This document shows positions 1 to 29,372 of a stretch of 29,372 nucleotides of DNA, piece after piece. Under the pieces are notes generated by a model. The model did not search any database. It had not been told where the DNA came from and was given only the letters and a program-made list of their open reading frames with translations. Position numbers and translations under genes: made by a program. The DNA comes from a virus: positions 1 to 29,372 of the IMG/VR virus record IMGVR_UViG_3300044800_000186; one strand, written 5' to 3'. Numbering within the stretch: the stretch's first letter is position 1; each line of letters begins with the position of its first letter.

Positions 1-65
1 AAGTGCTGGCGGTCGATGACGCGAAGGACGCGCAAAAGGTGATTGAGCGGCTGATGGCGCTCTAA
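1..65 (+). CDS. 3' end of an upstream gene (partial)
   Basis: An open frame enters from the left edge and ends at a TAA at 63-65. Its last residues read VLAVDDAKDAQKVIERLMAL, which looks like a soluble amphipathic helix. An intrinsic terminator follows within 10 bases, which supports this being a real gene end. The product cannot be identified from 20 residues. Confidence 0.6.
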   Translation, partial: VLAVDDAKDAQKVIERLMAL

Positions 66-74
66 GCCGATTTT

Positions 75-111
75 CCCCCCGTTGCTTGAGACAGCGGGGG
101 GATTTCTTTTT
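75..111 (+). terminator. Rho-independent terminator
   Basis: CCCCCCGTTG (75-84) pairs with CAGCGGGGGG (92-101) to give a 10-bp stem with one G-U pair around a 7-base loop. ATTTCTTTTT follows. It ends the gene entering from the left edge. Read leftward, the downstream side is AAAA, so it should not work for the leftward genes. Confidence 0.9.
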
Positions 112-239
112 GTTCGCGGTTCAGGCGGCGGACGCCCGCCCAGGGAAAGCACGCTCGGGAGCCGGGAGTGTTCCGCGCTATAGAGACAGAGCGGTACTAG
201 CCACCGGCTTGGGTGGTACGCGCGGGGACAGGAGTAACA

Positions 240-677
240 TTAGTGTAATTGCAGGGTTTTCAAATATTCGCCGAACTCTTTGTGGTAACGGATCAATTCG
301 CTTTTAATCCTCTCTGCTAGTTGTGCGGAGGAAAGAGGACGTTTACCCAGCTGCTCAACCAACCAAAAACAGGAACCTTGTTTTTCTACAGGAGTTATGC
401 CCCATCTCCTTTGCTCTAACTTCGGACGGTTGGTTGGAACCTCACACTCTCCTCTAGCAACTCGCTTGCCGAATAGAATCCAACAAACGTCAATCTTTCC
501 GATGACTTTTGTATTGGTTCCCAGTGTTGCTGCGACGCGACCGAGCTGCAAAAACTCTGGATTTAAAGAGTCCTGATATTTATCAGGTGCCCATCTCAAT
601 TCATCATCTTCGACTTTTTGGCCCGAGAAATTCTGCAATAGCTTTTTAAGGCTATCCCATTCAGTCAGGATATCCAT
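240..677 (-). CDS. Hypothetical protein, third gene of the leftward operon
   Basis: This is a 145-aa soluble protein beginning MDILTEWDSLKKLL. The start at 677 is chosen because AAGGAGGG lies 4-5 bases upstream. The frame stays open to 866, but the extension would run through the coding sequence of the 70-aa gene upstream. The C-terminus (LAERIKSELIRYHKEFGEYL) is probably helical. I see no catalytic motif and do not recognise the family. It lies 25 bases downstream of the 70-aa membrane protein gene and is probably cotranscribed with it. Confidence 0.7.
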   Translation of the reverse strand: MDILTEWDSLKKLLQNFSGQKVEDDELRWAPDKYQDSLNPEFLQLGRVAATLGTNTKVIGKIDVCWILFGKRVARGECEVPTNRPKLEQRRWGITPVEKQGSCFWLVEQLGKRPLSSAQLAERIKSELIRYHKEFGEYLKTLQLH

Positions 678-702
678 TTTACCCTCCTTGGTTGGTGTGT
701 TG

Positions 703-915
703 CTACGGATATTCAGTGAATCCCGATTCGTCATCATCCGCGCTCTCAATTTTTTGATTGATTTCCTCAAGAGTACTGTTGAGCTTTTTAAGCTCCTCTT
801 CAATATCTCCAAGCTTCTCAAGAATCTTTTCTTCAGTGCCATTGTCCCGTTGGCTTGCCACCGCAATCAGTATCAGAACAAGGATTACTACGATTGCCCA
901 GAGAAGTGGTATCAC
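703..915 (-). CDS. Small membrane-anchored coiled-coil protein
   Basis: This 70-aa protein has one N-terminal transmembrane helix (about residues 2-20, IPLLWAIVVILVLILIAVA). A charged heptad-rich helix follows (KILEKLGDIEEELKKLN) and then an acidic tail. This gives a membrane-anchored coiled coil facing the cytoplasm or periplasm. The start is a GTG at 915 with GGGGG about 6 bases upstream. An ATG at 919 in another frame yields an unconvincing peptide. It is the middle gene of the leftward operon and has a repeat copy (957-1036) just upstream. Small proteins of this shape occur among phage holin-like or superinfection-immunity proteins, but nothing here decides between these. Confidence 0.65.
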   Translation of the reverse strand: MIPLLWAIVVILVLILIAVASQRDNGTEEKILEKLGDIEEELKKLNSTLEEINQKIESADDDESGFTEYP

Positions 916-956
916 TCATCGCCCCCTGTCTCCACGCGGAGGTTTTTTGGGAAGAT

Positions 957-1036
957 GATTCTATCACGGAATTGTCCGGAAGGCGGCGCAAGCCGAGATC
1001 CCGTATCCTCCGGCATCCTGGAGGGCGTTTTGTGGT
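957..1036 (-). repeat. Operon repeat, copy 1
   Basis: This segment matches 1230-1315. A 21-bp end is identical (957-977 and 1230-1250), and GGCATCCTG and AGGGCGTTTTGTGGT are also shared, while the middle differs. Read leftward it contains TAGAAT (963-958), a -10-like hexamer, just upstream of the 70-aa gene. No good -35 is present at 16-17 bp. It is probably a promoter/operator unit. Confidence 0.7.
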
Positions 1037-1206
1037 TAGCCTTGGTCATCGTAAGGAGAAGTGCGTTGTGAAGCTTGTGTCTGACGATAGTGTTCGATTC
1101 GCTTACAGGCCTGCTTATATTCCCGTTCCACGGCGACTGGAGGAACTTTTTTCTCGGTCAATAGGGAACAGATGGTGGTGATTAAGGCCAATGTTTCGTC
1201 GTCCAT
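1036..1206 (-). CDS. Small hypothetical protein, first gene of the leftward operon
   Basis: This 56-aa ORF begins MDDETLALITTICSLLTEKK and ends in TAA at 1036-1038. It is supported by a strong AAGGAG six bases upstream of the ATG at 1206, by the repeat copy 2 directly upstream, and by the same arrangement at the next gene. It is charged, with no transmembrane segment and a probable helical centre (VAVEREYKQACKRIEHYRQ). I do not recognise the family. Its stop codon overlaps the end of repeat copy 1 by one base. Confidence 0.65.
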   Translation of the reverse strand: MDDETLALITTICSLLTEKKVPPVAVEREYKQACKRIEHYRQTQASQRTSPYDDQG

Positions 1207-1229
1207 GGTGAACTCCTTGGAATGGTGCC

Positions 1230-1315
1230 GATTCTATCACGGAATTGTCCACACACAGAGGGTGGCCACACCCGAGATCTCTCGTCCTAGGGCATCCTGA
1301 AGGGCGTTTTGTGGT
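1230..1315 (-). repeat. Operon repeat, copy 2
   Basis: This is the second copy of the unit at 957-1036, lying between the leftward operon and the divergent gene at 1344. It contains TAGAAT (1236-1231, leftward) 24 bases upstream of the ATG at 1206, and a DnaA-box-like TTGTCCACA at 1245-1253. Being between divergent genes, it could serve as an operator for both directions. Confidence 0.7.
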
Positions 1316-1343
1316 AAGGTAGAGGAAAAAAGGGGGTAAGCTC

Positions 1344-1880
1344 ATGGATATCGGCTTTGCCAAAGAGCTTTACTTTCGAGAACTGGAGGGAAAGGTTCAA
1401 CAGGATACGCGTGTCGGCATCTATGTCGGTATTTTGACGGTGGTGGCTGGGGGGCTTGCATTCCTGATTCGTGGTGCGTGGCCGGGTAAAACGATACCGA
1501 GTCTGATTAGTCTTGGTTTTTCATTCATGTCGGTGGTGCTTTATTTTCTTGCAGTCATCTGGGTTCTGCGGGCGATGCGGGGTTATTTGCATAAAAAGCT
1601 TCCGCCAGCTGAAGAGCTGTTGGATACCTGGAAAAAGATATTGGAGTATTACAAGGTGAATGCAGGAGTGGAGGGGAGCGCAGCGGGCGATTTTGAGGAA
1701 TTTCTTATTGAGCGGTTGGTCAGTGCGACTACCCGCAATGACGAAAATAATCTGAAGCGATCCGCGCACTTCTGGGTCGTAAACGGGTTTCTACTATGGA
1801 TTATCATTCTTTCGGCAATTTCGGGTTTGTGTTTGGCGCTTAATTATTTTTTTCCTAATTTCTTTGCGAAAGGGAGCTAG
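1344..1880 (+). CDS. Membrane protein with three predicted TM helices
   Basis: This 178-aa protein starts at an ATG with AGGGGG 9-10 bases upstream. Hydrophobic helices lie at about residues 25-43, 53-77 and 144-167. A charged, probably cytoplasmic helical segment (about 80-143) separates the second and third. The N-terminus (MDIGFAKELYFRELEGK) is amphipathic. The topology recalls SLATT-like membrane proteins, but that is only a shape resemblance. It stands divergent from the leftward operon and is followed two bases later by a Pro/Gln-rich gene, so the pair is likely cotranscribed. An accessory or superinfection-exclusion role is a guess. Confidence 0.75.
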   Translation: MDIGFAKELYFRELEGKVQQDTRVGIYVGILTVVAGGLAFLIRGAWPGKTIPSLISLGFSFMSVVLYFLAVIWVLRAMRGYLHKKLPPAEELLDTWKKILEYYKVNAGVEGSAAGDFEEFLIERLVSATTRNDENNLKRSAHFWVVNGFLLWIIILSAISGLCLALNYFFPNFFAKGS

Positions 1881-1882
1881 TC

Positions 1883-2053
1883 ATGTCAGATAAGGATAAA
1901 CCAAGTCAACCACCTCCACAGCAACCACCACAGCAATCAGCACCGGCGCAACCACCGCCGCCCCCGAAGCCTCCGATGCCGGAGAACAGGGAGTTTAGGG
2001 GTAGTGAGGTACCGCCGGATACGAAGCTTCAGAAGAACAATCTGAAGAAGTAA
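1883..2053 (+). CDS. Small proline/glutamine-rich protein
   Basis: This 56-aa protein has an almost pure Pro/Gln/Ala stretch (residues 8-31) followed by a charged C-terminus ending in LKK. It starts two bases after the stop of the membrane protein gene, with GGGAG upstream in that gene's end. The composition suggests a disordered linker or adaptor. No known family is recognised. Confidence 0.6.
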   Translation: MSDKDKPSQPPPQQPPQQSAPAQPPPPPKPPMPENREFRGSEVPPDTKLQKNNLKK

Positions 2054-2070
2054 GGAGAGCTTCACTGGAG

Positions 2071-2079
2071 TTGTCCACA
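2071..2079 (+). other. DnaA-box-like 9-mer
   Basis: TTGTCCACA differs by one base from the consensus TTATCCACA. It lies nine bases upstream of the promoter at 2088. Similar 9-mers occur at 1245, 2269, 7148 and 7179. Confidence 0.3.
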
Positions 2080-2087
2080 GGGCGACG

Positions 2088-2115
2088 TTGACAGAATATG
2101 CCGGAGTAGTACGCT
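2088..2115 (+). promoter_or_regulatory. Sigma70-like promoter (TTGACA-N16-TACGCT)
   Basis: A perfect -35 (2088-2093) is followed after 16 bp by TACGCT (2110-2115). The expected transcription start is close to 2122, which is the ATG of the HTH gene, so the mRNA would be leaderless or nearly so. The 16-bp spacing is the same as at 2288, 12597 and 22625. Confidence 0.6.
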
Positions 2116-2121
2116 AGAGGT

Positions 2122-2301
2122 ATGCCGGTAAACCCATATGAAGCGAAACGACGGGGTAAGCTTGTAAGGAGGGCCAAAAAGCTATGCGCGCAGGGATTGA
2201 CTACTCGCGAGGTCGGTGCTCTTGTAGGCAAAAGCCACGAGTGGGTGGCCCGATTGTTCCGCAGAAAGTTATCCACACCCCCACCTATTGACAGAAGTTG
2301 A
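2122..2301 (+). CDS. Small helix-turn-helix DNA-binding protein
   Basis: This 59-aa basic protein begins MPVNPYEAKRRGKLVRRAKK. Residues 25-48 (GLTTREVGALVGKSHEWVAR) fit a homeodomain-like helix-turn-helix of the kind found in recombinases and small phage regulators. No other domain fits in this length. It has its own promoter with the transcription start predicted at or beside the ATG. A perfect DnaA-box 9-mer lies inside its 3' end and the next promoter overlaps its stop codon. It is a candidate regulator of the early region. Confidence 0.65.
   Translation: MPVNPYEAKRRGKLVRRAKKLCAQGLTTREVGALVGKSHEWVARLFRRKLSTPPPIDRS
2269..2277 (+). other. DnaA-box 9-mer
   Basis: TTATCCACA is a perfect match to the bacterial DnaA box. 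It lies in the 3' end of the HTH gene, 11 bases before the next promoter. Confidence 0.4.
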
Positions 2302-2315
2302 CGGCTTGCTAGACT
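2288..2315 (+). promoter_or_regulatory. Sigma70-like promoter (TTGACA-N16-TAGACT)
   Basis: TTGACA (2288-2293) and TAGACT (2310-2315) are separated by 16 bp. The expected start near 2322 gives a 36-base leader to the ATG at 2358. It probably drives the small genes at 2358 and 2497 and possibly the recombination module beyond. Confidence 0.7.
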
Positions 2316-2357
2316 GAACCCAAAGGCCGCAGCAAACTAAATCACCAATCCAACCTA

Positions 2358-2507
2358 ATGCCTGAAATCAAAAACACGGATGAGTTGTACGTCGAATGCG
2401 ACCAATGCACAGCAAGGGCAATCTTTGCTCTTTGTGATAAGCACTACAACGAGGAGATTGAAAGAGCGCGCGAGGAGGGGCGGCAAGAATCCAAAAATGC
2501 TTCGTAA
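2358..2507 (+). CDS. Small Cys-rich, zinc-finger-like protein
   Basis: This 49-aa protein has C14-x2-C17 and C26-x2-H29 (ECDQC...LCDKH), which could bind one zinc ion. The C-terminal half is a charged helix (EEIERAREEGRQE). It is the first gene after the 2288 promoter and overlaps the next gene by 11 bases. There is no Shine-Dalgarno sequence; the leader is A/C-rich. Confidence 0.55.
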   Translation: MPEIKNTDELYVECDQCTARAIFALCDKHYNEEIERAREEGRQESKNAS

Positions 2508-2658
2508 CCTCTTCCAACAGAAAATCGCGCACGAAGGCGACGTGTACTACGAGAGCTGGGAGAACCGCGAATGGTTCGACGCCGTTATCGGCGCGGCTGT
2601 CATCGGAGTCGTCGCCTATATCGGTTTGCTCTACGCAATCTCCTCGCAGCCAAAATAG
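2497..2658 (+). CDS. Small single-TM protein
   Basis: This 53-aa protein has a soluble N-terminus (MLRNLFQQKIAHEGDVYYES) and a C-terminal transmembrane helix (about residues 29-49). It overlaps the end of the preceding gene, which favours translational coupling. The frame is open further upstream, but the ATG at 2497 avoids a long overlap. The function is unknown. Confidence 0.55.
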   Translation: MLRNLFQQKIAHEGDVYYESWENREWFDAVIGAAVIGVVAYIGLLYAISSQPK

Positions 2659-2805
2659 ATCCTTGAGACGGCCGGCTCCCCCGTCAGCGGAGCCAAGTCG
2701 AAATAAATCAAATCAGAGAAAGATTGAAGGTGTGCCCTCGGAGGGCGTGGGTGGCTGCACAGCTTCCCCACTCCCCGAGGAAACCGTAACTCTTTCTCTC
2801 CTATC
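2659..2805 (+). promoter_or_regulatory. Structured leader of the recombination module
   Basis: This 147-base gene-free stretch contains an inverted repeat GGCTCC/GGAGCC around CCCCGTCAGC-type loop sequence and GCCCTC-GGA-GGGC. Neither is followed by a T-run, so they are not obvious terminators. No promoter matching the 16-bp-spaced set is present. Confidence 0.3.
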
Positions 2806-3441
2806 GTGGACAACGACAAAGAAAGTCAGTCGCTCGCGGTGAGCGAAATCGAGAAGCGCGAGGAACTTCAAACCTTCACGACCAACGCCGCGAAAGCGGA
2901 CGAGTACGCAAAGAAGCTCGCGCTCAAAAACGAGGCCGACCACGAGACGGCCATCAAAGGCCTCGCGCGGATTGCAGGAGAGCGCAAGCGGGGGGACGAG
3001 ATGCGCCGGTTCTTCACCGACCCGCTGAATGAACAGACAAAGCGCATCAATGCGCTCTTCAAGCCATCCCTCGACCTGCTCGCGGGAGCAGAGACGGAAA
3101 TCCGGCACAAGCTCATCGCCTACCAAGCCGAGGTTGCCAAGAAAGCCGACGCGGCCAAGGCGAAGGTGATGGAGAAGGTTGAAGCCGGAACGATGAAAAT
3201 CGAGACGGCCGTCAAGAAAATCGAAAGTGTGAAGGAGCCGGAAAAGACCGTCCGAACCGAGGAAGGGACCATCACCTACAAGGAGGTCAAGAAAGTCATC
3301 ATCGAGGACGCCTCCAAGCTGCCGAGGGAGTATCTCGTGCCGGACGAGGTGAAAATCAGGAAGGTCGCGCTTGCGGGTGTCGAGATTCCGGGCGTCAAGG
3401 TCGTCGTTGAAAAAGTCCCGTCGCTTCGCGCGGCGGCATAA
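2806..3441 (+). CDS. Coiled-coil protein of the recombination module
   Basis: This 211-aa protein has a GTG start and no visible Shine-Dalgarno sequence. Residues 15-140 are helical and highly charged, including RRFFTDPLNEQTKRINALF. The C-terminal segment (TYKEVKKVIIEDASKLPREY, then PDEVKIRKVALAG) is a conserved-looking block that I recall from phage proteins encoded beside single-strand annealing proteins. It is directly followed by a putative annealing protein, an exonuclease and an SSB. A role in recombination or in modulating nucleases is inferred from position; no catalytic motif is visible. Confidence 0.75.
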   Translation: MDNDKESQSLAVSEIEKREELQTFTTNAAKADEYAKKLALKNEADHETAIKGLARIAGERKRGDEMRRFFTDPLNEQTKRINALFKPSLDLLAGAETEIRHKLIAYQAEVAKKADAAKAKVMEKVEAGTMKIETAVKKIESVKEPEKTVRTEEGTITYKEVKKVIIEDASKLPREYLVPDEVKIRKVALAGVEIPGVKVVVEKVPSLRAAA

Positions 3442-3445
3442 CTAC

Positions 3446-4261
3446 ATGCCAAAGGAAACCGGAAAGGCGCTTGTCGCCAGGAAGAAGCAGAAGAAAGAAC
3501 TCATATTCGCCGGAGCGAGCCACTTGCTCGGCGTAGACCCGAAGAAAATGAGCCCGTTGGAAGTGATGGCCCACAAGGCGCGGGCTCTCGTATCGCAGGC
3601 CCTGAATGTCCCCATCAATACCGTGGTCATCATGGGCAACCAGCCCTACGTCGATAACCACGGCCGCAAGTGGAAGGCGGGGGAGTACGCGCCGGGCTAC
3701 CAGTTCGAGTACGAGTACGTTCAGATCGCGAAGGACGACGCAGAGAAAGCGATTGTGAAGTGCCGGATAGTGACCTTCAAAGAGAGGGGAGGCAAAGTAT
3801 TCGTAGAACCAATTCCCCTGTGTGGCTGGGTGCTCGGGGAGTGCAGCCCAGCAACGACCCGGATGGGAACCTTGAAGGGCTACCAGAACCACCTCGCGCA
3901 GACCCGAGCCGAGAACCGAGCGTTCGAGGCGGCGTTTGGCACGAGGTTCCGCAAGGAACTCTACGAGGGTGTTGCGAGAATCATCGAGGAAAAAGTGCCT
4001 ACCGACAAGGCAACTGGAAAAGAGGTAGTCGAAAAGGCCCTCGCAGCGGGGAACACCAGCGCCGAGGAGGCGGTGGCACTCGACCGGAAGCCAGCCCCGG
4101 CGGACACCTACGGCAAGGCCCTCGCGGCCATCGCCAAGATGGAGGGCGAGAAGAAGCTGACGGACGCGCGCGGAAAGGTCGCCAGTTCAAAGCTCTATGA
4201 TGCCGAGCAGAAAGGCCAGCTCCTCCGTCTCATCGATGCCAAGCTCCAAGCAGCCGCTTAG
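3446..4261 (+). CDS. Putative single-strand annealing / recombination protein
   Basis: This 271-aa protein starts at the ATG at 3446, four bases after the upstream stop. The N-terminal two thirds is a mixed alpha/beta core. It includes GYQNHLAQTRAENRAFEAAF at 145-164, which resembles the conserved helix with A-x-T-R-A-x-N-R-A seen in Rad52/Erf/RecT-type phage annealing proteins. Residues 185-271 look like an Ala/Lys-rich helical tail. It sits in front of a PD-(D/E)XK exonuclease and an SSB, the usual setting of a phage annealing protein. The exact superfamily cannot be settled by eye. Confidence 0.65.
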   Translation: MPKETGKALVARKKQKKELIFAGASHLLGVDPKKMSPLEVMAHKARALVSQALNVPINTVVIMGNQPYVDNHGRKWKAGEYAPGYQFEYEYVQIAKDDAEKAIVKCRIVTFKERGGKVFVEPIPLCGWVLGECSPATTRMGTLKGYQNHLAQTRAENRAFEAAFGTRFRKELYEGVARIIEEKVPTDKATGKEVVEKALAAGNTSAEEAVALDRKPAPADTYGKALAAIAKMEGEKKLTDARGKVASSKLYDAEQKGQLLRLIDAKLQAAA

Positions 4262-4862
4262 GTGGCCGAAAGACCACTTTTCTTGGAGCCAATATAATTG
4301 CTGGTTGAACTACGGCCCCGCCGAGTACGCCAAGAAATATATCTATGGCGGGGCCGACGAGACCAATCCGAGAATGGAACTCGGCAAGCGCGTCGCCGAG
4401 ATGGTTGAGCAGGACATCGAGCAGGAGGACGAGGTTCTTGAGCACCTGCGGATCTTCCTCCCGCGATACCAACATCAGGAGTACGCAATCCGCGTTCCCT
4501 TCAACGGCATCACCCTGCTCGGCTACCTCGACGGTTTCGACGAAAACCCTATGAGGGTCGGAGAATACAAGACCGGCGTGCGATGGACGAGGGAGCAGGC
4601 GGATAAGACCGAGCAACTATCGTGGTACGCGCTCCTTCTGCATCTCCGGTTCAAGGTCAATCCCGAAGTCGTGCCGATGACACTGCACTGGATGCCGACG
4701 GAGTGGGAGTTCGGGGACGTTCCCAAGCCCACGGGGGAGATCGAGAACTTTGAGACGCGCCGGACGCTCCGCGATTGCTTGGACATCGGAAAGAAAATCG
4801 TCGTCGCGTGGCGCGAGATAGGAGCTTTCAGCGCGCAGGAGTACGCCGCGCTCGGGATGTAA
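4236..4862 (+). CDS. PD-(D/E)XK exonuclease (RecB/Cas4-like)
   Basis: This 208-aa protein has an N-terminal helix SWSQYNCWLNYGPAEYAKKY (16-35), then GKR (50-52), GYLDGFD (96-102, D99) and VGEYKTG (108-114, E110 and K112). EQLSWYALLL follows with Q127. This is the order of a RecB-family PD-(D/E)XK nuclease. It has no cysteines positioned for a Cas4-type Fe-S cluster. It would resect DNA ends for the neighbouring annealing protein. ATGs at 4197 and 4200 are also in frame; 4236 is chosen because it limits the overlap to 26 bases. Confidence 0.8.
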   Translation: MPSSKQPLRWPKDHFSWSQYNCWLNYGPAEYAKKYIYGGADETNPRMELGKRVAEMVEQDIEQEDEVLEHLRIFLPRYQHQEYAIRVPFNGITLLGYLDGFDENPMRVGEYKTGVRWTREQADKTEQLSWYALLLHLRFKVNPEVVPMTLHWMPTEWEFGDVPKPTGEIENFETRRTLRDCLDIGKKIVVAWREIGAFSAQEYAALGM

Positions 4863-4868
4863 TCAATA

Positions 4869-4880
4869 GTCGAAAACCAA
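4869..4880 (+). promoter_or_regulatory. Leader motif GTCGAAAACCAA (ssb)
   Basis: This exact 12-mer starts six bases after the exonuclease stop and ends 13 bases before the GTG start of ssb. It recurs exactly at 16957 and 17536, and in variant form at 14727, 15051 and 9063. No Shine-Dalgarno sequence is present here. Confidence 0.55.
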
Positions 4881-4893
4881 CAACAACACTTCC

Positions 4894-5340
4894 GTGAATC
4901 TCAACAAAGTCATTATCGTCGGCCGCGTTACCGCCGACCCGCAAGTCAAGGCGTTGCCGAGCGGCCAGACCGTCGCCAATTTCAGCATTGCCACGAATAG
5001 CGTATGGGTGGATAAGAAGACCGGGCAGAAGAACGAGGCGGTGGAGTTCCACAACATCGTGCTGTGGAATAAAACCGCCGAGGTTGCCGGGCAGTACGTC
5101 AGGAAAGGTTCTCTTCTGCTGGTTGAAGGCCGTCTCCAAACGCGGAGCTGGGAGGACAAGCAGGGAGTAAAGCACTGGCAGACGGAAATCATCGGCGAGC
5201 GCATCCAGCTCGGGCCGAGGCCAGTGGCAGGAGCCGTAACGGCACCGCAGAAATCGCCAGGTGCAGGACCGGCGCCCGCCGAGGGGATTCCTGTGGTCGA
5301 CATCGAGGACAACATCGGGCCGGAAGACCTGCCGTTCTAA
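4894..5340 (+). CDS. ssb: Single-stranded DNA-binding protein
   Basis: This 148-aa protein has an OB-fold over residues 1-108 (MNLNKVIIVGRVTADPQVK, then VEFHNIVLWNKTAEVAGQYV, then GSLLLVEGRLQTRSWED). A Pro/Ala-rich linker leads to an acidic tail ending DNIGPEDLPF, the tip that docks replication and repair partners in bacterial SSBs. The wording of the fold, especially MNLNKV at the start and RSWEDKQG near the end, closely resembles Parcubacteria SSBs. It was probably captured from such a host. The start is GTG at 4894, set by the leader motif 13 bases upstream. It closes the recombination module. Confidence 0.95.
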   Translation: MNLNKVIIVGRVTADPQVKALPSGQTVANFSIATNSVWVDKKTGQKNEAVEFHNIVLWNKTAEVAGQYVRKGSLLLVEGRLQTRSWEDKQGVKHWQTEIIGERIQLGPRPVAGAVTAPQKSPGAGPAPAEGIPVVDIEDNIGPEDLPF

Positions 5341-5346
5341 ACGACC

Positions 5347-5499
5347 ATGAAAAATCTCTCTCTTCTAGGTTTGGCGATGCTGGGTGCCAAGGTGCGGCGG
5401 GGCCTTGAGGAGCACCCGGACCGCGTGGAGCGGCACCCGATAGCAGGCGTGAGCCAAATCGGCCGCGGCAAGAAGCCGACCTACCACTGCCCGAACTGA
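5347..5499 (+). CDS. Small hypothetical protein
   Basis: This 50-aa protein (MKNLSLLGLAMLGAKVRRGL...) starts six bases after the ssb stop and ends five bases before the next start, filling the gap exactly. The N-terminus is mildly hydrophobic and the C-terminus is basic with a single CPN. There is no recognised family. The tight packing is the main support. Confidence 0.5.
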   Translation: MKNLSLLGLAMLGAKVRRGLEEHPDRVERHPIAGVSQIGRGKKPTYHCPN

Positions 5500-5503
5500 A
5501 CCG

Positions 5504-5827
5504 ATGGAAAACAAGAAGAAAAAGGAGAAGTGCCATCGGTGCGGCCGGACGAAGGTTAGGGCAGAGATGTACCACTCGCAATTCGGCTTCACGGCATTCT
5601 GGTTTTGTCGAAACCGGAGAGAATGCGAAAGTCGAAAAATAAAAGCCATGACACCCGCCGGAAAAAAAGTGATACGGGAAATCATCGAGGCGTTACCGGA
5701 ACGGAAACCAACGGGAGGTTTCTATCCGGATGCCGGCTGGCAGATACATGAGGAGGGACGCAAGGGCTTCAACGATTGTCTTTTTAGGGTCCGCAAGATT
5801 CTCTTCTCGCGTCTCAAAAAGAAATGA
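5504..5827 (+). CDS. Zinc-ribbon-like small protein
   Basis: This 107-aa protein begins with a lysine-rich stretch, then CHRCG (10-14) and CRNRREC (35-41), a C-x2-C...C-x5-C arrangement that could hold zinc. The C-terminus is basic (FSRLKKK). It overlaps the next gene by ATGA. Nucleic-acid binding is likely from composition, but no specific role can be given. Confidence 0.65.
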   Translation: MENKKKKEKCHRCGRTKVRAEMYHSQFGFTAFWFCRNRRECESRKIKAMTPAGKKVIREIIEALPERKPTGGFYPDAGWQIHEEGRKGFNDCLFRVRKILFSRLKKK

Positions 5828-6294
5828 CCACCTTCTCCCCCAACGCGCAGCCGACGAGGTGCCCCCATTGCTCCGCATCGCTTAAGTCATTCTGGCACCG
5901 CCTTTCGCCCGGACTAGTATCGATTCTTATTAAAGCGGTTGTTCTAGTCCACTCCCAGAACCAAAACCGCTTCCACTACCGCGACCTCAACCTCAACTAC
6001 TCGGAAGCATCGAACCTTCAAAAACTCCGTTTCCACGCCCTCATCGCGCACGCGGACAAGGAGAATCTCAAGAGCGGATATTGGCTCATCACGGGCAGGG
6101 GGGGGCAGTTCCTCCGGGGAGAGATCGCGGTGCCCGTAGCGGTCAGAACCTTCAGAAACGAGGTGCAGGAACATTCCACGGAGCTGGTCCACATCAACCA
6201 GTTCCGGGGGAAGGTTCCCGAGTTCCAGAGCGAGTTTGCTTCGAGGATCGAAAGGCCGGAGCCGGCCAGAGTGCCGGCGGGGGTGCTGTTCTAG
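5824..6294 (+). CDS. Conserved phage protein with N-terminal zinc knuckle
   Basis: This 156-aa protein has CPHC near the N-terminus (13-16), then a helical core (FHYRDLNLNYSEASNLQKL) and a winged-helix-like stretch (KSGYWLITGRGGQFLRGEIA). It resembles a family I recall from many phages in which a zinc knuckle precedes a winged helix, but the family name is not certain. It starts in an ATGA overlap with the zinc-ribbon gene, so the two are probably translated together. Confidence 0.7.
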   Translation: MTTFSPNAQPTRCPHCSASLKSFWHRLSPGLVSILIKAVVLVHSQNQNRFHYRDLNLNYSEASNLQKLRFHALIAHADKENLKSGYWLITGRGGQFLRGEIAVPVAVRTFRNEVQEHSTELVHINQFRGKVPEFQSEFASRIERPEPARVPAGVLF

Positions 6295-6303
6295 AAATCA
6301 AAG

Positions 6304-7050
6304 ATGACCACACCTGAACTCCTCAAAAAATTATCCTCGAAGTACGCGCCGCCGGCATACGCAATGCTCACGCAGGTACGGAATGGCACCGGGTACCTGA
6401 ACGTGACCAGGACCGCAGATGCGCTCGTGATGAGCCTTTGGCCAAGCAGGGGCCTTGAGCTGATCGGCTTCGAGCTGAAGGTGTCGCGAGCGGACTGGTT
6501 GCGAGAGTTGAAAAATCCCGACAAGGCAGAGGATCTCATAGGATTATGCGATCGCTGGTACATCGTCGCCGTGGACAGCACAATCGTGCAGCTCGACGAG
6601 TTGCCGCCGACGTGGGGGCTTATGACCGCGACCGGTCGTGGCGAAAGCATCAAGACCGTCAAAGAAGCACCACTGCTCAAAGCAAAGGAGTGCGACCGCC
6701 TCTTCCTCGCCAGCATATTTCGCAATGTCACCACGGACATGATCTCGCGCGACCTCATCCAAGCCGAGATCGACGAGGCGCGCGAGAGTCAAAAAGAGAG
6801 CGATAAGTATGCCATCGAACGGGCCGAGCGCGCGCGCGACGAGGTGAAAAAGGCCATCGCGGACTTCGAGAAGATATCGGGCTTGTGCATATCCACGTGG
6901 TCGGAGAGCAACAAGGAACTCGCTCACGCAGTCAAGGACGTCCTCGACGGGAAGTACAAGCACGCGGACGCTGCAATGGTGAAGATCAAGGAAAGCGCGC
7001 TACGTGTCGCCAAGTTCGTCGATGGCGAGATACAGAGCTACCAGCTTTGA
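6304..7050 (+). CDS. MmcB-like PD-(D/E)XK nuclease-fold protein
   Basis: In this 248-aa protein, residues 36-66 (RTADALVMSLWPSRGLELIG, then FELKVSRADW) give D39 and E57-x-K59, the core of a PD-(D/E)XK site. CDRWYIVAV (82-90) is the next core strand. This matches the MmcB-like group of phage and bacterial DNA-repair nucleases. Residues about 140-245 form a long charged helical region. The gene stands 9 bases after its neighbour and is followed by the largest gene-free stretch in the window, so it probably ends the early operon. Confidence 0.7.
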   Translation: MTTPELLKKLSSKYAPPAYAMLTQVRNGTGYLNVTRTADALVMSLWPSRGLELIGFELKVSRADWLRELKNPDKAEDLIGLCDRWYIVAVDSTIVQLDELPPTWGLMTATGRGESIKTVKEAPLLKAKECDRLFLASIFRNVTTDMISRDLIQAEIDEARESQKESDKYAIERAERARDEVKKAIADFEKISGLCISTWSESNKELAHAVKDVLDGKYKHADAAMVKIKESALRVAKFVDGEIQSYQL

Positions 7051-7299
7051 CTATTGCGTAATATGTGCATAGCCGCTGGATTCGCTCGGGAGAATTCGGC
7101 CGGAAGGGAGGAGACGCGCGAAAACCGTCCAAGCACTCTCCCCAAAACCATCCACAGAATCTAGGGACTTATACCCTGTTATCCACAGGCCGGAGGTAGG
7201 AATAGCAAGGCTTCCGGGTCGTGACCCCAGGAAAACGTCGAATCACCTATAACAGTAAGATCTCTAGAGAGTAAAGAATTACGGTTACTAAGCAAACCC
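7051..7299. promoter_or_regulatory. Intergenic region with inverted repeats and DnaA-like boxes
   Basis: This is the longest gene-free stretch in the window. It holds TTATCCACA (7179-7187) inside the inverted repeat CCTGT-TATCC-ACAGG (7175-7189), CCATCCACA (7148-7156), GGGTC-GT-GACCC (7216-7227) and the perfect palindrome TCTCTAGAGA (7261-7270). TATAAC at 7249 could be a -10, but no -35 fits. It looks like a control region, and possibly an origin. Confidence 0.4.
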
Positions 7300-7860
7300 A
7301 TGAGACCCGCACTCCGATACTACGGCGGCAAGTGGCTCCTCGCGCCTTGGATTATTGAACACTTCCCGCCTCACCGCGTCTACGTCGAGCCCTATGCCGG
7401 CGCCGCGAGCGTGCTTCTGCAAAAGCCGAGGTGCTATGCCGAGATCTACAACGACCTCGACGGCGAGGTGGTAAACGTATTCAAGACCTTCCGCGATCAC
7501 GGCAAGGAGATCGAGCGTCTCATCCGCCTCACGCCGTTCGCCCGAGACGAGTTCAATTTCGCCTACCAGCCGGCAGGGGATCCGCTTGAACAAGCTCGCC
7601 GGACGATAATCAAGACCTTCATGGGTTTCGGTTCTGATTCTATCAACCGCAAGAGCGGATTCCGCTGCGACAGTTTCCGATCGGGGACGACGCCCGGCAC
7701 GGACTGGCGGAACTATGCCGACGCGATTCCGTTCATGGTTGATCGGCTCCAGGGCGTCATCATCGAGAACCGCGAGGCAATTGATGTCATCAGGAAAAAC
7801 GACCGTCCGGGTTCGCTTACCTACGCCGAGCAAATTATTCTGAAAATAAATCACCAATGA
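7300..7860 (+). CDS. dam: D12-class DNA adenine methylase, C-terminally truncated
   Basis: This 186-aa protein has the start of a Dam-family N6-adenine methylase: RYYGGKWLLAPWI (6-18) and VYVEPYAGAASVLL (27-40) form the S-adenosylmethionine-binding motif I, and YNDLDGEVVNVF follows. The chain ends DRPGSLTYAEQIILKINHQ, just where the family continues into the catalytic DPPY motif and its C-terminal third. Relatives are about 260-290 aa. No DPPY is encoded downstream in any plus-strand frame up to 8446. It is therefore probably inactive. The last ~25 bases are AT-rich and look like the leader of the next gene, which suggests a deletion junction. Confidence 0.85.
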   Translation: MRPALRYYGGKWLLAPWIIEHFPPHRVYVEPYAGAASVLLQKPRCYAEIYNDLDGEVVNVFKTFRDHGKEIERLIRLTPFARDEFNFAYQPAGDPLEQARRTIIKTFMGFGSDSINRKSGFRCDSFRSGTTPGTDWRNYADAIPFMVDRLQGVIIENREAIDVIRKNDRPGSLTYAEQIILKINHQ

Positions 7861-7979
7861 AGCACGTCATCAAACTCAACCGCGAAACTGAAATCGATCT
7901 GCCGAAGCTCATACGGAATCCTATGGAACTTCCACGCCGAGCTTTTGAGCGAGTACAGCGATGTCATTTTTTAGCTTGA
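7857..7979 (+). pseudogene. Truncated gene remnant after the methylase
   Basis: An ATG in an ATGA junction with the methylase opens a 40-aa frame (MKHVIKLNRETEIDLPKLIR...). The first ~20 codons fit phage-like coding sequence. The rest runs antisense into the AT-richer leftward gene and looks random. It may be the 5' end of a gene whose remainder was replaced when the leftward gene arrived. Confidence 0.35.
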
Positions 7980-8394
7980 CCATACTTTCGTCATAGTGAT
8001 GGAGACTCTTAAGCTGCCCATAGATAACAGTGAGCTGGCCGAGAACGAATGCAAGCGGTATGGAACCAAATATTACGAATGGCATCGACGAGGGCAGGTT
8101 GGTGAGGCGGATAAGGAAATAGAAACTTGCGGCGCAGGATATCATGGATAATAAAAAAAGCCCTATTAGGATAATTGATGCGGTCCATAGTGCCCAGAGG
8201 AGCAAAGCGTACGAGTCGCCATTCATCCGTTCGAGCCATCGAACTTGACGATGGAGATCTTCAAGTCGCAAGTGTTTCCATTTTTTGACAGTTAAGCCGG
8301 GCAGCGCCCTTATTTGCCGAGGAAACAGAGTGGCAACTAGCGTGATGGTAAAAAGAGCAGTGGTGTAGATGACTTCCGGCTTCGTTAACCACAT
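7921..8394 (-). CDS. Leftward membrane protein (probable moron)
   Basis: This 157-aa protein has hydrophobic helices near residues 8-26, 66-92 and 102-125. A charged stretch with KKWKHLRLEDLHRQVRWLER lies between the first two, and the tail is soluble. A TTG at 8430 is in frame, but ATG 8394 is preferred, with AAGG seven bases upstream. The gene runs against its neighbours and is clearly richer in A+T. It sits beside a truncated methylase and a truncated ORF. These are signs of recent acquisition. Exclusion or lysogenic conversion is possible but not shown; no family is recognised. Confidence 0.65.
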   Translation of the reverse strand: MWLTKPEVIYTTALFTITLVATLFPRQIRALPGLTVKKWKHLRLEDLHRQVRWLERMNGDSYALLLWALWTASIILIGLFLLSMISCAASFYFLIRLTNLPSSMPFVIFGSIPLAFVLGQLTVIYGQLKSLHHYDESMVKLKNDIAVLAQKLGVEVP

Positions 8395-8445
8395 GAGCAA
8401 CCTTGTACTGCAAATCCTATTAGTATTCAATTAAAGAAAAGGAGA

Positions 8446-8922
8446 ATGAAACGGACACCACTACAATCCGAGGGTAAAAGCCCGACGGCGCTCTGCAAGA
8501 AAAGGATACAAGCACTCCTCCGAGAGATTGTGATCCTCCGCGACGGCGGGTGCGTGCTCCGCCACTTCCAGCACATCGCGGGCCGATGCTTCAACACGAC
8601 CCCGACGAAGGACGGCCACCTCATCCTCCAGTTCGACCACCTCAACAGTAGGGCATTCAGCGTATCCTACGCCGACACACGAAACGGCGTGTGTGCTTGT
8701 GAGGGCCACCACGGGACGTGGAAACTGCGGAACCCCGTCGTCTACGTCGCGCTCGTGAGGGAATACATCCTCGCAACGACTGGCGGAGCCAGGTGGTGGG
8801 CAAAGGTCGAGGAGTTCCTGCATGATCGCTCCGTGCACCACATGACCCGCTGGGACTGGGAGAAACAGGAGCTGGCCTTGAAACAGGAACTCCGCGAACT
8901 CCAAGATGAAAAAGCGGCCTAA
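8446..8922 (+). CDS. HNH/NinG-like zinc-binding nuclease candidate
   Basis: This 158-aa protein has AAGGAG four bases upstream of the start. C36 and C48 lie in RDGGCVLRHF...GRCFN; LQFDHLNSRAFSVSY (61-75, D64-H65-N67) looks like the first strand of an HNH site; CACEGHHGTWK (83-93) supplies further Cys/His ligands. This resembles NinG/Rap-type phage recombination nucleases. The spacing of the metal ligands is not the textbook HNH order, so activity is inferred. It overlaps the next small zinc-finger gene by 17 bases. Confidence 0.65.
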   Translation: MKRTPLQSEGKSPTALCKKRIQALLREIVILRDGGCVLRHFQHIAGRCFNTTPTKDGHLILQFDHLNSRAFSVSYADTRNGVCACEGHHGTWKLRNPVVYVALVREYILATTGGARWWAKVEEFLHDRSVHHMTRWDWEKQELALKQELRELQDEKAA

Positions 8923-9049
8923 AGAAAAATACTACCGCTGCAAGGTCTGCGGCGCGGTCGGAAACTGGAAAGAGTTTATCGAACGGGGCCGCTGCCACCT
9001 GCTCGGACAGAAGCTTGCCAAGATTCCGGGAAAGCGTAGAATGAAGTAA
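8906..9049 (+). CDS. Small basic zinc-finger-like protein
   Basis: This 47-aa protein is rich in Lys/Arg, with CKVCG (12-16) and CH (30-31), which could form a C-x2-C...C-H zinc site. It overlaps the end of the HNH-like gene, which suggests coupled translation. It probably binds nucleic acid; no family is recognised. Confidence 0.5.
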   Translation: MKKRPKEKYYRCKVCGAVGNWKEFIERGRCHLLGQKLAKIPGKRRMK

Positions 9050-9055
9050 ATCTTC

Positions 9056-9080
9056 CCCGCCGGTCGAGGCGGGAAACCAA
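9056..9080 (+). promoter_or_regulatory. Hairpin plus AAACCAA leader of the secreted protein
   Basis: CCCGCC (9056-9061) pairs with GGCGGG (9068-9073) around GGTCGA. AAACCAA (9074-9080) follows and ends 11 bases before the ATG at 9092. No T-run follows, so this is not a terminator. GTCGA plus AAACCAA is a split version of the 12-mer leader motif. Confidence 0.45.
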
Positions 9081-9091
9081 AAACAAAATCT

Positions 9092-9775
9092 ATGAAAAAA
9101 CTCATTGTCGCAGTATTGCTTATCACCGTTCTGTTCACCGGAACCGTCCGGGCGCAGACGGTTGATGTGCAGACGCAGTATCAGACGCTCTTGGTTCAGC
9201 TGATTAACCTGCTCATGCAGCAGGTGTCGGCTCTCCAGGCCCAGCTCACAGAGCTGCAAGCGTCGGTTCAAACGTTGAGCACTCCGGTTCAGCCGCCGAG
9301 CACACCTCCGGCTTTGACAACGGGAACGACCGTAGCGCCGGCGCCCACGAATACGGCAACGAGCACGCCCGAGGTTCCCAAGACGGTGACGGTGAAGCAG
9401 ATTGATATAACCCATCTGCAGATCGTGAACGACACCGGCGTCGCGGTACGCATTAAGAACATCGCGGCGAGTTCGACGCTTGCGGATATGAACATTTCCG
9501 GCTCTTCGATATGGTATCCGCGAAGCTTTAAGGGAATGGACGCGACCTACAACATCTTCGACTGTAGCGGTCTGGGGAGCCTTGGAACCTACCCGAGCTA
9601 CGGCAATGCGAACACCGATCCCTGCGTGCGAAGGGACGAGAATCTTCCGAGGAACGAATTGCAGCCCGGCGAAACCATGACCCTCCGATTCTACGACCCG
9701 GTGGACATTACAAATGTTACGGGAACCATCGTCGAGGTCGGGACCGGAAAGGATGTGCAGTTCAGCGGACTGTAA
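9092..9775 (+). CDS. Secreted coiled-coil surface protein, Parcubacteria type
   Basis: This 227-aa protein has a signal peptide at residues 1-21 (K-K, hydrophobic core, cleavage after VRA). A Leu/Gln-rich helix follows (LVQLINLLMQQVSALQAQLT), then a Pro/Thr/Ser linker (65-105) and a beta-rich C-terminal domain (110-227). Two cysteines in that domain could pair (FDCSG and DPCVR). The L-x2-Q-x2-A-L-Q-A-Q-L helix after a signal peptide is common in Parcubacteria secreted proteins. The gene has a hairpin leader and lies in the accessory region, so it may be a host-derived cargo gene that alters the cell surface. It could instead be a virion or adhesion protein. Confidence 0.75.
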   Translation: MKKLIVAVLLITVLFTGTVRAQTVDVQTQYQTLLVQLINLLMQQVSALQAQLTELQASVQTLSTPVQPPSTPPALTTGTTVAPAPTNTATSTPEVPKTVTVKQIDITHLQIVNDTGVAVRIKNIAASSTLADMNISGSSIWYPRSFKGMDATYNIFDCSGLGSLGTYPSYGNANTDPCVRRDENLPRNELQPGETMTLRFYDPVDITNVTGTIVEVGTGKDVQFSGL

Positions 9776-9969
9776 TGCAGGAAATCTTCCCCCATCTGCA
9801 CGAGGTCAGTTGGATCGGCATCATCACTGATATTTCTGCTGAGTTCGACCCGAAGAAGAGTTGCATCGTGCAGGAGTGCGTGATGTGCGGATGGAGGAGG
9901 AATGTGGCAGCGAAAGAGGAAGGAGTCGAAATCACCCCGCAACTGCAAGGCAATGTCCAGGAAGTTTAA
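9775..9969 (+). CDS. Small Cys-containing protein
   Basis: This 64-aa protein overlaps the preceding stop by one base (TAATG). It contains CIVQECVMCGWRR (C-x4-C-x2-C), which could be part of a zinc site. It overlaps the following gene by 17 bases. The tight packing supports it; the function is unknown. Confidence 0.5.
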   Translation: MQEIFPHLHEVSWIGIITDISAEFDPKKSCIVQECVMCGWRRNVAAKEEGVEITPQLQGNVQEV

Positions 9970-10147
9970 CCGAGCCCGCCAGATCGACTTCAAAGTCCGC
10001 CAGGTCCTCGAAAGTCCCGAGGCAATCTACTACCTCACCATGCAGATCATCCGGCCGAAACCAAAGCTCATGCCCCGCTTCGTCTGGAAATTATTCCTCT
10101 TGGTCGTGATGGCGCCGAGCACGAGATATAAAACGCTCACGAAGTAA
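9953..10147 (+). CDS. Small basic protein
   Basis: This 64-aa protein is strongly basic (MSRKFNRARQIDFKVRQVLE) with a short hydrophobic stretch (FVWKLFLLVVMA, 44-55). The start at 9953 is chosen over an in-frame ATG at 9902 to limit overlap. It ends in a TAATG overlap with the HExxH protein. No family is recognised. Confidence 0.5.
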   Translation: MSRKFNRARQIDFKVRQVLESPEAIYYLTMQIIRPKPKLMPRFVWKLFLLVVMAPSTRYKTLTK

Positions 10148-10629
10148 TGAAGAAAAAGAAAACGAAGGACAAAGGTCCGCGCCCGAAGGCGTATAAGAAA
10201 TATATCAGCGGAATCTGCGACGAACTTCGCACGTTCTTCTTTTGCGGGGAATACCGGATGGACATCGTGTACGTCGATGAGATCCCGCTCCGTGGCGGGT
10301 TCAAGGACCAGACCTCAAATAGTTTGGCGGCGGACATCAAAATCGACCCGACATACCTGAACTTCACGATGCGGGTATCCGATTTCGTTCTCAGAAAGTG
10401 GGAAGAAAAAAAGTATCGGGAAATCGCGGAGATGTTAGTGCACGAATTCACGCATCTACTCACGGAGCCACTCTATCTGCTCGCCCTCCGGGGAACATCC
10501 GAGAGCCAGCGTGACGAGCTTGAAGATGTCCGCGAGCGCCAGACCGAGCGCACCAAGAACGTGCTGATGTGCTACCTGCCAGAGAGTTTTTATAAGGCCG
10601 CGAAGATTAAGGGAAAGTTTGAAAAGTGA
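10147..10629 (+). CDS. HExxH metallopeptidase-like protein
   Basis: This 160-aa protein contains MLVHEFTHLL, with HEFTH at 99-103, the zinc-binding motif of gluzincin/SprT-like peptidases. EDVRERQTERTKNVL (126-140) supplies acidic residues that could be the third ligand. There is no signal peptide, and the N-terminus is basic. It lies one overlap away from the terminase small subunit, a position where phages often carry a small HExxH protein. Activity is inferred; prohead maturation or host targeting are both possible. Confidence 0.65.
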   Translation: MKKKKTKDKGPRPKAYKKYISGICDELRTFFFCGEYRMDIVYVDEIPLRGGFKDQTSNSLAADIKIDPTYLNFTMRVSDFVLRKWEEKKYREIAEMLVHEFTHLLTEPLYLLALRGTSESQRDELEDVRERQTERTKNVLMCYLPESFYKAAKIKGKFEK

Positions 10630-11048
10630 TGGCGAAGATTCAGACCGACAAGCAGAGAAAGCTCGTGAAGCTCCTCTCGGAAAATCTAGGACTGAAGAAG
10701 CCCAAGACGATGCTTCAGATGATGCTCGAAGCGGGCTACGAAGAGAGCACAGCACACCAACAGACATCCATCCTCGTTGGAATCCGGGAAGAGCTTGATC
10801 CCATCGTAAAGAAACTTATTGCTCACCGGGAAAGGATTCTTACGCAACTCGCGAAGAAACTCCCCCAAGCAAAATACCGCGATCTGGTCGATGGTCTCGA
10901 CAAGGTGACGAAGAACATCCAGCTCCTATCCGGCAAACCCACCGAACGGCCGAACAACGTGATCACCGGCCTTGAAAATCTCACCGACAAACAACTCGAT
11001 GAATTCATCAAGAGCCGAAAAAGTGGAACTGGCTCGGGCACTCATTGA
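10629..11048 (+). CDS. terS: Terminase small subunit
   Basis: This 139-aa protein has an N-terminal helix-turn-helix-like stretch (KLLSENLGLKKPKTMLQMML, then EAGYEESTAHQQT), typical of DNA-recognition domains in phage terminase small subunits. A coiled central region (DPIVKKLIAHRERILTQLAK) is the probable oligomerisation core, and LTDKQLDEFIKSR is near the C-terminus. It starts in TGATG overlap with the HExxH gene and overlaps terL by about 50 bases. It binds viral DNA at packaging start. Confidence 0.8.
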   Translation: MAKIQTDKQRKLVKLLSENLGLKKPKTMLQMMLEAGYEESTAHQQTSILVGIREELDPIVKKLIAHRERILTQLAKKLPQAKYRDLVDGLDKVTKNIQLLSGKPTERPNNVITGLENLTDKQLDEFIKSRKSGTGSGTH

Positions 11049-12453
11049 GAGGGATAAGCGGGTTTCCGTGAATCCCCTCAAGTACGCCGGCCAGCACGCC
11101 AAACAGAAAGAAGCTTCCGCCTGCCGGAAACTTATGCGCGCCCTTTTCTGGGGCAACCGGGTCGGCAAGACCGAATGGGGTGCACAGGAGGTCGCGAGAG
11201 TAGCCCTCGGGGAGCACGGATGGATCCCGCCGGGCGAGATCTGGGCATGTACCACGTCCTACGACGACCAAAAGGACACGACGCAGAAGAAGCTCGAAGG
11301 GTACATTCCGAAACACAGAATCCTCGACACGACGTGGCTTCGAAAGGGAATCGTTAAGGAGTGGAAGATCGATGCCGGCGGCGGGCGCATTTCAAAAATA
11401 GCATTCAAGAGTTACGAGCAGGGTAGGGAAAAGTTCCAGGGTGCGGGAAAGGTATTGATCTGGTTCGATGAAGAACCGCCCAAGGATATTTTCGACGAAT
11501 GTTCGGTCCGTGAAGAAGCCGGCATTCCTCTTTTCATCATTCTCACAATGACCCCGGTGCTCGGCATGACGTGGGTCTACAACGAAATTTATTTGAATAC
11601 GTCGAATCCGGATCTCTTTATTTCGGAAGCGGAGTGGAACGACAACCCGTGGCTCATGGAGGATCAGAAGGAAGCGATGCGCCGGAGACTTACACCGCAA
11701 GCCCTGCTTGTCCGCGAGAAGGGAAAGTTCGTGAAGCAGACCGGGCTTGTGGCTTCGTGGTTCAATCGGCAAATCCACGTTGTCGAAATCAAGGAGATGC
11801 CTTTTGGAGATACGTTGTTCGGCCTGGACTTCGGATTCTCGAATCCGGCCGCGGGACTCTATGCCCGTCTGGACCGGGGGGAAAACCTGTGGATCTTCGA
11901 CGGATTCTACCGCCGGCAGATGACCACGCCGCAGATAAAAAGCCTCATGGACGTGAAGGAGCAGGGACTTGGCCGCGTGAACAGGGTAGGAGATTCAGCC
12001 CAAGCGAGTGATATCAAGCAGCTCAACGATCTCGGAAAAGAAATAAAAGGCGTCGAGAAAGAGTCGGGAACGTCGAAGGAAAACTGGGACGAGTTCCGGG
12101 CTCGGCTCATGGAGGAGCGGGGAAGGATACAGGAAGGAACCGGCAAGCCGAAGATATTCATCTCCTCAAAGCTCGTGGACATTGACGACGACCCGACGAG
12201 CAAGAGCTACGGAATACCGGTGAATTTCCTTGTCCGGGAACTGGAGAATCTCAAGTGGGAGGAGGTCAAAACGGAGCTTGGAGTGGCCGCAAAGCCGATC
12301 TGGGGCAAGCAGCAGAAGCACGCGATCGACGCGTTAAGCTATATCTTGGCCAGCATCGCGAAACCGTTGCTCAAAGGCCCGCTTCCGGCGCCTACCGTAG
12401 GCCTCGTTAAACCTTATCCAGGTATGCCCGGATGGGGAAATAGACACCCATGA
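10999..12453 (+). CDS. terL: Terminase large subunit
   Basis: This 484-aa protein is the packaging motor and headful nuclease. Walker A is GNRVGKT (52-58) and Walker B is VLIWFDEE (152-159), with TMTP at about 183-186 as the coupling motif. The RNase H-like nuclease carries LFGLDFGF (D277), GDSAQASD (D332) and KHAIDALSY (D444). All motifs are intact. The frame is open to a TTG at 10972, but ATG 10999 is preferred to reduce overlap with terS. It ends in ATGA overlap with the next small gene. Confidence 0.95.
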   Translation: MNSSRAEKVELARALIERDKRVSVNPLKYAGQHAKQKEASACRKLMRALFWGNRVGKTEWGAQEVARVALGEHGWIPPGEIWACTTSYDDQKDTTQKKLEGYIPKHRILDTTWLRKGIVKEWKIDAGGGRISKIAFKSYEQGREKFQGAGKVLIWFDEEPPKDIFDECSVREEAGIPLFIILTMTPVLGMTWVYNEIYLNTSNPDLFISEAEWNDNPWLMEDQKEAMRRRLTPQALLVREKGKFVKQTGLVASWFNRQIHVVEIKEMPFGDTLFGLDFGFSNPAAGLYARLDRGENLWIFDGFYRRQMTTPQIKSLMDVKEQGLGRVNRVGDSAQASDIKQLNDLGKEIKGVEKESGTSKENWDEFRARLMEERGRIQEGTGKPKIFISSKLVDIDDDPTSKSYGIPVNFLVRELENLKWEEVKTELGVAAKPIWGKQQKHAIDALSYILASIAKPLLKGPLPAPTVGLVKPYPGMPGWGNRHP

Positions 12454-12626
12454 ACCTGTCCGAGAACGAGAAAAAGCTTATCGAAACCGTCCGGGCCATG
12501 AAACCCTTGAGCCGGCTTGTGGTCGAGAAAAAGGAGGTCAAAAACCCGACCGAGTTCCGGCTTGAGTTATGCACAGTCGAGTACCTTCCGAAAGATTTGA
12601 CACGGCGTGAGGGAGGTTTAGAATAA
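12450..12626 (+). CDS. Small protein between terminase and portal
   Basis: This 58-aa charged protein (MNLSENEKKLIETVRAMKPL) starts in an ATGA overlap with terL and ends inside the -10 of the portal promoter. A helix followed by short strands is likely. No family is recognised. Small ORFs in this place are common in podovirus-like genomes. Confidence 0.6.
   Translation: MNLSENEKKLIETVRAMKPLSRLVVEKKEVKNPTEFRLELCTVEYLPKDLTRREGGLE
12597..12624 (+). promoter_or_regulatory. Sigma70-like promoter of the portal/head operon
   Basis: TTGACA (12597-12602), 16 bp, then TAGAAT (12619-12624), the best -10 of the set. The predicted start is near 12631, giving an 89-base leader before the portal ATG. It overlaps the end of the 58-aa gene. 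It is the likely promoter for head genes. Confidence 0.8.
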
Positions 12627-12630
12627 AGGC

Positions 12631-12719
12631 AATAGCGCGGCGCGACCGCGAATCGGGCCACAGCCCGGCAGCACCGAGCGGCTCATGGGAAAAATCCCGT
12701 GGGCTGTTTCGTTTCAGAG
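12631..12719 (+). promoter_or_regulatory. Structured, attenuator-like leader of the portal gene
   Basis: Hairpin A is CGGGC-CACA-GCCCG (12654-12667). Hairpin B is GCTCATGGGA (12681-12690) with TCCCGTGGGC (12695-12704), 10 bp with two G-U pairs and an AAAA loop, followed by TGTTTCGTTTC. CAGCCC (12661-12666) can also pair with GGGCTG (12701-12706), which would break both. Hairpin B resembles an intrinsic terminator lying between promoter and gene. Confidence 0.55.
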
Positions 12720-14414
12720 ATGATCCCCGTCCTCACCATCAACGAGCTTCAGAAGAACACCGAATCGGATCGGCTGTTCCGGATGCGCCGTCACGACCAG
12801 TGGACGACGAACTACGAATTGTACCGGGACACGGTCATCATCAACCGATTGACCCAGCGGCAATCCGTGAACGTGCCCTACGTGAAAGGCACGCTCAAAA
12901 CGTATCTCAAGAAGACAGCGCCGCCGGATCTCGAATTCGAGGATAAGAACAACGACGGCCAGAGCGAGCTTGAGTTCAACGCATACTGGCAGGATACCTT
13001 CGACCGGCTGAAGATCAAGGTTCTCGATTACGTGGATCGAAAACAGGAATTCCTTTACGGCCGGAGTTTTATGAAACTCAACATCGTGGACGGCCGCGTG
13101 GTGATGGAGGTCATCGACCCGCAGGATGTTTTAGTTGAGCGCTACGTGAACCCGTGGGACATCGAAACCGCCAGACATCTAACCCACATCGGTATCTATC
13201 GTTCCATTGACCAGGTCGAGCAGAACCCGCTCTACGACAATGAGGCAATTCTCCGGCTCAAAGCTTTCTTCGGGACCAAAGCGGGATTGATCCTTTCTGC
13301 GGAAAATACTCTGGCTCTTACGGACCGCGCGAAGCGGATGCTCGACCTTGGTGTGCCGGACGCGCTGCTTCCGATCATCAGCGGAACCATCGTCGAGTTG
13401 AACGAGCACCAGGTGAAGGTTTGGGACCCGGAAAAGAAACGTCTCGTCGTAGTTGTCGCTGTCACTTGCATGAGCGAGATCCTGATGCAGAAGCCGATGG
13501 AGGAACTGTTGGGCGTTAACTTCTACATTCTCTGTTCATGGGCAGGTGACGTTGAGCGCACGGACTGGTGGAGCGACGGGATGGCCGACAGCGTCCGGCA
13601 GTTGAACCAAGTCGCTAATGCGCGCGTTTCGCAGAAAGTCGAGAACGGCACGCTCGCGAACTTCGGGATGAACTTTTATAACACGACGGTCAGCAAGGAA
13701 TGGTCGCCGGTTGGTTATGAACCCGCTCCGTTCGGATTCTACGGATTTCCAGGTGATCCGAACAAGGATCTGCGTCGCGTGGAGATCCCCGAGATGCGGG
13801 ATTTCTACGACGAACTCGGATGGTACGAGAAGCAGATCGAGAGCGTGAGCGCCACGACCTCGGCCGAGAAGGGCGAGGAGGCGCAAACCAAGAACCAGAC
13901 ACTCGGAGAATTCCAAGCTCTTTTGAAACAAGCCGACGAGCGGCTTGAATCTTCGACGCCGTTCCGCGAGCAGTACTGGAAAGACATCGGCGAAAAATGG
14001 TTTGCTCTTGTGGACGCGAACGCGTCTGACCTGGCTGAAGTCCCGCTCTACAAGAAAAGCCAGTCCGGGAAGTTGTTCGAGAAGAAGGTCCAGCCGGCAA
14101 AATCCAAAAAGGGCTACGTGGTCAAGGTGAATTCAAAAGCCAACCGTGAAGCCGACGACCTGAAGATGCTGCAGAAGCTGAACGTGGCCAAGACCGAGTT
14201 CCCGATGAACGCGCCCCTGCAGCGCATCATGAAGAAAAAGACCATCGACTGGTTGCGCCTCACGCCGGAGGAGACGCAGGAGGTGATGGACTTCGACGAC
14301 CAGCAGCCGGCGATGCCTACCCCGCCCGTTCCAGGCGGACCGACACCCGGTGCTCCAACTCCCGCCGGGTCGATGATGATACCGGCACGGAAACCACAAC
14401 CCGCCTATGCTTAG
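12720..14414 (+). CDS. Portal protein
   Basis: This 564-aa protein forms the dodecameric entry ring of the capsid. It begins MIPVLTINELQKNTESDRLF with a long N-terminal helical part. A central region contains DVLVERYVNPWDIETARHLT and SDGMADSVRQLNQVANARVS (the conserved stem/wing region of podovirus portals). A helical segment (about 365-460) and a Pro/Gly-rich C-terminal tail (about 535-564) follow. It lies directly after terL, in the usual order. The start is ATG 12720 with no Shine-Dalgarno sequence. A GTG at 12699 is in frame but lies inside hairpin B. It overlaps the next gene by 8 bases. Confidence 0.85.
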   Translation: MIPVLTINELQKNTESDRLFRMRRHDQWTTNYELYRDTVIINRLTQRQSVNVPYVKGTLKTYLKKTAPPDLEFEDKNNDGQSELEFNAYWQDTFDRLKIKVLDYVDRKQEFLYGRSFMKLNIVDGRVVMEVIDPQDVLVERYVNPWDIETARHLTHIGIYRSIDQVEQNPLYDNEAILRLKAFFGTKAGLILSAENTLALTDRAKRMLDLGVPDALLPIISGTIVELNEHQVKVWDPEKKRLVVVVAVTCMSEILMQKPMEELLGVNFYILCSWAGDVERTDWWSDGMADSVRQLNQVANARVSQKVENGTLANFGMNFYNTTVSKEWSPVGYEPAPFGFYGFPGDPNKDLRRVEIPEMRDFYDELGWYEKQIESVSATTSAEKGEEAQTKNQTLGEFQALLKQADERLESSTPFREQYWKDIGEKWFALVDANASDLAEVPLYKKSQSGKLFEKKVQPAKSKKGYVVKVNSKANREADDLKMLQKLNVAKTEFPMNAPLQRIMKKKTIDWLRLTPEETQEVMDFDDQQPAMPTPPVPGGPTPGAPTPAGSMMIPARKPQPAYA

Positions 14415-14724
14415 CGAACTGCTCTACAAACTCGGTTTGAAATATGAAGACCTCAAGCCCGAGGAGCGGAAGGTCTACGAGCAATGGAGCCGGGTCCTCA
14501 CGAAACCCGACACGACGATCGCCGATTTGAAGCAGCTGCTTCCGCAGGAGCTTGAACGATCCCGGAAAGAACAGAACGACTATACGAACGACACGAAGAA
14601 GGATTTATTCTACAAGGCCTACATCAGAATCCTTGAGAATCTCACGCTGATGATCACCGCCCCCTCCGAGCAGCGCGAGAACCTCAAAAACCAATTGCGA
14701 CAGCAATTCAAGATAGACATCTAA
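14407..14724 (+). CDS. Hypothetical helical protein after portal
   Basis: This 105-aa, charged, all-helical protein (MLSELLYKLGLKYEDLKPEE) has an 8-base overlap with portal. It has no membrane helix or cysteine pattern. Position suggests a minor head or assembly protein. Family not recognised. Confidence 0.65.
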   Translation: MLSELLYKLGLKYEDLKPEERKVYEQWSRVLTKPDTTIADLKQLLPQELERSRKEQNDYTNDTKKDLFYKAYIRILENLTLMITAPSEQRENLKNQLRQQFKIDI

Positions 14725-14726
14725 AG

Positions 14727-14737
14727 GTCGAAGCCAA
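14727..14737 (+). promoter_or_regulatory. Leader motif variant GTCGAAGCCAA
   Basis: It begins two bases after the stop of the preceding gene and ends 13 bases before ATG 14751. The flanking AAAGGTCGAA is shared with the copy at 16957. Confidence 0.4.
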
Positions 14738-14750
14738 CGCACAGGAACAA

Positions 14751-15041
14751 ATGGATTTTCAAGAAAAGTTAGCCGAGATCGTGGCGAAGGAGTCCGCGGC
14801 CCTCACTCCTGGGGACATCGAATTCTTGAGGGCACGGCGCTCCTACCTCACGCCGGAACAGCTGGAAACCTACAAGGCGCAACTCAGCGAATCCGAGGAC
14901 CAGGAAGAGAAGAACCTTGAGGCGATGACGCGCTCTGAGCTGGAGGAAGTCGCCATCTCGCTTGGTCTCGACCCCGCTGAGTTCTCCACGAAGTCGAAAC
15001 TCATCGCCGCCATCGAGGCGAAGCAGGCAGAGCAGCAGTAG
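14751..15041 (+). CDS. HeH/SAP-like domain protein
   Basis: This 96-aa protein has a helical N-terminal half. Residues 56-91 (LEAMTRSELEEVAISLGLDP, then AEFSTKSKLIAAIEA) fit the helix-extended-helix fold of SAP/HeH/Rho-N domains, which bind DNA or occur on phage head proteins. It lies between portal and scaffold, so a head-completion or DNA-condensing role is plausible. An AGGA seven bases upstream is a weak Shine-Dalgarno. Confidence 0.65.
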   Translation: MDFQEKLAEIVAKESAALTPGDIEFLRARRSYLTPEQLETYKAQLSESEDQEEKNLEAMTRSELEEVAISLGLDPAEFSTKSKLIAAIEAKQAEQQ

Positions 15042-15050
15042 TCTTTACAA

Positions 15051-15062
15051 GTCGTAAACCAA
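15051..15062 (+). promoter_or_regulatory. Leader motif variant GTCGTAAACCAA
   Basis: One mismatch from GTCGAAAACCAA. It lies nine bases after the upstream stop but 35 bases before the scaffold ATG, farther than the other copies. Confidence 0.4.
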
Positions 15063-15097
15063 CCGCCCTAACCCCTTAACTGCGGACGGGCACAACA

Positions 15098-15760
15098 ATG
15101 GCTGAACCAATCCAAACCCCGCAAGGGACGGACCCAGTGCCACCGGTCACTGAACCAACACCGCCGGCGCCAAGCGATCCGACGCCCCCCGTCGATTACG
15201 AGAAGAAATTCGCGGAATCGACCACGGAAAACCAGATCATTTCCGCAAGGAATAAAGAACTGGAGGGTCGCATCAGGGAATTGACAAATCAACCGACCGA
15301 CTCGGAACTCCGGGCAGCATTCCCGGATTGGGAGTTCATGGACGAGAACGCGAAACGTTCGAGCCGCATGGCCTTTGAAGCCAAGCGGGCAACTGAAAAG
15401 TTGCAACTCGAACGGGAGCAGGAGCGCGCCGAGCAGACCTGGAACCGCGACCTTGAAGCGGCAATCACCGCTCATCCCGAATTGGATGGCAAGGAACGCG
15501 AGTTCAAGGAATTTGCATCGCAGACAACCCACAAGGGTGCGCCGATGCAGGTGCTCGTCGATGCCTTCTTGCACAAGATCGGCTCCGTCCCGCCTCCCAA
15601 TCCCACTCCAAAGCAGGGCTTAGAACCCGGCAGCGGAGGCCCGCGTGGACCCGAGAAGCCAAAAGTATTGAGCGGTGAGGAATTGAAACTCCTCCGTAAG
15701 ACCGACGAAAAGGCCTACGTGGAGTACATCAAGCATCACGACACTACCGCTGATCTTTAG
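15098..15760 (+). CDS. Capsid scaffolding protein
   Basis: This 220-aa protein has a Pro/Thr-rich N-terminus (1-32), a long charged coiled-coil centre (35-125, including EGRIRELTNQ and EKLQLEREQERAEQTWNRDL) and a Pro/Gly linker. A basic-acidic C-terminus (LSGEELKLLRKTDEKAYVEY) follows, typical of the coat-binding end of scaffolds. It is immediately upstream of the major capsid protein. It would be released or degraded during maturation. Confidence 0.75.
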   Translation: MAEPIQTPQGTDPVPPVTEPTPPAPSDPTPPVDYEKKFAESTTENQIISARNKELEGRIRELTNQPTDSELRAAFPDWEFMDENAKRSSRMAFEAKRATEKLQLEREQERAEQTWNRDLEAAITAHPELDGKEREFKEFASQTTHKGAPMQVLVDAFLHKIGSVPPPNPTPKQGLEPGSGGPRGPEKPKVLSGEELKLLRKTDEKAYVEYIKHHDTTADL

Positions 15761-15773
15761 GCAAGTCGCGGTC

Positions 15774-15788
15774 GGGGTAACAGACCCC
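15774..15788 (+). promoter_or_regulatory. Hairpin at the ribosome-binding position of the capsid gene
   Basis: GGGGT-AACAG-ACCCC ends four bases before the ATG of the major capsid gene, exactly where a Shine-Dalgarno would be. No Shine-Dalgarno is present. GGTC/GACC (15770-15773 and 15783-15786) offers an alternative pairing. Confidence 0.4.
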
Positions 15789-15792
15789 ACAC

Positions 15793-16890
15793 ATGGCAGC
15801 ATACGCAACGAAACTAGCTGAAGCGTTCTCCTCAACGGTGACACGCGAGCTTTACGCGCGCGCTATCTTTGACGACGTGGTGAATCGCGATTACGAAGGC
15901 GACATCAACGGCGTCGGGAGCATCTGCAACATCCTGAGCTTCGATAAGCTCTCGGAAAAGGACTACACGGGTGCGAATTTGACGGTGGACGATCTGACGG
16001 AATCGAACGGCCAGCTTGTCATCGACAAGAACAAGTCGTTCTACTTCCGGGTCAAGAGCATCGACAAGTTCAAGTCCTACATCAAGGACCCGCGCCCCGT
16101 CCTCAAGGAGCAGAGCTTCCAGGAGCGGAAGAAGAACATCGACCTCTACGTTCTTGGCAAGTACGCGAGCGTCGCCGCGGGCAACCGCGTCGGCACGGAC
16201 TACACGACCGGGACGGTGACCGTTACGGTCACGACCGGAGCTGTAGCTGGCTCGGGTACCACCTTCACGTCGGCGATGGTTGGACGCGGCTTCAAAGCCG
16301 CCGGCCACACCTCGTGGTACCGCGTGAAGAGCTACGCATCAGCGACTTCCATCGTCATCGAGGACGACAAGGACGACATCGCATCCGCCTACACGGGCGG
16401 CGCGATCAGCGGAGGCGCGACCTACACGGTTGAGGCGAACACCCCCGTGGCCATCACGCGAGCCTTGCTCGCCGGCTACATCGGGCAGATCAAGCAGAAG
16501 ATGGACACGCTTGAAATCCCGGAGGAAGACCGTATTCTCGTTTTCCCCACGGAGGTCGCGAACCTGATTCCGGGCGCTACGGGCATTCTTCTGAATGTTC
16601 CTGCCGCCTACGAGGAACTGGTGAAGAAAGGCTTCATCACGCAACTCGCCGGATTCAAGATCTTCTCGTCCGCCCGTCTCTCGGGAGACAACACGAACGG
16701 CTACCACGCTCTCGCTATCCAGCGGAACTGGCAAACGTTCGCGGACAAGGTCTTGGAAGCGGAGGTCGAAGAAACCCTCATCGGAAACTTCGGCATCGCC
16801 TACAAGGACCTGTACGTCTACGGTTCGAAGGTCAAGGACAACCGCCGCAAGTTTGCAGCGGAATTGTTCTGCACCGGCAGCTGGGCATAG
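15793..16890 (+). CDS. Major capsid protein with inserted beta domain
   Basis: This 365-aa HK97-fold-type capsid protein is recognised from position after scaffold and from its features. These are an N-arm (AYATKLAEAF), an E-loop-like stretch (ANLTVDDLTESNGQLVIDKN), a spine helix (QSFQERKKNIDLYVLGKYAS), and a C-terminal P/A-domain region (EEDRILVFPTEVANLI and NGYHALAIQRNWQTFADKVL). Residues 136-216 form a Thr/Val/Gly-rich beta insertion (TGTVTVTVTTGAVAGSGTTF onward) that interrupts the core and probably projects from the capsid surface. The core is about 285 aa without it. It is the most abundant virion protein by role. Confidence 0.85.
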   Translation: MAAYATKLAEAFSSTVTRELYARAIFDDVVNRDYEGDINGVGSICNILSFDKLSEKDYTGANLTVDDLTESNGQLVIDKNKSFYFRVKSIDKFKSYIKDPRPVLKEQSFQERKKNIDLYVLGKYASVAAGNRVGTDYTTGTVTVTVTTGAVAGSGTTFTSAMVGRGFKAAGHTSWYRVKSYASATSIVIEDDKDDIASAYTGGAISGGATYTVEANTPVAITRALLAGYIGQIKQKMDTLEIPEEDRILVFPTEVANLIPGATGILLNVPAAYEELVKKGFITQLAGFKIFSSARLSGDNTNGYHALAIQRNWQTFADKVLEAEVEETLIGNFGIAYKDLYVYGSKVKDNRRKFAAELFCTGSWA

Positions 16891-16893
16891 TCC

Positions 16894-16931
16894 GGGCTCA
16901 CTCTGTGCTCCGTGTTCTAAGCGCGGAGCCC
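16894..16931 (+). promoter_or_regulatory. Hairpin after the capsid gene
   Basis: GGGCTC (16894-16899) can pair with GAGCCC (16926-16931), or GCTCCG (16907-16912) with CGGAGC (16924-16929). No T-run follows. It may set mRNA stability or uncouple translation between capsid and the next gene. Confidence 0.4.
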
Positions 16932-16956
16932 AGGGATGAACCCAGAGGTTCCAAAG

Positions 16957-16968
16957 GTCGAAAACCAA
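16957..16968 (+). promoter_or_regulatory. Leader motif GTCGAAAACCAA (decoration gene)
   Basis: Exact 12-mer, ending 12 bases before ATG 16981. It lies just downstream of a hairpin, as at 17536 and 9063. Confidence 0.6.
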
Positions 16969-16980
16969 TTCAACTCACTA

Positions 16981-17478
16981 ATGGCAAGAACCAAATCAAT
17001 CCTCTTCCCGAACACGGAGACCGAACTGTCTGCTTTGTTTGATAAGCTCCAGCGGGCGGCGACGAACCGCTTGCTCACGACCGGTGCCCTCGCGATCCAC
17101 GGCGCGGCTTCGGCTTTGGCCGCGTACGCGAACACGATCTACTTCCAGATCGACGGTAAGGTCTACACCAAAGCCGCCGCTGACTGCACTGCCCTGGCAG
17201 GCTCGGTCACGCACGCGAAGTTCAACGTGTTCGTGTTCACCGTGAACGCCGCAGGGACACTTAAAACCACGATGGGCACGGAAGCGGCCACTCTCGGAGC
17301 GGTTGTCTTTCCCGCCATCACGGACGGCGAGATCGCCATCGGCTTCGTGGTCATCAATCCGACCGGCACCGGCAACTTCGTGGGCGGCACGACCCAGCTG
17401 GATGACGCCACCGTTGTCCCGACCGCAGCCTATGTCGATACCGTCGGCACGTTCCTTCCCGAGCTTGCAACGCTCTAG
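16981..17478 (+). CDS. Head decoration / minor structural protein
   Basis: This 165-aa protein is rich in Ala/Thr/Gly/Val. Core strands include NTIYFQIDGKVYTKAAADCT, NVFVFTVNAAGTLKTTMGTE, GAVVFPAITDGEIAIGFVVI and NPTGTGNFVGGTTQLDDATV. I recall this protein type next to capsid genes in many podovirus-like genomes; decoration or head-fibre is the best guess. An in-frame ATG at 16936 exists, but the leader motif would then be inside the gene, so 16981 is chosen. Confidence 0.7.
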   Translation: MARTKSILFPNTETELSALFDKLQRAATNRLLTTGALAIHGAASALAAYANTIYFQIDGKVYTKAAADCTALAGSVTHAKFNVFVFTVNAAGTLKTTMGTEAATLGAVVFPAITDGEIAIGFVVINPTGTGNFVGGTTQLDDATVVPTAAYVDTVGTFLPELATL

Positions 17479-17533
17479 TCCCCTCGCTCTGTCCTCGGAC
17501 AGGGCAGGGACGAGGGGAGTAGGAAGCCCCTCG
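17479..17533 (+). promoter_or_regulatory. Long hairpin with competing pairing
   Basis: TCCCCTCG (17479-17486) pairs with CGAGGGGA (17511-17518), enclosing CTGTCC-TC-GGACAG (17489-17502). A second CCCCTCG (17527-17533) could replace the first strand. It starts at the stop codon of the decoration gene and precedes a leader motif. No T-run follows. Confidence 0.5.
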
Positions 17534-17535
17534 CA

Positions 17536-17547
17536 GTCGAAAACCAA
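17536..17547 (+). promoter_or_regulatory. Leader motif GTCGAAAACCAA (small basic gene)
   Basis: Exact 12-mer ending 12 bases before the GTG at 17560. The constant spacing supports that GTG as the start codon. Confidence 0.6.
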
Positions 17548-17559
17548 CCAACCAACGAG

Positions 17560-17748
17560 GTGAAGCAGAAAAAGAATTGGATCGCGGGAGCCATCAAGCG
17601 GCCGGGAGCCCTTCGGGCAAAGCTACACGCCAAAGCGGGCAAGCCGATCCCCGCAGCCAAGCTCCACGCCGCGATGAACAAACCCGGAGCGCTGGGTAAG
17701 GAGGCGAGACTCGCCAACACCCTCAGTCGGTTCCGGGGACGCAGATAA
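17560..17748 (+). CDS. Small basic head protein
   Basis: This 62-aa, very basic protein has the pattern NWIAGAIKRPGALRAKLHAK followed by KPIPAAKLHAAMNKPGALGK and ARLANTLSRFRGRR. I recall similar small phage proteins (AI-KxPGAL... KIPAAKL) encoded near capsid and tail genes. Its charge suggests contact with packaged DNA. It starts with GTG, set by the leader motif, and ends two bases before the next gene. Confidence 0.65.
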   Translation: MKQKKNWIAGAIKRPGALRAKLHAKAGKPIPAAKLHAAMNKPGALGKEARLANTLSRFRGRR

Positions 17749-17750
17749 TC

Positions 17751-17936
17751 ATGCCCACACCACAAGAAATGACCGTTCCTGCCACGGGCAGGAAGATGAC
17801 CATCGAGGCCAAGATCATCCGCGCCGACGGACGGAAGGAACGTCTCGGCACGGTCGTGGGTGGAACATTCCTTCAAAAGGTCGAGAGCTATTTACGAATC
17901 AAGTTTGCAAATCTGAAACAATGGCTACGGTACTAA
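17751..17936 (+). CDS. Small hypothetical protein
   Basis: This 61-aa basic protein (MPTPQEMTVPATGRKMTIEA) is probably a short beta sheet plus a C-terminal helix. It is packed between genes: two bases after the previous stop and 16 bases overlapping the next. No family is recognised. Confidence 0.55.
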   Translation: MPTPQEMTVPATGRKMTIEAKIIRADGRKERLGTVVGGTFLQKVESYLRIKFANLKQWLRY

Positions 17937-18286
17937 CAAACGTCGGGCGGGCGCAGATGATCGCAAAGCTCCACGCGGGCGAATCAACGCCCTACATCGG
18001 CTGGGGAACGGGCGCAGGAACCGCAGGTGTGACCGACACGACCCTCTTTACCGAGGTGACTGCCGAACGCGCCGCTTCCACGGCGACCATCGTGACGACC
18101 ACCGTCACGAACGATACGTGGCAGAACGTGGCGACTTTGACTTCCACTTCGGGAGGCACGATCACGAATGCCGGAGTCTTCGACGCGGCAACGACCGGCA
18201 ACCTTCTCATGAAGGGCGACTTCACGGGTGTCGTTCTCGCCGCCGGGGACAAAATCCAGTTCACGATGAAAATCCAGCAGACCTAG
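17921..18286 (+). CDS. Tail/fibre-associated structural protein
   Basis: This 121-aa, Thr/Ala/Gly-rich beta protein begins ATVLTNVGRAQMIAKL, then YIGWGTGAGTAGVTDTTLFT. The WGTGxG...D..LF.E...R pattern is one I recall in phage tail-fibre-associated and minor structural proteins. The end reads AAGDKIQFTMKIQQT. It starts the tail-fibre region and overlaps the preceding gene by 16 bases. Confidence 0.65.
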   Translation: MATVLTNVGRAQMIAKLHAGESTPYIGWGTGAGTAGVTDTTLFTEVTAERAASTATIVTTTVTNDTWQNVATLTSTSGGTITNAGVFDAATTGNLLMKGDFTGVVLAAGDKIQFTMKIQQT

Positions 18287-18299
18287 TCTGCGGGTGAAC

Positions 18300-20708
18300 A
18301 TGACCATCGCCTTCGATAGCGCAACCCAGGGCAACAACGGGCCGGGTTGGAGTTCGACGAGCCTGACCGTTGCCCACACAGCGAGCGGAGTCAACCGCAT
18401 CGTTTTTGTGGGCATCATGGGCTCGGTAACTGACACTTTGACCGGGTGCACCTACGACGGCAATGCGATGACGCTGGTCAACAAGGCGCAGATTTCCGGT
18501 GACCGCTGGGGGTATTTGTTCTACTACCTCGACCCGCCGACCGGCTCGAAGAACGTGATCGTCACGTTCTCGGGCAACACTGCGATCGGCATGACCATCG
18601 CGAGCTACACGGGCGCGATGCAGAAGGCGCCGGAGGCGAGCGCCACGGCCACCGGCTCGGGAACGGCCGTGACGGGTACGGTGACGACCATAGCTGATAA
18701 TGCTTGGATGGTGATGTGGTCGCAGAACAATTCAAATGTGTACACGGCCGGCACGGGCACGACCGACCGCACCACGAGTGAAGGCCGCGATCTATTCGAC
18801 AGCAACGGGGCCATCACGCCGGCGGGTAGCCACTCGCTCTACGCCACCATCAGTGGCGGGGGAACCCCGCAGTGGGCTGCCGTGTCGGCATCGTTCGCGC
18901 CGGCGAACATGAGCATGAGTGTATCGGCAGCCGGCAGCGTAAGCGTGGCGCGGTTGGCGACCCGGTATCAGACGTTCGCGGTAAGCGCGGCGGGTTCGGT
19001 ATCGCTGGCTCTTGGAAAAGTCTACTCGAAGATTCTGTCGGTAACGGCGAGCGGCGCGGCGTCGCTTGCAAAAGTTATGACCTGCGTCCGCTCGCTCGCC
19101 GTAACGGCGGCCTCGTCGGTGAGCATCATCAAGACCTTTTTCAAAACTCTCGTCGTGGGCGGAAGCACCACCGTAGGCCCGAACTCGCCGGGCACAATGG
19201 CAGATGATGCAACAGTCGGAACGGTGGCGTGGGGCAATCCTGACAGTGCGAAGGTGAGTGATGATGTGTATACGAGTGCGGCCATCGGTACGAGTGGCAC
19301 AAGTCATTATCTAAAAGCCACCAATTTTGGTTTTTCTATTCCCACGGGAGCAACAATAAATGGCATTTTAGTTGAGATTGAACGCAAAGCAGGTTCTATA
19401 ACTTATGGTAAAGCAATAAATGATAATATCGTTTCTATTATTAAATCGGATGGTTCTATTGGGACAACAAATAAAAAATTAACTCCAGACTGGGATATAA
19501 CAGAAGCATATTTTTCCTATGGTTCATCATCTGATTTGTGGGGAGAAACTTGGGACAATACAAAAATAAATGATATTGATTTTGGAGTAGCTCTATCTAT
19601 TGTTAGTAATAATATGGGTTCATCAGTGGGTTACGTTGACCACATCCGCATCACGGTTTATTACACGACTAGTGGCGCGGTAGTTTCTCTCGACAAGGTG
19701 CCCGCAAAAATCTTCGCGGTCACGGCATCGGCCTCCGTTTCCCTTTCAAAACTAGCCACCTTTTTCAAAACCTTGACCGTGAGCGCGTCCACAGCCGTGA
19801 GTTTCGCGAGGACTGTTCTTAAAGCCTTGGCGACCACAGCCACGGCAGTCGTATGTCTCGACAAGCTATTGGCGAAAATCCTCTCCGTCACTGCCTCGGC
19901 TTCGGTGAGCATCTCGCGGATGTTCTCTAAGAGCCTGATCGTTGCGGCGAGTGCCACCATCTCGCTCTCGAAGGCTGCGGTTTATATGAAGACCTTCGCC
20001 GTGTCCGCTGTCTCCTCCGTGTCAATGACGTTCGGAAAGGTGTATGCGAAAGTTCTTGCGGTCACCGCTTCCGCCTCGGTGTCCCTAGCCCAACTGCGTA
20101 CCTATCTGAAGACGCTCACAGTGACCGCTACCGCCGCCGTTTCGAGAATATCCACGTTGTATAAAACGCTTTCCGCTTCTGCGACCGCTGTTGTTTCCCT
20201 TGCTTCTACGAAGTTTAAGGCAATGACCCTTCAAGTCGTGGCTACCGCGCAAACTGTTCTGTCGCGCACTGCCAGTTTTTACAGAACGCTCTCCGTGACA
20301 GCGGGGGCTTCCGTTGTTCTGGCCAAGATAGTCACCTTTTATCGCTCAATCCTTGCCAGCGCCTCGGCTTCCGTGATTCTCTCAAAAGCCAGAATCGTCG
20401 TACAGACTTTGACGGCGACGGCGACGGCGGTGGTGTCGCTTGCGAAGGGACAGCTATTTCAAAAAGTGCTTGCGGTGACGGGAACTGCGGTTACGTCGGT
20501 GGCGCGGGTTGCCACGCACGTTCGGACACTCACGGTGACGGTGTTGGCGAAAATGAAGTTGCTCATCAACGGAACGTCGAGTTTCTGGTCTGACCCATTT
20601 CCGAAGAAAGGGGACAGTTGGAGTGATGCGTATCCTGCGACGGCTGATAGCTGGAGCGACAAATATCCCCCAAAGGGCGGCGCGTGGTCAGATAAATACC
20701 CATCATGA
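18300..20708 (+). CDS. Repeat-rich tail fibre / adhesin
   Basis: In this 802-aa protein, residues 1-200 form a beta-sandwich-like N-terminal domain (GCTYDGNAMTLVNKA). From about 203 to 290 and again from about 457 to 755 the chain is a string of some 20 short repeats of 17-21 aa with the pattern K-T-L-x-V-T-A-x-A-S-V-S-L-x-K. Residues about 292-455 are a separate domain (YLKATNFGFSIPTGATINGI) encoded by markedly AT-rich DNA. The C-terminus is an exact 11-aa tandem repeat WSDxYPxxxxx. There is no chaperone or peptidase motif. An in-frame GTG at 18294 is an alternative start. It is probably the receptor-binding fibre. Confidence 0.75.
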   Translation: MTIAFDSATQGNNGPGWSSTSLTVAHTASGVNRIVFVGIMGSVTDTLTGCTYDGNAMTLVNKAQISGDRWGYLFYYLDPPTGSKNVIVTFSGNTAIGMTIASYTGAMQKAPEASATATGSGTAVTGTVTTIADNAWMVMWSQNNSNVYTAGTGTTDRTTSEGRDLFDSNGAITPAGSHSLYATISGGGTPQWAAVSASFAPANMSMSVSAAGSVSVARLATRYQTFAVSAAGSVSLALGKVYSKILSVTASGAASLAKVMTCVRSLAVTAASSVSIIKTFFKTLVVGGSTTVGPNSPGTMADDATVGTVAWGNPDSAKVSDDVYTSAAIGTSGTSHYLKATNFGFSIPTGATINGILVEIERKAGSITYGKAINDNIVSIIKSDGSIGTTNKKLTPDWDITEAYFSYGSSSDLWGETWDNTKINDIDFGVALSIVSNNMGSSVGYVDHIRITVYYTTSGAVVSLDKVPAKIFAVTASASVSLSKLATFFKTLTVSASTAVSFARTVLKALATTATAVVCLDKLLAKILSVTASASVSISRMFSKSLIVAASATISLSKAAVYMKTFAVSAVSSVSMTFGKVYAKVLAVTASASVSLAQLRTYLKTLTVTATAAVSRISTLYKTLSASATAVVSLASTKFKAMTLQVVATAQTVLSRTASFYRTLSVTAGASVVLAKIVTFYRSILASASASVILSKARIVVQTLTATATAVVSLAKGQLFQKVLAVTGTAVTSVARVATHVRTLTVTVLAKMKLLINGTSSFWSDPFPKKGDSWSDAYPATADSWSDKYPPKGGAWSDKYPS
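18906..20560 (+). repeat. Array of ~20 degenerate 17-21-aa beta repeats
   Basis: Protein-level repeats such as KILSVTASASVSISRMFS, KVLAVTASASVSLAQLRTY and TLTATATAVVSLAKGQLFQ. The array is interrupted at about 19170-19670 by an unrelated domain. DNA copies are well diverged, so the array is not freshly amplified. Confidence 0.75.
19290..19640 (+). other. AT-rich inserted domain within the fibre gene
   Basis: The reading frame continues, but the base composition drops sharply (for example TTTTTCTATT, ATAAATGATAATATC and AATAAAAAATT) compared with the GC-rich flanks. Codons shift to A/T endings. This is a mosaic block acquired by recombination, inserted in the repeat array. Confidence 0.75.
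20586..20705 (+). repeat. 33-bp tandem coding repeat (WSDxYP)
   Basis: TGG codons lie at 20586, 20619, 20652 and 20685, exactly 33 bp apart. The units read WSDPFPKKGDS, WSDAYPATADS, WSDKYPPKGGA, WSDKYPS. It forms the extreme C-terminus of the fibre. Confidence 0.85.
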
Positions 20709-22399
20709 CCAAGACCATCCCCTTCGGCAACGTCTACGGCTTCGGCAACAACCGCTCCATCCGGCGGCTGGGCAAGCGTTTCATCATCATCGAGTCCTAC
20801 TACTCCCAGGGCATGCGGAAGTCGATGTTCGGCATAACTCCGGTCTACGTCGTTTCGAAGGTGAAGAGCAGCGACGACATCTCCGGACTGGGAAACATCA
20901 AGTATTTCGCTCAGATGGGCATTTACCTCTATGCCCAGGACGATGTGGGAAAGGTTTACAAGGAAGCGACTGCGGGACAGCTTGACTTCGGAGCCGCGGT
21001 TCACAGTCCCGGCGGAAACGGCTCGGGGATGATAGGGGATCAGAAGGGGAGGCTTTTATACGCCAACGGTGCGACCAACGCCAATCTCGGGATGTACGAC
21101 GGTTCGACCTGGACGGACAGCTGGCAGTCGCTTCAGTCGTGGCAGCATCCCATGGATCTGTACGAGGACTTGGTGGTCATCGGGAACAAGAACAATGTGG
21201 CGGTGCTCTTCACGGACGACAGCTTCAATGCGAGCGCCTTGGGCATGCCTTCAAGCGTGGCCGTGAGCGCGGTCCGCACGGGACAGAAGGGAATCTTAAT
21301 CGGTGCCAATCTGGGCTACGACGGAATCCTGATCCTGTGGGACGGCAATGCCACGCGCTCCTTGGCTCCGTGGATCTGGACGCGGGGCCAGGTGCTTTCG
21401 ATCGAACGCTACCACACAGGCTGGCTGGTCGTAACCCAGAAGGAGATCCTGTTCACGAACGGTTACACGACGACGGTGCTCTTTGAGTTCATCGACAGCC
21501 CGTTCAGCTTCTCGAACTGGGTTGTGAATCCGCAGGGCACGCTGGTCGTGAACGACAAGCTGATCATCCTTCAGCAGGAACAGATAACGCAGCAGACGTC
21601 CGAATTCGGGCGTATGAAGCCAGGCGTTTACATTTTCGACATCGGGATGAAAACGTTCGAATTCGCGCCGGTGCACACCCAAAATACGATTACCGTTATC
21701 CCGCAGGCAATTTTCATGACCAAGTCCTACAGCCAGAGCATCGTGCTGGGCTACACTGACGTCGCACTCAGCAAAAACTACATCAGCACGCTGGGTACGA
21801 GCGGGCCTTCAACCGCACTCTACATTTCCGAATCCGTGGCATCGGGTGCGACGGAAAAAAGCGCCGAGATGGTGGCTTTGAACTTCGGCGTCAGCACCGA
21901 AAAAGCGGATGCCCAGCCGCTTACCTTCACCGTTTCAGCGAAGGTCTACAACTTCAAGCGCCCACTGTGGAGCCGGCAGGTGACAACGGCCTCGACCGGA
22001 AGCAAGAGCACGGTCCGCGTGGACGCGACCGCGGCGAACATGAACCAGGCCAAAGCCGGCGATGAGGTTACGATCCTTCAGGGTTTGAACGCGGGACAAA
22101 TTCGGCACATCACATCTATCGCCAATCCAGGCGCCTCGAACGAAACCTGGACGCTCGACAGCGATCTGCCGAACGTCAGCGAAGTCGGTATCTGGATGAA
22201 CGTGCAGCCGTTCGTTCTCCTGGACAAGAAACAGACGTTCACGAGTCTGGCCGAAATGCGGAAGGTGGTTTTCAACGCCAGCACCTCGGTCACCGGCAAG
22301 GAATTTCTGGTAAAGGTCGTTTTCGAAGATATGTCCGGCGTCCAACCCGAGATGCACGATTCGCTGTTCCAGTATCAGGACCTGGGCATTCAAACCTAA
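20705..22399 (+). CDS. Tail hub / propeller-like structural protein
   Basis: In this 564-aa protein, residues 1-390 are a succession of beta strands with Gly/Asp turns (GNIKYFAQMGIYLYAQDDVG, DLYEDLVVIGNKNNVAVLFT), consistent with a beta-propeller. Residues about 430-490 (STVRVDATAANMNQAKAGDE) are a small beta domain, and the end is a further sheet. It starts four bases before the fibre stop ends. Podovirus tails have a propeller-like hub or needle-plug protein in this place, but a specific homologue cannot be named. Confidence 0.6.
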   Translation: MTKTIPFGNVYGFGNNRSIRRLGKRFIIIESYYSQGMRKSMFGITPVYVVSKVKSSDDISGLGNIKYFAQMGIYLYAQDDVGKVYKEATAGQLDFGAAVHSPGGNGSGMIGDQKGRLLYANGATNANLGMYDGSTWTDSWQSLQSWQHPMDLYEDLVVIGNKNNVAVLFTDDSFNASALGMPSSVAVSAVRTGQKGILIGANLGYDGILILWDGNATRSLAPWIWTRGQVLSIERYHTGWLVVTQKEILFTNGYTTTVLFEFIDSPFSFSNWVVNPQGTLVVNDKLIILQQEQITQQTSEFGRMKPGVYIFDIGMKTFEFAPVHTQNTITVIPQAIFMTKSYSQSIVLGYTDVALSKNYISTLGTSGPSTALYISESVASGATEKSAEMVALNFGVSTEKADAQPLTFTVSAKVYNFKRPLWSRQVTTASTGSKSTVRVDATAANMNQAKAGDEVTILQGLNAGQIRHITSIANPGASNETWTLDSDLPNVSEVGIWMNVQPFVLLDKKQTFTSLAEMRKVVFNASTSVTGKEFLVKVVFEDMSGVQPEMHDSLFQYQDLGIQT

Positions 22400-22623
22400 T
22401 GGACATGCCACAAGAGGAGACCAAGCCGAGCACCTTCGCGGAATTGGTAGATCAACTGGATCCGATACTGAACGCGATCCGGCGCATCCGCGCGCCCCTG
22501 ACCGCCGCTCCCACATTCACTCCGAAAAACTTCCTGGAGCAGATTCAGTTCTACGATTACGGAGGGGTGCAGAAACTGTACCTCTACATCAACAAGGTTT
22601 GGCGGAGTGTCACGCTAACGTGA
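22399..22623 (+). CDS. Small tail-associated protein
   Basis: This 74-aa protein overlaps the hub stop by TAATG. It has an N-terminal helix (FAELVDQLDPILNAIRRIRA) and a C-terminal beta hairpin ending QKLYLYINKVWRSVTLT, a motif seen at the ends of many phage structural proteins. The next promoter starts right after its stop codon. Confidence 0.6.
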   Translation: MDMPQEETKPSTFAELVDQLDPILNAIRRIRAPLTAAPTFTPKNFLEQIQFYDYGGVQKLYLYINKVWRSVTLT

Positions 22624-22624
22624 T

Positions 22625-22652
22625 TTGACACCTAAAAGTCAAGGTCTACAAT
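22625..22652 (+). promoter_or_regulatory. Sigma70-like promoter (TTGACA-N16-TACAAT)
   Basis: TTGACA (22625-22630) and TACAAT (22647-22652), 16 bp apart. The expected start near 22659 leaves only about eight bases before the ATG at 22667. It drives the connector and ejection genes. Confidence 0.8.
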
Positions 22653-22666
22653 TAACCTATAACACC

Positions 22667-23413
22667 ATGCTTTTTTCCGAATCAAAACAATCTCTCGCGA
22701 GACTCTTGAACATCAATTACGCGAACATCGCGAATGACGCGCTTTTCTCGGACGCGGATCTGGGCGACTACATTCAGACCGGAGTGAACCGCGCATGGGA
22801 CGCGTACCCGTGGAGCTTCACCGAGGGGGCGAAACGGATGACCGCCGCGGTCGATCCGAGCACCGGACTCTTACCTGTCTATATCATGTATCCCGAAACC
22901 TTCGAGGATGAGAGCGCGAAACGTTTGATCATAACGGGCAAGGGCGAGTTCGAAAAAATATCCTTCGCGGATTACCAGAAATTCTTGGACGACAATCCGC
23001 TCGCCACGGACAAACTTTGGGCCGACTACAACCGCAGGATATTCGTCAATAAGAATGCTTACTCCATCGGCGACGAGGTAAGCATATGGGGCAAGATCCG
23101 CGCGATGACGCTCACGAACGCCAACGACACGCTGCCTTTCTCTCCCGATACCGACAACGAGGAGAACAGCGGCAACAAAGCGATCGTGCGGCTGGCTTAC
23201 GCCGGCGTGTTGAGTTCCGACAAAAAGAAGGAGTACGCCCAAGGCTCGGTGGAGGAAAAGAGCGCGCTCGAAATGCTGGCAGCCCTCTGGGCTCCGATGG
23301 GCCAGCGGAGGGCGGCCGAACAACCTAAGGACCGTCCGTTCTTCAACGTGCCCGATCTGTTTCCGCGAAGAGGCTCGGGGCCGACGAGCCGGAACATAGG
23401 CAACTTCCCATAG
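22667..23413 (+). CDS. Head-tail connector/adaptor-like protein
   Basis: This 248-aa protein begins MLFSESKQSLARLLNINYAN; YIQTGVNRAWDAYPWSFTEG (about 38-57) resembles the helical start of podovirus adaptor (P22 gp4-like) proteins. Middle strands (RLIITGKGEFEKISFADYQK) and a C-terminal arm with KSALEMLAALWAPMGQRR follow. The start is ATG 22667. A TTG at 22625 is in frame but lies in the promoter. There is no Shine-Dalgarno, in keeping with the near-leaderless transcript. Confidence 0.6.
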   Translation: MLFSESKQSLARLLNINYANIANDALFSDADLGDYIQTGVNRAWDAYPWSFTEGAKRMTAAVDPSTGLLPVYIMYPETFEDESAKRLIITGKGEFEKISFADYQKFLDDNPLATDKLWADYNRRIFVNKNAYSIGDEVSIWGKIRAMTLTNANDTLPFSPDTDNEENSGNKAIVRLAYAGVLSSDKKKEYAQGSVEEKSALEMLAALWAPMGQRRAAEQPKDRPFFNVPDLFPRRGSGPTSRNIGNFP

Positions 23414-23417
23414 TTCA

Positions 23418-24416
23418 ATGCCCGTAGATTTAACCTTCCACGCAGGCGTCGAGACGCCTGAGCAGTACAATGCGCGCGTCGCTGCGGGGCGCGGAGATAC
23501 GCCCGAGGAACTTGGTTCGATGAATCAGGCAACGAGCACCGCTTACGGAGCAGCGAAAGCTCCGGTTCCCGCACCGGACACTGCGGCGGCAACCGACACG
23601 AACGGATTGACCTCGGCCGACTACGAAAAAGCCGCCAAGGAACTCGGCTACGACAGCTATGCTGCGTTCACCCAGGACGTGTTCGCGAAGCCTTCCCAGA
23701 GTACGCAGGACTTCTACAACAGTGCCTACAGCACCGCCGGTTTGGATGCTGTGGCGAACGAAATAAATTCCCGGCAGAACGACCTCGCGACCGCAACGAG
23801 CAGCATCAACGAGAATCCGTGGCTCCACGAAGCGTCCCGCGTTGGTCGAGTTCGGAATCTCACTAACCTCGCGAACGCGAATATCAAGAACCTCCAGAGC
23901 GACTACAAGACGAAGCTCACGGCGGTGGAAGATGTGGTTAAGAAACACGCGACCGACCTGACGGAGAACGACAAGCTGAACCAGTTGAAACTGAAGCACC
24001 TCGAAACGCTCGCAAAGGCCAGCGCGTCAGACCGCACAGCCGCGACGAAGGCAGACCAAGCAACGGTGAAGGAAGAGAATGCACCACCCAAGACGCTGAA
24101 GGCCGGGAATACCGTCTACGCCTGGAATCCCGCAAGCAAGCAGTTCGAGCAGCAGTTCACGGCGGCTACGACGCCAAAAACGGCCAAAGAATTCAACTTT
24201 ACTCCGAAGCAGTTGCTCACGCTCCAGACCAGAGGACTGGATTCAGCGAGCGCGAACGGAATCCTCGCTGATATCAAAGCCGGGCACGACCTCGAAAGCA
24301 TCCGGCAGAACATGAAGAGCCAGAAATTGGACCCCGGACTCTTGGACCAGGTGATGTATTACGTCGATCCGCAGCACAACAAGCCCTCGACGGCATCGAC
24401 GGTCGTTACCTATTAA
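23418..24416 (+). CDS. Internal virion / ejection-type protein
   Basis: This 332-aa protein is low in hydrophobicity and rich in Ala/Thr/Asn/Gln. It has an early disordered stretch (about 40-70), a helical centre (NANIKNLQSDYKTKLTAVED, KLNQLKLKHLETLAKASASD) and a C-terminal helical part (PKQLLTLQTRGLDSASANGI). It precedes the 1219-aa protein, as the smaller ejection proteins do in podoviruses. No enzyme motif is visible. Confidence 0.6.
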   Translation: MPVDLTFHAGVETPEQYNARVAAGRGDTPEELGSMNQATSTAYGAAKAPVPAPDTAAATDTNGLTSADYEKAAKELGYDSYAAFTQDVFAKPSQSTQDFYNSAYSTAGLDAVANEINSRQNDLATATSSINENPWLHEASRVGRVRNLTNLANANIKNLQSDYKTKLTAVEDVVKKHATDLTENDKLNQLKLKHLETLAKASASDRTAATKADQATVKEENAPPKTLKAGNTVYAWNPASKQFEQQFTAATTPKTAKEFNFTPKQLLTLQTRGLDSASANGILADIKAGHDLESIRQNMKSQKLDPGLLDQVMYYVDPQHNKPSTASTVVTY

Positions 24417-24422
24417 CGTGGA

Positions 24423-27400
24423 ATGCCCTACATACCGCTCTCAGCAGGTGGAGCACCGACAGGGACCTACACGCCGCTTGTAGCTAAGGGCGTAGCTCCT
24501 ACTCCTGCACCGGCACCCTCGGCCGGATACGTTCCGCTTTCAGGAAAAGCCGCGCCCGTTTCGACGGTAACTCCAACTTCGCCCACCTTCCAAGGCGCCG
24601 GCTATGGAGCTTCCAACATCAAAGATGTCTCCGGCAAGCCGCTACTCACCTACGAAAACGAGCAGGCCAAATCGAGCCAGCTGCTTTCCGACCGAACAGC
24701 GTTGCCCTTCGACTTCACCAAGCCGCAGAAGATAACACCCGAAATGCTCAAGAACGGGCGGATGCCCGAGAGTGTGAGCGCGGCGATTAAAAGTTCCGTG
24801 GGAGGCACGGCCGCGCAGGAACTCGACCACATCATGCCGCTCGAACTCGGCGGCTCGAATCAAAAAAGCAATCTCCATCTCGAAGCGAACGTTCCCGGAA
24901 CGAGGAACACGCCGACCGACCCCCTGGAGAATCAGTTGGCTCGGAAGGCGATGAACGGCGAGATATCCGTCCTCGACGCATGGCGGCAGATGGCAAAGGC
25001 AAAGAATCTGCCATTGAGAGAAGATCAGCAGACGCAACGGACAGGAGGTGCTACAGACATCGCGCCGACGTATGAAACCGGCGCAGGCGGAGATGTGTTG
25101 AAGGCGTATCCGTCCACGATGCAGACATTGGTCGATCTGCAGATAGACCCTCTTTCCTTGAAGGCCGATCCTACGAAGGCGATAAGCTCTGCGTGGGACA
25201 GCATAAAGGGTTCGGTGGCGCAGGAGGCAGAGAACATAAAGAATCTCTTCAGTTCAAAGTCAGTGTCTGAAGCGGTCGGCGGCACTGAGAAGACAATCGC
25301 CGGGGCCGCAGTGGCCGTCCTGTCTCCTCTCACCGCACTGTTTTCAGGGGCGGACAAGATTCCCATCCTCGGAACGGTGTCAAGGTTAATCTCGCTGCCT
25401 TTCCAGCTTCTCGGGGATGCAGGGCCGGATACCGCCAAGGTGATAGTGGACAAGCTCTCGATGATCTCCCAGAAGGCCAAGAATGACATTGTGGATGGAA
25501 CAGGGCAGATGCTCGCCCTCGCCGGACAGTTCGCTCTCGGGAAAATCTCGGCTGATGTTCTTTCCGAAAAGAAGGCCGCACTCGAAGCGAGGTTCGGAGC
25601 CGAGGACGCGAAGACGATAGTTGATAAGGCGCAGCAAATGGCGCAAGCAAAGGCGACCGAGACACCGAAGGTGGAGGTGCGAGCACCGGCGGTGGAGACG
25701 ATGCAAACGGCAAGACCGCTTCCCGAAAGCGTTACGCCAAAAGAAACCTCCGTCACACTCGCTTCCGGCCTCAACCTCGGTCTCGACAAGTTCGTGAAGG
25801 AAGATGTCGGCCCAGCACTTTCACGGGTAAAAGAAGCAGGCACGGCGGTTGTCAACGGGCTTCGTGCCGTGAAGGACGCCATCGTCAATATCATAGAGCC
25901 GGCGAAACCCGTTGAGCGTGCGAATCCCGAGGGTTATGCCGCTGCGATGCGCATGATCCACACGCCCGAGGCGGAGGCACTGTCTTTCGATAACGCCCGC
26001 TCGCGCACATTTGATTCAAATTTCAAGAAGCTCGAAGGATGGTTCGGCAAGTATTCCGAGAAGGAGCTGAAGGATTTCAACCTCACGCGCGGTATGCCAG
26101 AGAGTTCCGAAGCGCAGGCACTTCAGCGCGAGGCCGGGGCGAAATTAAGACCTGAACTTCAAGACCCCGCGCTCAAAACCTCTATCAAGGAGGCATCGGA
26201 TTACGTCTACGACTATGCAAAAAAGAACGGCATTGACCTGAACTATTTCGAGGATTATTTCTATGGCACTTACAAAGACGCCGCAAAAGTGTCGAGGTTC
26301 CTCGATTACTGGCGGAGCACGGAACGGTATACGAAAGAGAAAACCCTGCCAACGATCGCCGACGCGGCGAACTTCGGCCTAGAACTCAAGAACCAGAATC
26401 CTATCGCCAACATCCGGAGCGAAATGATGGCCGTGGCCCAGCGGGTAGGATTAAAACAACTCCGCGACCGGATAGAAACGGGGGATATTTCTTCTCTCGG
26501 AACGCTCACGGAAAAGGCGGGTCCCGACCAACTGCGAAACTGGGCAAAGATCAACGATTCCGTATTCAATGGGATGCTTTTTGAGCCGAAGTTCGCCCGT
26601 CTGGTCAACAATCTTATCTCCACAAACAAGGTAAGCTCGAATCTTTTCCTGCGTGGCATCCGGCAGACCACCTACCTTTCACAACAGGTAAAATTCCTTG
26701 GGAGCATCTTCCACATGCAGAATATGCTCCGGGGTTCTATCGCCTCGGAAATGGGGGGAATCGTAAATCCGAAGGGTTGGGCCGACTTTGTGAAATCCTT
26801 CAAGCCCGTGGATGCCACCAATCCTGTTTACAAGGAGTTCGTGAACCTCGGGGGAGGGCACCGCTACAGCATCGAATCGCAGGCAGAATCGCAACTCACG
26901 ACACTGGTGCATCGCATCGAGACCGGAAACTACCTCGGGGGCATATTGAGGATTCCCGCCACGATTCTTGAATCAAAATACATCCCGCCTTCTCCCGGGT
27001 TTATCCACTGGATGTTCGATGATTTCATCCCGAAGCTGAAGTTCGAGAAGTTTCAACAGGACGTGGCTGCAAGAGAAGCGAAACTCGGCCGGGTGCTCAG
27101 GGACCCAGAAAAACTTCGCATCATCAAAAACAATCAGAACTTCTACGGAGAGATGAACGAGCGCCTCTTCGGACGAAGCGGTACGGTGACGAGCGCCTTG
27201 CGTCTCATATTCCAAGCCCCCGGCTACGGCGAGGGCAATTTTCGCGCACTGGCACGGGCAAGCATAGGCGACAAGAAGTCCGCGCAGTTCGTCGTGAATT
27301 CGCTGATCACGACACTCACGGTGAGTACGCTCGGGACGAAGATTTTGACCGGCAACTGGCCTGCCCTGCCCAAGAATCCCGACGATCTCCGCGACCTCTT

Positions 27401-28082
27401 CAAGATCAAGACGAATCTCAAAGACGGGAACGGGGACGATGTGTATTTCGACATGATGACCTACGACAAGGACTACTGGAGCGTGTATGGGAATATGATC
27501 TCCGGGAAGGCCGGCCAGATTCCAGCCGATCTCAACACGCGCGTTGCTGGCATGACCTCGACGCCATACAAAATTCTCACGGATCTCGGCACGTTGTTCA
27601 AAGGCGAGATGATATACGACTACAAAGGCGACCCCGTGTATCGTCCGACGGATACGCTTCCAGAGAAGATGCAGAAAATGCTCGCGCGCGAACTCCAGAC
27701 GGCCCAGCCGATCTCCGTTTCCACGTTCGGGCAATCGCAACAGAAGGGAGTTGATACCGCGACTTCCCTGATACAATCCATCATCGGTATTCGGCCCGGA
27801 ACGAGCGAGAACGTGAAGGAGAAGAAGCAAATCATCTCCGACCTTATGAGCTTGCGCGATGAGAAGGACAAGCGGCAAATCGAGCTGAACAAACTTGCCG
27901 GGGAGAACGTTGACGAGGCGAAGAAGCAGAGGCAAGAATTCAACCAAAAGCAGCAGGCGAAGCTCAAGGAAATCCTCAAAGGCCAGCAGGTGCAGCAGAT
28001 CCCCACCCATCTCTTCTATATCCAAAACCTCCGCGTCAAACCGCCGAAGCAGGGTACAGACATCAATTCTGTCCTCAAGTGA
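24423..28082 (+). CDS. Large ejection/internal virion protein with HNH nuclease motif
   Basis: This 1219-aa protein has a Pro/Ala-rich N-terminus with three YxPL motifs (YIPLSAGG, YTPLVAKG, YVPLSGKA; residues 3-42). Residues 130-152 carry an HNH motif: ELDHIMPLELGGSNQKSNL, with D135-H136, N145 and N150. Residues about 280-370 have hydrophobic helices that could enter a membrane. Residues about 500-1050 form a mostly helical region like the large polyvalent-protein cores of phages, including RSGTVTSALRLIFQAPGYGE. A charged coiled coil lies near the end (DLMSLRDEKDKRQIELNKLA). It is the largest gene, in the place of an ejection protein or tape measure. Confidence 0.7.
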   Translation: MPYIPLSAGGAPTGTYTPLVAKGVAPTPAPAPSAGYVPLSGKAAPVSTVTPTSPTFQGAGYGASNIKDVSGKPLLTYENEQAKSSQLLSDRTALPFDFTKPQKITPEMLKNGRMPESVSAAIKSSVGGTAAQELDHIMPLELGGSNQKSNLHLEANVPGTRNTPTDPLENQLARKAMNGEISVLDAWRQMAKAKNLPLREDQQTQRTGGATDIAPTYETGAGGDVLKAYPSTMQTLVDLQIDPLSLKADPTKAISSAWDSIKGSVAQEAENIKNLFSSKSVSEAVGGTEKTIAGAAVAVLSPLTALFSGADKIPILGTVSRLISLPFQLLGDAGPDTAKVIVDKLSMISQKAKNDIVDGTGQMLALAGQFALGKISADVLSEKKAALEARFGAEDAKTIVDKAQQMAQAKATETPKVEVRAPAVETMQTARPLPESVTPKETSVTLASGLNLGLDKFVKEDVGPALSRVKEAGTAVVNGLRAVKDAIVNIIEPAKPVERANPEGYAAAMRMIHTPEAEALSFDNARSRTFDSNFKKLEGWFGKYSEKELKDFNLTRGMPESSEAQALQREAGAKLRPELQDPALKTSIKEASDYVYDYAKKNGIDLNYFEDYFYGTYKDAAKVSRFLDYWRSTERYTKEKTLPTIADAANFGLELKNQNPIANIRSEMMAVAQRVGLKQLRDRIETGDISSLGTLTEKAGPDQLRNWAKINDSVFNGMLFEPKFARLVNNLISTNKVSSNLFLRGIRQTTYLSQQVKFLGSIFHMQNMLRGSIASEMGGIVNPKGWADFVKSFKPVDATNPVYKEFVNLGGGHRYSIESQAESQLTTLVHRIETGNYLGGILRIPATILESKYIPPSPGFIHWMFDDFIPKLKFEKFQQDVAAREAKLGRVLRDPEKLRIIKNNQNFYGEMNERLFGRSGTVTSALRLIFQAPGYGEGNFRALARASIGDKKSAQFVVNSLITTLTVSTLGTKILTGNWPALPKNPDDLRDLFKIKTNLKDGNGDDVYFDMMTYDKDYWSVYGNMISGKAGQIPADLNTRVAGMTSTPYKILTDLGTLFKGEMIYDYKGDPVYRPTDTLPEKMQKMLARELQTAQPISVSTFGQSQQKGVDTATSLIQSIIGIRPGTSENVKEKKQIISDLMSLRDEKDKRQIELNKLAGENVDEAKKQRQEFNQKQQAKLKEILKGQQVQQIPTHLFYIQNLRVKPPKQGTDINSVLK

Positions 28083-28105
28083 AATACGCTGGGGACAACG
28101 CCTCT

Positions 28106-28133
28106 TTGCCGAATCCTGAAACAATTGCACAAT
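28106..28133 (+). promoter_or_regulatory. Possible weak promoter (TTGCCG-N16-CACAAT)
   Basis: It matches the TTG and the final AAT of the other promoters with the same 16-bp spacing. It would start transcription at or beside the ATG at 28140, as at 2122. The hexamers are poorer. Confidence 0.3.
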
Positions 28134-28139
28134 AAAGCC

Positions 28140-28496
28140 ATGTCAGTTATAAAAAACGCCACGTCGGCAGTAGCGGCAGCGGCAGCGGCGGCATCGGCGG
28201 CAGCGGCAGCGGCGAAAGTGGCGGTGGAAACTGCGGGCAAGATGACCGACCTTTCGACCGGTGTGGCTGTTCTCCAAGAACAAGTGAAAAACATCAAGGA
28301 GAACGAGTTGGTGCACCTTAATCACCAGATTCAGGAACTGGATAGGAAGATAGACGAGGGCAATGCGAAATCTGATAAAAAGACAGATTCCATTGAGGTA
28401 AAGGTTGACAAGTTGTCCGTCAAAATCGCCTATTGGTCGGGGGGAATCGCCGTCGCCCTCGGCCTCCTACAACTCATCATCAGAATGGCGAAATGA
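28140..28496 (+). CDS. XhlA-like holin/lysis-accessory membrane protein
   Basis: In this 118-aa protein, residues 10-27 are almost all alanine. A coiled coil follows (LQEQVKNIKENELVHLNHQI, then QELDRKID), and a single C-terminal transmembrane helix at about 96-115 (YWSGGIAVALGLLQLIIRMA). A coiled coil plus one C-terminal TM is the plan of XhlA-type lysis proteins. It is followed by the peptidase in ATGA overlap, so the two are translated together. A TTG at 28125 is in frame; ATG 28140 is preferred. There is no Shine-Dalgarno. Confidence 0.65.
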   Translation: MSVIKNATSAVAAAAAAASAAAAAAKVAVETAGKMTDLSTGVAVLQEQVKNIKENELVHLNHQIQELDRKIDEGNAKSDKKTDSIEVKVDKLSVKIAYWSGGIAVALGLLQLIIRMAK

Positions 28497-29326
28497 TGGA
28501 CGAAACAAAAGCGATACTCGGGGGCATCGAAAGCCCGGAAGACAAGCGGGACTACGATTTGGGAACCGTCCAAGCACCGGTCTCAATCCCGGCGTCCTTC
28601 TTGCCGGATATTTCCCTCTTGCCAGTTTACAATCAGGACCAGCAACCGGCGTGTGGGGGTCATGCGGGAGCCAAGCTTCAAAACATTCTCCTCGGTCTCG
28701 GAAAGGATTTATCCCCGCGCTTTGTATTCTCCCTCTGCAAAAAGATAGACGCATTACCACCCGAGAAGGGAACCTATGGCCGCGCGATATTCAAAGTGCT
28801 TCAGAAGTACGGCGTCTGCACGAACGATCTCTTCCCGAACGATGTTACGTTGCCGATCGCGGAGTACGCGGACTGGACGAAGATACCGCAGGCCGCATTC
28901 GTGGATGGGCTCTCGCGCCGGATCGGGCCGTATGCGCAGGTGACCGATCTTTCCCTAGATGGCCTGAAGCAGGCGATCTATCAGAACAAAGCGGTACTGG
29001 TTTTGAAAAAGCCGTGGATTCCCTCTTCGTGGGCTACGCAGTCGAACCCCTCGGGGCATTTCTTCGACCTCGACGGCTACGGCAGTACCCTGCGTTTCAC
29101 AAACAGCTTCGGTCCGGACTGGCAGAATCATGGCGAGGGAGAACTTACAGCGGACGACGCGAAAACTATCATCGAGGCGTGGACTGCTTATGAACCGACG
29201 CCGCCGGTTGCGCCGCTTCCACCCGCGACCATAACGCCGGCAACCGTCTCACCGTGGCTCGACGCACTGAAGCAGTGGCTTGCGAACGTGAAAGCGTGGC
29301 TCTTAAACAAAGGTCGCAACCAGTAA
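28493..29326 (+). CDS. Papain-family (C1A-like) cysteine peptidase, candidate lysin
   Basis: This 277-aa protein carries the complete papain-type active site in order. LPVYNQDQQPACGGHAGAKL has the oxyanion Gln and catalytic Cys54. NPSGHFFDLDGYG has His189. LRFTNSFGPDWQNHGEG has Asn204 in the NSxG context. Residues 233-252 form a Pro/Ala/Thr linker, and the end is a Trp-rich amphipathic helix (SPWLDALKQWLANVKAWLLN) that could bind a membrane or envelope. There is no signal peptide or propeptide of usual size, so release would need a holin. It sits between two membrane-protein genes where an endolysin is expected. Confidence 0.85.
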   Translation: MMDETKAILGGIESPEDKRDYDLGTVQAPVSIPASFLPDISLLPVYNQDQQPACGGHAGAKLQNILLGLGKDLSPRFVFSLCKKIDALPPEKGTYGRAIFKVLQKYGVCTNDLFPNDVTLPIAEYADWTKIPQAAFVDGLSRRIGPYAQVTDLSLDGLKQAIYQNKAVLVLKKPWIPSSWATQSNPSGHFFDLDGYGSTLRFTNSFGPDWQNHGEGELTADDAKTIIEAWTAYEPTPPVAPLPPATITPATVSPWLDALKQWLANVKAWLLNKGRNQ

Positions 29327-29333
29327 CACCAAA

Positions 29334-29372
29334 ATGGAGTATGCACTTGGTGTAGTGGTGTCCCTCATCGTT
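29334..29372 (+). CDS. Start of a membrane protein (partial)
   Basis: ATG at 29334 opens MEYALGVVVSLIV, the beginning of a transmembrane helix, and runs off the right edge. It lies seven bases after the peptidase stop. A holin-like protein is plausible. Confidence 0.5.
   Translation, partial: MEYALGVVVSLIV

Follow-up and report, generated by a model that had tools for sequence, protein, structure and literature searches.

A start-associated leader word in one phage clade may mark selected genes without Shine-Dalgarno sequences for translation initiation

The window, the whole stretch analyzed here, is a 29.4-kb virus record. It was scanned on both strands for the 12-mer GTCGAAAACCAA, which occurs exactly three times on the + strand, at 4869, 16957, and 17536, and not at all on the − strand. 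A dinucleotide Markov model predicts 0.006 copies in the window (P(≥3) = 3e-8 for that word), and it is the sole non-repetitive 12-mer with three copies, the other triple 12-mer being a simple repeat. Variants lie at 14727, 15051, and 9062-9080. The gap from the end of the motif to the start codon is 13 nt for ssb (GTG 4894) and the HeH-like protein (ATG 14751), 12 nt for the decoration-like protein (ATG 16981) and the small basic protein (GTG 17560), 11 nt for a secreted protein (ATG 9092), and 35 nt for the scaffold (ATG 15098). The exact copies, the variants, and the gaps of 11-13 nt in five copies are as the first-pass annotation of this DNA had described them.

Two of the window copies, at 14723 and 16953, carry the full core AAAGGTCG, and the other four carry GTCG or GGTCG alone. 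In the HeH leader the core (14723..14730, + strand) is separated from ATG 14751 by a 20-nt spacer and overlaps the TAA with which the upstream gene ends; it is retained in the orthologous leaders of seven relatives (L004, L006, L009, L031, L034, L046, and L148). In the decoration leader the core (16953..16960, + strand) overlaps the exact copy at 16957 and has the same 20-nt spacer to ATG 16981. A longer ORF begins at 16936, but the start at 16981 (MARTKS...) is conserved among relatives, and this copy was therefore counted as intergenic. Between the capsid stop and the decoration core, the window has a G+C-rich inverted repeat (16894..16931, + strand); in most type-A relatives this gap contains a hairpin that differs in sequence and lacks a U-run. 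The core variant AGTCGAAAACCAA precedes both ssb (4868..4880, + strand) and the small basic protein (17535..17547, + strand), the latter copy lying 3' of a hairpin seen in the window sequence after the decoration stop (17480..17517, + strand) and having an identical core in L004. The hairpins following which some copies stand are not a general part of the element, as the HeH copies overlap the stop codon of the upstream gene instead.

The copy upstream of the secreted, pilin-like protein (ATG 9092) had been read as split by a hairpin arm (9063-9080). It is present, and it can be redefined as a perfect 6-bp hairpin, CCCGCC-GGTCGA-GGCGGG (9056..9073, + strand), with GGTCGA as its loop and AAACCAAAAACAAAATCT following. 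The variant AGTCGTAAACCAA (15050..15062, + strand) stands 5' of a scaffold-leader structure and of the scaffold ATG 15098; its counterparts are GTCGATAAACCAA in L004 and GTCGTAAACC in L042, L046, and L032. A weak seventh copy, AAGTCG (15763..15768, + strand), is found in the major capsid leader, where it precedes a short hairpin (15770-15786) and ATG 15793; the orthologous leaders have AAGGCG or AGTCG followed by a ACGGTTGG hairpin. A conserved copy at 17876, located 37 nt 5' of gene y, lies within the coding sequence of the upstream gene and is retained with the protein, and was therefore left out of the count.

The structure adjoining the scaffold copy is an element of its own, an RNA with strong covariation that marks the scaffold and capsid genes throughout the wider family. 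Scaffold leaders family-wide have the form GCC-N-AAC-[stem]-loop-[stem]-AC-GGC, in most cases no more than about 15 nt from the start. Across 27 aligned sequences, all four inner pairs changed on both sides, with 33 double changes compared to 9.7 in shuffles (0 of 500 shuffles reached this value), and slid versions of the alignment collapsed. A covariance model gave 81 matches in 1.4 Mb, every one on the gene strand, with 48 at scaffold starts and 20 in capsid leaders, 68 in all; Rfam returned no match for this structure. The window holds a degenerate version, GCCC-TAAC-CCC...CGG-AC-GGGC (15065..15091, + strand), 6 nt before the scaffold ATG, which the model did not recover at E ≤ 1, and a better-scoring copy (15109..15135, + strand; E 0.07) within scaffold codons 4-13. 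This RNA may coordinate scaffold and capsid synthesis. A scan of the sequence collection for a fixed form of the structure returned 21 stretches, many of which, by a rough estimate, are probably chance matches.

Relatives of the capsid, decoration, and portal proteins were taken from virus contigs, and the leaders of orthologous genes were aligned. The motif is kept in the leaders of close relatives; however, the 12-mer is not the conserved unit that it had been taken for. The invariant part is AAAGGTCG, that is (AAAG)GTCG with GTCG as its core, and AAACCAA gives way among relatives to A/C-rich sequence with little G; this tail is mostly spacer. The layout is AAAGGTCG, an A/C/T spacer of about 20 nt (16-27) with a G content of 4.7%, and then ATG. 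Of 63 non-redundant leaders, 92% have a spacing of 16-27 nt, and the mode is 20-21. Shine-Dalgarno-like 4-mers occur in 2 of these 63 leaders compared to 18% of other gapped leaders, in line with the first-pass proposal of a start-associated element in leaders where Shine-Dalgarno is absent. The predicted unpairedness of the motif (0.51) slightly exceeded that in shuffled flanks (0.46) and did not differ from that of copies away from starts; accessibility is a weak argument and was not used in support.

Among all 8-mers in 23 related contigs, AAAGGTCG ranked first for association with start codons. An ATG-led ORF begins 14-32 nt downstream of 66 of its 89 sense copies, against a base rate of 12% over all positions, a strong enrichment at leaders over other positions, and the 89 sense copies compare with 18 antisense ones. 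The nominal p of 1e-40 is inflated and only indicative, since these contigs share ancestry and are not independent. Independent support beyond this value comes from three observations. The word precedes unrelated gene families, namely the decoration gene (18 orthologous leaders), the HeH gene (11 orthologous leaders), a small post-portal gene, hydrophobic proteins of 55-75 aa, and early small proteins; in four phages with a leftward pilin-like gene it lies on the gene's own strand; and the AT-rich relatives L234 and L235 (33-38% GC) keep it, within a range of 33% to 61% GC for all word-bearing relatives.

A second form displays GGTCGA in the loop of small leader hairpins, for which at least eight different stems were found (GCCA/TGGC, AAACG/CGTTT, GCCG/CGGC, CCCGCC/GGCGGG, GTAGT/ACTAC, TCAGCC/GGCTGA, and others). 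In portal leaders such a hairpin stands immediately 3' of a sigma70-like promoter, as GCCA-AGGTCGA-TGGC, AAACG-AGGTCGAA-CGTTT, GCCG-AGGTCGAA-CGGC, or TATAC-AGGTCGAAGC-GTATA, and one phage has the GTAGT/ACTAC and TCAGCC/GGCTGA stems at two other sites. Stems of at least 4 pairs surround GGTCGA at 14 of 52 leader sites compared to 4 of 71 other sites among those that are not of the AAA form (Fisher p 0.001), a comparison dominated by portal leaders of shared ancestry. A constant loop on changing stems points to a site recognized in RNA and is the opposite of a dimeric DNA operator.

Outside the clade, the word showed no such behavior. Across 1.9 Mb from 169 further loci, which make up nearly the entire wider family, it is unbiased, with 29 sense and 31 antisense copies. 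Across 21 host-class genomes, the spaced pattern occurred 286 times and that of a reverse-complement control word 304 times (both strands summed); without an excess there, use of the word by host genes was rejected. Tunturi 1, 3, and 4 are isolates infecting Acidobacteriota (PMC11924767) and are unrelated to the phage group of the window. In 50 kb of each, no start-linked copy was found and the leaders are of the Shine-Dalgarno type, and a word common to all Acidobacteriota phages was rejected.

The host class is that of a relative with 65% capsid identity, located inside a 156-kb contig of a Thermoanaerobaculia (Acidobacteriota) metagenome-assembled genome (MAG). This 40-kb prophage is bounded by a 21-bp direct repeat (att) at 11532 and 51609, the latter at a tRNA-Asp gene, and an integrase-like ORF (50379-51548, identified by eye) adjoins that repeat. 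A second relative belongs to an Acidobacteriaceae MAG, and more distant ones to Patescibacteria MAGs. Despite the latter, the Parcubacteria host suggested by the first-pass annotation was rejected as the primary reading, and Acidobacteriota are the probable host of the window phage, judged from its relatives.

The position and orientation of the word, its G-poor spacer, and the loop form favor an mRNA element at translation initiation. With moderate confidence, we read the motif as an RNA leader element, specific to these phages and associated with starts, through which translation of selected genes lacking Shine-Dalgarno is promoted or controlled at initiation. GGUCG would be displayed single-stranded, either as part of linear AAAGGUCG or within a small hairpin's loop, immediately 5' of a leader that is G-poor and unstructured and of the start codon; the linear form would lie about 20 bases before the start, in place of the usual ribosome-binding signal. 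A putative phage-encoded factor, protein or RNA, would recognize GGUCG. We infer action on the mRNA and on translation from the sequence pattern, and a phage-encoded reader because the word is not one that host genes use and GC content within the clade ranges over 33-61%; such a reader would be the simplest account of clade restriction across hosts of differing composition. A further, tentative possibility, on which we would not rely, is that the clade has mostly dropped Shine-Dalgarno for a set of genes, and that, in hosts whose base compositions differ widely, the putative factor, bound to linear or looped GGUCG, brings ribosomes to the G-poor leader some 20 nt further downstream. Some features count against the main reading: AAAGG is complementary to CCUUU at the 3' end of the 16S rRNA and could pair there, though at the wrong distance, the motif-to-start spacing is more variable than for Shine-Dalgarno, and the core variants of the window retain GTCG only. 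The window proteins that were scanned include none of the CsrA/RsmA type. A 64-aa protein (window 9953-10147), present in 12 of 14 type-A and 0 of 3 type-B genomes, was considered as the trans-acting factor; it has no Pfam match and a partly hydrophobic look, and no claim is made for it.

The best rival explanation is an RNA processing or stability element, in which a phage or host endonuclease would cut at or beside AAAGGUCG and leave new 5' ends some 20 nt ahead of the start, with the upstream hairpin shielding the 3' end of the preceding capsid mRNA. The decoration leaders lend themselves to this: in type-A genomes the word follows a G+C-rich hairpin that lacks the U-run of an intrinsic terminator, and type-B relatives have a true terminator, with its U-run, at that place. 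The spacer is also unstructured, and the loop form would expose the site single-stranded. However, in HeH leaders the word lies over the upstream stop codon (TAAAGGTCG) and no hairpin is present, so that a cut at this point would endanger the upstream message, and portal leaders begin at the promoter, where cleavage in the loop would wreck the 5' hairpin for no clear gain. On balance we regard processing as unlikely.

Improbable, in our estimate, is an operator or stop site acting at the level of DNA. The stoperators of cluster A mycobacteriophages such as L5 are repressor-binding DNA sites without a fixed distance to starts, as is generally known and described (PMC3203893), and a repressor would likewise act here on many asymmetric sites aligned with transcription. 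The present word is asymmetric, intergenic in short gaps, repeated, and gene-aligned, and its clade includes a tRNA-integrated prophage. Unlike in stoperators, its distance is constrained to the ATG (16-27 nt in 92% of leaders) and not to promoters, and this spacing and the G-poor spacer point to mRNA; moreover, most copies lie within operons, some over stop codons, and the loop form keeps the loop and varies the arms. We attach a similarly low probability to an unusual Shine-Dalgarno or standby site, at which AAAGG would pair with CCUUU and the 30S subunit would slide along the G-poor spacer. The 16S 3' end of Thermoanaerobaculia, GGATCACCTCCTTTCT, is the usual anti-Shine-Dalgarno and allows 5 bp with AAAGG, but the equally conserved UCG remains unpaired, the window and loop forms keep GTCG and lose AAAGG, and the distance from AAAGG to the start is 19-30 nt rather than the 5-10 nt or so of Shine-Dalgarno. 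Thus, neither pairing over the whole conserved word nor a Shine-Dalgarno distance was found. The complementarity to host 16S rRNA raised by the first-pass annotation extends no further than AAAGG, as a second match, TCGACCT, lies in h17 of a single genome and is absent from three other class members. What stands of that earlier reading is a start-associated element of leaders without Shine-Dalgarno, and what is not supported is its Parcubacteria host, 16S pairing, and 12-mer unit. Loop-displayed hexamers with UCGA are typical of loop-loop contacts and the GGTCGA loop is such a hexamer, but a target of a phage-encoded small RNA or kissing loop is very improbable, as 13 relatives yielded no conserved intergenic CGACCTT as an antisense candidate and the intergenic matches were scattered or were complements of leftward leaders.

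The motif had no Rfam match above the gathering score. Among known systems it appears closest in kind to the SAS/ESAS of cluster K mycobacteriophages, yet outside the SAS family. SAS is a short asymmetric word that stands in one orientation directly 5' of numerous unrelated genes' start codons. It is absent from the host, has no known function, and is sometimes found beside an inverted repeat; its authors argue for a translational role and judged the ESAS repeats unlikely to be RNA hairpins (PMC3203893). Both words are asymmetric, repeated at starts in one orientation, and shared by many gene families. However, SAS reads GGGATAGGAGCCC, contains AGGAG, lies 3-7 nt from the start, and serves non-structural genes only (PMC3203893), whereas the present word differs in sequence and, at about 20 nt from the start, in distance. 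It lacks a Shine-Dalgarno core, is found before structural as well as early genes, and can also sit in a hairpin loop whose stems vary. The G-rich core, in a small loop or single strand within leaders, also resembles CsrA/RsmA sites, where GGA in hairpin loops near start codons is recognized in RNA; the core here is GGUCG, not GGA.

SAS was described in 2011 in one mycobacteriophage cluster, without a mechanism, and the present motif adds an independent case from phages unrelated to that cluster. Its different word and distance, RNA-loop form, and lack of a Shine-Dalgarno core would make extended ribosome binding and a dedicated factor separable by experiment. The marking of unrelated gene starts by one putative RNA word suggests an undescribed way of switching on translation, and it would offer a handle on gene control in Acidobacteriota phages, which are abundant in soil and poorly known.

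A Thermoanaerobaculia chromosome (genome G020, contig C103) carries a 40-kb prophage of the same phage group as the window at positions 11532-51629 (loci L190-L192), with tRNA-Asp(GTC) as its integration site. A 64-aa protein, encoded in the window at 9953-10147, was present in 12 of the 14 genomes bearing the start-codon leader motif and in none of the three motif-free relatives. The secreted coiled proteins carrying QALxxELxxLExQLAQMQ resemble pilin-like proteins. Their genes run rightward in the window (9092-9775) and leftward in the relatives (minus-strand genes in genomes G002, G007, G008, and G010), with a GGTCG leader in both orientations, the homology between the two sets being judged by eye only.

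In the motif-free (type-B) relatives, a true intrinsic terminator separates the capsid and decoration genes (decoration leaders of the related loci L027, L028, L035, L038, L044, and L062); the same junction in the motif-bearing (type-A) relatives holds a hairpin lacking a U-run, followed by AAAGGTCG. The portal genes showed DnaA-box-like sequences (TTATCCCCA, TTATCCACA, or TTATGCACA) immediately 5' of sigma70-like promoters (TTTACA/TTGCAT - CATAAT/TACACT). A similar sequence lies upstream of the scaffold promoters, which contain the inverted repeat TTGCC..ATCGA..GGCAA (example portal/scaffold leaders: L045 3525-3616, L039 3350-3441, and L007 5387-5477).

CGACGGTTGG...CCAAC, common to the capsid leaders of the window (15763-15786) and the motif-bearing relatives, marks a further conserved hairpin-like leader. 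Separately, an unlisted RNA structure with strong covariation (consensus GCC-N-AAC-stem-loop-AC-GGC) was found across a wide phage family, directly 5' of scaffold genes and about 33 nt 5' of capsid genes, and some loci carry a second copy within the first scaffold codons. Examples among many copies are 15065-15091 and 15109-15135 in the window, L005:9246-9272, L231:3331-3362, and L021:2596-2624. This scaffold-leader RNA is a candidate operator co-regulating scaffold and capsid.

Follow-up and report, generated by a model that had tools for sequence, protein, structure and literature searches.

A predicted papain-fold peptidase in a conserved slot before a holin-like gene, with M23 peptidases in the same slot of related phages

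Results

Genes at the right end of the window

The window analysed here is an entire IMG/VR record (IMGVR_UViG_3300044800_000186, linear, 29372 nt). At its right end, following a gene for a long HNH-motif protein, three consecutive open reading frames (ORFs) encode an XhlA-like protein, a peptidase and the beginning of a transmembrane (TM) protein. The record stops 46 nt past the peptidase ORF. The features are as follows.

24423..28082, + strand: long HNH-motif protein, probably of virion/ejection type; precedes the putative lysis slot
28140..28496, + strand: weakly XhlA-like membrane protein, 118 aa; its translation has an Ala-rich start, a coiled coil and a C-terminal TM segment
28496..29326, + strand: predicted papain-fold (C1A-like) peptidase, 276 aa; alternative start at 28493
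29232..29323, + strand: C-terminus of the peptidase, a proline linker and a predicted Trp-rich helix, ending in NKGRNQ
29334..29372, + strand: start of the TM ORF, MEYALGVVVSLIV..., with its ATG at 29334; cut by the record end

The XhlA-like ORF and the peptidase start overlap as ATGATGA. The former can be called XhlA-like only weakly: it matches the PHROG hemolysin family phrog_937 (E=9.8e-4), which we take to be of the XhlA type, Pfam XhlA was not matched at E<=1, and the coiled coil and C-terminal TM segment were read from the sequence. By reading, similar coiled-coil/TM ORFs also lie upstream of the slot in two related loci, L015 (7460-7693) and L036 (4088-4456). The first 13 codons of the last ORF are present in the window, at the position taken by the holin-like ORF of relatives. 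This arrangement resembles the PBSX-type lysis cassette, which consists of xhlA, the holin gene xhlB and the endolysin gene xlyA, in that an XhlA-like coiled-coil/TM ORF, a TM ORF and an envelope enzyme lie side by side. It differs in that the enzyme here is predicted to be papain-fold rather than an amidase, and in the order of the genes (xhlA-like, enzyme, TM ORF). A preliminary description of this DNA had placed the peptidase between an XhlA-like ORF and a TM-starting ORF; we confirmed this placement, and the slot proved to be conserved in relatives (see below).

The same description reported no muralytic gene in the window. Indeed, a Pfam scan of the 38 window ORFs gave 15 families at E<=0.01, none of them muralytic, and among the best 25 of 32 PHROG families matched by window ORFs none is named as lysis. 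However, since the window is the whole record and ends just after the peptidase gene, this absence says little.

Within the window, the peptidase could also be imagined as a capsid-maturation or intracellular (host-takeover) protease, since none of the other scanned ORFs could be recognised as a prohead protease. Nevertheless, some 12 kb separate the peptidase gene from that of the capsid, the XhlA-like ORF precedes it and the TM ORF follows it, and we know of no papain-fold prohead protease. We consider such a role extremely unlikely.

Fold and catalytic residues of the peptidase

Counted from the ATG at 28493, the protein has 277 aa and carries Cys54, His189 and Asn204, the residues given in the preliminary description, whose statement that they are intact holds; counted from 28496, it has 276 aa and the residues become Cys53, His188 and Asn203. 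In the latter numbering, used hereafter, the protein has an intact Gln47-Cys53-His188-Asn203 set, which aligns with the papain set by papain numbering, and the oxyanion Gln lies six residues before the Cys. Across 19 aligned sequences (the window protein and 18 relatives), the Cys and the His are each present in 19/19 and the Gln in 18/19, while 16 sequences have Asn as the third catalytic residue and the remaining 3 have Asp.

An AlphaFold2 model built from a 12-row alignment (mean pLDDT 83.6, pTM 0.78) has a papain fold followed by a separate predicted helix at residues 253-275, which supplies the structure prediction that had been proposed as a check. The closest solved structure found by Foldseek is xylellain (3ois; E 4e-14, TM-score 0.68-0.70), with which VIA-align superposes 229 residues at Z 26.5 and rmsd 2.7. 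Cathepsins (cathepsin K) and papain come next. A PDB search with a sequence profile of five viral members gave the same best match (xylellain, E=3e-14), and papain at 2e-6. Xylellain is, however, a bacterial protein (from Xylella fastidiosa) and only about 20% identical to the peptidase. The fold matches further include a clostridial surface-layer-associated protease and, in BFVD, phage proteins named ‘Peptidoglycan binding-like’, ‘N acetylmuramidase’ and ‘Endolysin’, as well as, with weak scores, morphogenesis or tape-measure proteins.

Sequence families capture this group unevenly. The window peptidase did not match Pfam PF00112 at E<=1, and matches the PHROG ‘peptidase’ family phrog_16701 (E=1e-4). 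Homologues from L001, L002, L003, L006, L009, L010, L011 and L022 pass the PF00112 cut-off, among them proteins about 40% identical to the window peptidase, while those of L031 and L033 score below it, and those of L030 and L041 give weak matches to C39-like models instead. As the window copy lacks a Pfam C1 match, annotation pipelines can miss such an enzyme. Because the papain fold is predicted and the catalytic residues are kept across relatives, we consider it very probable that the window protein is active as a papain-type enzyme.

The peptidase has no visible signal peptide, and Pfam gave no cell-wall-binding domain in it. The Trp-rich C-terminus had been described as amphipathic and possibly envelope-binding. 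A helix is indeed predicted there, but its helical moment is not above that of its own shuffles (302/2000 were as high), and we dropped the amphipathic-tail idea for the window protein, although the tails of several relatives do exceed their shuffles. The tails of slot proteins are more hydrophobic than the ends of other ORFs (0.50 vs 0.39). A KGR ending is found in 6/16 slot proteins, including one M23 peptidase (L029, see below), and in 1/239 other ORFs.

A conserved slot followed by a short TM ORF

Relatives were collected from viral contigs by search; in addition, the HNH-motif protein (24423..28082) served as a query for syntenic relatives, and retrieved loci in two Acidobacteriota metagenome-assembled genomes (MAGs) and in one MAG labelled archaeon. 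A scan of genome contigs with the peptidase alignment found no relative, and a phage-collection search with the peptidases of the window and of L014 found no match. In the relatives, the slot lies after the long HNH/ejection-type protein and before a short TM ORF. Homologues of window 20705-22399, 22625-23413, 23418-24416 and 24423-28082 are found in the same order in L001, L002, L005, L020, L041 and L042. A C1A-type peptidase occupies the slot in L001, L002, L004, L005, L014, L020, L030, L031, L033, L035 and L041, and the slot of L036 holds a divergent papain-like ORF, which we recognised by its Cys/His pattern and a proline/tryptophan tail like that of the window protein.

Of the 18 loci with room for it, 14 have a short TM ORF immediately after the slot gene, compared with 8/129 control genes, for which we took the remaining genes of 150 aa or more in these loci (Fisher p ~6e-11, in a test that treats related loci as independent; 10/12 once the slot loci are collapsed to clades). 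These 18 slot loci comprise C1A, C1A-M15 and M23 genes together. The automated TM rule missed L004, L005, L036 and L037; in the first three, TM ORFs are visible by eye. We call these ORFs holin-like by topology and place, and their family support is thin. Only two of them have holin family matches, both weak: that of L001 matches a PHROG holin family (E=1.3e-4) and, below the cut-off, Pfam Phage_holin_10 (E=0.013), and that of L022 matches PF16945 (Phage_r1t_holin), also below the cut-off (E=0.001). When ten TM/neighbour ORFs were searched against PHROGs, none was convincing as a holin.

The gene order bears on whether the peptidase might instead travel in the virion and act at entry, being either injected together with the tail/ejection apparatus or exposed by it. 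Its gene follows that of the long ejection-type protein, and some of its BFVD fold matches, albeit with weak scores, are the morphogenesis or tape-measure proteins mentioned above. Moreover, L020 4413-5645, a virion-type homologue of window 23418-24416, has an N-terminal LysM domain (E=1.8e-11), which is absent from window 23418-24416 in the Pfam scan. Against these points stand the tight coupling to the downstream TM ORF and the XhlA-like ORF that overlaps the peptidase gene upstream in the window. We judge the entry role unlikely.

Another gene also occurs near the slot, in relatives. Window 9092-9775, which lies far from the slot and before the terminase, encodes an exported protein without a Pfam or a strong PHROG match. 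Its homologues in L001, L002, L005, L030 and L042 are found immediately before the slot, on the opposite strand.

M23 peptidases in the slot, and C1 domains joined to muralytic domains

In three loci (L029, L037 and L042) the slot gene encodes a Peptidase_M23 domain (PF01551), in all cases above the cut-off. None of these loci was sought by M23: L029 and L037 were found with the lysozyme-like family described below as query, and L042 with the HNH protein. A TM ORF follows the M23 gene in L029 and L042, and in L037 and L042 the M23 gene comes right behind the ejection-type gene or the small gene next to it. M23 is an unrelated fold, a zinc peptidase family known to cut peptidoglycan, yet these genes share the lysis-region position of the C1A genes and, in L029, the KGR ending. 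Because of the common slot and the shared ending, the comparison suggests that the catalytic domain has been exchanged within a fixed lysis context. The best reading of these sequences is that the slot peptidase is interchangeable with M23. Since M23 enzymes can be virion lysins too, the M23 swap alone leaves the stage of infection unfixed.

Papain-type domains are also found joined or adjacent to muralytic domains. In L006 (6927-8048) and L022 (7992-9122), whose proteins are 71% identical to each other, C1 and Peptidase_M15_3 are combined in one protein. The annotated endolysin of Alicyclobacillus phage MMB025 combines C1, a region resembling Rv2525c-type glycosyl hydrolases and PG_binding_1. 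In Thermoanaerobacterium phage THSA-485A, a GH25 + PG_binding_1 lysozyme gene lies immediately upstream of the C1A gene (AFK87691.1); this parallels the present module, although the peptidase is only about 25% identical to the window protein and the glycosidase is encoded upstream rather than downstream. L003 has a CHAP gene 1.0 kb upstream of its C1A gene, and in MW202426 the annotation places xhlA and an R21-like endolysin some 2 kb downstream of the peptidase. The C1A genes of Streptomyces phage Sycamore and Burkholderia phage FLC9 lie among tRNA genes and among hypothetical genes, respectively, with no lysis context visible.

A probably lysozyme-like partner in most relatives

At 2.7-4.7 kb past the peptidase, L001, L002, L004 and L005 each encode a small protein that has a CES motif and a hydrophobic N-terminal segment. 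The family to which it belongs was found at 12 loci, and the Glu of CES is invariant in 12/12. In a model of the family (pLDDT 85.3), the best Foldseek matches are weak (E from 0.011) and nearly all lysozymes, and the best VIA-align scores are Z 8.1 for Musca lysozyme and 7.9 for RpfB. Pfam gave no match at E<=0.5 for these four members apart from an unrelated DUF (E=0.22), and a PDB sequence search with the family alignment returned only an unrelated hyaluronan synthase (E=0.011). We regard this exported family as probably lysozyme-like, though this is not proven. At 8 of the 12 loci, four of which are contigs already known, tblastn places a C1A-type gene upstream; the others have the divergent papain-like ORF (L036), M23 (L029 and L037) or neither (L038).

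The preliminary description had proposed that a protease acts here instead of a peptidoglycan hydrolase. This is contradicted in most relatives, by the lysozyme-like genes downstream, the fused M15 domains, the adjacent GH25, CHAP or R21-like genes and the M23 enzymes in the slot. Of 21 readable C1A-type relatives, 16 have a recognised muralytic domain, either on the peptidase itself or no more than about 5 kb away (L001-L006, L009, L010, L016, L022, L030, L031, L033, L035, L036 and L041), and we therefore rejected the protease-for-hydrolase idea as a general rule. Five of these (L030, L031, L033, L035 and L036) carry the lysozyme-like gene by construction, as that gene was the query, and without them the count is 11/16. 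The evidence is uneven by locus: the endolysin of L016 is taken as annotated, and the lysozyme-like call in L041 is weak. The 5/21 relatives without a recognised muralytic domain are L014 (a 3D match below the cut-off only), L015 (whose ORFs lay outside the Pfam muralytic scan), L020 (none) and L011 and L018 (whose annotation names no muralytic gene). L017, L019 and the Prevotella Lak and LR756511 records, which have no usable annotation, were left out of the count. By eye, L014 7690-9936 had been considered as an SLT-like domain; Pfam gave no support and it was not used, and PDB searches with L014 7690-8300 and 12648-13046 gave no match.

L020 is the locus that fits the idea of lysis by a protease alone. 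Its peptidase, capsid and portal are 57%, 52% and 54% identical to those of the window, and in its 36.7 kb record we found no muralytic family among the best 25 of 30 Pfam families, and no muralytic enzyme by profile or motif, in 36 ORFs. Together with the 0/38 in the window, this is what would be expected if the peptidase were the sole lytic enzyme of the lineage and no muralytic enzyme existed, as the preliminary description had it in full. On the other hand, the window record ends shortly after the peptidase gene, Pfam could miss a divergent muralytic domain, and L041, whose capsid is closer (65% identical to that of the window), carries a C1A peptidase, a TM ORF and, 1.5 kb after the peptidase, a short exported ORF that is a weak match to the lysozyme-like family (hmmsearch E=0.0022 over 1754 ORFs; hhalign probability 64%). 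We think it very unlikely that the lineage has no muralytic enzyme at all.

Hosts and other features

The nearest host-linked relative, L041, is a prophage-like element in a 156 kb contig from a MAG of the Thermoanaerobaculia (Acidobacteriota), where a tyrosine-type integrase ORF (by reading) is beside tRNA-Asp, with cellular-type genes beyond; a search of 19 kb for the left attachment site did not locate it. L042, from an Acidobacteriaceae MAG, encodes an SLT-type protein (PF18896 and PF01464, both above the cut-off). A Patescibacteria host with an S-layer had been suggested for the window. We found no S-layer evidence and no sign of Patescibacteria, and rejected this host as unsupported, as the relatives with host context are in Acidobacteriota MAGs.

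Several other features of the window and its relatives were noted. Small HExxH proteins, possibly zinc metallopeptidases, are encoded just before the terminase genes at window 10147-10629 (HEFTH, without a convincing Pfam match) and at L023 8558-8875 (- strand; HEVLH). Genes for TraD/VirD4-like coupling ATPases lie in or beside phage-like elements at L023 17324-18691 (- strand) and L044 1709-3130 (by reading), and the L020 record has a match to TrwB_AAD_bind (E=3e-7), of the same type. The product of window 18294-20708 is a tail-type protein of 804 aa in which a VSLSK...TLTVTASA-like unit is repeated many times, and the DNA there contains 41-nt repeats, with two further copies 63-71% identical. 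Near the left end, 61-nt direct repeats (979-1039 and 1258-1318) are 77% identical.

Discussion

We lean towards the interpretation that the window peptidase is one of two enzymes in a lysis module, namely the cytoplasmic endopeptidase that a holin releases. The papain-fold endopeptidase would build up in the cytoplasm until the inner membrane is opened by the product of the holin-like gene that comes next; once released, the enzyme would cut peptide bonds in the cell envelope. Its most likely target would be the peptide part of peptidoglycan (murein cross-links), because sister phages have M23 endopeptidases in this slot and because C1 is found fused to M15 and to glycosidase/PG-binding domains. 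In most relatives, the glycan strands would be cut by the separately exported lysozyme-like enzyme. The predicted fold, the retained catalytic residues, the slot before a TM ORF, the M23 replacement and the fusion or adjacency to muralytic domains are what the sequences and models provide; from these we infer the lysis timing, the release through a holin and the substrate.

The strongest rival accepts the lysis stage and differs in the substrate. Here, a holin-released protease would digest envelope proteins, such as tethers between outer membrane and peptidoglycan or an S-layer, and murein would be cut by another enzyme. This retains the protease of the preliminary description but drops the claim that it replaces a hydrolase. 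C1A enzymes are proteases of L-amino-acid peptides, and to our knowledge none cuts murein; the fold is that of general proteases, and the clostridial surface-layer-associated protease is among its matches. Furthermore, many relatives have a separate lysozyme-like gene, annotated relatives infect Thermoanaerobacterium and Alicyclobacillus, which are genera with S-layers, and host-linked relatives are in Acidobacteriota, which are diderm and where tethers would matter. However, M23 in the same slot and the fusions to M15 and to glycosidase/PG-binding domains point to murein, and we found neither S-layer nor host evidence for the window itself. We regard an envelope-protein substrate as possible but doubtful.

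For the lineage of the window and L020, we also considered that the C1A enzyme might act as sole dedicated lytic enzyme, which its own holin would release and which would cut either murein cross-links or envelope tethers. This seems improbable to us; if true, we would know of no earlier free-standing C1A endolysin.

Phage lysis enzymes are usually murein glycosidases, amidases, or peptidases of the M23, M15, CHAP or NlpC/P60 types. In our literature search, no paper dealt with free-standing C1A lysis genes. The nearest case is the N5 domain of mycobacteriophage LysinA, likewise a papain-superfamily peptidase domain in a lysis enzyme; a survey of mycobacteriophage endolysins calls this papain-family domain the first in phage endolysins, and places it, C39-like by HHPred, in a multidomain endolysin (PMC3314691). 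The window, by comparison, has a free-standing C1A-like gene, and the glycosidase would be encoded elsewhere. In a classification of papain-like enzymes, CHAP and NlpC/P60 are listed as wall enzymes (PMC10318531). For a 2025 survey of viral lytic proteins, a term search of the main text found no mention of papain, cysteine or C39 (PMC12596118).

If a papain-family protease and M23 do substitute for each other in one conserved slot, the known set of lysis enzymes would grow. Such a swap also raises the question of whether the C1A fold can cut murein, or whether lysis of these hosts needs an envelope protease.
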